Origin: an uncultured Bacteroidales bacterium
GTDB lineage: Bacteria > Bacteroidota > Bacteroidia > Bacteroidales > UBA932
Length of the DNA stretch: 57,617 bases
NCBI GenBank assembly: GCA_900321655.1
Contig: ONWU01000009.1
Location: forward strand, 1 to 57,617
Direction of reading: 5' to 3'
Made by a program: the position numbers and the translations under genes. Below the pieces are notes generated by a model that was not told where the DNA came from, searched no databases, and was given only the letters and a program-made list of their open reading frames with translations. Positions 1-57,617 of the stretch are shown one piece after another (position 1 is the first letter of the stretch; each line of letters starts with the position of its first letter).

Positions 1-97
1 TCAATCACTTGATCGTAATATTTCTCCCTTTTCTCTGTTTGATAAACTAACATTGTTAACTCTTTGTTTAGGAGTCAACTTTTTTCAGTTAAAGACA

Positions 98-126
98 CTT
101 TGCGCTGAAATTCGGTTTCAGCAAAG
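98..126. other. Imperfect hairpin near the left edge
   Basis: An inverted repeat with arms at about 98-110 and 116-126 folds with a TTCGG loop and a two-base bulge. It lies in the gene-free stretch 1-199. It could be a terminator for a gene beyond the left edge or for the leftward operon that ends at 200. No run of T clearly follows, so its role is uncertain. I see no convincing gene in 1-199. Confidence 0.35.
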
Positions 127-199
127 AGGGCGGTTTTTCCGTCCTTTTCAATGATTGTAGAGTAAGTAAGCATAATTTGTTGAAATTGAGTTAATTATG

Positions 200-403
200 T
201 CAAAATAAAAGCCCCTGGGCTTGCGGTCTGGCCTCGGCCTCCATCTTTGCTATGCGTTCCAGAATTGACGGATAAACGGCAATGAGGGCCAAACGCGCCT
301 TTTCAAACTGCGGAAAGAGGGCGTATTTCTGCAAGAATATATCGCAATCGTTCCGCAATTCTATCAAGGCATCCAGGGGCATTTTGTCAATGGTCGAAAT
401 CAT
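200..403 (-). CDS. Small hypothetical protein (67 aa)
   Basis: This short protein has no recognisable catalytic motif. It reads as mostly helical, with alternating charged and hydrophobic residues, and ends in a short glycine/leucine tail. Its start overlaps the 3' end of the preceding leftward gene by 17 bp. That suggests it is the last gene of the small operon 1739-200 and is translationally coupled. The neighbours are of mobile-element type, so an accessory role is likely. I do not recognise the family. Confidence 0.55.
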   Translation of the reverse strand: MISTIDKMPLDALIELRNDCDIFLQKYALFPQFEKARLALIAVYPSILERIAKMEAEARPQAQGLLF

Positions 404-1181
404 AAAAAGTAGTAGATTCTTTCTTGAATTTCGTTTGCCAGCTTTCGGGATATATCCTACTTCTTTTGTCCGGGTAGCACCACCCCTTTTCGGTGATTCG
501 CACCCATAAGGATTTAAGCCGCGATGGATTCAGTTTCTTTCCCTGGGGCGGTTTGAGTTTCACGATATAGTCGTAAACCTCGCGGAAAGTGGGAAAACCT
601 TGCTCTTTATACTCTTTTTCAAGTTTTGACAACTCGTCATCAAAAGAAAAGAAATCAAAAGGTAGCCCGGGCGAAGCCTGGGGGGAACCAAACGCAGTTT
701 GGGGGGCATAAGGATACGCCGGAGGCGAAAGAGCTTGTTTTTGGTTTTCTTCTCCCATACCCTCTATATTCCCATTGTCTTTTCCTTTTCCTTTTATATT
801 TCCTTTTATATTAGGGGGTTCGGTGGGGTTTTCTTGGGGTTCGGGTGGGGTTTTGGTGGTTTTTTTATCCCCGGTCGGGCGGCCTCCCTTAATCCCATAT
901 TCTTTGCCATTTGTGCCGTTCAAGGTACGCACCCAATTGGCATCCAATTGCGCCTTAATGGGCGCGAAAAGGGCCTCTAATACCACATCGCCCCCGAAAT
1001 CCGGCTCTTGCATATCAAGGCCGTAGCGGTATGTTGCACGCACCAAAGCGACTACTATTTCGGGCTTGTCTGAAAGGCGTTCAAGTTGATCGGCAAACGA
1101 GCGATAGAAAACGAATCTATCTTTGAATATTTCGCCCGCCTGGAGGCCCAATTCTTTGAGCTTTGTTTCAAGTGTTAGCAT
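387..1181 (-). CDS. DUF6291-like accessory-element protein
   Basis: The protein is about 264 aa. Residues 1-120 contain a charged helical region with FKDRFVFYRSF and a conserved-looking LDANWVRTLNGTNGKEYGIKGGRPTGD stretch. This resembles the DUF6291 proteins found in Bacteroidetes mobile elements and phages, by recollection of the pattern rather than by search. The middle is low-complexity (T/P/N/K/G-rich) and the C-terminal third is charged. The frame stays open upstream to 1376, but I chose the ATG at 1181 because GGAGGAAA precedes it by a few bases and because it overlaps the stop of the upstream small gene. Such proteins often accompany replication or primase genes; the actual function is unknown. 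Confidence 0.6.
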   Translation of the reverse strand: MLTLETKLKELGLQAGEIFKDRFVFYRSFADQLERLSDKPEIVVALVRATYRYGLDMQEPDFGGDVVLEALFAPIKAQLDANWVRTLNGTNGKEYGIKGGRPTGDKKTTKTPPEPQENPTEPPNIKGNIKGKGKDNGNIEGMGEENQKQALSPPAYPYAPQTAFGSPQASPGLPFDFFSFDDELSKLEKEYKEQGFPTFREVYDYIVKLKPPQGKKLNPSRLKSLWVRITEKGWCYPDKRSRIYPESWQTKFKKESTTFYDFDH

Positions 1182-1386
1182 TTGCTTTCCTCCAAAGGAT
1201 ATAGTTTCCACATTCGCACCAAAGCGGATAGCCGCACCGGGTAAACCTGGGGCAACGCCCGCAAGGGGCTTGCACATTCTCGGATTTATCGCTAACTTTG
1301 CACTCGTCGAAATTGAGTACAAGCGCGGTAGAATCTGGAGAGTTGAAAGGGCCTGCAACTGCGGGCCTTTTTTCATTGGTGTTCAT
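1168..1386 (-). CDS. Small cysteine-rich protein (72 aa)
   Basis: The second half carries closely spaced cysteines (CGRCPRFTRCGYPLWCECGNY), a pattern suggesting a small zinc-binding knuckle. The gene starts 11 bp after the stop of the HTH gene. Its last codons overlap the ATG and Shine-Dalgarno region of the DUF6291-like gene by 14 bp, as expected for translational coupling. The alternative, that this is only the 5' extension of the next gene in another frame, is less likely because the cysteine pattern is orderly and the start spacing fits an operon. The family is not recognised. Confidence 0.55.
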   Translation of the reverse strand: MNTNEKRPAVAGPFNSPDSTALVLNFDECKVSDKSENVQAPCGRCPRFTRCGYPLWCECGNYILWRKANANT

Positions 1387-1397
1387 AGCCCACGGGG

Positions 1398-1739
1398 TTA
1401 CTGCATCCGTTTGTATTTGGCAAGTTTGCCAGAGGCGAGTTTTTCCATCAAATCCGCGGCGTTAATCAATGTACGGCGGCCGGACTTTTGAAAGACAATT
1501 GCGCCCTTGTTCATAAGGCCGTGAAGACTCGCAAGGGAAATGCCGATTTTCTTTGCGGCGTCCTCGCGACTGATCCAAACGGGCTGGGAGTCCCCGGCGG
1601 GGAGAACGGCGGGCTTTGCGCCCTGGGCATTGACAACCTCCCTGGCAATGGAGGCGGCGAGTTCCTGAATCTGGGCCTCGGTCAATTGGTAAACCACCAT
1701 CCCGGCGGTGTTACCTTTCTGGATAGAGTTGTTTTCCAT
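1398..1739 (-). CDS. Helix-turn-helix (excisionase-like) DNA-binding protein
   Basis: The 113-aa protein has an N-terminal helical segment and then, at about residues 52-105, a MerR/excisionase-type winged HTH: ISREDAAKKIGISLASLHGLMNKGAIVFQKSGRRTLINAADL. The segment GRRTLI followed by a basic tail is typical of the DNA-binding domain of element-encoded Xis or AlpA-like regulators. It is the first gene of a leftward operon whose later members are small accessory proteins, and it lies 1 kb from a tRNA that is a plausible integration site. It may control excision or transcription of the element. An inverted repeat (CAAGCG, 5 nt, CGCTTG) at 1759-1775 lies in its leader and could be its operator. 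Confidence 0.75.
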   Translation of the reverse strand: MENNSIQKGNTAGMVVYQLTEAQIQELAASIAREVVNAQGAKPAVLPAGDSQPVWISREDAAKKIGISLASLHGLMNKGAIVFQKSGRRTLINAADLMEKLASGKLAKYKRMQ

Positions 1740-1758
1740 AGAATTTGGAATAATGTTT

Positions 1759-1775
1759 CAAGCGTTCCGCGCTTG
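1759..1775. promoter_or_regulatory. Perfect inverted repeat in the HTH gene leader
   Basis: CAAGCG and CGCTTG are separated by five bases and lie between the predicted promoter (1824-1856) and the start codon at 1739. The position suits an autoregulatory operator or an RNA hairpin in the leader. The assignment is inferred from position only. Confidence 0.4.
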
Positions 1776-1823
1776 GCGGCACCTTACAAAAGGGGCTACA
1801 AAACACAACTCAAAGATTTCGCA

Positions 1824-1856
1824 CAAAGATAGATGCTAACTTCGAATAGTTCCAAA
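1824..1856 (-). promoter_or_regulatory. Bacteroidetes-type promoter of the HTH operon
   Basis: On the minus strand a TATCTTTG box (1824-1831) is preceded by TTTG (1853-1856) with 21 nt between. This matches the TTTG/TAnnTTTG pattern and drives the operon 1739-200, leaving a leader of about 80 nt. Confidence 0.65.
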
Positions 1857-2659
1857 TCTTTATTGAGTAAAATTTTGGCGTAATAGTGTGATATATAGCC
1901 TTTTATTATATAAAAGGCGGGCTTACTTGCAGACTATTAACGGCTTATATTTGGCAAAAGTTACACGAAAGAAAATGAATTTTTGACTTATAGATGTAAC
2001 ATAATTGTTACTTTTTGCGGACTCATCCCCCGGCTTTGCGCCCGCGCGCGCGTTGGACTCCATTTCCAGCCAGATTTTCAGGGCCTCCCGTGCGGGGTTT
2101 CAACAATGATATTAACAAATGGACTTAAATTCTAACTTAAAGCCAGACACGGAGGGAAACGCCCCGGCGCGCCCTCCAGGGGCAAGCCCAAAGGCTTATA
2201 CTACCTAAAAAACTAAAAAAAATTTTTGGGCGGACTCACTCCCGCCCCTTGCGCGGGCCAGACTTTCCCCACCCCCCTACGCCTGGACGGGATGCGCTTT
2301 CAGTCCTTGCCGATTGCGGGCCGTTCCGCTTTGATCCGGCGGCCTTTCCGTCCCCGGCTATCTTTGGCCCGTTCCGTTGGTTGTATGCTATCTTTTGCGC
2401 CCGATTCTTTCCAGATTTTTTCCAAAACTTTTTCAAACATTATTCCTTGTATATGTATGCTACTTGTATGCTATGCCCCCGGGGTGGCAATATCCCCCGC
2501 AATGTTTGGATTTCTCGCAGATTCTTTGTAGGTTTGCAGAAACAATGCAAATTGTTTAATAATCCTTTGTTCCCCTGGGCCGCGATGGTTCGGGGGAACG
2601 CCCTAAAAAGGGGGCAAAGGTTGCAAATAGGTAGCAAATTTGGGCTATAAAGACAAAAG
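1857..2659. other. Gene-free end region of the integrated element
   Basis: I find no convincing gene in about 0.8 kb. The stretch alternates AT-rich blocks with very GC-rich blocks. Two blocks share GCGGACTCA followed by a similar C/G-rich run (from about 2018 and 2229), so one may be a diverged copy of the other. An inverted GGAGGG/CCCTCC pair lies at about 2152-2178. Three copies of TGTATGCTA lie between 2382 and 2473. A non-coding region of this kind between an Xis-like gene and a tRNA 3' end fits an attachment or control region. No integrase is visible in the window. Confidence 0.45.
2382..2473 (+). repeat. Three iterated copies of TGTATGCTA
   Basis: The nonamer TGTATGCTA occurs at 2382-2390, 2454-2462 and 2465-2473. 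The last two copies are 11 bp apart, about one helical turn. The first and third extend to TTGTATGCTAT. Such spacing is typical of protein-binding iterons, for example sites for an excisionase, integrase arm-binding domain or replication initiator. The binding partner is not known. Confidence 0.5.
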
Positions 2660-2704
2660 AAAGAGGCTGTAAATTGCTAATTATCAGCGACTTACAACCT
2701 CTTT
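2660..2704 (-). terminator. Inverted repeat just downstream of tRNA-Arg
   Basis: Arms at 2660-2672 and 2692-2704 (13 bp, one mismatch that can form a G-U pair) enclose a 19-nt loop. The structure begins six bases after the tRNA 3' end and can serve as its terminator. It also marks the boundary where an integrated element would join the tRNA, so it may be part of the attachment site. Which role applies cannot be told from sequence alone. Confidence 0.5.
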
Positions 2705-2709
2705 ACTTG

Positions 2710-2781
2710 TACCCCCGCTCGGAATCGAACCGGGACCAACGGAACCGGAATCCGTTATTCTATCCTTTAAACTACAGGGGC
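2710..2781 (-). tRNA. tRNA-Arg (anticodon CCG)
   Basis: The minus strand folds as a 72-nt cloverleaf. The 7-bp acceptor stem is GCCCCTG with CGGGGGT, the anticodon stem is ACGGA/TCCGT with loop TTCCGGT (anticodon CCG), and the T-arm contains GGTTCGATTCC. The discriminator base is A and the following bases are CAA, so CCA is not encoded. tRNA genes are frequent integration targets, and the element genes lie on its 3' side. Confidence 0.93.
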
Positions 2782-2798
2782 ATCCCGTAAAAGGACTG

Positions 2799-2829
2799 CA
2801 AATTTAGCAAAAAAACTTCATTTGCCAAA
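2799..2829 (-). promoter_or_regulatory. Promoter of tRNA-Arg
   Basis: A TAAATTTG box (2799-2806) is preceded at 19 nt by TTTG (2826-2829), directed at the tRNA. The upstream box falls inside the 3' end of the small LysR-type gene. Confidence 0.65.
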
Positions 2830-3084
2830 TACACTGCCAAAGGCATTGTTGGTTAAATCGTATGCCTGCTGAATTTTCCGGGCATATCCCAGGAAAATTT
2901 CTCCGGAGGGGGTGAGGCGCACTTCCCTCCCCCTCTGGAAGAGCTCCAGGCCCAGGGCATCCTCCAGGGCGGCAATCTGTGAACTGACGGCCGGCTGGGT
3001 AATTCCCAGGTTTCTGGCGGCCTTGGTAAAGTTCCGTTCCTTCTCCACTTCCAGGAAGGCCCGGATTTTGCTGTCTTCCAACAT
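2818..3084 (-). CDS. Stand-alone LysR-type HTH domain protein (88 aa)
   Basis: The whole protein equals the N-terminal winged HTH of a LysR-family regulator: an FLEVEKERNFTKAARNLGITQPAVSSQIAALEDALGLELFQRGREVRLTPSGEIFL core, then a short linker helix of the kind that mediates dimerisation. The roughly 200-residue co-inducer-binding domain is absent, and the frame ends in a normal stop 36 bp before the tRNA. It is either a functional DNA-binding mini-regulator or a regulator truncated long ago. Its promoter and that of the divergent M16 peptidase gene share 3107-3155, so that gene is one possible target. Confidence 0.8.
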   Translation of the reverse strand: MLEDSKIRAFLEVEKERNFTKAARNLGITQPAVSSQIAALEDALGLELFQRGREVRLTPSGEIFLGYARKIQQAYDLTNNAFGSVFGK

Positions 3085-3106
3085 ATTTTTTTGATGTATT
3101 TCTTAG

Positions 3107-3155
3107 CAAAAATACTTATTTTTGTTTTGAAAATAAAAAAATGTTTCTACCTTTG
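3107..3155. promoter_or_regulatory. Divergent promoters of the LysR-type gene and the M16 gene
   Basis: Leftward, TATTTTTG lies at 3107-3114. Rightward, TTTG (3126-3129) and TACCTTTG (3148-3155) are 18 nt apart. The two cores lie close together, so a regulator bound here could influence both genes. The M16 message would have a leader of about 65 nt. Confidence 0.6.
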
Positions 3156-3222
3156 CGGTGTACTATTAAACTAATACACATAGAAAAAGCGAAAGTTCTT
3201 ATCATTAACCAATAGTTTTAAG

Positions 3223-6090
3223 ATGAAAAAATTCTTACTTACTCTCGGTACGCTGGCCCTGTCCGCCACCCTGGCGCTGGCCCAGCAGCCCACCCGCGAG
3301 CAGCTGGAAGCAATGATTGCCCAGATGCCCCAGATTCCGGTTTCAGAGGCCTACACCGTAGGACATCTGGACAACGGTCTTACTTACTTTATCCGCCACA
3401 ACGAACTTCCCAAGGGACGGGCAGAATTCTACCTCGCCACCAATGTAGGTGCCATCGAGGAAGAATACCCCGCCCAGGACGGCCTGGCTCACTTCCTGGA
3501 GCACATGTGCTTCAACGGTACGGAGCATTTCCCCGGTAAAGCCATCCTGGATTACCTCCGCTCCATCGGTGCCGAATTCGGCCGCAACATCAATGCATCC
3601 ACCGGTTTCGAGGAAACCCAGTATATGCTCAACAACATCCCCGTGCAGCGGGAGACCGTAGTGGACTCCTGCCTGATGATCCTGGCAGACTATTCCCACT
3701 ATGTGCTCAACCAGCCCGCCGAGATTGATGCCGAGCGGGGCGTTATCATCGAGGAGCGCCGCACCCGCCGCAACGCCAGCTGGCGCAGCATGGAGGCTTC
3801 CCTCCCCTACTACTTCGGCCCGGACAGCAAGCTGGCTTCCTGCACCCTCATCGGCACGCAGGAGCACCTGGAAACTTTCAAGCCCGAGAGCCTCGTGGAG
3901 TTCTACCACACCTGGTATCACCCCGGAAACCAGGCCGTGATCGTAGTCGGTGACGTGGACGTAGCCCGCACCGAGGCCAAGATTAAAGAAATTTTCGGCG
4001 CCATTCCCGTCAAGGAGAATCCCGTCAAGAAGCCCATCCAGGAGATTGCAGACCACGCCGAGGCCCGCGTAGGCATTGTCACGGATCCCGAGACCACCAG
4101 CCCCAGCATCGAGCTCATCTGGCACAGCGCCGCTGCTCCCGAATCTCTCAACGCCACCTACTCCGGTCAGGTCACCGAACTCCTCAAGGGCATCCTGAGC
4201 CAGGTTATGTACGAGCGTTTCAACGACATCACCTCCAAGCCCGGTTCCCCGTATCTGAACGGCAGCTTCTACGTATCTTCCCTCATCTATGAGGACATCG
4301 ACGCCGTCATGGGAGATGTTTCCCTCCGCGAGGACAACATCCTGGAAGGCTTCAAGGCCTTCTACACGGAACTGGTCCGTCTCCAGAAATACGGTATCAC
4401 CGAGGACGAATTCAAGCGCGCCAAGGCCGATATCATCTCCATGTACGAGAACCGCGTCAACCGCGCCGAAACCCGCCAGAACGCGGAGTTCATCAGCCCT
4501 GTCATCAGCCACTTCTTTGACAAGCAGCCGCTGGTAGAGCCCAAGGACGAACTGGAGTTTGTCCAGATGATGATGGGTCAGCTCAACGCCACCCTCATCA
4601 GCCAGGCCGCCAAGTCTCTCTGGAACGGAGAGAACAACCTGGTAGTGATTTACAGCGGTCCCCAGAAGGAAGGCATCGCCACCCCCGCCGCCGAGCAGCT
4701 GCTCCAGGTGATGAAGGAGGTGGAAGCCTCCGATATCGCCGCCCCCGCCGGTGAGGAGATTCCGGAAGCCTTCCTGGATCCCGCCAAGCTCAAGGGCGCC
4801 AAGATCTCCAAGGTGGGTACCACCATCTACGGCGCCGCCGAGTGGACCCTCGCCAACGGTGTCAGGGTGATTGTCTATCCCACGGATCTCCAGAAAGACC
4901 AGATCCTGTTCAATATCGTCAAGGACGGCGGTCTGTCCCTGGTTTCCAACGAAGACCTCCCTTCCTTCGACAGCAACGTGTTCAGCCTGTTCCAGGGCAA
5001 CAGCGGTGTATCGGCCTTCTCCGGCACCACCGTCACCAAGATGCTCACCGGCAAGAGCCTCAGCGTACGTCCTTACTTCGACGAGCTGGAGAACGGCATC
5101 AACGGCCGCAGCACCGTGAAGGACTTCGAGACGGCCATGCAGCTCCTGTACCTCTACTGGACGGATCCCCGCTTCGATCCCGAGGAGTGGCAGAACGGTC
5201 TTGACCAGATTACCGCTATCCTGCCCAACCTGGTGAACCAGCCCAACTACAAGTTCCAGACCCAGCTGTACAGCACCCTCTACGGCAACAACCCCCGCCG
5301 CCAGATGATCTCCCAGGAAGTTCTGGACAAGGCCAGCCTGTCTGTAGTGGAGAAGAACTGGAAGAAACTCTTCGCCAATGCTGCCGGTGCCACGATGGTC
5401 ATCGTAGGTGATGTGAATCCCGAGACCATCAAGCCCGTCATCGAGAAATACATCGGTTCCCTGCCGAAGGGCAAGAAGCCTCTGAAGTGGGTGGACAACA
5501 ACATCGACATTGTCAAGGGTCAGATTGAGAAAGTGATCGAGGTAGATATGCAGACTCCCAAGAGCACCGTCTATCAGGTGTACAGCCTGGACACTCCGTT
5601 CAGCTACACCAAGGACGCCGCTATGGATGCCATTTCCTACATCCTCGATATGCACTACACCAACTCCCTGCGTGAAGAGGAAGGCGGCACCTATGGCGCC
5701 AGCACCCAGGGCAGCCTCTCCCGCCGTCCCAAACAGACCGGTATGTTCCTCGTAGGCTGGGACTGCAAGCCCGCCCTCTGCGACAAGCTCCGCGCCATCG
5801 CCATCCAGGGCTTCAAGGACCTGGCCCAGAACGGCCCCACCGACGAAGAACTCTCCATGGCCAAGCTCAACCTCCAGAAGAACCTGCCCGAGAACCGTCA
5901 GAACAACAGCTGGTGGCGTAGCAGCATCGAGATCTTCAACACCTACGGTGTAGACCGCGATGCAGAATACGAGAAGGCCATCAACAACCTCACCAAGGAA
6001 GACATCACTTCCCTGATGCAGGAGATGCTCTCCCAGGGCAACTTCATCGAGGTCGTGATGAAACCCGCCAACACCGCCGAGGCCGAATAA
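3223..6090 (+). CDS. M16 family zinc metallopeptidase, exported
   Basis: The 955-aa protein has a signal peptide (residues 1-20, ending ALAQ). Two M16 halves follow. The first contains the inverted zinc motif HFLEH at residues 90-94 and a downstream glutamate region (ERGVIIEERRTRR near residue 175), which are the catalytic features. The second half lacks HxxEH and serves as the structural partner, as in PqqL-like and pitrilysin-type clamshell peptidases. Acting in the periplasm, it probably degrades peptides that enter through outer-membrane transporters. It is a single-gene unit with its own promoter and a strong downstream terminator. The exact substrate is unknown. Confidence 0.93.
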   Translation: MKKFLLTLGTLALSATLALAQQPTREQLEAMIAQMPQIPVSEAYTVGHLDNGLTYFIRHNELPKGRAEFYLATNVGAIEEEYPAQDGLAHFLEHMCFNGTEHFPGKAILDYLRSIGAEFGRNINASTGFEETQYMLNNIPVQRETVVDSCLMILADYSHYVLNQPAEIDAERGVIIEERRTRRNASWRSMEASLPYYFGPDSKLASCTLIGTQEHLETFKPESLVEFYHTWYHPGNQAVIVVGDVDVARTEAKIKEIFGAIPVKENPVKKPIQEIADHAEARVGIVTDPETTSPSIELIWHSAAAPESLNATYSGQVTELLKGILSQVMYERFNDITSKPGSPYLNGSFYVSSLIYEDIDAVMGDVSLREDNILEGFKAFYTELVRLQKYGITEDEFKRAKADIISMYENRVNRAETRQNAEFISPVISHFFDKQPLVEPKDELEFVQMMMGQLNATLISQAAKSLWNGENNLVVIYSGPQKEGIATPAAEQLLQVMKEVEASDIAAPAGEEIPEAFLDPAKLKGAKISKVGTTIYGAAEWTLANGVRVIVYPTDLQKDQILFNIVKDGGLSLVSNEDLPSFDSNVFSLFQGNSGVSAFSGTTVTKMLTGKSLSVRPYFDELENGINGRSTVKDFETAMQLLYLYWTDPRFDPEEWQNGLDQITAILPNLVNQPNYKFQTQLYSTLYGNNPRRQMISQEVLDKASLSVVEKNWKKLFANAAGATMVIVGDVNPETIKPVIEKYIGSLPKGKKPLKWVDNNIDIVKGQIEKVIEVDMQTPKSTVYQVYSLDTPFSYTKDAAMDAISYILDMHYTNSLREEEGGTYGASTQGSLSRRPKQTGMFLVGWDCKPALCDKLRAIAIQGFKDLAQNGPTDEELSMAKLNLQKNLPENRQNNSWWRSSIEIFNTYGVDRDAEYEKAINNLTKEDITSLMQEMLSQGNFIEVVMKPANTAEAE

Positions 6091-6104
6091 GCTCCCGCAC
6101 TTAC

Positions 6105-6139
6105 AAAAAGAGCTGCACGCCAAAAGTGCAGCTCTTTTT
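6105..6139. terminator. Bidirectional terminator
   Basis: A perfect 14-bp stem (6105-6118 with 6126-6139) is flanked by A and T runs. It can end both the rightward M16 transcript and the leftward DUF1573 transcript. Confidence 0.88.
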
Positions 6140-6140
6140 T

Positions 6141-7262
6141 TTATCTCACCTCGCCGGCCACAAACAGATTGACTACCGGCCTTAGCGGAGAATTGGTGGT
6201 AAGGGAAATCATTATCACGTTTTCTCCCTTTGGAAGGGCGCCCGTATCAAGGGTGAAATGCATATCGGCCTTTTTGCCGGGCGATACGTCCGGAAGGCTG
6301 ACGGCCTTCAGCGCAGGGTCTTCCACATCGGCCTTGTAAATATGGAAAGGAACCTTCCCCTTGTTGGTGCAGGTAAAAGTGACCTCGAGGGCCTTTCCCT
6401 GCGGCACGATGCCGATGTTCACGGTGCTGGCGTCAAAGACGGGAAGGGCGGCTGCCTCCCGCTTGCCCTCGCTCCAGGAGGTGAAATTCTCCTGCGTATA
6501 GGCCGATACTTCCAGCGGGGCATCGGCCTTCTTCCCGTTAAGGACGGGCGTGGCGGAATAGACCGTTTTGCCCCAGAGGGTGCTGTCCGCCCGGATGGTA
6601 AAACTGAGCGTGGCGGTGCTGCCGGAGGGGATGGGATTGGGATCCACAGATACGGTAAGCTGGGGGGAAATATCCGTCCAGCTCACCTGCAGGGGCTTTT
6701 TCCCGAGGTTTGCCACCGTCGCCGTCTCACTCACAGACTGGCCCTGCCGAAGGGTGCCGGTTTTGTACTGGCGCGCTTTCAGACCAAAATCCCCGAGCTT
6801 CTGGTCTCCGTAGAGCTGGCTCAGGGATTTCTTTTTCTCGTGCACCACACCCCTCAGGCGCAGCACCACCGGCCTTTTGACGCCGGAAATGTAGACGGTG
6901 AGGGTTTTGTCGAAGGGAAGGGGGCCGTCCTCGTTTTTATAGGTGGCCGATATGGAGCCGCTCTGTCCGGGAGCGATGGTTCCCTTGGTCCAGGTGACGT
7001 CCGTACAGCCGCAGGAAGAAACTACTTCGTAGATGCTGATGGGCTCACTGCCCTTATTGGTGAGGGTAAAGGTGCAGGAAAGCGGGCCGTCCGTGATACT
7101 TACGTCTCCGAAATCGTGCACGGTCTTATCGAATAGTACCGTCTGAGGGGTCTGAGGGTCTTCTGCGGCCACCAGCTGTACCACTGGCGCGCTATTTGCA
7201 TTCCTGGAGCCACAGGACGCAATGCCGGCAGCTGCAAGTAGGGTCCAAAACATAGCTTTCAT
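6141..7262 (-). CDS. DUF1573 domain lipoprotein
   Basis: The 373-aa protein begins with a short lipoprotein signal (MKAMFWTLLAAAGIASC). Its first 100 residues after the lipidated cysteine match the DUF1573 pattern (FDKTVHDFGDVS...CTFTLTNKGSEPISI...SSCGCTDVTWTKGTIAPGQSG). This is an immunoglobulin-like fold common in Bacteroidetes surface or periplasmic proteins. Two further Ig-like repeats follow. The frame stays open to 7298, but the promoter box at 7268-7275 lies between that start and 7262, so I chose the ATG at 7262. No enzymatic residues are apparent and the role is unknown. Confidence 0.85.
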   Translation of the reverse strand: MKAMFWTLLAAAGIASCGSRNANSAPVVQLVAAEDPQTPQTVLFDKTVHDFGDVSITDGPLSCTFTLTNKGSEPISIYEVVSSCGCTDVTWTKGTIAPGQSGSISATYKNEDGPLPFDKTLTVYISGVKRPVVLRLRGVVHEKKKSLSQLYGDQKLGDFGLKARQYKTGTLRQGQSVSETATVANLGKKPLQVSWTDISPQLTVSVDPNPIPSGSTATLSFTIRADSTLWGKTVYSATPVLNGKKADAPLEVSAYTQENFTSWSEGKREAAALPVFDASTVNIGIVPQGKALEVTFTCTNKGKVPFHIYKADVEDPALKAVSLPDVSPGKKADMHFTLDTGALPKGENVIMISLTTNSPLRPVVNLFVAGEVR

Positions 7263-7267
7263 ACCTA

Positions 7268-7316
7268 CAAAGTTAGTTACAGTTCTTTTGAAATTCAAAT
7301 TTAATGCCTATCTTCG
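7268..7316. promoter_or_regulatory. Overlapping divergent promoters (DUF1573 gene and ferredoxin)
   Basis: Leftward, TAACTTTG (7268-7275) has TTTG (7296-7299) 20 nt upstream, a near-ideal match. Its 3' end is only five bases from the ATG at 7262. Rightward, TTTG (7287-7290) and TATCTTCG (7309-7316) are 18 nt apart. The two promoters interleave, so they probably compete. Confidence 0.65.
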
Positions 7317-7358
7317 CGTCTTAGGAAAACAACACAACAACAATAAAAGAATAAGACT

Positions 7359-7532
7359 ATGCCTAGAATCATCAACCCCGAGCTCTGCGTTTCCTGCGGC
7401 TCCTGTGCAGAAGTTTGCCCTGTGGGCGCCATCACCGCCGGTGATGCCTCTTACCAGATCAATCCCGACGAGTGCATCGATTGCGGCGCTTGCGAGGGAA
7501 CCTGCCCCAACGAAGCTATCTCTGAGGCTTAA
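7359..7532 (+). CDS. 2[4Fe-4S] ferredoxin (57 aa)
   Basis: The gene encodes a bacterial-type ferredoxin with two full CxxCxxCxxxCP motifs (cysteines 10, 13, 16, 20 and 39, 42, 45, 49). Each would bind a [4Fe-4S] cluster. Such proteins carry low-potential electrons for pyruvate:ferredoxin oxidoreductase, hydrogenase or Rnf-type complexes in anaerobes. It is monocistronic, with a promoter at 7287-7316 and a terminator at 7561-7590, as expected for a highly expressed electron carrier. The length is normal for the clostridial type. Confidence 0.95.
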   Translation: MPRIINPELCVSCGSCAEVCPVGAITAGDASYQINPDECIDCGACEGTCPNEAISEA

Positions 7533-7560
7533 AAAACCGCAGAAAACTGTCAGCAATAAA

Positions 7561-7590
7561 GGCTGCGCCAAGGTGCGCGGCCTTTCTTTT
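7561..7590 (+). terminator. Terminator of the ferredoxin gene
   Basis: An 8-bp stem (7561-7568 with 7575-7582, one G-U pair) is followed by a T-rich stretch. Confidence 0.8.
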
Positions 7591-7615
7591 GCTTGTCACT
7601 TTTGCCTTTTTTTAC

Positions 7616-7623
7616 TACATTTG
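7616..7623 (+). promoter_or_regulatory. TACATTTG promoter box before parE
   Basis: The box lies 17 nt before the ATG at 7641. An upstream TTTG is present but the spacing is not ideal. Confidence 0.5.
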
Positions 7624-7640
7624 TAGGTTAATTGAGACGT

Positions 7641-9551
7641 ATGGCAGAAATAGTAAATACCACCTACAACGACGATTCCATCCAAACCCTGGAATGGAAT
7701 GAACATATCCGGCGCCGCGCCGGCATGTACATCGGCCGCCTGGGAAACGGAGACCGCCAGGGAGATGGCATCTACGTGCTTTTGAAGGAGATCGTGGACA
7801 ACTCCATCGACGAATTCTCGATGGGCTTCGGCAAGCGCATAGACATCACCATTGAGGACAAGACGGTGAGCGTGCGGGACTTCGGCCGCGGCATTCCCCT
7901 GAACAAGGTAGTGGATGCCACATCCAAGCTCAATACCGGAGGAAAGTTCGACGACACCAACTTCAAAAAGAGCGTAGGTATGAACGGCGTGGGTACCAAG
8001 GCCGTGAACGCGATGTCGGTGGATTTCTATGTCGCCTCCTACCGCGAAGGCCAGTGCTCCTATGCCCGCTTCAGCCGCGGCATCCTGCTGGAAAGTGCCA
8101 TCGTCCCTTCCAATGAGAAAAACGGAACCTTCATCCGCTTCACCCCGGACGAGGAAATGTTCAACGACTTCTCTTTCCATATGGAATATGTGGAAAGCAT
8201 GGTCAAGAACTACTCATACCTCAAGAAAGGTCTCACGCTCAACCTCAACGGAGTAGCCTACAAGAGCGAAAACGGCCTGCTGGACCTGGTGAACGAGAAT
8301 ATGAGCGAGACGCCCCTGTATCCGCTCATCCACCTGGAAGGGGAAGACATCGAGATCGTGCTCACCCACGGCAACAGCTACGGGGAAAACATCGCCACCT
8401 TCGTCAACGGCCAGAACACCCGCGACGGCGGCACCCACCTGGCTGCATACCGCGAAGCCATCGCCAAAACCTTCAAGGACTTTTTCAAGAAGGACTACAA
8501 GCCCGAGGACATCCGCCAGGGCATCGTAGGCGCCATTTCCATCCAGATCCAGGAGCCCATCTTCGAAGGCCAGACCAAAACCAAGCTGGGATCCACCTAT
8601 ATGTGGGAAAAGCAGGTGAAAGGAGCGGACGGCACCTCTTCCGTAGACCGCGGTCCCACCATCCGCACCTACGTCAACGACTTTGTCACCAAGAACCTGA
8701 ACGACTATCTCCATATGCATATGGACATAGTCCCCACCATTGAGGATAAGATCAAGGCCTCCCAGGCCGAAAGGGAAGAAATTGCCGGCGTACAGAAAAA
8801 ATCCCGCGAGAGGGCCAAGAAAACGGCCGTTTACAACCGCAAGCTCAGGGACTGCCGATACCACTTCAGTGACAACAAATTCCCCAAGGGAATGGAAGAC
8901 CTGCGGGAAAAGACCTCCATCTTCATCACGGAGGGAGACTCCGCCTCCGGTACCATCACCAAGGTGAGGGATGCCAACACCCAGGCGGTCTTCTCCCTGA
9001 GGGGCAAGCCCATCAACTGCTTCAAGGAAAGCCGCAAGAGGGTGGCCGAAAACGAGGAACTCAACCTCCTGATCAACGCCCTCGGCGTGGAGGAAGACCT
9101 GGAAGACCTGCGCTACAACAACATCATCGTAGCCACCGATGCCGATGATGACGGCATGCACATCCGCATGCTGGTCCTTACCTTTATTATGAAGTATTAC
9201 CCGGAGCTCATCCGCCGCGGTCATGTATACATCCTGCAGACGCCCCTTTTCCGTGTACACAACAAGAAAATGCGCCGCTACTGCTACTCCATCGAAGAGC
9301 GGGACAAGGCCGTGAAAGAGCTCAAGAGCGGCGTGGAAATAACCCGGTTCAAGGGCCTTGGAGAAATCTCCTCGGACGAGTTCGTGGATTTCATCGGAGA
9401 GAACATGAAGCTGGATACCGTTAAGTTATCGGATGAAGAGTCTATCTCCACCATTATGGAGTTCTATATGGGCATCAATACCTATGAGCGCCAGCACTTC
9501 ATTATGGACAACCTCAGAAGCGAAAAAGAACTGGAAGACGTAAATATCTGA
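7641..9551 (+). CDS. parE: DNA topoisomerase IV subunit B (ParE)
   Basis: The 636-aa subunit carries the GHKL ATPase of a type IIA topoisomerase: the N-box EIVDNSIDEF (about residues 50-59), the ADP-binding DFGRGIP (80-86) and the lid GMNGVGTKAVNAMS. A transducer domain follows, then the TOPRIM domain with EGDSASG and DADDDG for metal binding. There is no long GyrB-type insert, and the length fits ParE, which decatenates chromosomes together with ParC. I chose the ATG at 7641 over a TTG nine bases upstream. parC is not next to it, whereas the two are often adjacent in this phylum. An acyltransferase gene follows after 4 bp. Confidence 0.93.
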   Translation: MAEIVNTTYNDDSIQTLEWNEHIRRRAGMYIGRLGNGDRQGDGIYVLLKEIVDNSIDEFSMGFGKRIDITIEDKTVSVRDFGRGIPLNKVVDATSKLNTGGKFDDTNFKKSVGMNGVGTKAVNAMSVDFYVASYREGQCSYARFSRGILLESAIVPSNEKNGTFIRFTPDEEMFNDFSFHMEYVESMVKNYSYLKKGLTLNLNGVAYKSENGLLDLVNENMSETPLYPLIHLEGEDIEIVLTHGNSYGENIATFVNGQNTRDGGTHLAAYREAIAKTFKDFFKKDYKPEDIRQGIVGAISIQIQEPIFEGQTKTKLGSTYMWEKQVKGADGTSSVDRGPTIRTYVNDFVTKNLNDYLHMHMDIVPTIEDKIKASQAEREEIAGVQKKSRERAKKTAVYNRKLRDCRYHFSDNKFPKGMEDLREKTSIFITEGDSASGTITKVRDANTQAVFSLRGKPINCFKESRKRVAENEELNLLINALGVEEDLEDLRYNNIIVATDADDDGMHIRMLVLTFIMKYYPELIRRGHVYILQTPLFRVHNKKMRRYCYSIEERDKAVKELKSGVEITRFKGLGEISSDEFVDFIGENMKLDTVKLSDEESISTIMEFYMGINTYERQHFIMDNLRSEKELEDVNI

Positions 9552-9555
9552 ACCT

Positions 9556-10158
9556 ATGGCTAAAAAACTGAAAACTACGGTCGGCCCCCGCTGGGCCAGA
9601 TTCTGCGGCTGGTGGCTGCGCAAGATGGGTTGGGAAAGCGTGGGAGGTCCTATGACGGAACCCAAGGCCATCGTGCTGGGAGTCCCCCACACCACCGTGT
9701 GGGATTTCCTAGTAAGCTATCTTTTCTACACCCAGTTTGGAAAGGTGGCCCACATTATGGTTAAGAAGAGCTTCTTCTTCTGGCCCCTCGGCCCTATCCT
9801 GAAGGCCTGCGGCGCCGTTCCTACAGACCTTTCCAGCCCCGCCACCACGGTCAAGAGCCTCATCGAGGTCATGGAAGGCGTGGACGAGTTCCACCTGGCC
9901 CTGGCCCCGGAAGGTTCCCGCGCACTTGTCAAGCGCTGGAAGAACGGTTACCACCTCATCGCCAAGGAAACCGGAGCCACGGTATACCTGGGCTATTACG
10001 ACTGGGGCCGCAAGCGCATCAGCGTAGGAGAGCGTTTTGAGCTCACCGATGACCCTAAGGCCGACATGCTCCGCATCTACGACCATTATCGTCCCATGGG
10101 CATCCAGGGTTTCCACAAAGATCAGTTTGCGGTGCCGGATGCTCCCAAATCCGAATAA
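9556..10158 (+). CDS. PlsC-like 1-acyl-glycerol-3-phosphate acyltransferase
   Basis: The 200-aa protein has the acyltransferase block I motif HTTVWD (Hx4D, near residue 45) and block III APEGSR. This identifies the glycerolipid acyltransferase fold that moves acyl chains to a lysophospholipid at the inner membrane. It belongs to the short subgroup often annotated as lysophospholipid or glycerol acyltransferase. It starts 4 bp after parE and is followed 24 bp later by an acyl-CoA ligase. The pair suggests activation and transfer of fatty acids. The acyl acceptor is not certain. Confidence 0.88.
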   Translation: MAKKLKTTVGPRWARFCGWWLRKMGWESVGGPMTEPKAIVLGVPHTTVWDFLVSYLFYTQFGKVAHIMVKKSFFFWPLGPILKACGAVPTDLSSPATTVKSLIEVMEGVDEFHLALAPEGSRALVKRWKNGYHLIAKETGATVYLGYYDWGRKRISVGERFELTDDPKADMLRIYDHYRPMGIQGFHKDQFAVPDAPKSE

Positions 10159-10182
10159 ATCAGTTAGTTAGTACTATTACCT

Positions 10183-11886
10183 ATGGCCAAAAAAATCAAG
10201 AGCCCCTACAAGGCCTGGCGCAAGTATCGCCACCGCGAGCAGACCTGCACCACCCTGCACAAGGTCTTTGACTACGCCACCACCACTTTTGCCAAAAGAA
10301 CCGCTTATCAGTATGTAGACGGCGGGCAGAAGTACACCTACGAGGAATTCCGCCGCAAGGTGAACCAGCTTTCCCTGAGGATGACGCGCTTCGGCATCAA
10401 GCACGGAGACCGCGTAGCCATCTTCTCCCAGAATATGCCCAACTGGGTAGTCGCTTTCTTCTCTGCTACGGCATTCGGACGCGTGGCCGTTCCCATCCTT
10501 CCGGACAGTTCCGAGACAGAGCTCACCAACATCCTCAACCACTCGGAATCCAAGGTACTGTTCATCTCCCAGAGGATGATGCCCAAGCTCAGCGAAGAAT
10601 GCCGGGAGAAGCTCACCCTCATCATCGACATAGAAACCCTGGAGTTCATCAAGAAAAACAAGGAGGACTTCAAGTGCAACGGCTGGGTGAAAGCCCCCGA
10701 GCCGGACGATCTGGCCTGCATCATCTACACCTCCGGCACCACCGGAAAGGCCAAGGGCGTGATGCTGAGCCACCGCAACCTGTCCAGCAACCTCGCCGCC
10801 GCCTTCAAGGCCAAGCCGGCTTTCAAGACAGACCGTTTCCTCAGCATACTTCCGGCCGCCCACACCTACGAGATGAGCCTTTCCACGCTCTACTCCTTCT
10901 ATGTGGGCGCCACCTGCTATACGCTGCCCAAGCCTCCCACTCCCACCATCCTGCTGGGGGCCATGAAAAAGATCAAGCCCACCATCGTGTGCTCGGTACC
11001 GCTTATCATCGAGAAGGTGGTCAAAAACAGCGTATGGCCCACCATCCAGAAGAGCCGCGTGCTCTCCTGGGCCGAAAAAAGGATCCCGCACATCCTGCAC
11101 TGGTTCATCGGCCGCAGGATGGTCAGTTCCTTCGGCGGCAAGCTCACCTTCTTCGGCGTCGGCGGCGCCAAGCTGGATCCGGCCGTAGAGAAGTTCCTCA
11201 TAGACTGCAACTTCCCCTACGCCGTGGGCTATGGTCTTACGGAGACCGCACCGCTGGTGTGCAACGTGATGGTCAACAAGAAAAAGCACCTGGGCTCCAT
11301 CGGCCCGGCCACCTATAAGGTGGACATCCGCCTGGACAATGTGAACCCCGCCAACGGCGAAGGAGAGATTGTGGTGCGCGGAGACAACGTGATGCTGGGC
11401 TATTACAAAGACCCGGAGCGCACGCTGCAGGTGCTGGACGATGAAGGCTGGTTCCACACCAACGACATCGCCACGGTGGACGAGAATGGCCTCTACTACA
11501 TTAAGGGCCGTCTGAACAACACCATCCTGGGCCCTTCCGGAGAGAACATCTACCCGGAGGAGATTGAGCAGGTTATCAACAACATCGAAGGGGTGGAAGA
11601 ATCCCTGGTGATGGAAAGAGACGGCAAGCTGGTGGCCCTGGTGAAGTTCCAGGACAACGCCATCGACTGGGACCAGGCCACCGAGGACAAGTGGTTCGAG
11701 GAGCTGGAGGCCCGCAAGAAAGCCGTTTTGGACTGGGTGAACAAGACCGTCGGCAAGAACTCCAAGATTGGAGAGGTAGACGCCATGAAGGAACCCTTCG
11801 AGAAGACGGCCACCCAGAAGATCCGCCGCTTCAAGTACAAAGACTCCCACGGAGACGAGCCCCAGAAGCCGTCCAACAAGGAATAA
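10183..11886 (+). CDS. Long-chain fatty acid-CoA ligase (AMP-forming)
   Basis: The 567-aa protein is an ANL-superfamily adenylating enzyme. The P-loop-like motif IIYTSGTTGKAKGVMLSH lies at about residues 178-195 and YGLTETAP near 349. GWFHTNDIA and KGRLNNTI-type motifs follow, leading to a C-terminal domain that ends in a lysine-rich segment (KTATQKIRR). It would convert free fatty acids to acyl-CoA or acyl-AMP. It follows a PlsC-like gene, which fits recycling of fatty acids into membrane lipids. A terminator follows directly. Confidence 0.92.
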   Translation: MAKKIKSPYKAWRKYRHREQTCTTLHKVFDYATTTFAKRTAYQYVDGGQKYTYEEFRRKVNQLSLRMTRFGIKHGDRVAIFSQNMPNWVVAFFSATAFGRVAVPILPDSSETELTNILNHSESKVLFISQRMMPKLSEECREKLTLIIDIETLEFIKKNKEDFKCNGWVKAPEPDDLACIIYTSGTTGKAKGVMLSHRNLSSNLAAAFKAKPAFKTDRFLSILPAAHTYEMSLSTLYSFYVGATCYTLPKPPTPTILLGAMKKIKPTIVCSVPLIIEKVVKNSVWPTIQKSRVLSWAEKRIPHILHWFIGRRMVSSFGGKLTFFGVGGAKLDPAVEKFLIDCNFPYAVGYGLTETAPLVCNVMVNKKKHLGSIGPATYKVDIRLDNVNPANGEGEIVVRGDNVMLGYYKDPERTLQVLDDEGWFHTNDIATVDENGLYYIKGRLNNTILGPSGENIYPEEIEQVINNIEGVEESLVMERDGKLVALVKFQDNAIDWDQATEDKWFEELEARKKAVLDWVNKTVGKNSKIGEVDAMKEPFEKTATQKIRRFKYKDSHGDEPQKPSNKE

Positions 11887-11887
11887 G

Positions 11888-11917
11888 AAGAACCCTCGGC
11901 CTGGCCGGGGGTTCTTT
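11888..11917. terminator. Terminator between convergent genes
   Basis: A GC-rich 13-bp stem centred at 11902 (one G-U pair) with flanking A and T runs separates the acyl-CoA ligase gene from the convergent sialidase operon. Confidence 0.85.
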
Positions 11918-11918
11918 C

Positions 11919-13271
11919 TTATCTGATGTCTTTCAGCCGCACCGCCTGGAAGGTCATGTGGGCCTGGGAACTCTCGTAGAGGATGCCTACGGTTTTGCTG
12001 TCTATCATGGTCAGGCAGGAATAGCCCCAGCCTATGCCTTCATCCAGGAGGATCTTCCGCGTCCAGGTGAGACCACCGTCCTCACTGATCTGGATGGTGA
12101 TGTTTTTCCGCTCCTTCGCATCGGCCGGATTGGAGAACAGCAGCAGGCGGCCCGCTTTGATGAGGCTGGCCATGCAGACGGGTTCCACCAGCTTCTTGTC
12201 CGAAGGATGCACCTGCCAGGTGATGCCCATATCTGTGGTGGTATAGACGGCGCGGCCGGTTTTGGCATTGTCTCTCATGTTGAGCATCAGGACGCCCGGT
12301 TCCACTTCCACCACCTGACTCTCGGTGGTGTTCATCTTGGCGGCGTTGTGCACGTGCCAGGTTTCGCCGTGGTCCCTGGAGTAGATGATGCCGGCGGCAG
12401 GCGTGCGGTCCGGCTCGGGCTCCTGGTGCTGGAACGGAACCACCAGGGTGCCGTCACTCATCGTGATGGCGCGTCCGGGGCCCTGGAAACTGAAGTTCCA
12501 GTCTTCCTGTTTGACCTGTTTTGTAATGCTGACAGGCTGGCTCCAGGTGAGTCCGTCGTCCTTGGAGCGGCACATCATCAACTGCGGGGTGGTTTCCGGT
12601 TCGAAACCGCTTCCGGCGGCAAACCAGGCGTGTTTTCCGGCCGGGATGCCATGCGCCCAGGTGGCAAAAAGAAGCAGGTCTCCCGTGGTTTCATCCAGCA
12701 GGATACAGGGATCGCCGATGCCGTTCTCCTTGTTGGGTTTTCCTCCCCACTCCCCCATATCCATGGCCACGATCATCGGCCCCCAGGTGCGGCCTCCGTC
12801 CGTAGAGCGGCTGACGCCCACGTCGATGTCTTCCTGGAGGTCGAAGGAGCTGTTGTGCCGGATGTCATAAACAGCAACCAGCGTTCCTTTCCGGGTGGTG
12901 ACCAGGCCGGGAATGCGGTAGGCCTTTACGCCGGCATCCCCTTCCGAGCGCACCCGGCGGGCCAGGCGGTGCTCCCGGATACCGGTCTCTTCCACCCGGA
13001 AACCATGGGCTTTCACCCTAATCCGGAAGGGCTTGGAGAGATTCTGGCCGGGGTCTTCCCGGATGTTCACATAGAGAAGACCGTCCTTCACATAATACTT
13101 GTCCAGGGCATCCTTGTTGATTCCCTTCAGGGTCACCTTCCATTCCGGGGAGGCGCCTTCAGGAACGTTTACCTGTGCCACAGCGACATCCTGGCCGGTT
13201 ACAACGGGCACCTGCAGATGATGCAGGTGAATGATGGCGGCGAGGACTAAAGAAAAGAGGGAGGACAGCAT
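11919..13271 (-). CDS. nanH: GH33 exo-alpha-sialidase
   Basis: The 450-aa enzyme begins with a hydrophobic signal segment (residues 1-26), then a beta-rich BNR-associated N-terminal domain (about 27-105). The catalytic six-bladed propeller follows. The RIP motif (YRIPGL, residues 118-123) supplies an arginine of the triad. Asp-boxes are visible as STDGGRTW (about 156), SKDDGLTW, SRDHGETW and SEDGGLTW. It releases terminal sialic acid from host glycoconjugates in the periplasm or at the surface. It is the last gene of the operon, starting 5 bp after the kinase stop. No sialic acid lyase or transporter is nearby. Confidence 0.94.
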   Translation of the reverse strand: MLSSLFSLVLAAIIHLHHLQVPVVTGQDVAVAQVNVPEGASPEWKVTLKGINKDALDKYYVKDGLLYVNIREDPGQNLSKPFRIRVKAHGFRVEETGIREHRLARRVRSEGDAGVKAYRIPGLVTTRKGTLVAVYDIRHNSSFDLQEDIDVGVSRSTDGGRTWGPMIVAMDMGEWGGKPNKENGIGDPCILLDETTGDLLLFATWAHGIPAGKHAWFAAGSGFEPETTPQLMMCRSKDDGLTWSQPVSITKQVKQEDWNFSFQGPGRAITMSDGTLVVPFQHQEPEPDRTPAAGIIYSRDHGETWHVHNAAKMNTTESQVVEVEPGVLMLNMRDNAKTGRAVYTTTDMGITWQVHPSDKKLVEPVCMASLIKAGRLLLFSNPADAKERKNITIQISEDGGLTWTRKILLDEGIGWGYSCLTMIDSKTVGILYESSQAHMTFQAVRLKDIR

Positions 13272-13276
13272 AGTTA

Positions 13277-14329
13277 TCAGAGGCTTTGGATAAACTTACT
13301 CATGGCAGCCTTCTTCTCATAGGCTGCGTGGAAAAGGGCCACCTGGTTACGGGTTCTCACCAGGTTGTGCTCCGGATACTGGATCTTGTAATAGGTATCT
13401 CCGCCAATGTAATCCGCAAAGAAACGTACGGCCTGCATGTACGGGAAGAGGCAGGCGGCGTACGGAAGATTCTCCTTCTCGATGGGGGTGAGGAAGGTGG
13501 CGCCCTCGATATAGCCCCTGGCAAAGGCCTCGAAGATGTCCATTCTCAGGGCCACTTTCTCTATGGCAGGGTCGTCCTCGGCCACAGTGTTTGCGGCGGT
13601 TCTCATAAAGTCTCCGAAGTCTGAGAACACGAAGGAGGGCATCAGCGTATCCAGGTCTATGACACAGAGCACATGGCCGTCCCTGTCAAAGAGCATGTTG
13701 TTCACCTTGGTGTCGCAGTGGCAGATGCGTTTGGGAAGCTTGCCCTCGCGGTACCACCTTTCGGCCTGGCACATCTCCTCCTCGTACTGCTGCAGGTCCT
13801 TCAGAATAGCCTGCACCTCGGGCTGTGCCATGCGTCCGGCCTTGTCTTCCCGGACGGCCTCCCGCAGCTGACGGGCCCTCAGTTCCATGTTGTGAAAATC
13901 CGGGATGGTCTCTCCCAGGGTGTCGGGGATATCGGCCAGCATGGCCTCAAACTCTCCGAAGGCCTTGCCGGCACAGTAGGAGTACTCCGGATTCACCGTA
14001 TTGTAGGTGAAGGAGTCCCGGATGAAGACGGATACCCGCCAGTAGGCTTCTCCGTCGGTCCAGTAGGTTTTTCCGGTGGCTTTGCAGGGCAGGAAAGTGA
14101 GGGTGAATCCGCCTTTTTTCCGGATGTGCGCGGTGGCGCAGTCTATGTTGTGCTGCAGCAGTTCCACGTCCTTGAAAATGGCATTGTTGATGCGCTGGAG
14201 CACATAGTCATCGGCCCCGTCCGTGTATACGCGGAAAGTGTCGTTGATGAGGCCGCTGCCCAGGGGTTTTACCTCCCGGACGTTGCCGCTGATGGCAAAT
14301 TGGTTGGCAATGAAGATGGGGTCTTTCAT
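13277..14329 (-). CDS. N-acetylhexosamine kinase-like phosphotransferase (APH fold)
   Basis: The 350-aa protein has the aminoglycoside-phosphotransferase/choline-kinase fold. LGSGLINDTFRV forms the nucleotide loop near residue 22, ICHCDTKVNNMLFD supplies the catalytic aspartate and asparagine, and VIDLDTLMP supplies the metal-binding aspartate. The pattern resembles NahK-type N-acetylhexosamine 1-kinases. It sits between a GH109 enzyme and a sialidase, so phosphorylation of released GalNAc or GlcNAc is the likely role. The frame is open to 14458, but the ATG at 14329 lies 2 bp after the GH109 stop and is the natural operon start. The substrate is inferred from context. Confidence 0.8.
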   Translation of the reverse strand: MKDPIFIANQFAISGNVREVKPLGSGLINDTFRVYTDGADDYVLQRINNAIFKDVELLQHNIDCATAHIRKKGGFTLTFLPCKATGKTYWTDGEAYWRVSVFIRDSFTYNTVNPEYSYCAGKAFGEFEAMLADIPDTLGETIPDFHNMELRARQLREAVREDKAGRMAQPEVQAILKDLQQYEEEMCQAERWYREGKLPKRICHCDTKVNNMLFDRDGHVLCVIDLDTLMPSFVFSDFGDFMRTAANTVAEDDPAIEKVALRMDIFEAFARGYIEGATFLTPIEKENLPYAACLFPYMQAVRFFADYIGGDTYYKIQYPEHNLVRTRNQVALFHAAYEKKAAMSKFIQSL

Positions 14330-14331
14330 AC

Positions 14332-15702
14332 TTATTTGGCAAATGCATAGGAGAATCCGTTCACTTTGTTCCAGGCGCCGCGGGTGAAATCCGGAACGGC
14401 TACGGGCGCACCGCCGTTTTCGATGGAAATGCGGGAGAGTTCCGCCACGCAGCACCATTCGGCCAGGTCGTAGACGTCCATATCCAGCGGCAGGCCGTTA
14501 TTCAGGCAGTAGATGAGGCGGTAGTCCATAATGAAATCCATCCCGCCGTGGCCGCCCACTTCCTTGGCGGTAGCTTCCAGTTCGGGGGTCAGGATGGGAC
14601 TGGGATACCGGGCCATAAGCTCCTGCAGGGCTTCTCCCCGATAGGTTTTCTCTCCTCCCAGGTTCTGATAGTCTACGCTTTCGGCCCCTTCCGTCCGAAG
14701 GCAGACGCCCTGGACGGGGTACTTTTCGGCATAGCCGTCCGTTCCCACCAGCTGGTACATCCGACTGTACGGGCGCGGAGTCATCACGTCGTGCTCCAGG
14801 AGGATGGTCTTGCCCTTTTCCGTCCGAAGGAGGGTGGTGGTAACGTCTCCGGCCAGAAAGTCTCCCTCCATACCGGCGGCACGGGCGTGCTTGGGGCCGT
14901 TGAAGGGATCTGTGTCCATAGAAACCAGGGTGGTGAGGCGGTCTCCCCGGTGGATATCGAGGGCCTGACACACCGGGCCGAAGCCGTGGGTGGGATAGAG
15001 GTCTCCCCGGTTCCCGCTGTTATACTCCAGTCTCCAGTTGTTCCAGTATTCCTTCCAGAAGGGGTCCAGGTTGTGGTTGTAGGCCCCTTCGGCGTGGATA
15101 ATCTCTCCGAAGACGCCGGCCTGCGCCATCGTGAGGGCCGTGAGTTCGAAGAAATCGTAGCAGCAGTTCTCCAGGATCATACAGTGCCTTCGCGTGCGCT
15201 CGGAGGTGTTCACCAAATCCCAGCACTCCTCAAGGCTGGTGGCCGATGGCACCTCGATGGCCACGTGCTTGCCGTGCTCCATCGCATACAGAGCCACGGG
15301 CACGTGATGCCGCCAGTCCGTGCAGATGTACACCAGATCCACTGCCGGATCCTCACACAGGGCCTTGTAGGACTCCTCCTCTCCGCTGTACGCACAGGCC
15401 TGCACTCCCCTCCCTTCCAGATACTGCAGGCTGGCTTCGGCCCGGTCGGTTTCCACATCGCATACCGCCGCCACGTGACAGCCCGGCACCAGGCTCAGCC
15501 GCTGCACGGCGTCTCCCCCTCGCATTCCCAGGCCCACCACGCCGATGCCCACATCGGCAATGGGCTCTGCAGCAAACCGGATCATATCCTCCTGTCCCGC
15601 CGGCCGCTTCGGCTCCGGAGTGCGGATGATGCCCGTCCCCCGGCCGCAGGAGGTTAAAAGGAGTGCACATACGGCACAGACAATCAAATATCTTGGATTC
15701 AT
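14332..15702 (-). CDS. GH109 alpha-N-acetylgalactosaminidase, lipoprotein
   Basis: The 456-aa protein has a lipoprotein signal (CALLLTSC). A Gfo/Idh/MocA Rossmann domain follows, with GIGVVGLGMRG as the NAD-binding glycine motif. A C-terminal domain contains VGGHGGMDFIMDYRLIYCLNNGLPLDMDVYDLAEWCC, a signature I associate with GH109. These enzymes cleave alpha-GalNAc, for example blood-group A or Tn antigen, by an NAD-dependent oxidation-elimination mechanism. I chose the start at 15702 because it gives a proper lipobox; an upstream ATG at 15762 would bury it. It heads the operon GH109-kinase-sialidase, under the promoter at 15751-15782. Confidence 0.9.
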   Translation of the reverse strand: MNPRYLIVCAVCALLLTSCGRGTGIIRTPEPKRPAGQEDMIRFAAEPIADVGIGVVGLGMRGGDAVQRLSLVPGCHVAAVCDVETDRAEASLQYLEGRGVQACAYSGEEESYKALCEDPAVDLVYICTDWRHHVPVALYAMEHGKHVAIEVPSATSLEECWDLVNTSERTRRHCMILENCCYDFFELTALTMAQAGVFGEIIHAEGAYNHNLDPFWKEYWNNWRLEYNSGNRGDLYPTHGFGPVCQALDIHRGDRLTTLVSMDTDPFNGPKHARAAGMEGDFLAGDVTTTLLRTEKGKTILLEHDVMTPRPYSRMYQLVGTDGYAEKYPVQGVCLRTEGAESVDYQNLGGEKTYRGEALQELMARYPSPILTPELEATAKEVGGHGGMDFIMDYRLIYCLNNGLPLDMDVYDLAEWCCVAELSRISIENGGAPVAVPDFTRGAWNKVNGFSYAFAK

Positions 15703-15750
15703 AACTGGATGGTTGTAACTAATGAGTGGTTGGTTAATAGCCATTTCCTC

Positions 15751-15782
15751 CAAATTTAACAAATCCCCCCCGAAAACCCAAA
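15751..15782 (-). promoter_or_regulatory. Promoter of the O-glycan operon
   Basis: TAAATTTG (15751-15758) has TTTG (15779-15782) 20 nt upstream on the minus strand. The leader to the ATG at 15702 is about 45 nt. Confidence 0.7.
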
Positions 15783-15840
15783 TAATATTCCTCTCTTACC
15801 GGGCTCTCCCACCAGGGCTTGTCTCTGGTCGTGTTAGTGC

Positions 15841-16221
15841 CGTCGCAGGTCAGGGACAGTTGCGTCCCAGGTCAGGGCAAGTACCGTCCCGGGTCAGGGC
15901 AAGTGCCGTCGCAGGTCCGGGACGGTTGCGTCCCTGGTCAGGGCAAGTACCGTCCCGGGTCCGCACTTTTGTCCGGGACCGGGGACGCTTTTCGGCCACT
16001 CAGGCCGTGTAGCGTCGCAGGTCCGCAGGGAAAACGCGGACCGGGGACGCAAAACCAACAGACCGGGGACGCAAAACCAACGGACCGGGGACACAAAACC
16101 CAACAGACCGGGGACGCTTTTCGGCCACTCAGGCCTTGTAGCGTCGCAGGTCCGCAGGGAAAACACGGACCGGGGACGCAAAACCAACGGACCGGGGACA
16201 CAAAACCCACAGACCGGGGAC
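15841..16221. repeat. GC-rich tandem-repeat array between operons
   Basis: The stretch 15783-16230 holds no credible gene but two kinds of tandem repeat. First come two copies of a 66-bp unit (15841-15906 and 15907-15972) beginning CGTCGCAGGTC. Then come eight copies of GACCGGGGAC at 15977, 16039, 16061, 16083, 16106, 16168, 16190 and 16212. They are spaced mainly 22 or 23 bp, with two 62-bp steps. An 83-bp block is repeated almost exactly (15977-16059 and 16106-16188, two differences). Small hairpins such as GGGACG-GTTG-CGTCCC (around 15920) are embedded. The array lies downstream of the rplI terminator and upstream of the GH109 promoter. Confidence 0.9.
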
Positions 16222-16230
16222 GGTAAACTA

Positions 16231-16263
16231 CAAAAAAATGACCCGGGCGGAAAGCCCAGGTCA
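16231..16263 (-). terminator. Terminator of rpsF-rpsR-rplI
   Basis: A 10-bp GC-rich stem (16239-16248 with 16254-16263, one G-U pair) is followed on the minus strand by a run of seven T. It lies 21 bp beyond the rplI stop. Confidence 0.9.
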
Positions 16264-16284
16264 CTTAAATGGGGTGTAACCGGA

Positions 16285-16731
16285 TTACTCGGCCACAACG
16301 TTGAACTTGAAGGTACCCTTGATGGCCTTGTAGATCTTTACGGCGGCCTCGTACTCACCTACTTCCTTCACCTCACCGGCGAGGATGGTGATGTCCTTCT
16401 TGTCAATGTTCAGACCCTTGGCGTTGAGAGCCTCGGCGAGGTCCATGGTGGTAACGCTGCCGTAGAGCTTGCCGCTCTCGGAAACCTTCACCTTCACCTC
16501 AACGGTCTGGGCATTGATGGTGGCAGCGAGTGCTTCGGCATCGGCCACCAGCTTGGCCTCTTTGTGGGCGCGCTGGCGGAGGGTCTCTGCGTGCTGCTTC
16601 TTCACGGATTCCGTAGCGGATACGGCAAATCCCTGGGGAATGAGGTAGTTCATTCCATAACCGGCCTTAACCTTTACAATTTCACCGGCGTAGCCCAGGT
16701 TGGCTACATCTTTCTTGAGCAAAATTTCCAT
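16285..16731 (-). CDS. rplI: 50S ribosomal protein L9
   Basis: The 148-aa protein matches L9. The N-terminal domain starts MEILLKKDVANLGYAGEIVKVKAGYGMNYLIPQGFA, a central alpha helix follows, and a C-terminal domain ends at FNVVAE. It binds 23S rRNA at the base of the L1 stalk and limits frameshifting. It is the third gene of rpsF-rpsR-rplI, starting 8 bp after rpsR, with a clear terminator downstream. The length is normal. Confidence 0.97.
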   Translation of the reverse strand: MEILLKKDVANLGYAGEIVKVKAGYGMNYLIPQGFAVSATESVKKQHAETLRQRAHKEAKLVADAEALAATINAQTVEVKVKVSESGKLYGSVTTMDLAEALNAKGLNIDKKDITILAGEVKEVGEYEAAVKIYKAIKGTFKFNVVAE

Positions 16732-16739
16732 AAGGCAGA

Positions 16740-17009
16740 TTATTTAAGGAGGTCAGTAACATACGGAAGGAGAGCGAGGGAGCGGGCCCGCTTGATGGCC
16801 TGGGCAACCTTGCGCTGGAACTTCAGGGAAGTACCGGTGATACGGCGGGGAAGGATCTTACCCTGCTCGTTGAGGAACTTCTTGAGGAACTCAGGGTCCT
16901 TGTAGTCTACATACTTGATACCGGCTTTCTTGAAGCGGCAGTATTTCTTCTTGCGAACCTCCACGGTCGGGGGATTCAGATAGCGGATTTCTTTGTTTTC
17001 GTTTGCCAT
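16740..17009 (-). CDS. rpsR: 30S ribosomal protein S18
   Basis: The 89-aa protein shows the S18 core: [64 protein letters not shown]. It binds beside S6 on the platform of the small subunit. It lies between rpsF and rplI, the usual order, and is read from the promoter upstream of rpsF. Confidence 0.97.
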
Positions 17010-17025
17010 AATTGTATCCTCCTAA

Positions 17026-17403
17026 TTATTCAGCAGCGGGAGCTTCGGCGGCAGCGGGAGCAGCAGCCTTGGCAGCCTTGTTAGCGCGACGTTTCTCAGC
17101 GTATGCGACGGCATCCTTGTCGAGGGCGACAGTGAGGAAGCGGATGATACGCTCGTCACGGTGATACTGGGTTTCGAGGGTGGCAACGAACTGGGCGTCC
17201 GCCTTGAACTCGATCAGGTAGTAAAAACCTGTGGTCTTGTGCTGGATGGGATAAGCGAGCTGACGCAGGCCCCAATCCTCCTGGTACACAACCTCACCAC
17301 CGTTGTCCGTGATGAGCTTGACGTACTTGGCAACCGCTTCCTTCATCTGGGTGTCAGACAAAACGGGAGTTGCAATGAAAACGGTTTCGTACTGGTTAAC
17401 CAT
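17026..17403 (-). CDS. rpsF: 30S ribosomal protein S6
   Basis: The 125-aa protein begins with the S6 ferredoxin-like fold ([17 protein letters not shown]...[25 protein letters not shown]...[11 protein letters not shown]). It ends in an alanine-rich, charged tail typical of Bacteroidetes S6. It pairs with S18 in the 30S platform. As first gene of the operon it is preceded by a well-matched promoter (17473-17504) and a leader of about 65 nt that could carry S6:S18 autoregulation. I did not identify the structure. Confidence 0.96.
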
Positions 17404-17472
17404 TGTTTGTTAATTAATTGTTAATAAATGTTTTAAACCTTTCCGGGACCAGTGGAAGCCCAAAAAGGACTG

Positions 17473-17547
17473 CAAATATAGACATTATTTTCCTGAAAAA
17501 CAAATCTTTCGGCCCTTTGGGCTTTAGAGAGAAATTGATTATATTTG
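17473..17547. promoter_or_regulatory. Divergent promoters of rpsF and the acyltransferase gene
   Basis: Leftward, TATATTTG (17473-17480) has TTTG (17501-17504) at 20 nt. Rightward, TTTG (17516-17519) and TATATTTG (17540-17547) are also 20 nt apart. Both match the Bacteroidetes pattern fully. Confidence 0.8.
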
Positions 17548-17571
17548 TAAATTGCAAGATTGAAACAGAGC

Positions 17572-18477
17572 ATGTCTTTAGGAGCACGCATAGTAGAGGG
17601 TTTTCTGCACCTGAACGGCCGCCTTCCCCTGGGGTATCACCGCTGGTGGGGCCGGCGCCTTTCCTGGGTCTGCCACAGCCTTCTGGGCTACCGGGAAGAC
17701 GTGGTGATGGTGAATCTCTCCCGCTGCTTCCCGGAAAAGAAGTACGATGAGCTCAAAGCCATCTGCAAACGCTTCTACATCCATTTTGCCACCGTCCTTA
17801 CGGAAAGCATCTGGTTCGGGGCCTGCCGCGGTCCCAGGGGAAGGGAGCGCCTGCACCGGGCCCACCTGGTGGAAATCGTCCACCAGAAGGAATTCCTGGA
17901 CCTTTACAAGCGCTGTCCCCAGATCATGGTCCTGCAGGCCCACAGCGGCAACTGGGAAATCTTCGGAGGCATCGGCCAGTACGGATACGACGGGCCGATG
18001 GAAGTAGACGTATCGGCCATAGCCGTCACCTACCACCGCCTCAGCAGCCCCCTTTGGGAAAGCGTGATGGCCCACAACCGGCCCGCCCCGGTGCTGGACC
18101 AGGGATTCCACGGCTACGTGGATTCGGAGCACATCCTCCGCTTTGTCCTGGAAAACAAGCAGAAGCGCTTCCTGTATAATTTTGTCACAGACCAGTACCC
18201 CTATGCCGAGGGCAGCAGCGAAATCACCTTCATGGGCCAGCCAACCAAAGTGATGACGGCCGGCGCCCGCCTGGCGTCCAAGCTGGATATGGCCGTCGTA
18301 TACCTGCGGTACCGCTGCCGGGAGGAAGGGGGCTATACCTGGGAATTCATCCCCATCACGGAGCACGCCCGGGAGATGGAGCCCCTGGACATTATGAAAA
18401 GGTATTTCGAGCTTTTGGAGGAAGACCTCCGGGAACAGCCCTGGAATTACCTCTGGACCCACAAGAGATGGAAATAG
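17572..18477 (+). CDS. LpxL/HtrB-like lipid A acyltransferase family protein
   Basis: The 301-aa protein belongs to the lysophospholipid/lipid A acyltransferase family. LQAHSGNWEIFGG contains the Hx4E catalytic motif (near residue 122), and QYPY...GQPTKVMTAGARLASKLDMAVVYLRY is typical of the second half. It would add a secondary acyl chain to lipid A or an ornithine/serine lipid at the inner membrane. I chose the ATG at 17572; a TTG 12 bp upstream is also in frame. It is the first gene after the divergent promoter, and the following dipeptidase begins 29 bp later. Confidence 0.88.
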   Translation: MSLGARIVEGFLHLNGRLPLGYHRWWGRRLSWVCHSLLGYREDVVMVNLSRCFPEKKYDELKAICKRFYIHFATVLTESIWFGACRGPRGRERLHRAHLVEIVHQKEFLDLYKRCPQIMVLQAHSGNWEIFGGIGQYGYDGPMEVDVSAIAVTYHRLSSPLWESVMAHNRPAPVLDQGFHGYVDSEHILRFVLENKQKRFLYNFVTDQYPYAEGSSEITFMGQPTKVMTAGARLASKLDMAVVYLRYRCREEGGYTWEFIPITEHAREMEPLDIMKRYFELLEEDLREQPWNYLWTHKRWK

Positions 18478-18506
18478 ACAAACACTATAAAACAAAACAC
18501 TGAACA

Positions 18507-19973
18507 ATGAGTATTCAAGAACTTGAACCCAAGGTAGTCTGGAAGAACTTCTATGCTCTCACCCAGCTTCCGCGTCCCTCCTATCACGAGGAAAAGGTAG
18601 TAGACCACTTGTATAACTGGGGTATCGCCCATGGTTTCGAAACCATCAAGGACAGCAAGGGTCCCATCGCCAACGTGATTGTCCGCGTCCCCGCCACCCC
18701 CGGCATGGAGAACCGCAAAGGAGTGATCCTGCAGGGCCATATGGATATGGTACCCCAGAAAACTTCGGACAGCGGGCACGATTTCCTGAAAGACCCCATC
18801 AGCGCCTACGTGGACGGCGAATGGGTGACGGCAGACCGCACCACCCTCGGGGCCGATAACGGCATCGGCCTGTCCCTGGCGATGGCCGCCGCGGAAGATC
18901 CCTCCGTCCAGCACGGTCCCCTGGAACTTCTGGCCACCTACACGGAAGAAACCGGCATGGACGGAGCCAATTCCCTGGCTCCCGGCCTGCTGAAGGGAGA
19001 CATCCTCCTCAACCTGGACTCCGAGGAAGAAGGCGAACTGTGCGTAGGCTGCGCCGGCGGCCTGGATGTCAAGGCCAGCTTCAAATTCCGCAAGAACAAT
19101 ACGCCCGAAGGCAGCAAAGGCCTGAAGGTAACCGTCAAGGGTCTGCAGGGCGGCCACTCCGGCATGGACATCTCCCTGTACCGCGCCAACGCCAACAAGG
19201 TAATGGCCCGCATGCTCCTTCCCATGATGGAGATGTTCGGCGTCAAGATAGTGAGCTTCACCGGCGGCAGCCTCCGCAACGCCATCCCCTTCGAGGCCGA
19301 GACGGAGCTGGTCCTGCCCGAAGAGAATGTGGATGCCGTCATCAAGGGCATTGAGAATTCCTTCGCCCAGATCCAGGCCGAATTCGCCGAGTCGGACCCT
19401 TCCGCCCAGCTGATCGTGGAGAAGGTTCCCGCCGCCCCCAAGTATATCCAGAACAGCGTGATGCTGCGGGCTGTCAAGGCCCTGCTGGCCTGCCCGTCCA
19501 ACGTGATCCGGATGAGCCGTACCATGGATGGCCTCACGGAAACCTCCATCAACATGGCCATCGTGCGCACCGAGAAGGGCAACATCACCATTACCAGCCT
19601 GATGCGAAGCGCCGTAGACTCTGCCAAGGCCGCCCTGGCCCAGAGAGTGCGCTGCATCTTCGAGCTGGCCGGAGCAGACAAGATCGAGTTCAAGGGAGGT
19701 TATTCCGGCTGGACGCCCCGCCTAGGAACGGAAATCAACAAGGTCTGCATGGAACAGTACCAGAAAGTGTATGGCCGGCCGATGAAGATCATGGCCACCC
19801 ACGGAGGTCTGGAATGCGCCATCATGGGAGCCAAGTATCCCAACTGGGAGATGGTTTCCATCGGCCCCACCATCAAGTACCCGCACAGCCCGGACGAGAA
19901 GGTGAACATTGCCTCCGTCGCCCGCACCTGGGAGTACCTCAAGGCGGTACTTGCCAACATCCCTGTCAAATAA
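18507..19973 (+). CDS. pepD: Aminoacyl-histidine dipeptidase (M20, PepD)
   Basis: The 488-aa protein matches cytosolic PepD-type M20 metallopeptidases. QGHMDMVP and GADNGIG hold metal ligands, YTEETGMDGA holds the catalytic glutamate, and a dimerisation domain (CAGGLDVKASF...GLQGGHSGMDI) sits in the middle. ATHGGLECAIMGAKYP near the C terminus holds the last ligand. It cleaves Xaa-His and other dipeptides. A peptide/proton symporter gene follows after 17 bp, so uptake and hydrolysis of di- and tripeptides are linked. Confidence 0.96.
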   Translation: MSIQELEPKVVWKNFYALTQLPRPSYHEEKVVDHLYNWGIAHGFETIKDSKGPIANVIVRVPATPGMENRKGVILQGHMDMVPQKTSDSGHDFLKDPISAYVDGEWVTADRTTLGADNGIGLSLAMAAAEDPSVQHGPLELLATYTEETGMDGANSLAPGLLKGDILLNLDSEEEGELCVGCAGGLDVKASFKFRKNNTPEGSKGLKVTVKGLQGGHSGMDISLYRANANKVMARMLLPMMEMFGVKIVSFTGGSLRNAIPFEAETELVLPEENVDAVIKGIENSFAQIQAEFAESDPSAQLIVEKVPAAPKYIQNSVMLRAVKALLACPSNVIRMSRTMDGLTETSINMAIVRTEKGNITITSLMRSAVDSAKAALAQRVRCIFELAGADKIEFKGGYSGWTPRLGTEINKVCMEQYQKVYGRPMKIMATHGGLECAIMGAKYPNWEMVSIGPTIKYPHSPDEKVNIASVARTWEYLKAVLANIPVK

Positions 19974-19990
19974 TCAAACACTGATATTCT

Positions 19991-21670
19991 ATGTTCAAAG
20001 GTCAACCTAAGGGGCTTTTCGCCCTGGCTCTGGCCAACACCGGTGAGCGCTTCGGCTACTACACCATGCTGGCCATCTTCCTGCTGTTCCTGCAGGCCAA
20101 ATTCGGCTTCTCGGCTGCCGCCGCGGGCCAGTTCTACGCCATCTTCCTGGCGGCTGTTTACTTTATGCCCGTGATCGGTGGCTGGCTGGCCGACAAGATC
20201 GGCTTCGGCAAGTGCGTCATCACCGGCGTCTGCGTGATGTTCGCCGGCTATCTGTGCCTGGCCATCCCCACGGACGCCTTCGCGGCAAGGGGCTTCGCCC
20301 TCACCCTGATGATCGGCGCCCTCCTTCTGATCGCCGTAGGCACCGGCCTGTTCAAGGGCAACCTGCAGGTGCTGGTGGGTAACCTCTACGACAACCCCCA
20401 GTATGCCGCCAAACGGGACAGCGCCTTCTCCCTGTTCTATATGGCCATCAACATCGGCGCCATGTTCGCTCCTACCGCCGCCACCGCCCTCACCAACAGC
20501 CACCTGGCCAAGGCCGGCCTCATCTACAAGGCCGACATCCCGGCACTGGCCCATCAGTTCCTGAACGGAAGCCTGAGCGACACCAGCCTCCTGCAGTCCC
20601 TGCAGGCCTCCATGCCCGGCTCCGATGTAACCGCGATGAACCTCACGGACTTCAGCCAGTACTACATCAACAACCTGGCAACGGCCTACAACCTGGGCTT
20701 TGCCGTGGCCTGTGTGTCCCTGATCATCTCCATCGCCATTTACCTGGGATGCCGCAGCTGGTTCAAGCACGCCGACGTCAACGCCAAGCAGGCTGCCGCC
20801 AGCAACGCTCCGGTGCAGGAACTCACCCCCAAGCAGACCAAGGACCGCATCGTGGCCCTCATCTTCGTGTTTGCAGTGGTCATCTTCTTCTGGATGGCTT
20901 TCCACCAGAACGGTTCCTCGCTCACCTACTTCGCCCGTGACTACACCCAGAGCACCGTTGCCGGTCCGCTCAAGATAGGCTTCAACATCTGGGCCCTCGC
21001 CCTCATCGCCGTATCCGTCTATACGCTTTTCAGCACCTTCCAGTCCGAAACCGCCAAGGGAAAGACCATCAGCGGGATCGTGACGGTGGCCCTGTGGGCC
21101 GGTGCCTATCTGCTGTATGCCGGCATGCCCGATGTCATCAACATCCTGCCCCAGCAGTTCCAGCAGTTCAATCCTTTCTTCGTGGTGGCCCTCACGCCCA
21201 TTTCCATGGCCATCTTCGCTTCCCTGGCCAGCAAGGGCAAGGAGCCTTCCGCACCCCGTAAGATCGGCCTGGGCATGTTCGTGGCCGCCCTCGGCTACCT
21301 CATCATGCTGGCCGCTTCCAAGGGCCAGCCGGCCCCGTCCGAGCTGGTGAACGTGGGTGGCGTTTCCCCGGATCCGGTGGTTCCCACCTACCTCATCTCC
21401 ACGTACCTGGTCCTCACCTTCGCCGAGCTGCTTCTGAGCCCGATGGGCATCTCCTTCGTGTCCAAGGTGGCCCCGCCCAAGTTCAAGGGCCTGATGATGG
21501 GTCTGTGGTTTGCAGCCACCGCCATCGGCAACTACCTCAGCTCCATTCCTTCGATGCTGTGGGACAATGTTCCGCTGTGGGTGAACTGGACGGTCCTGAT
21601 GGCCCTCTGCGTTATCTCCGGCCTGGTGATGTTCTCCATGCTGAAGAAACTGGAAGCAGCCACGGCATAA
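19991..21670 (+). CDS. Peptide MFS transporter (POT/PTR2 family)
   Basis: The 559-aa membrane protein shows the proton-dependent oligopeptide transporter signature. ANTGERFGYYTMLAIFLLFLQAKFGFS corresponds to the ExxER-type motif of helix 1, and GTGLFKGNLQVLVGNLY with FSLFYMAINIGAMFAP corresponds to the PTR2 motif. About 12-14 hydrophobic segments are visible, with an inserted loop before the second half. It imports di- and tripeptides at the inner membrane. Its position after pepD supports this. Confidence 0.94.
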   Translation: MFKGQPKGLFALALANTGERFGYYTMLAIFLLFLQAKFGFSAAAAGQFYAIFLAAVYFMPVIGGWLADKIGFGKCVITGVCVMFAGYLCLAIPTDAFAARGFALTLMIGALLLIAVGTGLFKGNLQVLVGNLYDNPQYAAKRDSAFSLFYMAINIGAMFAPTAATALTNSHLAKAGLIYKADIPALAHQFLNGSLSDTSLLQSLQASMPGSDVTAMNLTDFSQYYINNLATAYNLGFAVACVSLIISIAIYLGCRSWFKHADVNAKQAAASNAPVQELTPKQTKDRIVALIFVFAVVIFFWMAFHQNGSSLTYFARDYTQSTVAGPLKIGFNIWALALIAVSVYTLFSTFQSETAKGKTISGIVTVALWAGAYLLYAGMPDVINILPQQFQQFNPFFVVALTPISMAIFASLASKGKEPSAPRKIGLGMFVAALGYLIMLAASKGQPAPSELVNVGGVSPDPVVPTYLISTYLVLTFAELLLSPMGISFVSKVAPPKFKGLMMGLWFAATAIGNYLSSIPSMLWDNVPLWVNWTVLMALCVISGLVMFSMLKKLEAATA

Positions 21671-21686
21671 TCTTACAAGTAACTTA

Positions 21687-22364
21687 GTGCCAAGACTTTA
21701 TATCATAAGCGGTCCCAATGGCTCCGGGAAGACGACGGCTTCGTACGGCGTGCTCCCGGAGCTGCTGGACTGCAGTGAATTCGTGAATTCGGACGAATTT
21801 GCCAAACACCTTTCACCTTTCTCGCCGGAAAGCGCATACATCACGGCCAGCCGCCTGATGATGCGGAAGGTCAAGTACCTGTTTGACCGGCGGGAGGATT
21901 TCTGCATAGAAACCACCCTGGCCACGCGCGCCCTGCTGAAGATAACCCGCAACGCCCAGGAAAAGGGTTACTATGTCACCGTCCTCTATTTCTGGCTCAA
22001 CAGTCCGGACATAGCCGTGCAGCGCGTGGCCGCCCGGGTAAAGGCCGGAGGACACGACATCCCGGAGGAAACCATCCGGCGCCGTTACACAATGGGCCTG
22101 AACTACTTGTTCCACGATTATATGCAAACCTGCGACAAGTGGATTCTGGCCGATAATTCCAACCCGCCCTTCGACGTGATTGCCGAAGGATCCAAAAAGG
22201 GACTCGTGATCCGGGATATGGAACGCTACAACACGGTGAAAAGCCTGGTGACAGACCAGACGGAAAGCCATACTCCCATCAGGGATGTAGCGGAATACAT
22301 AGCAAGGGAAATAGCCAAAGCCCCGGTTGCCCACGACGGAGTCCCTTACCAAGAAGAGAAATGA
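21687..22364 (+). CDS. Zeta-toxin-like P-loop kinase, no antitoxin
   Basis: The 225-aa protein begins with a Walker A motif (IISGPNGSGKTT, residues 6-17). It continues with features of the zeta toxin/polynucleotide kinase-like group: FVNSDEFAKHLSP, ETTLATRALLKI and RVKAGGHDIPEETIRRRY. Such proteins phosphorylate UDP-GlcNAc in epsilon-zeta systems, but many chromosomal homologues have no antitoxin and unknown substrates. The start is a GTG at 21687, 17 bp after the transporter. The stop overlaps the tldD start (ATGA), so it is co-translated with tldD. No epsilon-like gene is present. Confidence 0.8.
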   Translation: MPRLYIISGPNGSGKTTASYGVLPELLDCSEFVNSDEFAKHLSPFSPESAYITASRLMMRKVKYLFDRREDFCIETTLATRALLKITRNAQEKGYYVTVLYFWLNSPDIAVQRVAARVKAGGHDIPEETIRRRYTMGLNYLFHDYMQTCDKWILADNSNPPFDVIAEGSKKGLVIRDMERYNTVKSLVTDQTESHTPIRDVAEYIAREIAKAPVAHDGVPYQEEK

Positions 22365-23797
22365 TTGGAGAGAAGAACTATTATCTGAACATCTTCCAGG
22401 TGGATGTACCCGCCCTGGACAAACTCATAGGCGAAGCCCTTTCCACCGGAGGGGGCTATGCCGATTTATACTTTGAAAATACCACCTACGGAAGCCTGCT
22501 CCTCAGAGACGGCGCAGTCACTTCCGGAGGTAATCATATAGATTTCGGAGTGGGTGTGCGCGTTCTCAGCGGAGAAAAAACCGGTTACGCGTATTCCGAA
22601 AGCACGTCCTGGGAGGATATGCTCTCATCGGCCCGGGCGGCGGCGCAGATTGCCTGCGGCCCCACGGACGTCAGCCCCTACGGCACCCGCAATCCCAGCC
22701 GCGGGGAACCCAACCCCCACGCAGACCGCTACCCCATCCTCCAGCCCTGGCGCGGCACCCCGATGAGCACCTTCCTCCCCTTCCTGCAGAAGCTGGAGGC
22801 CGATGTGAGAAGCCGCGACAGCCGCATCGTGAAAGTGATGGTGAACCTCGCCTTCCAGGTGAGCGACATCCTGATGTACAACTCCCAGAAAGAGCTTAAA
22901 TGGGACACCCGCCCGATGGGCAGCGTCTCGCTCTCGGTGGTCTTCCGCCAGGGAGAAGTGACGGAGAACAAATCCACCTCCCGGAGTTTCCGCTGCGGGG
23001 CCGAAATGCTCTCCGAAAAGCTGGCAAAGGAAATGGCCGAAGATGTGGTCAAAGGCATAGACGACCGCTTTGCCGCCAAACGCCCGAAAGGCGGCCGGAT
23101 GCCCGTCGTAATGGGCGCCGGAGCTTCCGGCATTCTCCTGCACGAGGCCATGGGCCACGCCTTCGAGGCCGATTTCAACCGCAAGGGAACCTCCATCTTT
23201 GCAGACAAGATGGGCAAACAGATCTGCCCCAAAGGCATCCAGATCATAGACGACGGAACCCTGGAGGGCAACCGCGGATCCCTCAACTTTGACGACGAGG
23301 GCATCCCCGGCCAGAAGACGTATATGGTAGAAGACGGAGTACTTACCTCGTACCTGCACGACCGCATATCGGCCGCCCACTACGGAGTGAAGCCCACCGG
23401 CAACGGCCGAAGGGAAAGCTTCCGCTACGCTCCCCTTCCCCGGATGCGCTCCACCTATATGGAAAGCGGCGGCGCCAAGGCCCAGGACCTCATCTCGGAG
23501 GTATCCAAGGGCATCTTTGTGGACGAATTCTCCAACGGCCAGGTGCAGATCGGGGAAGGAGACTTCACCTTCTACGTCAAGTCCGGCTATCTGATTGAAA
23601 ACGGCCGCCTCACCCAGCCCGTCAAGGACATCAACATCATAGGAAACGGTCCCGAGGCCCTCTCCGATATCCGGGGCGTGGCAGACGACCTGTCCATAGA
23701 CCCGGGTGCCTGGACGTGCGGGAAAGAGCAGTCCGTCCCCGTTTCCTGCGGCATTCCCACGGTCCTGATCGGCCAATTAACGGTAGGAGGAGAATAG
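22361..23797 (+). CDS. tldD: TldD metalloprotease subunit
   Basis: The 478-aa protein has the TldD zinc motif HEAMGHAFEAD (near residue 261) that marks the catalytic subunit. The C-terminal barrel ends with QVQIGEGDFTFYVKSGYLIENGRLTQPVKDINIIGNG and PVSCGIPTVLIGQLTVGG. Together with TldE it forms a heterodimer that degrades unfolded peptides through a narrow pore, and in some bacteria it matures peptide natural products. It overlaps the zeta-like gene by 4 bp, and tldE starts 1 bp after its stop. No peptide-toxin precursor is visible beside it, so general peptide turnover is likely. Confidence 0.95.
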   Translation: MIGEKNYYLNIFQVDVPALDKLIGEALSTGGGYADLYFENTTYGSLLLRDGAVTSGGNHIDFGVGVRVLSGEKTGYAYSESTSWEDMLSSARAAAQIACGPTDVSPYGTRNPSRGEPNPHADRYPILQPWRGTPMSTFLPFLQKLEADVRSRDSRIVKVMVNLAFQVSDILMYNSQKELKWDTRPMGSVSLSVVFRQGEVTENKSTSRSFRCGAEMLSEKLAKEMAEDVVKGIDDRFAAKRPKGGRMPVVMGAGASGILLHEAMGHAFEADFNRKGTSIFADKMGKQICPKGIQIIDDGTLEGNRGSLNFDDEGIPGQKTYMVEDGVLTSYLHDRISAAHYGVKPTGNGRRESFRYAPLPRMRSTYMESGGAKAQDLISEVSKGIFVDEFSNGQVQIGEGDFTFYVKSGYLIENGRLTQPVKDINIIGNGPEALSDIRGVADDLSIDPGAWTCGKEQSVPVSCGIPTVLIGQLTVGGE

Positions 23798-23798
23798 A

Positions 23799-25214
23799 AT
23801 GGAAAAAGCTTTACTTACCCCGCAGGAAATTGCGCTGGCCCGTCACTGCCTGGAATATGCCAGAAGCCAGGGGGCCGATGCCGTCAGAATCACCCTCACC
23901 AAGAGCCTTCTCAACCTGGTGGGCGTCCTGAACGGAGAAGTGGACAAGACTTCCCACGCGCTGGACCGCAGCCTGCAGCTGCAGCTGTTCGCGAAGGGCC
24001 GCTTCGGCTCCTTCTCCTCCAACCGGCTGGACAAAGAAGGCCTGGAAGCCTTTATCCGGGAAGCCCTGGACACCGTCGGGATGCTGGAGGCCGATTCCTT
24101 CCGCTCCCTCCCCGCCCCGGAGCGGCTGGCCAAGGATGCCGTCACGGGACAGGAACTGGGCCTGTACGACCCCGCCTGCGAGACCCTTACCGCCGAAGCC
24201 CGCCGGGAAATGGCTTTAGCTTCGTGTTATTATCACTCAGAGAAGTCATCTAGCCGGAGCGAAGCGACCCAGGGGGTCTGGGGGATTAGGCCCCCAGTGA
24301 GTGAAACGAATGTATTCAGCCTTCCTCGGCTCATTGCCGAGGAAGGCGAATATTCTGATTCCGTCTTTGACAGCCTCACCCTGGACTCCCAGGGCCTGGA
24401 GGCGCGCCATACGGAAACCTCTTTCGAGATTGGCTATGAATCCACCGTGGAAGATGCCGACGGCCGCCACTATTCCAGCTACTGGTGGGACGCCGCCCCC
24501 CGCCTCGAAGACCTTCAGCTGAAGGGCTGCGCCCAAAAAGCCTATGAAAGGGCCCGGGACCAGCGGAATCCCCAGAGCGTTCCCAGCGGAAAATACACCT
24601 TAATCCTGGACAGCGAGTGCGCTTCCAAGGTGGTTACCCCCGTTCTGAGCGCCCTTGGCGGCTACAGCCTGCAACAGAAGAACTCTTTCCTCACCGGCAG
24701 TCTGGGCAAACAGCTCTTCCCGCAGGGACTCACCATCCTGGATGTGCCCCGCACGAAGGGAGACACCGGCTGCCGCCTGTTCGACAGCGAAGGCGTAGCC
24801 ACCCGGGAGATGCCCGTCATTGAAAATGGGGTGGTCAAAACCTATTTCCTGAATACCTACATCTCCCGGAAGATGGAGATGGAACCCACCATAGAAGATG
24901 CCACCCGCGTGAAGGTAATGCCCTTTGGCGGCTGCAGGACACAGGAAGAGGTCCTTCAGAAAGTGAAGGACGGCATCCTGGTCACCGGCTTCAACGGAGG
25001 CAATTCCAACCCCGCCACCGGCAACTTCTCCTACGGCATCGAGGGTTTTGTCATCAAGGACGGAAAACGCCTGCACCCTGTCAGGGAAATGCTCATTACC
25101 GGCAATTTCCTCACGCTCTGGAACCATCTGGAAGTGGCGGCCGATGACGCCCGTCCCTGCCTGTCGAAACTGGTTCCCACCCTCGCCTTCTCCGACGTAG
25201 ATTTCAGCGCCTGA
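23799..25214 (+). CDS. tldE: TldE/PmbA protease subunit with an in-frame insert
   Basis: The 471-aa protein is the non-catalytic partner of TldD. It lacks the HExxxH motif and ends GNFSYGIEGFVIKDGKRLHPVREMLITGNFLTLWNHLEVAADD, typical of PmbA. Residues about 145-184 do not look like the rest. A hairpin-rich stretch (nucleotides about 24231-24350) encodes a serine/glycine/proline segment between a helix (EARREMALAS) and the beta strand YSDSVFDSLTLDSQGLE. The frame is kept and the flanks read as normal TldE. The insert therefore probably forms a surface loop. Confidence 0.92.
   Translation: MEKALLTPQEIALARHCLEYARSQGADAVRITLTKSLLNLVGVLNGEVDKTSHALDRSLQLQLFAKGRFGSFSSNRLDKEGLEAFIREALDTVGMLEADSFRSLPAPERLAKDAVTGQELGLYDPACETLTAEARREMALASCYYHSEKSSSRSEATQGVWGIRPPVSETNVFSLPRLIAEEGEYSDSVFDSLTLDSQGLEARHTETSFEIGYESTVEDADGRHYSSYWWDAAPRLEDLQLKGCAQKAYERARDQRNPQSVPSGKYTLILDSECASKVVTPVLSALGGYSLQQKNSFLTGSLGKQLFPQGLTILDVPRTKGDTGCRLFDSEGVATREMPVIENGVVKTYFLNTYISRKMEMEPTIEDATRVKVMPFGGCRTQEEVLQKVKDGILVTGFNGGNSNPATGNFSYGIEGFVIKDGKRLHPVREMLITGNFLTLWNHLEVAADDARPCLSKLVPTLAFSDVDFSA
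24231..24350. repeat. Hairpin-rich insertion inside tldE
   Basis: Within the tldE frame lie two perfect hairpins. CTGGGGG/CCCCCAG has a 6-nt loop (24278-24297), and a 12-bp stem has a TCATT loop (24319-24330 with 24336-24347). The surrounding sequence (GGAGCGAAGCGACCC and onward) is unlike normal coding sequence and has the look of an intergenic repeat. The segment is about 40 codons and has no in-frame stop. Boundaries are approximate because there is no reference sequence here. Confidence 0.6.
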
Positions 25215-26203
25215 TGAAAGCAGGGGTTGTCATACTCAATTACAACACCAAGGACTACCTCCGGCAGTTCCTGCCGGGCCTTCTTGCCTCCTGCGAGGGC
25301 CTGGATGCCGGAGTATATGTGGCCGATAATGCCTCGGAAGACGGCTCCCAGGAGTATCTGCAGAGCCATTTTCCCCAGGTTCCCGTCATCCAGCTGGAGA
25401 AGAACTTCGGCTTCACCGGCGGGTATAACCGGGCGCTCAAGATGATAGAGGCCGATTATTACCTCCTCATCAACAGCGACATAGAGGTACCGGAGGGTTG
25501 GCTGCGGCCCCTTCTGGAATGGATGGACACGCACCCGCAGTGCGGGGCCTGCGGGCCCAAGTTCCTCTCCTGGCACCAGAGGGACACCTTCGAGTATGCC
25601 GGGGCCGCCGGAGGTCTCGTGGACCGCTACGGATACCCCTTCTGCCGGGGTCGCATCCTGCAGAAGATAGAAAAAGACCACGGCCAGTACGATGAGCCCG
25701 CCGACGTCCTCTGGGTGAGCGGGGCCTGCCTGTTGGTGAGGGCCAGCGTATGGAAGGCTCTCGGAGGCCTGGACGAGCGTTTCTTCGCCCATATGGAGGA
25801 GATAGACCTGTGCTGGAAGATGCAGCTGAGGGGCTGGAAAGTCACCGTGGTTCCCCAGTCGAAGGTATACCACATCGGCGGCGGAACCCTTCCCAACGAA
25901 TCCCCCTTCAAGCTTCGCCTGAATTTCCGGAACAACCTCCTTCTGCTGGAGAACAACCTGCCTTCCACCCTGCACTCCCGCTTCAGGACACGCCTGAGAA
26001 TCCTCACCAGAATGTGCCTGGATGGCCTGTCGGCCCTTGTATACCTGTTCAAGGGGAAGGGCAGTTTTTTCCGTGCCGTGGTGCAGGCGCACCGGGAATA
26101 CCGCAGGCTGCGCACCCCGGGAGAGATGCTGGAGAAGGCCCGTCGGCCCGAAGGACTCTACCGCGGTTGGATAGTGCCGATAGGACTATTCGGAAAAAAG
26201 TAG
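25214..26203 (+). CDS. Family 2 glycosyltransferase (rhamnosyltransferase-like)
   Basis: The 329-aa protein has a GT-A fold. VVILNYNTKDYLRQFLPGLL opens it, VADNASEDGSQEYL binds the nucleotide, and LLINSDIEVPEGWL supplies the DxD-type motif. The acceptor-side region VSGACLLVRASVWKALGGLDERFFAHMEEIDLCWKMQLRGWK is typical of WbbL-like enzymes. It probably adds a sugar to a surface polysaccharide or lipid-linked glycan. It overlaps the tldE stop by one base (TGATG), so it is translationally coupled. No other polysaccharide genes are close, and the substrate is unknown. Confidence 0.9.
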   Translation: MKAGVVILNYNTKDYLRQFLPGLLASCEGLDAGVYVADNASEDGSQEYLQSHFPQVPVIQLEKNFGFTGGYNRALKMIEADYYLLINSDIEVPEGWLRPLLEWMDTHPQCGACGPKFLSWHQRDTFEYAGAAGGLVDRYGYPFCRGRILQKIEKDHGQYDEPADVLWVSGACLLVRASVWKALGGLDERFFAHMEEIDLCWKMQLRGWKVTVVPQSKVYHIGGGTLPNESPFKLRLNFRNNLLLLENNLPSTLHSRFRTRLRILTRMCLDGLSALVYLFKGKGSFFRAVVQAHREYRRLRTPGEMLEKARRPEGLYRGWIVPIGLFGKK

Positions 26204-26211
26204 TATTTTTG
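26204..26211 (+). promoter_or_regulatory. TATTTTTG promoter box of trkA
   Basis: The box begins immediately after the glycosyltransferase stop codon, 21 nt before the trkA ATG. No clear TTTG is seen at the ideal distance upstream. Confidence 0.5.
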
Positions 26212-26232
26212 TGGGATTAAAGGGAAAGCACT

Positions 26233-27600
26233 ATGAAGATTATTATAGAAGGCGCCGGACAAGTGGGATCACACCTCGCGAAGATGCTGAGCATCGAGGG
26301 CAGTGACATCACCGTCCTCGACGACGACCCGGAGCGCATCCGCGCCCTGGCCACATCGGCGGATGTCACCACCGTCCTGGGGCCCAACAGTTCCATCGGC
26401 CTGCTGCGGGACGCCGGGTGCGCCTCGGCAGACCTTTTCATAGCCGTCAACCCCTTCAAGAACCAAAGCGTCAACATCGTCAGCGCGCTCCTGGCCAAAA
26501 AACTGGGTGCCAAGCGCGTGATTGCCCGTATTGACGACGAGAATTACCTGGCCCCGGAGAACAAGCTCCTGTTCAAGGATATGGGCCTGGACCTGGTCTT
26601 CTACCCCGAAAAGAGCGCCAGCGACGAAATCCTAGGTATGCTGCGCCACAGCGCCTCTACGGATTCGATGGACTTCGCCCGCGGCAAACTGCAGCTGGCC
26701 GTCTTCAAGCTGGACGACGATTCCCCGCTGCTGGATATGAACGTGAAGGAATTCGCCCACAAGGTGAAAGAGCAGAAGGAAGATGCCGAGTTCCGCATCG
26801 TAGCCATTTCCCGGGGAGGAAAGACCATCATCCCCAGCTACGACACCGGCTTCAAATACCACGACTACCTCTATATCATCAGCCTGCGGGACGCCATGTC
26901 CACCCTCATCAAGTATGTGGGAAAGGACCAGATAGAGATCCGCCGGGTGATGATCCTGGGAGGCAGCGAGATCGGCGTCATGGTGGCCGGCAGACTGGCC
27001 GCCCAGAAACTGGACGAAGTCAAGCTCATCGAGATAGACCCCAAGCGCTGCCGCACCCTGTCGGCCGCCCTTCCCAGCGAAGTGAACGTCACCTGCGGAG
27101 ACGCCCGGGATTCAGACTTCCTGCTGGAAGAAGACCTCAAGGGCTACCAGGCGGTTCTGGCCGTCACCGGCAACGACGAGGTGAACATCCTCACCTGCGT
27201 GGCCGCCAAGAAGATGGGCGTGCCGCGCGTGATTGCCCAGGTGGAGAACCTGGACTACATCCGCCTGGCGGAGGAAATGGGCGTGGACAGCGTGGTGAAC
27301 AAGAAACTGATCACCGCCAGCCGCATTTACAAGTTCACCCTTTCGGACAAGGTGAGATCTGTGCGGTATATGAGCGGAACGGATGCCGAGGTGCTGGAAT
27401 ACACGGCCGCCCCCGGATCCAAGGTAACCAGGGACATCCTCAAGAACATAGATTTCCCGCCCGATGCCATCATCGGAGGCATCATCCGGGGAGGAGACAC
27501 CTTCATTGCCGTGGGACATACCCGCATCGAGCCCTACGACCGCGTGGCCGTCTTCGCCCTGCCCGATGCCGTGAAAGAAGTAGATAAATTATTCAAATAA
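26233..27600 (+). CDS. trkA: Trk potassium uptake regulatory subunit TrkA
   Basis: The 455-aa cytosolic protein has two RCK units, each with an NAD(H)-binding Rossmann domain ([13 protein letters not shown] at residues 6-18; [15 protein letters not shown] near 240) followed by a C-terminal ligand domain. It gates the TrkH/TrkG potassium channel. In many Bacteroidetes trkH follows, but here the stop overlaps the start of mmdA by one base and no trkH is in the window. The fused position with a sodium-pump operon suggests linked control of ion homeostasis; this is inference. Confidence 0.94.
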
Positions 27601-29156
27601 TGAGTATTCAGACAGATAACATCCAAAAACTGGTGGAAAGACGCCAGAAAGCGCGCCTGGGAGGAGGAGAAAAGCGCATCGAGGCCCAGCACGCCAAGGG
27701 CAAGAAAACCGCCCGTGAGCGCCTGGAACTCCTGCTGGACCCGGGTAGTTTTGAAGAGTACGACATGTTTGTCCAGCACCGCTGCACCAACTTTGGAATG
27801 GAAAAATCCCATCCGGACGGAGACGGAGTAGTCACCGGCTGCGGCACCATCGGAGGCCGCCTGGTATACGTCTTTGCCCAGGATTTCACCGTCACCGGAG
27901 GTTCCCTTTCCAAGACGATGAGCGAGAAGATCTGCAAGGTGCAGGACATGGCCCTTCGAAACGGAGCTCCCTGCATCGGCCTCAACGACTCCGGCGGCGC
28001 CCGCATCCAGGAAGGCATCGATGCCCTGGCCGGCTACGGGGAAATCTTCGAGCGCAACATCCTTTCCAGCGGAGTGATCCCGCAGATCAGCTGCATCATG
28101 GGTCCCTGCGCCGGCGGTGCGGTGTATTCCCCCGCCCTCACGGACTTTACCCTGATGGTAAAAAACACCTCTTATATGTTTCTCACCGGCCCGGCCGTGG
28201 TGAAGAGCATAACCGGTGAGGTGGTGAACCAGGAGCAGCTGGGCGGCGCTTCCGTGCACGCCTCCAAGAGCGGTGTCACGCATTTTGCGGCGGATAGCGA
28301 AGAGGAGGCCATCGAGACCATCCAAAAACTCCTATCCTTCCTTCCCCAGAACAACCTGGAACCGGCCCCCTTCCGGGAAACCGCCGATCCGGTGGGCCGC
28401 GTAGACGATGCCCTCAACAGCATCGTCCCGGACAATCCCAACAAGGCCTACGATATGTATGCCGTCATCGGAAGCATCGTGGACGACGGGGCTTTCCTGG
28501 AGGTTCACAAGGAGTTTGCCAAGAATATCATCGTGGGCTTTGCCCATATGAACGGCCGCAGCGTGGGCATCGTGGCCAACCAGCCTGCCGTGCTGGCCGG
28601 TGCCCTGGATATCAATGCCAGCCGGAAAGCCGCCCGCTTCGTGCGCTTTTGCGACGCCTTCAACATTCCCCTCGTAACCCTGGTGGATGTACCGGGCTTC
28701 CTTCCCGGCACGCAGCAGGAATACGGGGCCATCATCACCAATGGGGCCAAACTGCTGTACGCCTACGGTGAAGCCACCGTCCCGAAGGTCACCGTTACCC
28801 TCCGGAAGGGCTACGGCGGCGCCCACATCGTGATGAGCTGCAAGCAGCTGCGGGGAGACGTCAACTACGCCTGGCCCAGCGCCCAGATTGCGGTGATGGG
28901 GGCCGACGGTGCCGTGAACGTCCTCTATGACAAGGAGATGAAAGAAGATCCGGAGAATGCCCGGACCATCTTCGAAAACAGGAAGAAAGAATACGAAGAG
29001 CTCTTCTCCAACCCCTACCAGGCTGCCCAGAAGGGTTATATTGACGATGTGATAGAGCCTCGCAACACGCGTTTCCGCGTAATCCGAGCACTGGAACAGT
29101 TAGCCGGAAAACGGCAAGAAATTCCCGCCAAGAAACATGACAACCTACCTCTTTAA
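27600..29156 (+). CDS. mmdA: Methylmalonyl-CoA decarboxylase alpha subunit (carboxyltransferase)
   Basis: The 518-aa protein is a biotin-dependent carboxyltransferase of the propionyl-CoA carboxylase beta type. [24 protein letters not shown] and [29 protein letters not shown] form the N half. The oxyanion region is [51 protein letters not shown]. It transfers CO2 from methylmalonyl-CoA to carrier biotin. Three genes for the gamma/delta-like membrane subunit, biotin carrier and Na+-pumping beta subunit follow, which identifies it as a decarboxylase rather than an ATP-dependent carboxylase. Confidence 0.94.
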
Positions 29157-29184
29157 TCTAGTACTCACGGCGGGAGGAGACCGG

Positions 29185-29541
29185 ATGATGCAGACAGACC
29201 CTCACGGCTGGACGCTCACCCTCATCAGCGTCTCCGTGGTATTTGCCGCCCTCATCGTGTTGTACTTCGTGTACACCCTCTCCGGCAGCATCTTCTCCGG
29301 CAAGATTAAGCTTCCGAAAAAGACCAGGAAGGCATCTGCCGATGACGAGGTAGCCGCCGCCATTGCCCTGGCCCTGGATATGGAGCTCTCCGGTGAGGAT
29401 TACGCCGCCATCGCCACAGCCGTGCACCTGTACCTCAGCGATACCGTGCACGATGCAGAACCCGGCTTTGTAACCATCGTCCGAAAAGAGTCCGGATGGA
29501 ATGATAAATCCCTGAATTTTAGAAAATTACCCAAATTATGA
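29185..29541 (+). CDS. OadG-family small membrane subunit
   Basis: The 118-aa protein has a single N-terminal membrane helix (LISVSVVFAALIVLYFVYTLSG) and a charged cytosolic part (DDEVAAAIALALDMELSGED). It corresponds to the gamma subunit of oxaloacetate decarboxylase or the delta subunit of methylmalonyl-CoA decarboxylase. That subunit anchors the carboxyltransferase to the pump. I chose the ATG at 29185, preceded by GGGAGGAG. An earlier ATG at 29137 would overlap mmdA by 20 bp and is also possible. It overlaps the next gene by 4 bp. Confidence 0.85.
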   Translation: MMQTDPHGWTLTLISVSVVFAALIVLYFVYTLSGSIFSGKIKLPKKTRKASADDEVAAAIALALDMELSGEDYAAIATAVHLYLSDTVHDAEPGFVTIVRKESGWNDKSLNFRKLPKL

Positions 29542-29960
29542 AGAATTATAAGTTCAAGATCAACGGCAAAGATTATGATGTGACCGTCGGTGAAGCCGAA
29601 GGCAAGATGCTGTCCGTGAATGTAAACGGTGCCGACTACCAGGTAGAGCTGGAGAATGCTCCGGCTGCCGCCCCTGTCCAGGCTGCTCCCGCGGCCCAGG
29701 CCGCCCCGGCTCCCGCCGCTCCCGCCGCTCCCAAGCCTGCCGGTGCCGGTGTCATCGTGAAGAGCCCGCTTCCCGGCATCATCATCTCCGTAGATGTGAA
29801 GGAAGGACAGGCCGTCAAACGGGGCCAGAAAGTAGCCGTAATCGAGGCTATGAAAATGGAGAACGAGATCCTCGCCGAGAGTGACGGCACCGTTACCGCC
29901 GTTCACACCCGCAAGGGAGATTCCGTCCTGGAAGGCGCAGACATTGTAACCATCGGCTAA
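29538..29960 (+). CDS. mmdC: Biotin carrier subunit of methylmalonyl-CoA decarboxylase
   Basis: The 140-aa protein has a short N-terminal domain, an alanine/proline linker (about residues 50-70) and a C-terminal biotinyl domain with EAMKMENEI. The lysine of that motif is biotinylated. The carrier swings carboxybiotin from MmdA to the membrane decarboxylase. It overlaps the OadG-like gene (ATGA) and the beta-subunit gene (TAATG), a tightly coupled arrangement. Confidence 0.95.
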   Translation: MKNYKFKINGKDYDVTVGEAEGKMLSVNVNGADYQVELENAPAAAPVQAAPAAQAAPAPAAPAAPKPAGAGVIVKSPLPGIIISVDVKEGQAVKRGQKVAVIEAMKMENEILAESDGTVTAVHTRKGDSVLEGADIVTIG

Positions 29961-31120
29961 TGGATACCATCTTAGACAGTCTGCAGCAGTTCTGGCAGTT
30001 CACGGGATTTGCCAACTGCACCTGGCAGCATCTGGCGATGATCTGCATCGGCCTCATCTTTATCACGCTGGGTATCGTGAAAAAGTGGGAGCCGCTGCTG
30101 CTGGTGCCCATCGGCTTCGGCATCATCATCGGCAATATTCCCCTGTTTACAGACCCTGTCACCGGAATGGGCCTCAAGATTGGCCTGTACGAGGAGGGTT
30201 CTGTGCTCAACATCCTCTACCACGGTGTAAGGAACGGCTGGTACCCGCCCCTGATTTTCCTCGGCATCGGTGCCATGACGGATTTCAGCGCCCTCATCTC
30301 CCAGCCCCGCCTCATCCTCATCGGTGCGGCGGCGCAGCTGGGCATCTTCGGCGCGTATCTGCTGGCCCTGGCCCTGGGCTTCGCCCCCAATGAGGCCGGT
30401 GCCATCGGCATCATCGGCGGTGCAGACGGCCCCACGGCCATCTTCCTCAGCTCCAAACTGGCTCCCGAACTGATGGGCGCCATTGCCGTATCGGCCTATT
30501 CCTACATGGCCCTGGTACCGGTGATCCAGAAGCCCATCATGCTGCTTCTCACCACCAAGAAGGAGCGGCTTATCAAGATGAACAAACCCCGCGTGGTGAG
30601 CCAGCGGGAGAAGATCATCTTCCCCATCGTGGGCTTTATCTGCACGGCCTTCATCGTCCCTTCCGGCCTGCCGCTGCTGGGCATGCTCTTCTTCGGTAAC
30701 CTCTTGAAGGAGAGCGGCGTAACCAAGCGCCTGGCCGCCACCGCCGGAGGCCCTCTCATCGATATCGTCACCACCCTGATCGGCCTCACCGTGGGCGCTT
30801 CCACCCAGGCCGATGTCTTCCTCAGCAGCCGCAGCGTCCTCATCTTCGGCCTGGGACTGGCTTCGTTCGTGATTGCCACCACCTTCGGTGTCAGTTTCGT
30901 CAAGTTCATGAACCTGTTCCTCAAGGAAGGCAAAAAGATCAACCCGCTCATCGGCAATGCCGGTGTGTCGGCCGTCCCGGATGCCGCCCGCGTGTCAGAG
31001 ACCGTGGGCCTGGAATGCGACCCTTCCAACCACCTCCTCACCCACGCCATGGCCCCGAATGTGGCCGGCGTCATCGGATCGGCCGTCGCCGCCGGTATCC
31101 TGCTGGGATTCCTGGGATAA
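29960..31120 (+). CDS. mmdB: Na+-translocating decarboxylase beta subunit
   Basis: The 386-aa integral membrane protein shows the OadB/MmdB/GcdB family core. PVTGMGLKIGLYEEG and PPLIFLGIGAMTDFSALISQPRLI lie in the first half, followed by GAIGIIGGADGPTAIFLSSKLAP (the Na+-binding aspartate region) and PLIDIVTTLIGLTVGASTQADVFL. The C-terminal half ends SNHLLTHAMAPNVAGVIGSAVAAGILL. It decarboxylates carboxybiotin and exports Na+. The length is normal. It completes the propionate-pathway sodium pump. Confidence 0.96.
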   Translation: MDTILDSLQQFWQFTGFANCTWQHLAMICIGLIFITLGIVKKWEPLLLVPIGFGIIIGNIPLFTDPVTGMGLKIGLYEEGSVLNILYHGVRNGWYPPLIFLGIGAMTDFSALISQPRLILIGAAAQLGIFGAYLLALALGFAPNEAGAIGIIGGADGPTAIFLSSKLAPELMGAIAVSAYSYMALVPVIQKPIMLLLTTKKERLIKMNKPRVVSQREKIIFPIVGFICTAFIVPSGLPLLGMLFFGNLLKESGVTKRLAATAGGPLIDIVTTLIGLTVGASTQADVFLSSRSVLIFGLGLASFVIATTFGVSFVKFMNLFLKEGKKINPLIGNAGVSAVPDAARVSETVGLECDPSNHLLTHAMAPNVAGVIGSAVAAGILLGFLG

Positions 31121-31142
31121 ACAACTTAACTCATAACCAACC

Positions 31143-32390
31143 ATGTTTATTAAAAAACTGTCCTCATTTGCAGCGGTTGCTGCTCTCCTGGCCGCCTGCT
31201 GTCCCAAGCAGGAAGAAGGCATCCGCCGCGCCACTCCCCTTTCCCAGGGTATGGACCCTGTCCGCCTGGAACTCATTGACAGCGCCGTCAACGCCGCCAT
31301 CGCCGCCCAGGAAATCCCCGGCGCCGTGGTGGGCGTGGTAAGAAACGGCCACCTGGTATACGAGAAGGCCTTCGGCTACAAGTCCCTGGTCCCCGAGAAA
31401 GACACCATGACCCTGGAAACGATGTTCGACCTCGCGTCCGTTTCCAAATGCGTGGGAACCACCCTTTCCTTCATGCAGCTGGTAGAGCAGGGAAAGGTAC
31501 GCCTCGTGGATCCCGTGAACCTCTATTTCCCGGACTTCCAGCCCTGGGAAGACCCTGAAACCCACGAGAAGGTGGACATCACCGTCCAGGACCTCCTCAC
31601 CCACTCTTCCGGCATTGCCGCCTACCTTCCCAACGTGAAGGCATACATCAACCAGTACGGCACCAACAGTCCGGATTCCCTCATCATGTGGATTTCCACC
31701 CAGGCCAAGCGCAACTTCCGCCCGGGCACCCAGCAGCTGTACAGCTGCCTTAACTTCATCACCCTGCAGAACATCCTCCAGAAGGTAACCGGGCAGCGCC
31801 TGTGCGACTACGCCCAGAAGAACGTCTTTGACGTCCTGGGACTGAAGCACACCACCTACTTCCCGCTCTACGGAGAGCCCCAGAGCAATCCCAATGCCGT
31901 GGAACTGGCAGAGCTCTGCGCCCCTACCGAGCAGGTGGAGGACGGGCACATCCTGAGGGCCGAAGTCCACGACCCCACCGCCCGGCTGGCCAATGCCGGT
32001 AACTCCGGCAATGCCGGCGTCTTCTCCAATGTGGAAGACCTGGCAGTTGTGGCGGCCACCCTGCTGAACGGCGGTTCCTACAACGGACACCGTATCCTGA
32101 GCCGCCTCACCGTGGACAAGATGTTCACCGTGCCCGAAACCAACGCCTACGAAGTGGCCCGCGCCCTGGGCTGGGACACCTACTACACCGGCCCGTATAC
32201 CAGCGGAGACATCTTCTGCGTGGATGATGTCCGCGGCCACACCGGCTACACCGGCACTTCGATGATTATGGATCCCAACACAAACACGGCCGTCATCGTG
32301 CTGGCGCACCGCGTCCATCCCAAGGATGAAGGATCTACCGGACGCCTCCGTTCTGTGATTGCCTCCATCGTTGCCAGTTCGATTCTGTAA
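31143..32390 (+). CDS. Serine hydrolase of the beta-lactamase/PBP4 family, lipoprotein
   Basis: The 415-aa protein carries a lipoprotein-like signal (MFIKKLSSFAAVAALLAACC). A class C-type serine hydrolase fold follows, with the nucleophile motif SVSK in FDLASVSKCVGTTLSFM (near residue 99) and YSCLN as the YxN motif. A C-terminal GHTGYTGTS replaces the KTG box. Such proteins are often esterases or D-aminopeptidases rather than antibiotic-degrading enzymes. It lies between the sodium-pump genes and the V-ATPase operon, 22 bp after mmdB and followed by a terminator. Its substrate is unknown. Confidence 0.85.
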   Translation: MFIKKLSSFAAVAALLAACCPKQEEGIRRATPLSQGMDPVRLELIDSAVNAAIAAQEIPGAVVGVVRNGHLVYEKAFGYKSLVPEKDTMTLETMFDLASVSKCVGTTLSFMQLVEQGKVRLVDPVNLYFPDFQPWEDPETHEKVDITVQDLLTHSSGIAAYLPNVKAYINQYGTNSPDSLIMWISTQAKRNFRPGTQQLYSCLNFITLQNILQKVTGQRLCDYAQKNVFDVLGLKHTTYFPLYGEPQSNPNAVELAELCAPTEQVEDGHILRAEVHDPTARLANAGNSGNAGVFSNVEDLAVVAATLLNGGSYNGHRILSRLTVDKMFTVPETNAYEVARALGWDTYYTGPYTSGDIFCVDDVRGHTGYTGTSMIMDPNTNTAVIVLAHRVHPKDEGSTGRLRSVIASIVASSIL

Positions 32391-32410
32391 AAGGTAGAAT
32401 TTATTATCTT

Positions 32411-32450
32411 AAATAGGCCACAAGCTCTTTGTCTTGTGGTCTATTTTTGT
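32411..32450. terminator. Terminator after the serine hydrolase gene
   Basis: A 14-bp stem (32411-32424 with 32433-32446, one mismatch that can pair as G-U) is followed by a T run. The upstream element of the V-ATPase promoter (32428-32431) falls inside its loop. Confidence 0.8.
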
Positions 32451-32458
32451 TATATTTG
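32428..32458 (+). promoter_or_regulatory. Promoter of the V-ATPase operon
   Basis: TTTG (32428-32431) and TATATTTG (32451-32458) are 19 nt apart, 34 nt before the first gene. Confidence 0.75.
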
Positions 32459-32492
32459 CGAGGATACAGACAACATTTGAAATCTTTTAAAT

Positions 32493-33092
32493 ATGGACAA
32501 ACTCCAGGAACTGACCCAAAAACTTTATAACGAGGGTCTTTCAAAAGGAAAGGAAGAGGGCGAGGCCCTTCTGGCCAAGGCTACGGCCCAGGCAGAGGAA
32601 ATTGTGAGCAAAGCCCGGGAAGAGGCGGCCGCCATTGTGGAAAAGGCCCAGAAAGAAGCGCAGGACTACAAGGTAAAGATGGAGGGAGACGTCAAGATGG
32701 CTTCCACCCAGGCCCTGCAGGCCACCAAAGCCGGCATCGAGGGGCTCATCGTAGCCAAGGCCGTGGAACCCGTGAAAGAGCAGCTCTCCGGTGCCGCTTT
32801 CCTGAAAGAGATCATCTTGACGGTTGCCAAGAATTTCAACGCCCAGGAATCCACAGAACTGGCCCTGGTTCTTCCCGAGAAACTGCAGAAAGAACTGGAA
32901 CCCTTCGTGAAGGGAGAACTGGCCCAGACCCTCGGAAAGGGCGTGGAGGCTTCCTTCTCCAAGAAGATGGCCGGAGGCTTTAAAATCGGCCCCAAGGACG
33001 GCAGCTATTTCATCAGCCTCACGGACGAAGCTTTCCAGGACCTGATAGGAGAATACCTTCGCCCGGCCACCAAGAAAATCCTCTTCGGCTAG
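32493..33092 (+). CDS. ntpE: V-type ATP synthase subunit E
   Basis: The 199-aa protein begins with a long charged helix (about residues 1-80, rich in K, E and A), as in the peripheral-stalk E subunit, followed by a globular C-terminal part. It is the first gene of the operon E-DUF2764-A-B-D-I-K. It would link the catalytic head to the membrane subunit I. Sequence conservation of this subunit is weak, so the call leans on position and coiled-coil character. Confidence 0.86.
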   Translation: MDKLQELTQKLYNEGLSKGKEEGEALLAKATAQAEEIVSKAREEAAAIVEKAQKEAQDYKVKMEGDVKMASTQALQATKAGIEGLIVAKAVEPVKEQLSGAAFLKEIILTVAKNFNAQESTELALVLPEKLQKELEPFVKGELAQTLGKGVEASFSKKMAGGFKIGPKDGSYFISLTDEAFQDLIGEYLRPATKKILFG

Positions 33093-33095
33093 CGC

Positions 33096-33743
33096 ATGAG
33101 CAATTTCGAATACATCATCTCCAGCCTTCCCTTCCTCACCTACGACTACACGTACGAGAACGGGCAGGGTTTCTATTCCGTGCTGGAAGAGATCAAGGAG
33201 AACCTGGGAGAGGAAGACACCCAAACCCTGGACTTCCTGCTGGAGGGTTTTAGCGCCAAGAGCCTCGGAGCAGATTTCTACGCCAAGGCCCTTAAATCCC
33301 CCCTCCGTTTTGTCCGGGAGTACTTCCGCTTCGACCTCAACCTCCGCAACGCCAAGGTGCGCTACCTCAACCGCGTCCTGGGCCGCCCGGAAGACATGGA
33401 CGTTGTGAGCGGAAAAGGAGAGGAAGAAGACCAGGACCTGGACATAGACGGCTACCGCTTCACAGGAGGAGAATTCGAAGAAAGCACCCGGGTGCAGAAC
33501 GCCCTGGAAAGCGCCAGCCTCCTGGAAAGGGAGAAAGCCCTGGACGATATCACCTGGGAAAAAATAGATTCCCTGGAAACCTTCCACTACTTTGACATCA
33601 CCGCTGTCCTGGCGTATGTGACCAAGCTGCACATCGTGGACCGCTGGCTGGCCCTGGACGAAGAAAAGGGCCGTGAGCTCTTCCGCAAGCTGGTCCAGGA
33701 AGTGAAAGGAACATTCAAAGGAGTAAATTATACAGAAAGCTAA
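33096..33743 (+). CDS. DUF2764 protein of the V-ATPase operon
   Basis: The 215-aa acidic protein (NFEYIISSLPFLTYDYTYENGQGFYSVLEEIKE at the start) matches the DUF2764 proteins that sit between subunits E and A in Bacteroidetes and spirochete V-ATPase operons. It is soluble and mostly helical, with no membrane segment. The operon lacks a recognisable subunit C, and this protein occupies the same place, so it may serve as the central-stalk connector. That substitution is inference. It starts 3 bp after ntpE and ends 2 bp before ntpA. Confidence 0.82.
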   Translation: MSNFEYIISSLPFLTYDYTYENGQGFYSVLEEIKENLGEEDTQTLDFLLEGFSAKSLGADFYAKALKSPLRFVREYFRFDLNLRNAKVRYLNRVLGRPEDMDVVSGKGEEEDQDLDIDGYRFTGGEFEESTRVQNALESASLLEREKALDDITWEKIDSLETFHYFDITAVLAYVTKLHIVDRWLALDEEKGRELFRKLVQEVKGTFKGVNYTES

Positions 33744-33745
33744 AT

Positions 33746-35488
33746 ATGAAAACGAAAGGTATTGTAACCGGCATCGTAAGTAACCTTGTTACCGTCAAGG
33801 TAGACGGCCCGGTCGCGGAGAATGAAATCTGCTTCATAGACCTCGGTGGGGTCAAGATGATGGCAGAGGTCATCAAGGTGAACGGAGACAGCGCTTCCGT
33901 GCAGGTGTTCGAGAGCACCCGCGGCCTCAAGGGAGGAGACAAGGTGGAATTCGAAGGCCGGATGCTGGAAGTTCAGTTGGGCCCCGGCCTGCTGTCCAGC
34001 GTATATGACGGCCTGCAGAACAACCTGGCCACGATGGAGAATGTTTTCCTGCAGAGAGGAGAATACACAGACCCTCTGGACCGCAAGAAAACCTGGGACT
34101 TCACCCCCATCGCCAAGGTGGGAGACACAGTGATGGCCGCAGACTGGCTGGGAGAAGTGAAAGAAGGCTGGCTGCCCCATAAGATCATGGTTCCCTTCTC
34201 CTTTGAAGGAGAATACAAGGTCAAGTCCGTCAAGGAAGCCGGATCCTACACCGTAGACACCGTCATCGCCGTCCTCACCAACGACATGGGAGAGGATGTG
34301 AACGTGACGATGGTGCAGAAGTGGCCCGTCAAGATAGCCATCAAGGGATACAAGGAAAAGCCCCGTCCCAACAAGATCATGGAAACGGGCGTCCGCGTGA
34401 TAGACACCCTCAACCCCATTGCAGAAGGCGGTACCGGCTTCATTCCCGGTCCTTTCGGCTGCGGCAAGACGGTGCTTCAGCACGCCATCGCCAAGCAGGG
34501 AGACGCCGATGTCATCGTGATGGCTGCCTGCGGTGAGCGTGCCAACGAGGTGGTGGAAATCTTCACGGAGTTCCCGGAACTGATAGACCCTCACACCGGC
34601 CGCCACCTGATGGAGCGTACCACCATCATCTGCAACACCTCCAACATGCCCGTGGCCGCCCGTGAAGCCTCTGTGTACACGGCCATGACCATCTGCGAGT
34701 ACTACCGCGCCATGGGTCTGAAGTGCCTCCTGCTGGCAGACTCCACCTCCCGCTGGGCCCAGGCCCTCCGTGAGATGAGTAACCGTATGGAGGAACTTCC
34801 GGGAGCCGATGCTTTCCCTGTAGACCTTTCGGCCATCATCTCCAACTTCTACTCCCGTGCGGGCATGGTGGTGCTTAACAACGGCCAGACGGGCGCCGTC
34901 ACCTTCATCGGCACGGTATCCCCTGCCGGCGGTAACCTCAAGGAGCCCGTGACGGAATCCACCAAGAAAGCCGCCCGCTGCTTCTATGCCCTGGAACAGA
35001 ACCGTGCAGACCAGAAGCGTTATCCCGCTGTCGGCCCCCTGGATTCCTATTCCAAATACCTGGAATATCCGGAAATCATAGAATACCTGGACAAGACCGT
35101 AGAAAAAGGCTGGGTAGACAAAGTGCTCCTTGCGAAGAACATCGTAAGAAAGGGCAAGGAATCGGCCGAACAGATCAACATCCTCGGAGACGACGGTGTG
35201 CCGATGAGCTACCACGTCAACTTCTGGAAGAGCGAACTGGTAGACTTCGTGATCCTGCAGCAGGATGCCTTTGACGCCATCGATGCCCTGTGCCCGCTGG
35301 AGCGTCAGCGCTTTATGCTGGACCTGGTGCTGGAGATCTGCGCCAAAGAATACGAATTCGAAGACTTCGAAAAATGTCGTGAGTTCTTCAAGAACCTCAT
35401 CAACGAACTGCGCCAGATGAACTACTCCGCCTACGAAAGCGAGCAGTTCTGGTCCTACAACGAAAACGTCAAATCCATGATCGCCTAG
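33746..35488 (+). CDS. ntpA: V-type ATP synthase catalytic subunit A
   Basis: The 580-aa subunit carries the catalytic P-loop GPFGCGKTVLQ (near residue 234). The A-type non-homologous region lies ahead of it (DFTPIAKVGDTVMAADWLGEVKEGWLPHKIMVPFSFEGEYKVKSV). The Walker B region LLLADSTSRWAQALREMSNRMEELPGADAFP follows. It hydrolyses or makes ATP in the hexameric head with subunit B. Length and order are normal. Confidence 0.97.
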   Translation: MKTKGIVTGIVSNLVTVKVDGPVAENEICFIDLGGVKMMAEVIKVNGDSASVQVFESTRGLKGGDKVEFEGRMLEVQLGPGLLSSVYDGLQNNLATMENVFLQRGEYTDPLDRKKTWDFTPIAKVGDTVMAADWLGEVKEGWLPHKIMVPFSFEGEYKVKSVKEAGSYTVDTVIAVLTNDMGEDVNVTMVQKWPVKIAIKGYKEKPRPNKIMETGVRVIDTLNPIAEGGTGFIPGPFGCGKTVLQHAIAKQGDADVIVMAACGERANEVVEIFTEFPELIDPHTGRHLMERTTIICNTSNMPVAAREASVYTAMTICEYYRAMGLKCLLLADSTSRWAQALREMSNRMEELPGADAFPVDLSAIISNFYSRAGMVVLNNGQTGAVTFIGTVSPAGGNLKEPVTESTKKAARCFYALEQNRADQKRYPAVGPLDSYSKYLEYPEIIEYLDKTVEKGWVDKVLLAKNIVRKGKESAEQINILGDDGVPMSYHVNFWKSELVDFVILQQDAFDAIDALCPLERQRFMLDLVLEICAKEYEFEDFEKCREFFKNLINELRQMNYSAYESEQFWSYNENVKSMIA

Positions 35489-35492
35489 CCTT

Positions 35493-36809
35493 ATGAACAA
35501 AGCATATCAGAAAGTTTATACCAAACTGGAAGGCATTACCAAGGCCACGGTATCCCTCCGCGCCAGTGGCGTGAGCAATGACGAACTGGCCGTTGTAGGC
35601 GGCAAACTGGCCCAGGTGGTGCGCACCAAAGGAGACCTCATCACCCTGCAGGTGTTCTCCGGAACGGAGGGCATTCCCTCCAACGCGGAAGTCACCTTCC
35701 TCGGGGAGCCCCCTATCCTCAAAGTATCGGACCAGCTCTCCGGCCGCTTCTTCGACGCCTACGGACATCCCATCGACGGAGGCCCGGAGATTGACGGTGA
35801 GGAGCGCCAGATCGGCGGCCCTTCCGTAAACCCGTACAAGCGCCGTCAGCCTTCCCAGCTCATCCCTACCGGTATCGCAGGTATCGACCTCAACAACACC
35901 CTGGTCTCCGGTCAGAAGATTCCTTTCTTCGCCAACCCGGACCAGCCGTACAACCAGGTGATGGCAGACGTGGCCCTGAGGGCAGACGTAGACAAGATCA
36001 TCCTGGGCGGCATGGGTCTTTCGAACGACGACTATCTCTTCTTCAAGCACTCGTTTGAAGCCGCCGGTGCCCTGGACAAGATCATCTGCTTTATCAACAC
36101 CACGGAGAATCCCCCGGTGGAGCGCCTCCTGGTGCCGGATATGGCCCTGACCGCGGCCGAATACTTCGCTGTGGACAAGAACGAAAAGGTGCTGGTGCTT
36201 TTGACAGACATGACCCTGTATGCCGATGCCCTTTCCATCGTGTCCAACCGCATGGACCAGATCCCTTCCAAGGACTCCATGCCCGGTTCCCTGTACAGTG
36301 ACCTCGCCAAGATCTACGAGAAGGCCGTGCAGCTGCCCACCGAGGGTTCCATCACCATCATTGCCGTTACCACCCTCAACGACGGAGACATCACCCACGC
36401 CATTCCGGACAACACCGGTTACATCACCGAGGGTCAGCTCTTCCTGAGAGCAGATTCCGATACGGGAAAAGTCATCATAGACCCGTTCCGCTCGCTGTCC
36501 CGTCTGAAACAGCTGGTGCAGGGCAAGAAAACCAGGGAAGACCACTCCCAGGTGATGAACGCTTCCGTGCGTCTGTACGCAGATGCCCAGAACGCCAAGA
36601 CCAAGCTGGAGAACGGTTTCGACCTCTCGGACTACGACCACCGCTGCCTGAGCTACGCCAAGGACTACGCCCGGGAACTGCTGGCCATCGACGTCAACAT
36701 TTCCATTACCGAAATGCTGGACACCGCCTGGAAGCTTTTTGCCAAGTACTTCTCCCCGGCCGAGACCGGTATCAAACAGGCTCTCATAGACAAATACTGG
36801 GTTAAATAA
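35493..36809 (+). CDS. ntpB: V-type ATP synthase subunit B
   Basis: The 438-aa subunit is homologous to A but has no functional P-loop: the region reads GIAGIDLNNTLVSGQKIPFFANPDQPYNQ. It retains LLTDMTLYADALSIVSNRMDQIPSKDSMPGSLYSDLAKIYEKAVQLP, the regulatory-subunit signature. It alternates with A in the head. It starts 4 bp after ntpA, and its stop overlaps the ntpD start by one base. Confidence 0.97.
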   Translation: MNKAYQKVYTKLEGITKATVSLRASGVSNDELAVVGGKLAQVVRTKGDLITLQVFSGTEGIPSNAEVTFLGEPPILKVSDQLSGRFFDAYGHPIDGGPEIDGEERQIGGPSVNPYKRRQPSQLIPTGIAGIDLNNTLVSGQKIPFFANPDQPYNQVMADVALRADVDKIILGGMGLSNDDYLFFKHSFEAAGALDKIICFINTTENPPVERLLVPDMALTAAEYFAVDKNEKVLVLLTDMTLYADALSIVSNRMDQIPSKDSMPGSLYSDLAKIYEKAVQLPTEGSITIIAVTTLNDGDITHAIPDNTGYITEGQLFLRADSDTGKVIIDPFRSLSRLKQLVQGKKTREDHSQVMNASVRLYADAQNAKTKLENGFDLSDYDHRCLSYAKDYARELLAIDVNISITEMLDTAWKLFAKYFSPAETGIKQALIDKYWVK

Positions 36810-37417
36810 TGGCTATCAAATTCCAATACAATAAAACATCGCTGACGGAACTGGGCAAGCAGCTCAAGATTCGCCAGGGAGCCCTCCCCACGCTTCAGAA
36901 CAAGGAGAGCGCCCTGCGGCTGGAGGTGCGGAAGGCCAAGGCCGACAGCGAGCGCTTGATTGATGAATTGGAAGATGCCCTCCAGCGTTACGACTACCTG
37001 GCTGCCCTGTGGAACGAGTTCGATCCCGGGCTCATCGCCATCACGGACGTAGACCTGTACACCAAGAAGGTGGCCGGCGTGAAAACGCCCGCCCTGGGAG
37101 AAATCCACTACGAGATCCGGCCTTTCAACGCCTTCGTCAAGCCCGCCTGGTACGCGGACGGCGTTTCCATCCTCAAGGAACTCAGCCGCCTGGGCATAGA
37201 GTCCGAGGTATACAAGGAGAAGGCCCGCATCCTGGATTACAACCGCCGCAAGACCACCCAGAAGGTGAATCTGTACGAAAAGGTGCAGATTCCCGGTTAC
37301 CAGGAAGCCATCCGTAAGATCAAACGCTACATGGAGGACGAGGAGAACCTCTCCAAAGCTTCTTCCAAGATTGTCAAAAAACGCCACGCCGAGGAAGAGG
37401 AGGCCTCCGAGCTATGA
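36809..37417 (+). CDS. ntpD: V-type ATP synthase subunit D
   Basis: The 202-aa protein starts with IKFQYNKTSLTELGKQLKIRQGALPTLQNKESALRLEVRKAK and ends with a second long helix (KRYMEDEENLSKASSKIVKKRHAEEE). This is the antiparallel coiled coil of the rotor shaft. It transmits rotation between the A/B head and the membrane rotor. It overlaps ntpB by one base and ntpI by four. Confidence 0.93.
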   Translation: MAIKFQYNKTSLTELGKQLKIRQGALPTLQNKESALRLEVRKAKADSERLIDELEDALQRYDYLAALWNEFDPGLIAITDVDLYTKKVAGVKTPALGEIHYEIRPFNAFVKPAWYADGVSILKELSRLGIESEVYKEKARILDYNRRKTTQKVNLYEKVQIPGYQEAIRKIKRYMEDEENLSKASSKIVKKRHAEEEEASEL

Positions 37418-39201
37418 TTGCTTCCATGACCAAATACTCCTTCGTCCTGCTGAAAGGAGAAGAAGCTCCGCTGCTGGAAAAACTCCAGGAAATCGGCCTT
37501 GTGGATATTACCCGCAGCACCAAACCGGTGGACGAGACTTCCCAGAAACTCGCCGGAGAGGTAGAGTTGCTGGATGGTCTCATCCAGGGTCTGAACAAGG
37601 CCGTCATTCCGGAAGATGTAAAGCCGGAACACATAGACGGAGACATCGTAAGGCTGGCCGGCGGCCAGATCATGCGCTACTCCGAAGACACGGTGGAAAT
37701 CAAGGTCCTGGAAAAAGAGGTGAAAGACCTCAGGGCCTGGGGACAGTTTGACCGGTCCATTCTGGACAAACTGGCCGAAGCCGGCGTTCCCGTGCATTTC
37801 CACATCCTGCCCCAGAAGCAGTTTAAAAAGGAATGGGCCCAGGAATATGCCCTCACGGTCATCTACGGCAAGAATGGAAAAACCGTCTACTTTGTAGTAG
37901 CCGGAGAAGACCCTCTTCCCGGAGAAGTGCCCGTTCCGGAAAGCAGCGTGGAAGAGAAGAAAGCCCTGCTGGAAGAAAAGAAGACGCACTTCAAGAAAAC
38001 CCTCCGCCGTATGGCCGGTGCCAGGGAGCGCATCCCGGAGCTGGAAAAACTGCGCGTGGAGGCCCTGGAGAAACTGGACCTTTACCTGGCCGGCGTAACG
38101 GCCTCCCCTGCCGCAGAAGACACCATCTCCACCCTGGTGGGCTATGCTCCCACGGAGAAGGATGAAACCGTTACCGCGGCCCTGGACCAGACCGGTGTGC
38201 TATATATCAAGGAAGAAGCCCAGGTGAAGGACAATCCACCCATCACCTTCAGCAACAACTCCTATGTGAAGATGTTCGAGCCGCTCACAGATATGTACGG
38301 ACGCCCGGCATACAACGGCTTCGACCCTACTCCCTTCATCTCCATTTTCTTCCTGCTCTTCTTTGCCCTGTGTATGGGAGATGCCGGCTACGGCCTCGTT
38401 CTCATCGGCATCGGCCTGCTGCTGAAGAAGGTGGACAGTTTCAAGGATATGGCACCCCTGGTAACCACCCTGGGTATCGGCACCGTTATCGTAGGCTTCT
38501 TTATGCACTCCTTCTTCTCGGTGGACATCTCCACCTGGAAGGTGTTTGAGCCCGTCAAATTCCTCTTCGTTCCGGCAGAGATTGCCGGTTACGCTGGCGG
38601 AATGGTGCTCTCCATCGTAGTGGGTATCGTGCACATCTGCCTGGCCATGCTGGTCAAGGCCTATCAGGCCGTGAAGGTAAAAGGCTTCTACGCATCCCTG
38701 GGAACCCTGGGATGGACGCTCCTGATTGTGGGAGGTGTGGTGGTTGGAGGCCTGGCCCTCGCCGGTGTGATGGACAGCGCCATTACCAAATGGGTGATCA
38801 TCTGTCTGGGCGTGGTATCGGCCCTGGGCATCTTCGTCTTCAACGACCCTCAGAGAAACAAGCTGGCCAATGTCGGAATGGGTCTCTGGGATACGTACAA
38901 CACGGCTACGGGCCTGCTGGGGGATGTCCTTTCCTACCTTCGTCTGTACGCGCTGGGCCTCGCCGGCGGAATGCTGGGCATGGCCTTCAACGATATGGGC
39001 AAGATGATCCTCGGAGACGGATCCAGCGCCATAGGCTGGATTTTCTTCGTGCTCCTGGTGCTCGTCGGCCATACGCTCAACATCGCCATGTGCGCCCTGG
39101 GCGCCTTCGTACACCCGCTGCGTCTGAACTTCCTGGAATTCTTCAAGAACTCCGGCTATGAAGCGGCCGGCCGCAATTACAACCCGATTAAAAAACAATA
39201 A
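37414..39201 (+). CDS. ntpI: V-type ATP synthase membrane subunit I
   Basis: The 595-aa protein has a soluble N-terminal half with coiled coils (about residues 150-230). About seven to eight membrane helices follow from residue 305. The essential arginine lies in the conserved LSYLRLYALGLAGGMLGMAFNDMG near residue 510. It forms the stator half of the ion path. The first ATG at 37414 overlaps ntpD; an ATG 12 bp further on is also usable. Confidence 0.95.
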   Translation: MIASMTKYSFVLLKGEEAPLLEKLQEIGLVDITRSTKPVDETSQKLAGEVELLDGLIQGLNKAVIPEDVKPEHIDGDIVRLAGGQIMRYSEDTVEIKVLEKEVKDLRAWGQFDRSILDKLAEAGVPVHFHILPQKQFKKEWAQEYALTVIYGKNGKTVYFVVAGEDPLPGEVPVPESSVEEKKALLEEKKTHFKKTLRRMAGARERIPELEKLRVEALEKLDLYLAGVTASPAAEDTISTLVGYAPTEKDETVTAALDQTGVLYIKEEAQVKDNPPITFSNNSYVKMFEPLTDMYGRPAYNGFDPTPFISIFFLLFFALCMGDAGYGLVLIGIGLLLKKVDSFKDMAPLVTTLGIGTVIVGFFMHSFFSVDISTWKVFEPVKFLFVPAEIAGYAGGMVLSIVVGIVHICLAMLVKAYQAVKVKGFYASLGTLGWTLLIVGGVVVGGLALAGVMDSAITKWVIICLGVVSALGIFVFNDPQRNKLANVGMGLWDTYNTATGLLGDVLSYLRLYALGLAGGMLGMAFNDMGKMILGDGSSAIGWIFFVLLVLVGHTLNIAMCALGAFVHPLRLNFLEFFKNSGYEAAGRNYNPIKKQ

Positions 39202-39648
<447 letters not shown>

Positions 39649-39666
39649 ACTTCAGCCACGCTAAAG

Positions 39667-39703
39667 ACAAAACGGTCGCCCCTTTCCCGGGCGGCCGTTT
39701 TGT
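39667..39703. terminator. Bidirectional terminator after ntpK
   Basis: A 15-bp GC-rich stem (39667-39681 with 39689-39703, one G-U pair) with A and T flanks ends the V-ATPase transcript and the convergent YfcC-type gene. Confidence 0.9.
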
Positions 39704-41026
39704 TTAAAACTCCGGAATGGGGAAAAGGACGGTGAAAAGAAGAAGGAGAAGGCCGATGAGGAGAAGGGCCAGCGTACCTTTCCAGGCCCATTTGAGCCAC
39801 TTTTCGTAAGGAATACGGGCCATAGCAAGGGCGGCCATCAGGACACCGGAAGTGGGGGTGAGCATATTGGTGAAGCCGTCGCCGAACTGGAAAGCCAGCA
39901 CCATGGCCTGGCGGGAGACACCCACCATATCGGCAAAAGGGGCCATGATGGGAATGGTGATGGCGGCCTTGGCCGATGCACTGGGGATGAGGAAGTTGAT
40001 CACCGCCTGGATGCCGTACATGGCCGATAAGGAAGCCATCGGCCCCGTGCCGTCCAGTCCTTCCTGCATAGAGTGCAGGATGCTGTCCACTACCCTGCCG
40101 TCCTGCAGGATGACGATGATGCCGGAAGCGAAGCCCACCACCAGGGCGGCCGACAGGATGTCCTTGGCACCGGCGAGCAGTTCTTCGGCAATGCGATTGG
40201 CGCCAAACCCCGCGATGAGGCCACAGACGATGCCCATCAGAAGGAACAGGCCGGTAATTTCCGGCAAGTACCAGTTCCAGCGGGTTACCCCCACCACAAG
40301 GAGGATTACAGTGACGCCAAGGACAGAAAGGATGCCCATCTGCCGGCCCGTCATCGGCTCAGCAGCCACAGCCTCCGTGCCCACGGCGGGAGCCTTCTTG
40401 GTCCTGGCCGCATAAACCAGCACGAAAACCACCAAAAGAAGCGTAAGGAAGGCCCAGCAGATAAGCCGGTAAGTCATACCCGAAAACAGCGGCAGATCGG
40501 CCATCCCCTGTGCGATGCCCACGGTGAAAGGATTCAGGAAGGCCGACGAAAACCCGACGTTGGAAGCCACATACACGATGAGCATTCCCATAAAGGCATC
40601 GTAGCCCATCGAGAGCATCAGCGGCACCACCATCCCTACAAAGGGAATGGTTTCCTCACTCATCCCAAACACGGCACCTGCCAGGGAAAAAAGCAGCGTG
40701 ATGGCCACCAACACCCATTTGTCCCGGTGCCCCACCAGCGAAATGAAGCGGCCTATGCCGGCCGATACGGCCCCAGTGGCATTGAGCAGCCAGAAGGCGC
40801 CGCCCACCACCAGGATGAAGATGATGATACCCGCCTGCTTCACGAAACCGTGATAGACGGCGGTAAATACCTGCCACGTCTGAGGAACAGCGTCTACCTC
40901 CTCGTAGACAAGCATTCCGTCATCGGCCTTTCCATACTGCCCGCCGGGCAACAGCCACGTAGCCACGGCGCACAGCAGGAGCAGCGCAAAAATGATAACA
41001 TACGTGTTGGGGACCTTCAGCTTCAT
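39704..41026 (-). CDS. YfcC/DcuC-family membrane carrier
   Basis: The 440-aa protein has about 11-12 hydrophobic segments. Hallmarks of the YfcC family are LPGGQYGK near residue 25, GAVFGMSEETIPFVGMVVPLMLSMGYD, and a C-terminal PSASAKAAITIPIMAPFADMVGVSRQAMVLAFQFGDGFTNMLTPTSGVLMAALAMARIPY. Members carry C4-dicarboxylates or basic amino acids (arginine/ornithine), and the substrate cannot be told here. The frame is open to 41119, but the ATG at 41026 gives a standard membrane start. A TATTTTTG box lies only four bases before that ATG. Confidence 0.88.
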   Translation of the reverse strand: MKLKVPNTYVIIFALLLLCAVATWLLPGGQYGKADDGMLVYEEVDAVPQTWQVFTAVYHGFVKQAGIIIFILVVGGAFWLLNATGAVSAGIGRFISLVGHRDKWVLVAITLLFSLAGAVFGMSEETIPFVGMVVPLMLSMGYDAFMGMLIVYVASNVGFSSAFLNPFTVGIAQGMADLPLFSGMTYRLICWAFLTLLLVVFVLVYAARTKKAPAVGTEAVAAEPMTGRQMGILSVLGVTVILLVVGVTRWNWYLPEITGLFLLMGIVCGLIAGFGANRIAEELLAGAKDILSAALVVGFASGIIVILQDGRVVDSILHSMQEGLDGTGPMASLSAMYGIQAVINFLIPSASAKAAITIPIMAPFADMVGVSRQAMVLAFQFGDGFTNMLTPTSGVLMAALAMARIPYEKWLKWAWKGTLALLLIGLLLLLFTVLFPIPEF

Positions 41027-41030
41027 AATA

Positions 41031-41058
41031 CAAAAATAAAGAATTATTCGTACATTTG
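41031..41058. promoter_or_regulatory. Divergent promoter boxes (YfcC-type gene and GDPD)
   Basis: Leftward, TATTTTTG (41031-41038) lies four bases from the ATG at 41026. Rightward, TACATTTG (41051-41058) lies 17 nt before the GDPD ATG. Upstream TTTG elements are not clear for either. Confidence 0.5.
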
Positions 41059-41075
41059 GGGAAACAATAACCAAA

Positions 41076-41834
41076 ATGAAAAAGCTTTTCGCGCTCATAA
41101 CCCTGCTGGCCACCCTCAACGGCGCACAGGCACAGGATATTGTAGCCCACAGGGGCTACTGGAAAGACAATGCCCAGAACTCCATAGCCTCTCTGCAGAA
41201 AGCCCAGGCATTTGGCTGCTGGGGCAGCGAGTTCGACCTTCACCTGACGGCCGATAACTGTGTAGTGGTCAATCACGACAGGGAGATCAAAAAAAACGAC
41301 ATCCAGAAAAGCACCCTCGAAAAAATCCGCAGTTTCACCCTCAAGAACGGAGAACCTGTCCCCACCCTTGAAGAATACCTGGAGCAGGGCAAAAAAGACG
41401 AAAACTGCGTCCTGGTCCTGGAACTCAAACCCCACTACAGCCTGGAAAGGGAAAACCTCCTTATAGACAAATGCCTCCAGGCCCTGAAAGATGCAGACCT
41501 GCTCAATCCCCACAGGGCGGTTTTCATCTCCTTCAGCTACCACATCTGCAAGGAGCTGGCCAAAAAGCTTCCGGATTTCACCGTCCAGTACCTGGAAGGA
41601 GACAAGGCCCCGGTCGAAGTGAAAGCCGACGGCATTAACGGCATAGACTACCACTTCTCCAAGTTCCAGAAGCACCCCGAATGGGTTCAGGAGGCCAAGG
41701 AGTTGGGAATGAGCGTCAATGCATGGACCGTGGACAAACCCAAAGACATCCGGGAAATGATAGCCCTGGGAGTGGAACAGATCACCACCAACGAGCCCGA
41801 ACTGGTCCGGGACATCATCAGCGGAAAGAAGTAA
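41076..41834 (+). CDS. Glycerophosphodiester phosphodiesterase, exported
   Basis: The 252-aa protein has a signal peptide (MKKLFALITLLATLNGAQA). The GDPD barrel follows: IVAHRGYWKDNAQNSIAS holds the first catalytic histidine, GSEFDLHLTADNCVVVNHD the metal-binding Glu/Asp and second histidine, and AWTVDKPKDIREMIALGVEQITTNEP is the C-terminal signature. It hydrolyses glycerophosphodiesters to glycerol-3-phosphate and alcohol in the periplasm. The next gene starts at its stop codon (TAATG). Confidence 0.94.
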   Translation: MKKLFALITLLATLNGAQAQDIVAHRGYWKDNAQNSIASLQKAQAFGCWGSEFDLHLTADNCVVVNHDREIKKNDIQKSTLEKIRSFTLKNGEPVPTLEEYLEQGKKDENCVLVLELKPHYSLERENLLIDKCLQALKDADLLNPHRAVFISFSYHICKELAKKLPDFTVQYLEGDKAPVEVKADGINGIDYHFSKFQKHPEWVQEAKELGMSVNAWTVDKPKDIREMIALGVEQITTNEPELVRDIISGKK

Positions 41835-42556
41835 TGTCCTTCGACAAGAAAGCCCTGGGGAAAGAACCTCCCCGCGTCACCAGTGCAGATGCTATGCTCT
41901 CTACCATAGAGGAACTGGGCCTAGTCCCCTTCTTCGCCAATGTCATCCCCGGCTATTCCATAGAGGAGATGACGCCTCCCCAGAACTGGTTTGACACGCA
42001 GGAAAACCTTACCTACACCCCCTGGGACTGGAAAATCCCCTGTGTCCAGAGCGGAGAGATAGCCTATGGAAAGTTCCTTTTGGGCGGAAAGGCCGCCTTC
42101 GCAACCGTAGCGTGGTACCGGGAGCTGAGAAACTATCGGCAATCCCTTCCCAAATACCAGCCGGACAAGGCCCAGCAGCAGGTTCTGGATTACTTGAAAG
42201 AAAACGGCAGCATCGGCATCAAAGAAATCCGCGGCCTTCTCAACATCAAGAAAGGCCAGGCCGATGCCCTCATCTGCCACCTGATGATGCAGTGCCGGGT
42301 GGTCACCGGAGACATCATCCGCGTCTTCCGCGGGCCGGACCTCCACTACAACGGTTGGCAAACCTCTTCCTTCTGCACCCCCGAAGATCTTTTCGAGGGG
42401 CCCGCCGTTCCCTTTTTCGCCGGCTTTGAAGCCGCCTCCCGCGAAGGGCTGGAAGCAGACCACTCCCCCGAAGAATCCTACCGGCTATTACAAGAAAAAA
42501 TCCGCAGCCTCTGTCCTGAAGCTACGGATAAACAAATAGCCAAAATCCTGGCCTAA
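41834..42556 (+). CDS. AlkZ-related winged-helix protein
   Basis: The 240-aa protein resembles the family annotated as AlkZ-related. The N-terminal part reads IEELGLVPFFANVIPGYSIEEMTPPQNWF and PWDWKIP, and the middle carries GKFLLGGKAAFATVAWYRELRNYR. A winged-helix-like region follows (KENGSIGIKEIRGLLNIKKGQADALICHLMMQCRVVTG). Distant similarity to the YcaQ/AlkZ crosslink glycosylase suggests DNA binding, but no catalytic motif is obvious, so the function is open. It starts at the GDPD stop; longer starts would run out of frame through GDPD. Its stop overlaps the convergent yggS stop by four bases. Confidence 0.72.
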   Translation: MSFDKKALGKEPPRVTSADAMLSTIEELGLVPFFANVIPGYSIEEMTPPQNWFDTQENLTYTPWDWKIPCVQSGEIAYGKFLLGGKAAFATVAWYRELRNYRQSLPKYQPDKAQQQVLDYLKENGSIGIKEIRGLLNIKKGQADALICHLMMQCRVVTGDIIRVFRGPDLHYNGWQTSSFCTPEDLFEGPAVPFFAGFEAASREGLEADHSPEESYRLLQEKIRSLCPEATDKQIAKILA

Positions 42557-43293
42557 TACTCCCTGGGCCCGAAGATATCCGTTCCGATACGAACCATCGT
42601 AGCCCCGTGCCTGACAGCCACCGGCCAGTCCTGAGACATTCCAATGGACAGCACATCAAAGCCTTCCCTTCCGGAAGCTTTGATCTTTTTAAACAGGGCC
42701 TCAATCCTTTCGAAATCCTTCTCTACCACCTCCATATCGTCCGTATTCGTCGCCATTCCCATCAAGCCCCGGATCCTGATGCCAGTCTGCGAAGGTATAC
42801 CCTCTGAAACCCATGGCCACCCTCGGCCCTGTAAGAGGGAGGGGCCCTTTAGGGAGGGGTCGGCGCAGCCGACGGTTTCAGAGGGTATACCTTCGCAGAT
42901 AGCGAGGATTTCCTCCTCTGAAAAACCCTGTTTGGTTTCTTCGGCCCCAAGGTGAAGCTCCAGAAGAACGTCCACTACCTTATTATTAGCTGTTTCCCAG
43001 GCACTGATAGCCTGCAGCAGATGCAGGGAATCTACGGACTGTACCAGAGAAACGTATGGAAGTACCAGTTTGAGCTTGTTGGTCTGGAGATGGCCGATAA
43101 AATGCCACTGGATGTCCGAAGGCAGCTGCGGCACCTTGGCAGCAAGCTCCTGCGGACGGCTTTCGGCAAACACCCGCTGTCCGGCCTCATAGGCCTCCAT
43201 CAGGCGTTCTACCGGGTGGAACTTGGAAACGGCCACCAGCTGTACCTGCGGGGGCAGCGAAGCCTGGATGGTATGCAAAGCCTGAGCAATCAT
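42553..43293 (-). CDS. yggS: YggS-type PLP homeostasis protein with an in-frame palindromic insert
   Basis: The 246-aa protein has the fold-III alanine-racemase-like barrel. LVAVSKFHP supplies the PLP lysine (K24), and SRPQEL, WHFIGHLQTNK, LSIGMSQDWPVAVRHGATMVRIGTDIFGPREY are the family motifs. It buffers pyridoxal phosphate in the cytosol. Residues 132-169 (38 codons) are foreign to the family. They begin and end with the same EGIPS pentapeptide and contain PSLKGPSL. They lie between a helix (FSEEEILAI) and the strand RIRGLMGMA, a likely surface loop. Both flanks are normal and the frame is intact, so the protein may still work. It overlaps the PAP2 gene by 4 bp. Confidence 0.93.
   Translation of the reverse strand: MIAQALHTIQASLPPQVQLVAVSKFHPVERLMEAYEAGQRVFAESRPQELAAKVPQLPSDIQWHFIGHLQTNKLKLVLPYVSLVQSVDSLHLLQAISAWETANNKVVDVLLELHLGAEETKQGFSEEEILAICEGIPSETVGCADPSLKGPSLLQGRGWPWVSEGIPSQTGIRIRGLMGMATNTDDMEVVEKDFERIEALFKKIKASGREGFDVLSIGMSQDWPVAVRHGATMVRIGTDIFGPREY
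42786..42899. repeat. 114-bp palindromic element inside yggS
   Basis: The element is bounded by a perfect 26-bp inverted repeat (42786-42811 and 42874-42899) whose core is the self-complementary GGTATACC. The 62-bp centre contains a perfect small hairpin, GTCGGC-GCA-GCCGAC (42859-42873), and a repeated GGGAGGGG motif. The total is exactly 38 codons and contains no stop in the yggS frame. The sequence has the look of an intergenic repeat that has entered a gene. Confidence 0.88.
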
Positions 43294-44024
43294 AGATTAA
43301 TAGCAAGGGAAACACCGACAGACGTGCCCGTGGGAGCGGGGACCACCGCCGGCAACACGGAAAGTTTGGAATCCAGCCGGAACAGCTTCCTTTCCAGCGG
43401 CAGCAGCCAGTACGCGGCATTGGCGCAGAGGATGCCGAGGCCGGCACCGGCCAGCACGTCGCTGGTCCAGTGCCAGTTGTTCCAGACCCGGAAAAAGCCG
43501 GTGGCAACGGCCACAGAATACGCCGCCAGGCCCCACCAGGGGCCATATTCCAGCCTCACCAGTTCTGCCCCCATGAACACCGTGGCCGAATGGCCGGAGG
43601 GAAAAGCCCGTCCCCTTTCGTTGGGACGCTGCCGGTTAGAAATGAGCTTGATGGTATGGGTTCCTATCATCATCAGGCCGAAGGCCGTGGCGCCGGTGAG
43701 CATCTGTTCCCATCGGCCGTGCTTTCCGGCTCCGGCAAGACCGGCCACCACATAGCCGGCCAGCGGAGCATACTGGATCCAGTCGTCTCCGCTCCAATAA
43801 CGCCCGGCCGCCCAGGATTGGACGCCGTTCTGGATGGGAACATCTACATTATTCCGGAGCCAGGGGGTCATGGTACAAATAGCCCCCACTCCCATCAGGG
43901 AAACGGGGGCTATCAACTTGACCGGTTTAAACTGCTCGGAAGCGGTATAGACCGAATCCCTGCGCTGGGCATTCAGCGGCAGCACAGCCAGAAGGGCTAC
44001 CACCAGCGCAAAGAATCTTTTCAT
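43290..44024 (-). CDS. PAP2-family phosphatase, exported
   Basis: The 244-aa protein has a signal peptide (MKRFFALVVALLAVLPLNAQ) and then the PAP2 active site in three parts: KLISNRQRPNERG, FPSGHSATVF, and RVWNNWHWTSDVLAGAGLG. Such enzymes dephosphorylate undecaprenyl pyrophosphate, lipid A or phosphatidic acid on the periplasmic face. The ATG at 44024 overlaps the yidC stop by one base; an upstream open frame is only the tail of yidC. It lies between yidC and yggS in one leftward unit. Confidence 0.92.
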   Translation of the reverse strand: MKRFFALVVALLAVLPLNAQRRDSVYTASEQFKPVKLIAPVSLMGVGAICTMTPWLRNNVDVPIQNGVQSWAAGRYWSGDDWIQYAPLAGYVVAGLAGAGKHGRWEQMLTGATAFGLMMIGTHTIKLISNRQRPNERGRAFPSGHSATVFMGAELVRLEYGPWWGLAAYSVAVATGFFRVWNNWHWTSDVLAGAGLGILCANAAYWLLPLERKLFRLDSKLSVLPAVVPAPTGTSVGVSLAINL

Positions 44025-45904
44025 TAGCGGCGCTTCTTGTTCTGCTTTTCCATTTCGCGCTGCATCCGCTGGGCCTCTTCCAGGCGCTGCTGCCACTTGC
44101 TCTTGGGCACAGGCTTGTTTTCGGCCGCCTTCACCTTGGCCACCACCTCGTCCGGATTCACCACCCACTTGCGGATGATCCAGGTTTCTACCATCGTGAT
44201 GAGGTTACTCAGCAGATAGTAATAGCTAAGACCGGAGCTGAGGCTGTTACAGATGAAGAACATCATGATGGGCATCATATACAGGCTCATCGCGTTCATC
44301 ATCTTGGCGTTAGGGTCGTTGCTGGCGGTGGTCTGACTCTGCATAATCTTGGAATAGAAGAACATGGAGACAGCCATCAGGAGAGCGAACAGGGAAATAT
44401 GGTCCATTCCCAGGATGCTGAAGTTCCAGGAAATGACATCGTCATAGGCACTGAGGTCTTCCGCCCAGAGGAAAGGCTGCTGGCGCAGCTCGATGGAAGC
44501 CGGGAAGAAGCGGAACATGGCCCACAGAATAGGCATCTGGAGCAGCATCGGGAGGCAGCCTCCCATCGGCGAAACACCGGCCTTCTTGTACAGGGCCATC
44601 GTCTCCTGCTGCTTTTTCATGGCATCTTCCTGCTTGGGATACTTGGCGTTGATCTTCTCCATGAAGGGCTTCAGCGCCTGCATCTTGGCCGATGAAGAAT
44701 ATGTCTTGTAGGCAAACGGCAGCACCACGATCTTGATGAAGATGGTCATCAGCAGGATGATGATGCCGAAGTTGTCTATGAAGCGGTGCAGCCAGTCGAA
44801 CAGCGGGATGATCACATACTTGGTGAAAACGCCGATAATCTTACCGCCCAGGGGAATCACCTTCTCGTAAGAGTGGCCGTAGGCCTTGAGCCCCTTGTAA
44901 CTGTTGGGACCGAAGTAGAACTCGAAGGGGACGTCTATACGCTCTGCCCCGCGCGTCTGGGTAATGGCCGTTCTCATGGCGGCATGGCAGTTCATCAGGT
45001 CTCCTGAGGCATCTTCCTTGGGGACGAAGTCTATGGCAAAGTCTCCGAAGGTGAAGTACTGCGGTGCCCGCATAATGGCGCTGAAGAACTGCTGCTGGAA
45101 GGCAAACCACTCGATATTGTTGGAGAAACGCTTGTTGCCGCTGCGGCCGTTGCCGATATTGGCGGGTTTCTTGTCTTCCGGGAAGTAGTAGTTGAGACGG
45201 GAGTACTGGGTTTCGTTCTTGTAACCCTTCTCCATCCGGGCAATGGTAGCGTCAAAGTTGATGTCTATGCTGCCGGAATTGCGCTGGAAGTTCATATTCA
45301 CCAGAGACAGCGTCTCGTTCACGGAATAGGAATTCTTCTGCAGCGTGTACGTCTGCTCTATGTAGCCGCCGTCCTGCATGGGAAGACGCATCACCACCGT
45401 GCTGTCCGAAGAAGCCTCCGGGACATACTGGAACACGAATTTGCGCGTGTCTATGGCCGAAGGGGCATACACCGTATAGCCCAGCTGCGTCTTGCCGGCC
45501 TGCAAAAGATACAGGGGCTCTTTTCCGTAGGTGAGATAGTCCTTCACCAGCACGGAATACGGCTGGGCGCCCTTGGTGGTGAAAACCACTTCCAGCTTTT
45601 CGTTGGAAAGGGTGATAAGCTGTTCCTGGGCACGGGCGGCCAGGTTCAGGAGGGAATCCGAATAGACGGGAGCCACGGGAGCGGCGGGTTCCTGGGAAAG
45701 GGAATCTGCCACGGCGGCCTCCACGGGATGTTCCGCCCTCCAGGCGCTGTCCAGCTGATACTGGGCATAAGCCTCTGCAGCGGCTATGGAATCCAGCTGT
45801 GCCTGGTATTCCTGCTGTTTCTTGACTTGACGGCTCTGGTACCCGAAGATGCCCATCATGATGAGGGCTATAAGGACAAAGCCGATGATTGAATTCTTGT
45901 CCAT
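44024..45904 (-). CDS. yidC: Membrane protein insertase YidC
   Basis: The 626-aa protein has an N-terminal membrane anchor (IIGFVLIALIMMGIFGYQSR) and a large periplasmic beta domain (about residues 80-350). The conserved five-helix insertase core follows, with LPFAYKTYSSSAKMQALKPFMEKI, GVSPMGGCLPMLLQMPILWAMFRFF and YMMPIMMFFICNSLSSGLSYYYLLSNLITM. It inserts proteins into the inner membrane with SecYEG or alone. It follows the DUF349 gene after 3 bp and is followed by the PAP2 gene. Confidence 0.97.
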   Translation of the reverse strand: MDKNSIIGFVLIALIMMGIFGYQSRQVKKQQEYQAQLDSIAAAEAYAQYQLDSAWRAEHPVEAAVADSLSQEPAAPVAPVYSDSLLNLAARAQEQLITLSNEKLEVVFTTKGAQPYSVLVKDYLTYGKEPLYLLQAGKTQLGYTVYAPSAIDTRKFVFQYVPEASSDSTVVMRLPMQDGGYIEQTYTLQKNSYSVNETLSLVNMNFQRNSGSIDINFDATIARMEKGYKNETQYSRLNYYFPEDKKPANIGNGRSGNKRFSNNIEWFAFQQQFFSAIMRAPQYFTFGDFAIDFVPKEDASGDLMNCHAAMRTAITQTRGAERIDVPFEFYFGPNSYKGLKAYGHSYEKVIPLGGKIIGVFTKYVIIPLFDWLHRFIDNFGIIILLMTIFIKIVVLPFAYKTYSSSAKMQALKPFMEKINAKYPKQEDAMKKQQETMALYKKAGVSPMGGCLPMLLQMPILWAMFRFFPASIELRQQPFLWAEDLSAYDDVISWNFSILGMDHISLFALLMAVSMFFYSKIMQSQTTASNDPNAKMMNAMSLYMMPIMMFFICNSLSSGLSYYYLLSNLITMVETWIIRKWVVNPDEVVAKVKAAENKPVPKSKWQQRLEEAQRMQREMEKQNKKRR

Positions 45905-45907
45905 AAA

Positions 45908-47722
45908 TTACTCCTGCGTCTCCTCCTGTTCCTTGGCACGGATCTGGGCCTTGAGCTCTTCCAGCTTGGCCTTGGCGGCGTCGATACGCTCCTGCATTTG
46001 TGCCTTCAACTTTTCAGCGCCCTTGGACAGGCCGAAGAAGCCAATATTGTTTTCGTAAGTAAGAATCTCCTGCTGGAGGGCGTTGAACTGCTCCTTGAGC
46101 TTGTCCTTCTCGCTCAGAGGACGGCGCTCTCCCCCGCGGGAAGCACCCCGTTCGTGACGGCGGCCTCCGAAGTCCGGGAATTTGGCCTGCAGGGCCTCCC
46201 GGTATTCGGCCTGGATCTTGTCCTTCTCTTTGAAGGGCACAAAGCCGATTTCGTTCCACTTGGCGGCGAAATCCTTGGCAGCGGCGGCATCCGCTTCTGC
46301 ATCTACGGGCACATAGGCCTTGATGCTCTCGATGAGGGCCTTCTTGGCGGCGAGGTTGGCACCCAGGCTGCCGGGACCGTCCGGACGGTTGTCACGGGCG
46401 GTAAAGAAAGCGTCGCAGGCGGCGCGGAAACGCTTCCAGATCTGCTCGCTCTTCTTGCGGGGCACGGCGCCGATTTCCTTCCACTGCTTCTGGAGCTCGA
46501 TGAAACGGTCTCCGGTGGCCTTCCAGTCCGTGCTGTCCTTGAGCTGCTCGGCCTCGGCGATGATGGCCATCTTCTTCTCCAGGTTGGCGTTCATCGAATC
46601 CTTGAACTCCGAGAAGGAGGCGCGCTTGCGCTCGAAGAACTTGTCACAGGCGGCGCGGAAACGGTCGTACACCTTCTGGTTCTCCTTGCGGGTGGCAAAG
46701 CCGATGGTACGCCACTTGGCCTGGATTTCCTCAATCTGCTTGCTGAGGGCGTTCCACTCGGTGGAGGAAGTGATTTCCTTGTTGGCGATGGCTTCCACCT
46801 CCTCGCAGAGGGCCTGCTTGGCTTCCAGGTTGTCTGCCTGCTGGGCCTTCATTCCCTCGAAGTGGGCCTGGTAACGCTTGTTGATAACGGAAGTGGCAGC
46901 GCGGAAACGCTCCCAGATTTCATCGCGGAACTCCTTGGCCACGGGACCCAGGTCTTTCCACTGCTCGTGCAGTTTCTGCAGTTCCTTGAAGGCTTCCACC
47001 ACGTCCTCGTCCTGGCCCAGGGCCTCGGCCTGCTCGCAGAAGGCCGTCTTGGCTTCCAGGTTCTTCTTGAAATCCAGGTCACGGAGTTCGCGGTTGATGT
47101 CCACCAGGTCGTAGAACTTGGTTACATGCAGCTGGTAGGTATCGTTGATATCGCGGAAATTCTGCTGCGGGACAGGACCCACCTCTCTCCAGCGGTTCTG
47201 GATATCCCGGAATTTGGGGAAGGCCTCCTTCATATCTCCGGGCTCTTCCACCAGGGCCTTCAGCTCCTCGATGATGGCCTGCTTCTTCTGCAGGTTTTCC
47301 TCTCGCTGGGCATCCAGCTCCTTATTGTATTCGGCGCGCTCTTTCTTGTACTCCATATAGAGGGCCTTGAAACCGGCCTCGATGGCGGCAAACGGGCTCA
47401 CAGGGCCGCTCTGCAGGGGAACGGTGTTCTCCTCGGGGGCGGAATTCTCGTCCGGCTCTTCCACGGCGGCGTCTTCGCCGGCCTCGGCCTTTTCCCTTGA
47501 GAGGCGCTTATAGAAGGCCGATTTCAGGGCTTCGGCCTCCTTGGACCGCTTCATGCGGTCTGCACTTTCTTTCAATTCCTGGAACAGGGTTGCCAGTTCG
47601 GCCAGGGTTTTCTCTCCATAGTTGACGAGGGTTTCCTTGACTTCCTCCACGATGGGGGTTTCCTGTTCCTGTTTGGCTACATCTGCGGTTTCTTCCACCA
47701 CAGGCTTAATTTCTTCACTCAT
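45908..47722 (-). CDS. DUF349 repeat protein
   Basis: The 604-aa soluble protein is almost entirely helical and acidic. It contains about five repeats of the DUF349 unit, recognisable by blocks such as WKDLGPVAKEFRDEIWERFRAA, WRTIGFATRKENQKVYDRFRAACDKFFERK and WKEIGAVPRKKSEQIWKRFRAACDAFFTAR. The function of these proteins in Bacteroidetes is not established. It has its own promoter box (47747-47754) and probably leads the unit DUF349-yidC-PAP2-yggS. Confidence 0.92.
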   Translation of the reverse strand: MSEEIKPVVEETADVAKQEQETPIVEEVKETLVNYGEKTLAELATLFQELKESADRMKRSKEAEALKSAFYKRLSREKAEAGEDAAVEEPDENSAPEENTVPLQSGPVSPFAAIEAGFKALYMEYKKERAEYNKELDAQREENLQKKQAIIEELKALVEEPGDMKEAFPKFRDIQNRWREVGPVPQQNFRDINDTYQLHVTKFYDLVDINRELRDLDFKKNLEAKTAFCEQAEALGQDEDVVEAFKELQKLHEQWKDLGPVAKEFRDEIWERFRAATSVINKRYQAHFEGMKAQQADNLEAKQALCEEVEAIANKEITSSTEWNALSKQIEEIQAKWRTIGFATRKENQKVYDRFRAACDKFFERKRASFSEFKDSMNANLEKKMAIIAEAEQLKDSTDWKATGDRFIELQKQWKEIGAVPRKKSEQIWKRFRAACDAFFTARDNRPDGPGSLGANLAAKKALIESIKAYVPVDAEADAAAAKDFAAKWNEIGFVPFKEKDKIQAEYREALQAKFPDFGGRRHERGASRGGERRPLSEKDKLKEQFNALQQEILTYENNIGFFGLSKGAEKLKAQMQERIDAAKAKLEELKAQIRAKEQEETQE

Positions 47723-47746
47723 AGTATTTAGATTTATATTAGCTTA

Positions 47747-47754
47747 CAAATGTA
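47747..47754 (-). promoter_or_regulatory. TACATTTG promoter box of the DUF349-yidC unit
   Basis: The box lies 24 nt before the ATG at 47722, between the trmD stop (47766) and the DUF349 gene. The upstream element is weak. Confidence 0.5.
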
Positions 47755-47765
47755 GGAAGAATCCC

Positions 47766-48446
47766 TCACTTTTCCAATAACCCGGGTCTGCGCTCGCGGG
47801 TGCGTGCAAGGGCCTGCTCATCCTGCCAGGCCTGGATAAGCTTGGGATTGCCGCACAAAAGGACGTCCGGCACCTTCCAGCCGTTGAATTCTGCCGGGCG
47901 CGTATACACGGGAGGAGACACCAGGCCGTCCTGGAAGGAATCGCTCAGGGCCGATGTTTCATCCGTGAGAACCCCGGGCACCAGGCGGATGATGCTGTCC
48001 GCCAGCAGGGCCGCCGGGATCTCTCCCCCGCTCACCACGAAGTCTCCGACGGAGATTTCCCGCGTGACGATATGTTCCCGGATTCTCTCGTCAATACCCT
48101 TGTAGTGACCGCAGAGGATGATGATGTTCTCCTTGAGGGACAGCTCGTTAGCGATGCCCTGGGTAAGGATTTCCCCGTCCGGGGCCATGTAGATAACCTC
48201 GTCGTAGTGACGCTCCTTCTTCAGATCATTGATGCAGTTGAAAACCGGCTCCACCATCATCACCATTCCGGCATCTCCTCCGTAGGAATAGTCGTCCACC
48301 GTCTGGCGGGATCCAAGACCGTATTTTCTAAGGTCGTGGATATGGATCTCTGCCAGGCCTTTTTTGACGGCACGGGCAGGAATGGAATAGCTGAGCGGAC
48401 TTTCCAGCAGCTCCGGGACCACGCTGATGATATCTATTCTAAGCAT
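47766..48446 (-). CDS. trmD: tRNA (guanine-N1)-methyltransferase TrmD
   Basis: The 226-aa enzyme has the SPOUT fold: MLRIDIISVVPELLESPLSYSIPARAVKKGLAEIHIHDLR and DDYSYGGDAGMVMMVEP. The knot region reads IILCGHYKGIDERIREHIVTREISVGDFVVSGGEIPAALLADSI. It methylates G37 of tRNAs to prevent frameshifting. The frame is open to 48470, but the ATG at 48446 fits the family start. It shares a divergent promoter region with sdaA. Confidence 0.96.
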   Translation of the reverse strand: MLRIDIISVVPELLESPLSYSIPARAVKKGLAEIHIHDLRKYGLGSRQTVDDYSYGGDAGMVMMVEPVFNCINDLKKERHYDEVIYMAPDGEILTQGIANELSLKENIIILCGHYKGIDERIREHIVTREISVGDFVVSGGEIPAALLADSIIRLVPGVLTDETSALSDSFQDGLVSPPVYTRPAEFNGWKVPDVLLCGNPKLIQAWQDEQALARTRERRPGLLEK

Positions 48447-48467
48447 AGGATTCAGGGTTTGAGACTG

Positions 48468-48497
48468 CAAAAATACGAAAAAATATCCTTAACTTTG
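48468..48497. promoter_or_regulatory. Divergent promoter boxes of trmD and sdaA
   Basis: Leftward, TATTTTTG lies at 48468-48475. Rightward, TAACTTTG lies at 48490-48497. Each lies 19-21 nt from its start codon. Confidence 0.6.
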
Positions 48498-48516
48498 TGT
48501 CCCCAACCGCATACTT

Positions 48517-49725
48517 ATGAATTCTCTTCGTGAACTGTATAAAATAGGGAAAGGTCCTTCCTCTTCCCACACGATGGGCCCCTACAGCGCCGCCTGCATC
48601 TTTGGAGGGCGCCACGCCGACGCCGCCCGCTTCGAAGTAACCCTCTACGGCTCCCTCGCCGCCACCGGCAAGGGCCATATGACGGACGTTGCCATCCAGG
48701 AAGTGCTGGAGCCCATCGGCCCGGTGGAGATTCTCTGGGAGCCTTCCCATTTCCTCCCTTATCACCCCAACGGCATGCTGTTCAAGGCTTTCGGGGCCGA
48801 TGGCGCCCTGCAGGAAGAATGGACGGTGTATTCCATTGGAGGCGGCGCCCTTTCGGAAGGGCCCGGAAAGGAGATGAGCCAGGCCGGAGAGGTCTACGAC
48901 ATGAACACCCTCACGGAGATAGTGGAATGGTGCGACCGCAACGGCCGCAACATCTGGGAGTATGTGGACATTTGCGAAGGCCCGCAGATCTGGGACTATC
49001 TGCAGGAGATTTGGGAGGCCATGAAAGCCTCCGTGGAGCGCGGCCTCAACCACGAGGGGCGCCTGCCCGGCCCGCTGAATCTCTCCCGCAAGGCCAGCGT
49101 GTACCACGTCAAGGCCCTGGGATACCAGCCCAACCTGCGCTCCCGCGGCCTGGTGTTCGCCTACGCCCTGGCCGTAAGTGAAGAGAACGCTTCCGGCGGC
49201 ACCATCGTCACAGCCCCCACCTGCGGTTCTTCCGGGGTTATCCCGGGCGTGCTGTACCACCTGGCCAAAGGCCACGCATTCTCGGACATCAAGATCCTGC
49301 ACGCCCTGGCTACGGCCGGTCTCATCGGCAATGTGGTGAAGCACAACGCCTCCATCTCCGGGGCCGAGGTGGGCTGCCAGGGAGAAGTGGGAGTGGCCTG
49401 CGCCATGGCATCGGCCGCCGCCTGCCAGATTTTCGGCGGAAGCCCCTCCCAGATTGAATATGCGGCCGAGATGGGTCTGGAGCACCACCTGGGCATGACC
49501 TGCGACCCGGTGTGCGGCCTGGTGCAGATCCCCTGCATCGAAAGGAACGCGTTCGCCGCCTGCCGCGCCCTGGACGCCAACATCTACTCTTCCTTCTCGG
49601 ACGGCCGGCACCGCATCTCCTTCGACCACGTGGTGGAAGTGATGAAACAGACCGGCAAGGACCTCCCTTCCCTCTACAAGGAAACATCCACCGGAGGCCT
49701 GGCGCTCAAGTACATGAACCGATAA
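48517..49725 (+). CDS. sdaA: L-serine ammonia-lyase (iron-sulfur type)
   Basis: The 402-aa single-chain enzyme has the N-terminal beta domain (GPSSSHTMGP near residue 14). The catalytic alpha domain carries cysteines for a [4Fe-4S] cluster (TAPTCGSSGVIPG, CDPVCGLVQIPC) and SGAEVGCQGEVGVACAMASAA. It deaminates serine to pyruvate and ammonia, useful in an amino-acid-fermenting anaerobe. It is monocistronic, with promoter and terminator visible. Confidence 0.96.
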   Translation: MNSLRELYKIGKGPSSSHTMGPYSAACIFGGRHADAARFEVTLYGSLAATGKGHMTDVAIQEVLEPIGPVEILWEPSHFLPYHPNGMLFKAFGADGALQEEWTVYSIGGGALSEGPGKEMSQAGEVYDMNTLTEIVEWCDRNGRNIWEYVDICEGPQIWDYLQEIWEAMKASVERGLNHEGRLPGPLNLSRKASVYHVKALGYQPNLRSRGLVFAYALAVSEENASGGTIVTAPTCGSSGVIPGVLYHLAKGHAFSDIKILHALATAGLIGNVVKHNASISGAEVGCQGEVGVACAMASAAACQIFGGSPSQIEYAAEMGLEHHLGMTCDPVCGLVQIPCIERNAFAACRALDANIYSSFSDGRHRISFDHVVEVMKQTGKDLPSLYKETSTGGLALKYMNR

Positions 49726-49742
49726 CACACAAGATAACACAT

Positions 49743-49776
49743 CAAAACAGCCCCGCATCACTGCGGGGCTGTTTTG
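49743..49776 (+). terminator. Terminator of sdaA
   Basis: A perfect 14-bp stem (49743-49756 with 49763-49776) ends in TTTTG. The following 120 bp up to the TonB receptor stop are AT-rich and appear empty. Confidence 0.9.
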
Positions 49777-49896
49777 GTTAGTTAGTAGTGTATTCTTACC
49801 TTAAAGAAGAAGGTTAATTAGTTGGTTAGAAAAAGCGTTTCACTCTTTTTTATTCTTCCAAAATTTTTTTAACTATTTTTTAGTAAATAAATTATT

Positions 49897-52083
49897 TTAA
49901 AAACTAAATCTTACTTTTAGCATGAAATTTATTGGAGCCTGAGGGTACACGCCGACGCCAGTATAAAGGGTTCCATCGTCCAGGGAAATGCTCTCCCAGC
50001 GCCATCCAGAGGCATAATACATCTGATTCAGGAGATTATGCACGTAGAAGGCCACCTGGAAATTTCCGGGACCCACGGGGAAAGATTTCTGGATCTGGGC
50101 ATTCATCACAAAATACTGCGGGATGGCCATTTCTTCTCTCATCGAGCTGTCAAGATACTGCTTACCCACGTACTTCCCGTCCACGGACAGAAGCCAGCTT
50201 CTACCGGGCACAAAGCTCAGTCGGCCCATTCCGATGACGGAAGGAGACATCAGCATCGTGGTTTTTCCATAGTGCACGGGCACCGTGCCGGAATAATCTT
50301 CGTACGGGACGTAGGAAGTATAATCCGCAATCTGGTTCATCGAAAGGGTGAGATTGCCATCGGCCTTCAGCCAGCCCAGGGGCTGCCAGGCGGCGGCCAG
50401 CTCCACTCCCCTTCTCCAGGCGCGCGGGACATTCTCCTTGATGGCATAGCCGGAGCTGGACAGGCGCCCCGTTTCCAGCAGCATGTCCGTGTACTCCATC
50501 AGATAGAGATTGGCCGATGCCGTCAGCCGCTTTCCCGTGAAGACATAGCCGGCCTCCACATCCACCATCTTCTCCGGCCGGATGGGGTTCTCGCCGGATC
50601 CCTTGATATTTTCCTTGATATCCCCGCGGCCCGGCTCGCGGTTTCCAACGGCCACCGAGGCATACAGCTTATGGCCGCCCCAGGAGGCCGTCACGCCGCC
50701 CCTCGGATTGAAGAAATGCCACTGTGCCTGGTAGTCCAGGCGGTCCTCATCGGCCCGTCCATATTCTATCCAGTCGTCGTCCACTCCTTTCATCGAATAA
50801 TGGATACCACGGTACTGCAGGTCCAGATAGGCCGTCAGCCAGTCCAGCGGATGGTATTCGGCCCGGGCGAAGACGGCCCAGTCCAGTTTGGAACCAGTAT
50901 TGTCATACCAGTCCGGAGACTTCACGTCTCCAAGGGTCTTGGTCCAGAGTACTGTTCCCCAGTGACCTCCGCGGTAGCCGCCCAGATTCACGCCACCCGT
51001 TACATCCAGACGGGCAGAACGGTAGCGAAGGGTAGACTGGGCCACCCCGTAGTCGTTGTCCATGGCCTTGCGGTAGATGAGGTCGCTGCGGGCGGGCTCG
51101 ATGTCGGAGGGAAAGCCGTAGTTCTTCAGCTTCTTGTTGGACTTGTAGTATTCGTCGTAGCCGTCTCCCCGGGTGTAATTGAGGGTGTTGGTCCAGGTGA
51201 GGTTTCCCTCGAAGGAGCGGGTATAGTTCAGCTGCACGTGGTGCTGGCGGTAGTTATCCGTCTGATTGGGATAATAGTGCACATTCCCATTTTCGTCATA
51301 GTACTCCCCCGCCCCGTTGTACGTGCGGTCCTTGGCATACTGGTCCAGGTCTATTCCATCCCAGGTGATGCCGCTTTTCTGGTTTCCCATCAGATAGGTA
51401 AGGCGGAGGGAGCGCTTGCCGCGCAGCCAGCCCAGCACCGCGAAAACCGACTGGGCGTGCACCTGCGCATTGCGGATATAGCCGTTCGTCCGGCTCAGAT
51501 TACCCGCCGCGCTCACGTAAAAGCCGCCGGGAAGAAGGCCGGAAGAGAAGGCGACCGATGTGATGCCGGTCATATACGATCCTCCGCTCAGTTCCGCCGT
51601 CCCGGTGGGCTGGCTTCCAACAAAGGCGGTGTTCATATTGATGCTGGCTCCGAAGGCACCGGCTCCGTTGGCCGATGTCCCCAGTCCCCGCTGCACCTGG
51701 ACGGAAGAAAGCAGATTGGTCAGGGCCGGGATGTTCACCCAGAAGACCTCCTGGCTTTCGGCATCATTGAGCGTGATGCCGTTCAGAGTTACATTGATCT
51801 GGGAACCCTTGGAGCCACGGATGGTCATGGCCGAATTGCCCAAGCCCGTACCGCCTTCGTTGAAGGTTACCACGGAGGGCAGCAGGTTCAGGGTCATGGG
51901 CAGCGAATTCATGGGATTGGACTGTCCCAGTTCCGTTTTTCCCAGGCTGGTGTAAGTAACGGGAGTTTGTTTGCCGGCACGGGAGGCCGATACGACGACC
52001 GAGTCCAGACGCTCGGTCTTTTCCTGCGCCTTTGCGCAGAGGGGCAGCGCGCACAGCACCGCCAGAAGCAGAGTTTTTTTCAT
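49897..52083 (-). CDS. TonB-dependent outer-membrane receptor, likely for thiamine
   Basis: The 728-aa protein has a signal peptide (ending LCAKAQ), a short TonB box region (LDSVVVSASR) and a plug domain (about residues 40-150, with MTIRGSKGSQINVTLNGITLND and VQVQRGLGTSANGAGAFGASINMNTA). A 22-stranded beta barrel follows, ending with an aromatic C terminus (KVRFSF). A TPP riboswitch directly precedes the start, which points to import of thiamine or a thiamine compound, as proposed for the OMPthi receptors of Bacteroidetes. It follows the glutaminyl cyclase gene after 76 bp. No inner-membrane thiamine transporter is nearby. Confidence 0.9.
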   Translation of the reverse strand: MKKTLLLAVLCALPLCAKAQEKTERLDSVVVSASRAGKQTPVTYTSLGKTELGQSNPMNSLPMTLNLLPSVVTFNEGGTGLGNSAMTIRGSKGSQINVTLNGITLNDAESQEVFWVNIPALTNLLSSVQVQRGLGTSANGAGAFGASINMNTAFVGSQPTGTAELSGGSYMTGITSVAFSSGLLPGGFYVSAAGNLSRTNGYIRNAQVHAQSVFAVLGWLRGKRSLRLTYLMGNQKSGITWDGIDLDQYAKDRTYNGAGEYYDENGNVHYYPNQTDNYRQHHVQLNYTRSFEGNLTWTNTLNYTRGDGYDEYYKSNKKLKNYGFPSDIEPARSDLIYRKAMDNDYGVAQSTLRYRSARLDVTGGVNLGGYRGGHWGTVLWTKTLGDVKSPDWYDNTGSKLDWAVFARAEYHPLDWLTAYLDLQYRGIHYSMKGVDDDWIEYGRADEDRLDYQAQWHFFNPRGGVTASWGGHKLYASVAVGNREPGRGDIKENIKGSGENPIRPEKMVDVEAGYVFTGKRLTASANLYLMEYTDMLLETGRLSSSGYAIKENVPRAWRRGVELAAAWQPLGWLKADGNLTLSMNQIADYTSYVPYEDYSGTVPVHYGKTTMLMSPSVIGMGRLSFVPGRSWLLSVDGKYVGKQYLDSSMREEMAIPQYFVMNAQIQKSFPVGPGNFQVAFYVHNLLNQMYYASGWRWESISLDDGTLYTGVGVYPQAPINFMLKVRFSF

Positions 52084-52158
52084 TTTCCTTACGACGGTAT
52101 CAACCGTATCAAGTTCAAAGGGTCTTTCTCAATCCGGGATTTCCGGATACCCCCAATA
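52084..52158 (-). promoter_or_regulatory. TPP riboswitch (thi-box)
   Basis: On the minus strand the aptamer elements appear in order: a GGGG run, a P2 stem ATCCGG...CCGGAT, TGAGA, ACCC, TTTGAACTTGAT, then ACGG...CCGT and GTCGTAAGGAA. This is the conserved thiamine pyrophosphate aptamer. It fills almost the entire gap between the glutaminyl cyclase stop (52160) and the receptor ATG (52083). No room remains for a terminator, so it probably blocks translation initiation when TPP is bound. Confidence 0.93.
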
Positions 52159-52159
52159 T

Positions 52160-52906
52160 TTATTTAATCAGTTCTATCTGATAGAGTTTCGGCCAGTTCT
52201 TGCCGGTTACATACATCTTGCCGGCGGCGTCCACGGCAATGCCGTTGAGAACATCGGTGGCCGATGTCCACAGTTCGTCCGGGAGAAGGCCGGTGCAATC
52301 CACCGTCCCCTCCACCTTGCCGGTTTTGGGATCTATGATGGCAATCATATCCGTCAGGTACACATTGGCCCAGATCTTCCCCTTCACCCACTCCAGTTCG
52401 TTCAGGTTCTTCAGCGGCCGGCCATTGAACGTCACGGGGAGTTTTCTCACCAGCTTCAGGCTCTCGTCCATAAAGTACAGGTTGGAGCTGCCGTCGCTGG
52501 CGATGAGCTGCTTCCCGTCCGTGGTAAGGCCCCAGCCCTCGCGGGGATATCCCACGGTTTTGATGTATTCCAGGGTTTTGGGGTCATAGACAAAGGCCAC
52601 CTTGTTGGTCCAGGTGAGGATATACAGCTTATTGCCCAGGATGGCCGATCCTTCCGCAAAGTACTTGGAATTGAGCTTTTTGTTCAGGATGGGCTGGCCG
52701 CTCTGGAGGTTAACGGTACGGATGGAGCTGGTGCCGTACTGGCCCGTGGTCTCGTAGAGCGTGCCGTTATGGAAAAACAGGCCCTGGGTGTAGGCTGCCA
52801 TATCGTGAGGGTAGTCCTTCACCACTTTGAACTTATACTGCGTCACCTGGGCCTGCGAGCAGGCGCAAAGAAGCAGTGTTGTCAAGAATACACCTAAACG
52901 TTTCAT
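52160..52906 (-). CDS. Glutaminyl-peptide cyclotransferase (beta-propeller type), lipoprotein
   Basis: The 248-aa protein has a lipoprotein signal (FLTTLLLCAC). The five-bladed propeller of plant/bacterial glutaminyl cyclases follows: YPHDMAAYTQGLFF, LYETTGQYGTSSIR, YFAEGSAILGNKLYILTWTNKVAFVYD, YPREGWGLTTDGKQL, LNELEWVKGKIWANVYLTDMI and VLNGIAVDAAGKMYVTGKNWPKLYQI. It converts N-terminal glutamine of exported proteins to pyroglutamate, an emerging feature of Bacteroidetes lipoproteins and exported proteins. Its promoter lies 7 nt before the start. The TPP-controlled receptor follows, so the two may share a message. Confidence 0.93.
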   Translation of the reverse strand: MKRLGVFLTTLLLCACSQAQVTQYKFKVVKDYPHDMAAYTQGLFFHNGTLYETTGQYGTSSIRTVNLQSGQPILNKKLNSKYFAEGSAILGNKLYILTWTNKVAFVYDPKTLEYIKTVGYPREGWGLTTDGKQLIASDGSSNLYFMDESLKLVRKLPVTFNGRPLKNLNELEWVKGKIWANVYLTDMIAIIDPKTGKVEGTVDCTGLLPDELWTSATDVLNGIAVDAAGKMYVTGKNWPKLYQIELIK

Positions 52907-52913
52907 AGGAGCG

Positions 52914-52944
52914 CAAAGTTAATATTTATTTCCCTTTTAGCCAA
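52914..52944 (-). promoter_or_regulatory. Promoter of the glutaminyl cyclase gene
   Basis: TAACTTTG (52914-52921) has TTG (52942-52944) 20 nt upstream. The box ends seven bases before the ATG, so the message would be almost leaderless. The upstream element lies inside the preceding gene. Confidence 0.6.
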
Positions 52945-54653
52945 GCCAGGTTGAACCGATAATGCACCCGGCTGCTCAACAGGTGGATGGTTCCGTCCGG
53001 AGCCTGTGTGCAGGCCAGGTATCCCTTGGGCTCTGCGTGGGTGCTGTCCAGGGTGAAAGTGCCCGTCCAGGCGCCGCCGTCCAGGACCCGCTTCTTTCCG
53101 TCCGTGAGCAGCTTTTTCACGGGCCAGGTCTCCCCTTCGTCGTCGCTCAATGCAACAAACAGGCCGTCGGGGCCGAAGGAGCACAGCATCAGCGGTCCTT
53201 CCTGCAGGCGCTTCAGCACCAGGCGCTGCCCGCTGCCGATGGGCGGGAACTCCGTGGGCCGGAAGGTCCAGGTATAGCCCCCGTCGGCCGACAGGCTGCA
53301 GGGCATCTTCCCGTCTATGGCATTGCCACGGCCGAAGGCCATCAGCCGGCCGTCCTTCAGTTCCACTATGCCGGCGTGGATGCCGGCGATGGTGCTTCCC
53401 GTATCTTTCCAGGTATTTCCTCCGTCTTCTGAAACGTGAAGGGCCGTGCCCGCCTCTCCGTCCGGGCCCGCATCGCAGCAAAGGAGGATGCGGCCGTCCC
53501 GGGTTACGACGGGCCCGGCAATCACCTGGTGCCGCACCTCGTGTTCCGGTTCAATATATCTCAGGGGGCTCCAGCTTCCGTCGGCCTTCATCCGACGCAT
53601 GGCAAGCGAGAGGTCTTTCCACTCTCCGGCATCTCCCACACCCTGGAAATGCAGGACTTCCCCACTGTCCAGGGTGAGGAGGGCACTTCCGGTCATATTC
53701 CGGCCCTCCACCTTGCAGAACATCGTGGCGGGGCTCCACTTCTCTCCGTCAAAGACAGACTGCAGCACCACCATTTCCCTTCCGGCTTCGGCATGGGTGG
53801 AGAACCAGATGGCCAGAAGGCCGCCGCCGGGAAGGCAGGTAACCGCCGGCTGGTGGTTGTGGGCATAAAACGGCGTTCCATCCTCCGGTTCCAGGATATA
53901 AGGGATGGGTTCTTCGAACAGCGGCCCGCTCTTAGTCTGATTTTGGGCTCTATTGTGGTTAAGATCCGGCACTGCGGGGATCTTAGTTTGATTTGGGGCC
54001 ATATTGTGGTTAAGAGCCGGCGTATCGGCCGATTCCACCACGCGGAAGCCCAGAAGGACGCTTCTGTCCTGCGGGATAGAGGCGCTGCGGGCATCGCTCC
54101 GGAGGAATTCCACGGGGGTGTTGTGGCTGCCGCCGCGGACGGCCTTGGTATCGGCATCAAAATCATCGGCACACCACTCCTCCACATTGCCGTGCATGTC
54201 GTAAAGGCCCCAGGCGTTGGGAGCGAACTGGGCCACTTCCAGCGAAACGGGCTCTTTGAAGCGGGTGTTCTTCTGCACTTTCCCATACTCTTCCGGATAG
54301 GTTTCTCCCGTGTTGTAGGGCGTCCGGGTTCCGGCCCGACAGGCGTACTCCCACTCCTTTTCGGTGGGAAGGCGGAAAGACCGGCCCGTGCGGCGGGAAA
54401 GCCACTCACAATACGCCGTGGCCTCTTCCCACGACACCATCACCACGGCTTCGTCATCGGCCTTCGAAAAGCCCTTATAGCCCCTGAGAGCCTTGTGGGA
54501 AGGGTCAAAGGCTTCGTACTGGGCGTTGGTTATTTCCGTAGCGCTCATCCGGAAAGGAGGCAGCTGGCCGGAAGGGATGTCTGCCATCTGGGGAACGGGC
54601 ACCCGGGTGCAGGCCACAAGAAGGGTCAAAAGAAATAAAACTGTGCGGTTCAT
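52926..54653 (-). CDS. SUMF1-sialidase fusion lipoprotein
   Basis: The 575-aa protein starts with a lipoprotein signal (LLTLLVAC). Residues about 25-215 are a formylglycine-generating-enzyme-like (SUMF1) domain: VSWEEATAYCEWLSRRTGRSFRLPTEKEWEYACRAG, GLYDMHGNVEEWCAD, VRGGSHN and LGFRVV. A repetitive linker (about 216-245) contains LNHN...NQTK twice. Residues about 250-575 are a BNR sialidase-type propeller with Asp-boxes SEDGGNTW, SADGGYTW and SDDEGETW. The fusion would bind or cleave glycans at the cell surface; the SUMF1 part may be only structural. A promoter box lies four bases before the ATG. Confidence 0.88.
   Translation of the reverse strand: MNRTVLFLLTLLVACTRVPVPQMADIPSGQLPPFRMSATEITNAQYEAFDPSHKALRGYKGFSKADDEAVVMVSWEEATAYCEWLSRRTGRSFRLPTEKEWEYACRAGTRTPYNTGETYPEEYGKVQKNTRFKEPVSLEVAQFAPNAWGLYDMHGNVEEWCADDFDADTKAVRGGSHNTPVEFLRSDARSASIPQDRSVLLGFRVVESADTPALNHNMAPNQTKIPAVPDLNHNRAQNQTKSGPLFEEPIPYILEPEDGTPFYAHNHQPAVTCLPGGGLLAIWFSTHAEAGREMVVLQSVFDGEKWSPATMFCKVEGRNMTGSALLTLDSGEVLHFQGVGDAGEWKDLSLAMRRMKADGSWSPLRYIEPEHEVRHQVIAGPVVTRDGRILLCCDAGPDGEAGTALHVSEDGGNTWKDTGSTIAGIHAGIVELKDGRLMAFGRGNAIDGKMPCSLSADGGYTWTFRPTEFPPIGSGQRLVLKRLQEGPLMLCSFGPDGLFVALSDDEGETWPVKKLLTDGKKRVLDGGAWTGTFTLDSTHAEPKGYLACTQAPDGTIHLLSSRVHYRFNLAWLKGK
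53931..54021. repeat. 51-bp-period direct repeat in the SUMF1-sialidase linker
   Basis: Two 40-bp copies (53931-53970 and 53982-54021, 35 of 40 identical) lie 51 bp apart, exactly 17 codons. Between them TAAGATCC and GGATCTTA form an 8-bp inverted repeat. The encoded linker repeats the pattern LNHN-x-A-x-NQTK. The segment is AT-richer than the two domains it joins and looks like inserted repeat DNA. Confidence 0.78.
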
Positions 54654-54657
54654 ACCT

Positions 54658-54695
54658 CAAAGATAAGGATTATTTGCGGGAAATGCTTAAATTTG
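54658..54695. promoter_or_regulatory. Divergent promoter boxes of the SUMF1-sialidase gene and pgi
   Basis: Leftward, TATCTTTG (54658-54665) lies four bases before the ATG at 54653. Rightward, TAAATTTG (54688-54695) lies 40 nt before pgi. Upstream TTTG elements are weak for both. Confidence 0.5.
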
Positions 54696-54735
54696 CAGAT
54701 TAGAAAGTTGGTAGAATAATCAAATACAAATCCAT

Positions 54736-56073
54736 ATGATCAAAGTAGAAGTTAAAGGCTGCGAGTCCTTTGTGGATGCCGCCAAGTATCAGGCCTACGT
54801 GGCCAAGGCCCTGGACGCCTTCGACGTTCTCAAGAACGAAAACGGCGCCGGTAACGATTTCCTGGGTTGGAAGAAACTTCCCCGCCAGATTACCGAGCGT
54901 GAGATCCACAACTACGAGGCCATCCGCGACAAGTGGATGAAAAAGGGCATAGACCTGGTCATTGCCATCGGTATCGGCGGCAGCTACCTGGGTGCCAAGT
55001 GCGTGATAGAGGCCCTCAGCCACAGCTTCGCCAAGCAGCTCAAGCGCAAGGACGCCCCCGAGGTGGTCTTCGCCGGCAACAACCTCTCCGAGGAATACCT
55101 GGCAGAGCTGATGGACCTGGCCGCAGAGCGTAACGTAGCCTGCATCGTCATCTCCAAGAGCGGCACCACCACCGAGCCCGCCGTGGCCTTCCGCGTGGTG
55201 AAGCAGTTCATCGAGGCCCGTTACGGCAAGGGAGAAGCCGCAGACCGCATTGTGGCCATTACGGATGCCCAGAAGGGCGCCCTCAAAACCCTCGCCACCC
55301 AGGAGAGCTACGAAAGTTTCGTGGTGCCGGACAACGTGGGAGGCCGCTTCTCCGTCCTCACCCCCGTGGGTCTTCTGCCCATCTGCGTAGCCGGCTTTGA
55401 CATCAAGGCCCTGGTAGAAGGGGCCCAGGATGCCGCCAAGGGCCTGGAGATCAAGAGCGACAAGAACCCCGCCATCATCTACGCCGCCATGCGCAACTGC
55501 CTGTTCAAGGAAGTGGGCAAGAGCACGGAGATCCTGGTGAACTACAATCCCAAGCTCACCTATGTGGCCGAATGGTGGAAGCAGCTCTACGGAGAGTCCG
55601 AGGGCAAGGAAGGCACCGGTATCTTCCCCGCCAGCGTGAACAACACGGCAGACCTCCACTCCATGGGCCAGTTCATCCAGGAAGGTTCCCGCGTGATGTT
55701 CGAGACCGTCCTTCACGTAGACAACGCCCAGCGCAGCATTGTGATTGAATCGGACCTGCAGAATCTGGACCAGCTCAACTACCTGGCCGGTAAGCACGTG
55801 GAGCACTGCAACCATATGGCCGAACTGGGCACCCAGCTGGCCCACATCGACGGCGGCGTGCCCCAGATGAGCATCAATCTGGAGAAGATTGACGCCTTCA
55901 ACCTGGGCAGCCTTCTGTACTTCTTCGAGTTCGCCTGCGGCATTAGCGCCTACATCCTGGGCGTAAACCCCTTCAACCAGCCCGGTGTGGAGGCTTACAA
56001 GAAGAACATGTTCGCCCTGCTGGAGAAACCCGGCTACGAACAGGCTACCAAGGCCATCAAGGAAAGACTTTAA
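54736..56073 (+). CDS. pgi: Glucose-6-phosphate isomerase
   Basis: The 445-aa enzyme has the SIS fold: IAIGIGGSYLGAKCVIEAL (about residue 76), VISKSGTTTEPAVAFRV and PDNVGGRFSVLTPVGLLP. The C-terminal GSLLYFFEFACGISAYILGVNPFNQPGVEAYKKNMFALL contains the catalytic lysine region. It interconverts glucose-6-phosphate and fructose-6-phosphate. The length is that of the short bacterial type. RNase P RNA follows almost directly. Confidence 0.97.
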   Translation: MIKVEVKGCESFVDAAKYQAYVAKALDAFDVLKNENGAGNDFLGWKKLPRQITEREIHNYEAIRDKWMKKGIDLVIAIGIGGSYLGAKCVIEALSHSFAKQLKRKDAPEVVFAGNNLSEEYLAELMDLAAERNVACIVISKSGTTTEPAVAFRVVKQFIEARYGKGEAADRIVAITDAQKGALKTLATQESYESFVVPDNVGGRFSVLTPVGLLPICVAGFDIKALVEGAQDAAKGLEIKSDKNPAIIYAAMRNCLFKEVGKSTEILVNYNPKLTYVAEWWKQLYGESEGKEGTGIFPASVNNTADLHSMGQFIQEGSRVMFETVLHVDNAQRSIVIESDLQNLDQLNYLAGKHVEHCNHMAELGTQLAHIDGGVPQMSINLEKIDAFNLGSLLYFFEFACGISAYILGVNPFNQPGVEAYKKNMFALLEKPGYEQATKAIKERL

Positions 56074-56080
56074 ATGGTAT

Positions 56081-56382
56081 AGCGATCTGTCGCGGCTCCG
56101 TGGCCGGGCCCCCGTTTCAGGACACGGAGCTGAGGAAAGTCCGCACAGGAAAGGGCACCCGTCTGTGGAAAGCACAGTAGGGAGTAATCTTTAAGGTACC
56201 AGTAACAGAAAAGAACCGCCTGGCAACAGGTAAGGGTGAAAACGCGGGGTAAGAGCCCACGACGCTGCATGGCGACATGCATCGGGTACGGTACCCGGGC
56301 CTGCAAGACCAAATATACCGGCAGATGAGGACGGCCCGTCCGATGCCGGGGGGTAGGTTGCGAAGATAAATGACAGATTTAA
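56081..56382 (+). ncRNA. rnpB: RNase P RNA (class A)
   Basis: The 300-nt region contains the universal core blocks: GAGGAAAGTCC (56132-56142), ACAGAAA (56205-56211), GGTGAAA followed by GGGGTAAGAGCCCAC (about 56235-56261), and the 3' GTAGGTTGCGAAGATAAATGACAG. The ends pair as P1: ATCTGTC (56085-56091) with GACAGAT (56372-56378). It is the catalytic RNA that trims tRNA 5' ends. It lies right after pgi and converges with recX. Exact ends are approximate. Confidence 0.95.
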
Positions 56383-56396
56383 AAACAGAAAGCGGC

Positions 56397-56840
56397 TTAC
56401 GGCTGTACCATTTTTTTAACAGCATCATAGTCATACCCTCTGGAGAGGGCATACTTGATGAGTTTAAGGCGACCTTCCGGGTCGCCTTTTAGCGTCCTGG
56501 CCTTGGCCTCGAGAAGTTTCTGCAGGCGGGCATCGGCCTTCTCGGGCTCAATCTCCTCCAGCGCGGCGCTGATGGCTTCTTCGCTCACGCCTTTTCCCCT
56601 CAGCTGATAGCGGATTTTCACGGGGCCCCAGCCTTGCAGAAGGGCTTTCTCGCGGGCAAAGGCCGATGCGTAGCGCCCGTCATCCACGTACTTTTCCTCC
56701 ACCAGCGACGCCACCACCTTATCGGCCGCCTCCTCGTCCCCTTCCAGGTCTTTGAGGGCCTTGCGGCGGATATCGGCCCGGCAATACTCCGCTTTGGAAC
56801 AGAGTTTTTGCAGGCGGCTCAGGCAGCGGGCGGCATCCAT
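56397..56840 (-). CDS. recX: Regulatory protein RecX
   Basis: The 147-aa helical protein matches RecX: LQKLCSKAEYCRADIRRKALKD, VVASLVEEKYVDDGRYASAFAREKALLQGWGPVKIRYQLRGKGVSEEAISAALEEI and a C-terminal LIKYALSRGYDYDAVKKMV. It inhibits RecA filament extension. It begins 3 bp after the stop of the outer-membrane protein gene upstream, so the two are co-transcribed. Its stop lies just beyond the rnpB 3' end on the opposite strand. Confidence 0.93.
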   Translation of the reverse strand: MDAARCLSRLQKLCSKAEYCRADIRRKALKDLEGDEEAADKVVASLVEEKYVDDGRYASAFAREKALLQGWGPVKIRYQLRGKGVSEEAISAALEEIEPEKADARLQKLLEAKARTLKGDPEGRLKLIKYALSRGYDYDAVKKMVQP

Positions 56841-56843
56841 GGG

Positions 56844-57617
56844 CTAGAAGCTGTAACCGAAGGAAAGGTACACGCCTACCTTCCGGGTAAGGGATGACCA
56901 GAATAGCTGGGCCTTCAGCGGACCGGCGATGGTGTTGAAGCCGTAGCCCACACCCACTCCGAACAGGGGACGTCCGTCCCGGAAGGTGCTGAAGCTGTCA
57001 AAATCGTAGGAGGCGTTGCTCATCAGCGATACGTAGTGGTTGGGCAGCAGCTGGTAACGGGCGTCCAGGCGGGCCAGGAACATGTGGCTCCGGAGGACGG
57101 TAGCTCCGTTGATGCCGATGAAGGGGACCTGCTGCTCGATGTATCGGCTGGCGACATCACCGCCCATCACATTGGAGAACATCAGCGGGATCTGCTGTCC
57201 CCAGATAATCCGAGAATACACCATGGGGATGAGCGAGAAGCGGCCGAAAGAAACGGGAGCGGTAACATCGGCGGACACGATAGCCAGCCAGCGGGAAGAG
57301 GCGCCGCTCTCGAAGACGCGGGACACAAGGTCTCCCCTGAGGCCGGCCGATACACCCTTCCGCGGGAAGTAGCCGCTATCCAGGGTTTCCACGCGGCCCT
57401 TGATGAAGATGCTGGGGAAATCTACCGAGGGATTGGAGCTGTAGGCCGATGCAGAACCTTCGCTGAGCAGGTTGAAAAGGCGGAAGTACTGGTTCCTGAG
57501 GCCCAGGTTCACCTCCCAGTTGGAAAGGACTATATTGGAGAAATACAGGTCTGTGGTGTTGAGCAGGAAGGAAGCGTTGTAACGGTTTTCATCCAGCAGG
57601 GCATTCATCCGGTCTGT
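56844..57617 (-). CDS. Patatin-type phospholipase, C-terminal beta barrel (partial)
   Basis: The gene runs off the right edge, so only the last 257 residues are seen. They form an outer-membrane beta barrel of the surface-antigen type, with alternating aromatic strands ending in GVYLSFGYSF. The stretch TDRMNALLDENRYNASFLLNTTDLYFSNIVLSNWEVNLGLRNQYF resembles the barrel part of Bacteroidetes patatin-like proteins. The phospholipase domain would lie beyond the window. A BamA/TamA-like protein is the alternative, since the catalytic part is not visible. Confidence 0.75.
   Translation of the reverse strand, partial: TDRMNALLDENRYNASFLLNTTDLYFSNIVLSNWEVNLGLRNQYFRLFNLLSEGSASAYSSNPSVDFPSIFIKGRVETLDSGYFPRKGVSAGLRGDLVSRVFESGASSRWLAIVSADVTAPVSFGRFSLIPMVYSRIIWGQQIPLMFSNVMGGDVASRYIEQQVPFIGINGATVLRSHMFLARLDARYQLLPNHYVSLMSNASYDFDSFSTFRDGRPLFGVGVGYGFNTIAGPLKAQLFWSSLTRKVGVYLSFGYSF

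Follow-up and report, generated by a model that had tools for sequence, protein, structure and literature searches.

The window analysed here, a stretch of 57,617 nucleotides from an uncultured Bacteroidales bacterium, carries a palindromic element inside the coding sequence of yggS. This raises the question of how such an element can lie within a housekeeping gene, and whether its peptide, its sequence or its fold is what is kept.

The sequence-only reading of this DNA had described a 114-bp segment with exact 26-bp inverted ends, adding 38 codons without a stop between YggS-like flanks and encoding EGIPS at both ends, and these points were borne out. The element (42786-42899) lies in frame within the yggS ORF (42553-43293, minus strand), which encodes 246 amino acids and is open throughout, with no inner stop. 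The match of this ORF to the YggS family model TIGR00044 (153 bits) is split into two stretches. The arms (42786-42811 and 42874-42899), 26 nt each and 62 nt apart, are 100% complementary, and both are translated as EGIPS in yggS. Among the ten inverted repeats listed for the window (arms of at least 18 nt, distance of at most 400 nt), this is the only perfect one. Elsewhere in the window, at 49735-49784, there is a terminator-like hairpin of 23 nt, 87% paired, with a 4-nt loop.

Folded as RNA, the plus strand of the element reached -76.3 kcal/mol, whereas its shuffles averaged -42.6 and none of 200 equalled it; both strands folded far better than shuffles (z -8.1 for this strand and -9.1 for the other). 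The core-forward strand of this copy is the plus strand, so that the yggS mRNA carries the reverse strand. The features of the locus are as follows.

42553..43293, minus strand: yggS-type coding sequence (PLP-binding protein), 246 aa, with the element in frame inside (TIGR00044, 153 bits)
42786..42899, plus strand: whole palindromic element, 114 bp or 38 codons (inverted-repeat search and the covariance model R1, see below)
42812..42818, plus strand: 5' strand of pseudoknot stem S1, CATGGCC (covariation; coordinates read off the sequence)
42786..42811, plus strand: left arm, 26 nt (inverted-repeat search)
42819, plus strand: one-base loop L1 (pseudoknot parse)
42820..42824, plus strand: 5' strand of pseudoknot stem S2, CCCTC, within the S1 loop (covariation)
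42825..42831, plus strand: 3' strand of S1, GGCCCTG, one of seven pairs being mismatched in the window copy (covariation)
42832..42834, plus strand: loop L3, TAA, a stop codon that blocks one of the six frames (pseudoknot parse and frame survey)
42835..42839, plus strand: 3' strand of S2, GAGGG (covariation)
42845..42854, plus strand: hairpin P3, CCC..GGG, differing in length and sequence among copies (copy alignment)
42859..42873, plus strand: hairpin P4, GTCGGC-GCA-GCCGAC (copy alignment and fold)
42874..42899, plus strand: right arm, exact reverse complement of the left arm (inverted-repeat search)

The element had also been supposed to have entered YggS at a loop, and an AlphaFold2 model agrees with this. 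In the model, helix 126-134 and strand 172-178 are joined by a loop that holds the insert and is predicted with low confidence (mean pLDDT 44-54 for blocks 141-170), the rest of the fold being modelled with confidence.

A repeat family in genes and between them

The assembly to which the window belongs (G000; 2.11 Mb, 59 contigs, 82% complete) was searched with the element as DNA, and further copies were present. The covariance model R1, built from six copies of this genome, detected seven places in it (11 rows, four of which were opposite-strand duplicates; of 401 first-look candidates, 150 received a score). Each of the seven copies is in frame within a single long ORF, and the host genes, named with family models, are yggS, mtaB, truB, ygiQ, tilS, trmB and folP (dihydropteroate synthase). 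At the cut-offs used, this genome gave one match each for mtaB, truB and ygiQ.

R1 was run over 101 genomes (the own genome and 100 relatives), 53 of which had matches at E ≤ 0.01; within the genus, 52 of 61 genomes had matches at this threshold. The matches listed per genome sum to about 700, some places being counted on both strands. The search for further copies that the sequence-only reading had proposed thus found them in the genome and in its relatives, in frame within genes. A wider sample of 294 genomes of the order contained five with matches at E ≤ 1e-6, namely the own genome and four outside the genus. The core layout was unchanged outside the genus in the five loci readable of seven fetched (G231, G259, G182), L332 and L333, from which no sequence was read, and G087 being absent from this comparison. 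The nearest named records are mostly MAGs of rumen or ruminant-gut Bacteroidales, and a scan of viral_contigs with one exact core pattern, which misses variants, gave no match. Across copies the element spans about 108-180 bp, or 36-60 residues. Genome G016 has lower-scoring matches of about 158-164 bp (for example L224, L227 and L230-L239) that are longer, apparently intergenic and in many cases weak-armed; their lengths are near equal, and they possibly represent a second subfamily.

Sorting by judgement of the 38 R1 places of three genomes (7 in G000, 11 in G057 and 20 in G019) placed 24 in frame in identified genes and 12 in intergenic regions, with two unclear (L202 and L203 of G019); no copy was seen splitting a coding ORF among these 38. 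Around 25 non-genic loci of G057, G019 and G016, coding status was judged by codon usage alone. Twenty-two lie between stop-to-stop ORFs or slightly overlap an ORF edge, and three (L205, L219, L226) lie in an apparent open 5' extension and were judged not to be split genes; many of the 22 have an ORF edge within 1-24 bp. Among the 38 matches of G016, 30 were fetched, and most were without a coding-signal ORF on both sides of the element.

The same hosts recur between genomes: G000 and G057 have yggS, mtaB, truB, ygiQ, tilS and trmB in common, and G000 and G019 have mtaB, truB, ygiQ, trmB and folP. In an alignment of 22 YggS proteins (the window and 21 of 80 loci), a long insert was present in the window, L055, L059, L061 and L062, and the other 17 proteins had none at this loop. 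As the sequence-only reading had suggested might be the case, the YggS of relatives thus lacks the residues, or has unrelated residues at the same loop. At least L056 and L060, which have no long insert, retain a remnant of one element end, and L064 retains the outer arm ends with the core gone. The closest yggS pair compared, L059 filled and L064 without, differs at 16.5% of aligned positions; since L064 retains the outer arm ends, this difference may be a deletion. No clean target duplication was seen in the filled/empty pairs compared, this closest one included, none of which is a recent pair. The core-less alleles L064 (yggS) and L312 and L313 (ygiQ) have a dyad symmetry resembling the outer arm ends, which could reflect deletions leaving both ends or a preference of the element for dyad targets.

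Filled, empty and odd-length loops were all present in mtaB, truB and ygiQ, for each of which 30 orthologues were drawn from the 57, 59 and 48 genomes with a match, respectively; because the ranking followed similarity to a query with an insert, genes carrying one are over-represented. The mtaB of G037 (L255) has an apparent arm remnant. Core identity was 0.876 between orthologous copies, 0.870 within the same genome and 0.870 for pairs that are neither, and these near-equal values do not separate vertical descent from re-insertion at hot spots.

Two further observations concern host genes. The mtaB of L257 (G005) carries a different short palindrome (translated as CHAERSEAS / CHSERSEES) in frame, in the same loop that is filled by the palindromic element in other species, and this palindrome recurs in ribF (L149, G019) and upstream of mtaB (L038). 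We take it to resemble TGTC/CGTC-type REPs, on a comparison with the text of PMC3733652 only. In G047, a SAM-methyltransferase gene (L041, ORF 829-1920, minus strand) has one in-frame element and a second SRSRSHGRLRS stretch close to its C-terminus.

The best reading of these copies, with a probability of about 0.7, is that they form a non-autonomous palindromic mobile repeat family of Bacteroidales, kept by its fold and tolerated in proteins as an inert loop.

Core, arms and the strand apparently kept foldable

In the core of the element, the loop of stem S1 (GTGGCC/GGCCAC type) contains CCCTC, whose pairing partner GAGGG lies beyond a three-base loop, giving an H-type geometry with S1 of 7 bp, L1 of 1 nt, S2 of 5 bp and L3 of 3 nt. 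Of 96 copies tried, 93 could be parsed, L051, L209 and L244 falling outside the pattern. All S2 pairs formed in 92 of the 93, and six different fully paired combinations occurred. Among distinct sequences, 42 of 43 had S2 fully paired, where 2000 shuffles gave 19.7 on average and 29 at most. Covariation was scored on the 28-nt segments whose spacer has the commonest length, 35 distinct ones, and reached 0.415, compared with 0.138 when shuffled and at most 0.205 when slid. In these segments 94.0% of cells pair (S2 100%, S1 89.8%), pair 3 of S1 being unpaired in 19 sequences. Two of five shuffle measures were unexceptional, namely both-side changes (40/500) and further pair types (410/500). On the support of this covariation, the core is predicted to hold an H-type pseudoknot. 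S1 and S2 could also be alternative hairpins rather than simultaneous stems; loops of 1 and 3 nt, as in known H-type pseudoknots, should permit both stems together in RNA. The loop bases L1 and L3 (alignment columns 8 and 22) are linked in most rows, A occurring with TAA and G with TGA, either as a subfamily effect or through a tertiary contact.

The arms differ from copy to copy yet remain paired. In six copies, 21 of 47 arm pairs were compensatory, and the arms of 30 copies, with ends set by maximising pairing, had 28 mismatches in 806 positions (96.5% complementary). Their identity was 0.686 between orthologous copies (36 pairs) and 0.662 between unrelated copies (313 pairs), against 0.589 when shuffled. 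Local palindromes within the arms barely exceeded the shuffle (excess 0.58, SE 0.11), and with this weak excess the arms were rejected as dimeric binding sites. The same inner-arm G-A mismatch was seen in different genes of G057 and G054 (L026, L027, L140, L195, L244), which suggests that the inner arm moves together with the element.

Mismatches in the arms also differ by strand. On the core-forward strand of 91 distinct arms there were 43 G-U, 16 A-C and 37 other mismatches (G-U versus A-C, p 0.0006; related copies share mismatches, so the counts are partly dependent and the p-values given here are optimistic). In genic copies, which occur in both orientations (18 sense, 20 antisense), the G-U:A-C ratio was 15:3 where the core is sense to the gene and 11:1 where it is antisense. 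When 29 genic copies were counted on the mRNA strand instead, the bias was absent (12 G-U, 9 A-C). Since the excess appears in sense and antisense copies alike and is gone on the mRNA strand, it is the element's own strand that appears to be kept foldable. The 52 copies without an assigned gene showed no clear G-U excess (17:12, p 0.46). Most copies were collected by the covariance model, which could slightly favour G-U; 11 genic copies reached by protein searches had 8 G-U and 1 A-C (hand count).

These data bear on a special case of the preferred reading, which itself leaves RNA and single-stranded DNA open. The element could be a mobile structured RNA, whose core-forward transcript would fold as a pseudoknot and spread by reverse transcription or by an RNA-guided or ribozyme-like step. 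The compact H-type geometry with its covariation and the excess of G-U over A-C on one strand are both in line with this possibility, but G-T is likewise a mild mismatch in single-stranded DNA. Moreover, Rfam gave nothing at gathering score, either in 801 bases of the window, where three microRNA-precursor models fell below it (the best being mir-540, E 0.0021, 30.3 bits against 80, of a kind that a long hairpin may give), or in 10 further loci, which had three other matches below it. A specifically RNA-borne element is therefore possible, though rather unlikely.

The ygiQ genes of three close species (G038, G037, G005), with nearly identical arms and with flanks about 0.88-0.90 alike, show a change of core orientation. 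The core of G038 was 0.961 identical to that of G037 when flipped and 0.667 when compared directly, and the corresponding values against G005 were 0.902 and 0.642. The left arms of G038 and G037 agree at 31 of 32 bases, with flanks of 0.903 and 0.889. Judged from these alignments, the ygiQ core appears to be inverted in place with its arms retained. Opposite core orientations also occur at orthologous mtaB and truB sites. Such differences in orientation are what would be seen if the arms were recombination sites of an inverton, serving programmed phase variation of protein loops. Copies nevertheless have little arm sequence in common (0.66 versus 0.59 shuffled), the arms are hardly richer in local palindromes than their shuffles, and the hosts are housekeeping enzymes, all of which makes an inverton improbable.

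Reading frames and probable translation of the insert

All six frames are in use among 40 genic copies in ten genes, taken as those with at most one mismatch in the core anchor and an ORF with at least two motifs of the gene. Core-forward phases 1, 2 and 0 were used by 12, 10 and 1 copies, and core-reverse phases 0, 1 and 2 by 9, 2 and 6 copies. The TAA of L3 puts a stop in forward phase 0, and the sole user of this phase, L244, has lost that stop. The survey had 41 rows before the tilS row of G016 (L219) was recognised as a false motif match, and L331, which lies in a 577-aa open frame without a Pfam match, was left out of the genic count.

An open frame ran through the element in 30 of 30 genic copies, which were chosen by a spanning ORF; in 31 copies judged intergenic, some of them only by the absence of a long spanning ORF, 72 of 186 frames (39%) were open. 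The ygiQ rows of ten genomes contained a single stop within the matched region. Loci were fetched for six of these genomes, and in all six the ORF continues beyond the loop to the C-terminus, which places the stop outside the loop. The genic copies being open in the frame used, and no disrupted gene being seen among the non-genic copies, the sequences say that the insert is in all likelihood translated, and that openness would matter rather than one particular peptide.

Selection on the inserted peptide as a functional module of the protein is very unlikely. In mtaB, truB, ygiQ and yggS, the inserts of several species do share a loop, but the six frames used by the 40 genic copies give peptides that are unrelated between frames, the insert is absent from related species, and the AlphaFold2 loop is of low confidence. 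Removal of the element from the mRNA, or its skipping by the ribosome, in the manner of an intron or a bypassed hairpin, is scarcely credible either: the hairpin is very stable, but frame and stops would then be irrelevant, and yet genic copies are open where only 39% of intergenic frames are, in both orientations. Many assemblies are incomplete and in many pieces, and assemblers can be misled by short inverted repeats; even so, an assembly artefact or chance palindrome can be set aside in view of the matches in 52 of 61 genus genomes, the covariation and the open frames.

Proposed mobility and relation to known palindromic elements

Under the preferred reading of a mobile repeat family, insertions within genes would survive only in frame, free of stops and in loops, the extra 36-60 residues being carried as a presumably inert linker. 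The fold on the core-forward strand, made up of the arm helix, the H-type pseudoknot and two hairpins, would maintain the element, and not the peptide or any function within the host mRNA. Most probably this is because a folded single strand, DNA or RNA, would be the substrate of a putative mobilising enzyme during spread, which would explain conserved pairing with free sequence. After insertion, the element would persist at its site, its core inverting between the arms, its paired arms changing and in-frame deletion eroding it. A bolder version, which we offer tentatively and with the odds somewhat against it, is that mobile pseudoknot RNAs or single-stranded DNAs recognised by shape colonised housekeeping enzymes as loops translated in six frames, with pairing counting far more than sequence in the arms and with a core that flips.

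Y1 transposase-like genes were found in 27 of 37 genus genomes searched (hand count of rows). From the matches in the genus, 20 Y1_Tnp loci of 2.7-4.3 kb were chosen, and none of them carried an R1 match at E ≤ 1. Y1 transposases, if involved, would thus act from a distance. A RAYT/Y1 transposase as neighbour of the element was rejected on these 20 loci, and so was a RAYT-mobilised REP. Y1_Tnp (HUH-type) proteins of about 290-370 aa have an ORF in 18 of the 20 loci L174-L193, L182 and L187 being the exceptions.

Among known repeats, the open-frame bacterial MITEs ERIC, YPAL and the 107-bp Correia element are described as small, with inverted ends, both intergenic and intragenic, and as forming a long stem in RNA (PMC2229807). 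The ends of MITEs, as presented there, are characteristic terminal repeats, whereas the arms of the Bacteroidales element vary by copy. The arm identities (0.662 unrelated, 0.686 orthologous, 0.589 shuffled) speak against a MITE defined by shared terminal repeats. GTAG- and CGTC-tagged REPs are likewise palindromic and occur both within ORFs and close to the ends of genes; those of the CGTC type are reported from Bacteroidetes, and no dedicated transposase was found for them (PMC3733652). The definition of the CGTC REP given there is a CGTC end tag, a stem of 8-9 bp, A and T in the first two positions and a short tail (PMC3733652). REPs are stem-loops of 20-40 bp with a fixed tag and tail, in contrast to about 108-180 bp and a multi-part core in the Bacteroidales element. 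Assignment to the CGTC REPs was rejected on the long arms, the pseudoknot and a P4 stem starting with GTCG, by eye against the text of PMC3733652 rather than its figure consensus.

In the open papers searched, no description of such a family in Bacteroidales was found, and none of a pseudoknot, copy-specific arms or in-place inversion. What is new here is the covarying, predicted H-type pseudoknot core and the preference, among the arm mismatches of genic copies, for G-U over A-C on the core strand in either gene orientation. The best-known protein-coding palindromes are those of Rickettsia, and intragenic REPs occur in a few other groups. A genus-wide system in gut Bacteroidales would make their entry into housekeeping enzymes, and their persistence there, testable; useful for that question are its hundreds of matches, its covarying pseudoknot and genes in which the site is filled in some species and empty or eroded in others. 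For annotation, the predicted proteins of these genomes include inserts that are repeat DNA.

The palindromic elements of Rickettsia (RPE) are known from the work of Ogata, Claverie and co-workers, and the sequence-only reading had likened the yggS element to them, a likeness that holds in concept. RPE are described as 105-146 bp long and lying in frame in conserved genes and also in intergenic regions, and one insert-bearing enzyme, gmk, is reported to be active (PMC2229807). RPE-1 lies in truB of R. conorii, and REPs lie in the tRNA pseudouridine synthase B genes of three species (PMC3733652). The Bacteroidales element thus has in common with RPE a palindrome of about 100-150 bp that sits in frame within protein genes, and truB is a host for RPE, for intragenic REPs and for the Bacteroidales element. 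The Bacteroidales element belongs to another phylum and, set against the published descriptions of RPE, would differ in its covarying pseudoknot, copy-specific paired arms, core inversion and genus-wide shared sites. On the best reading, the Bacteroidales element would work in the manner of RPE but be a separate kind, with a pseudoknot core.
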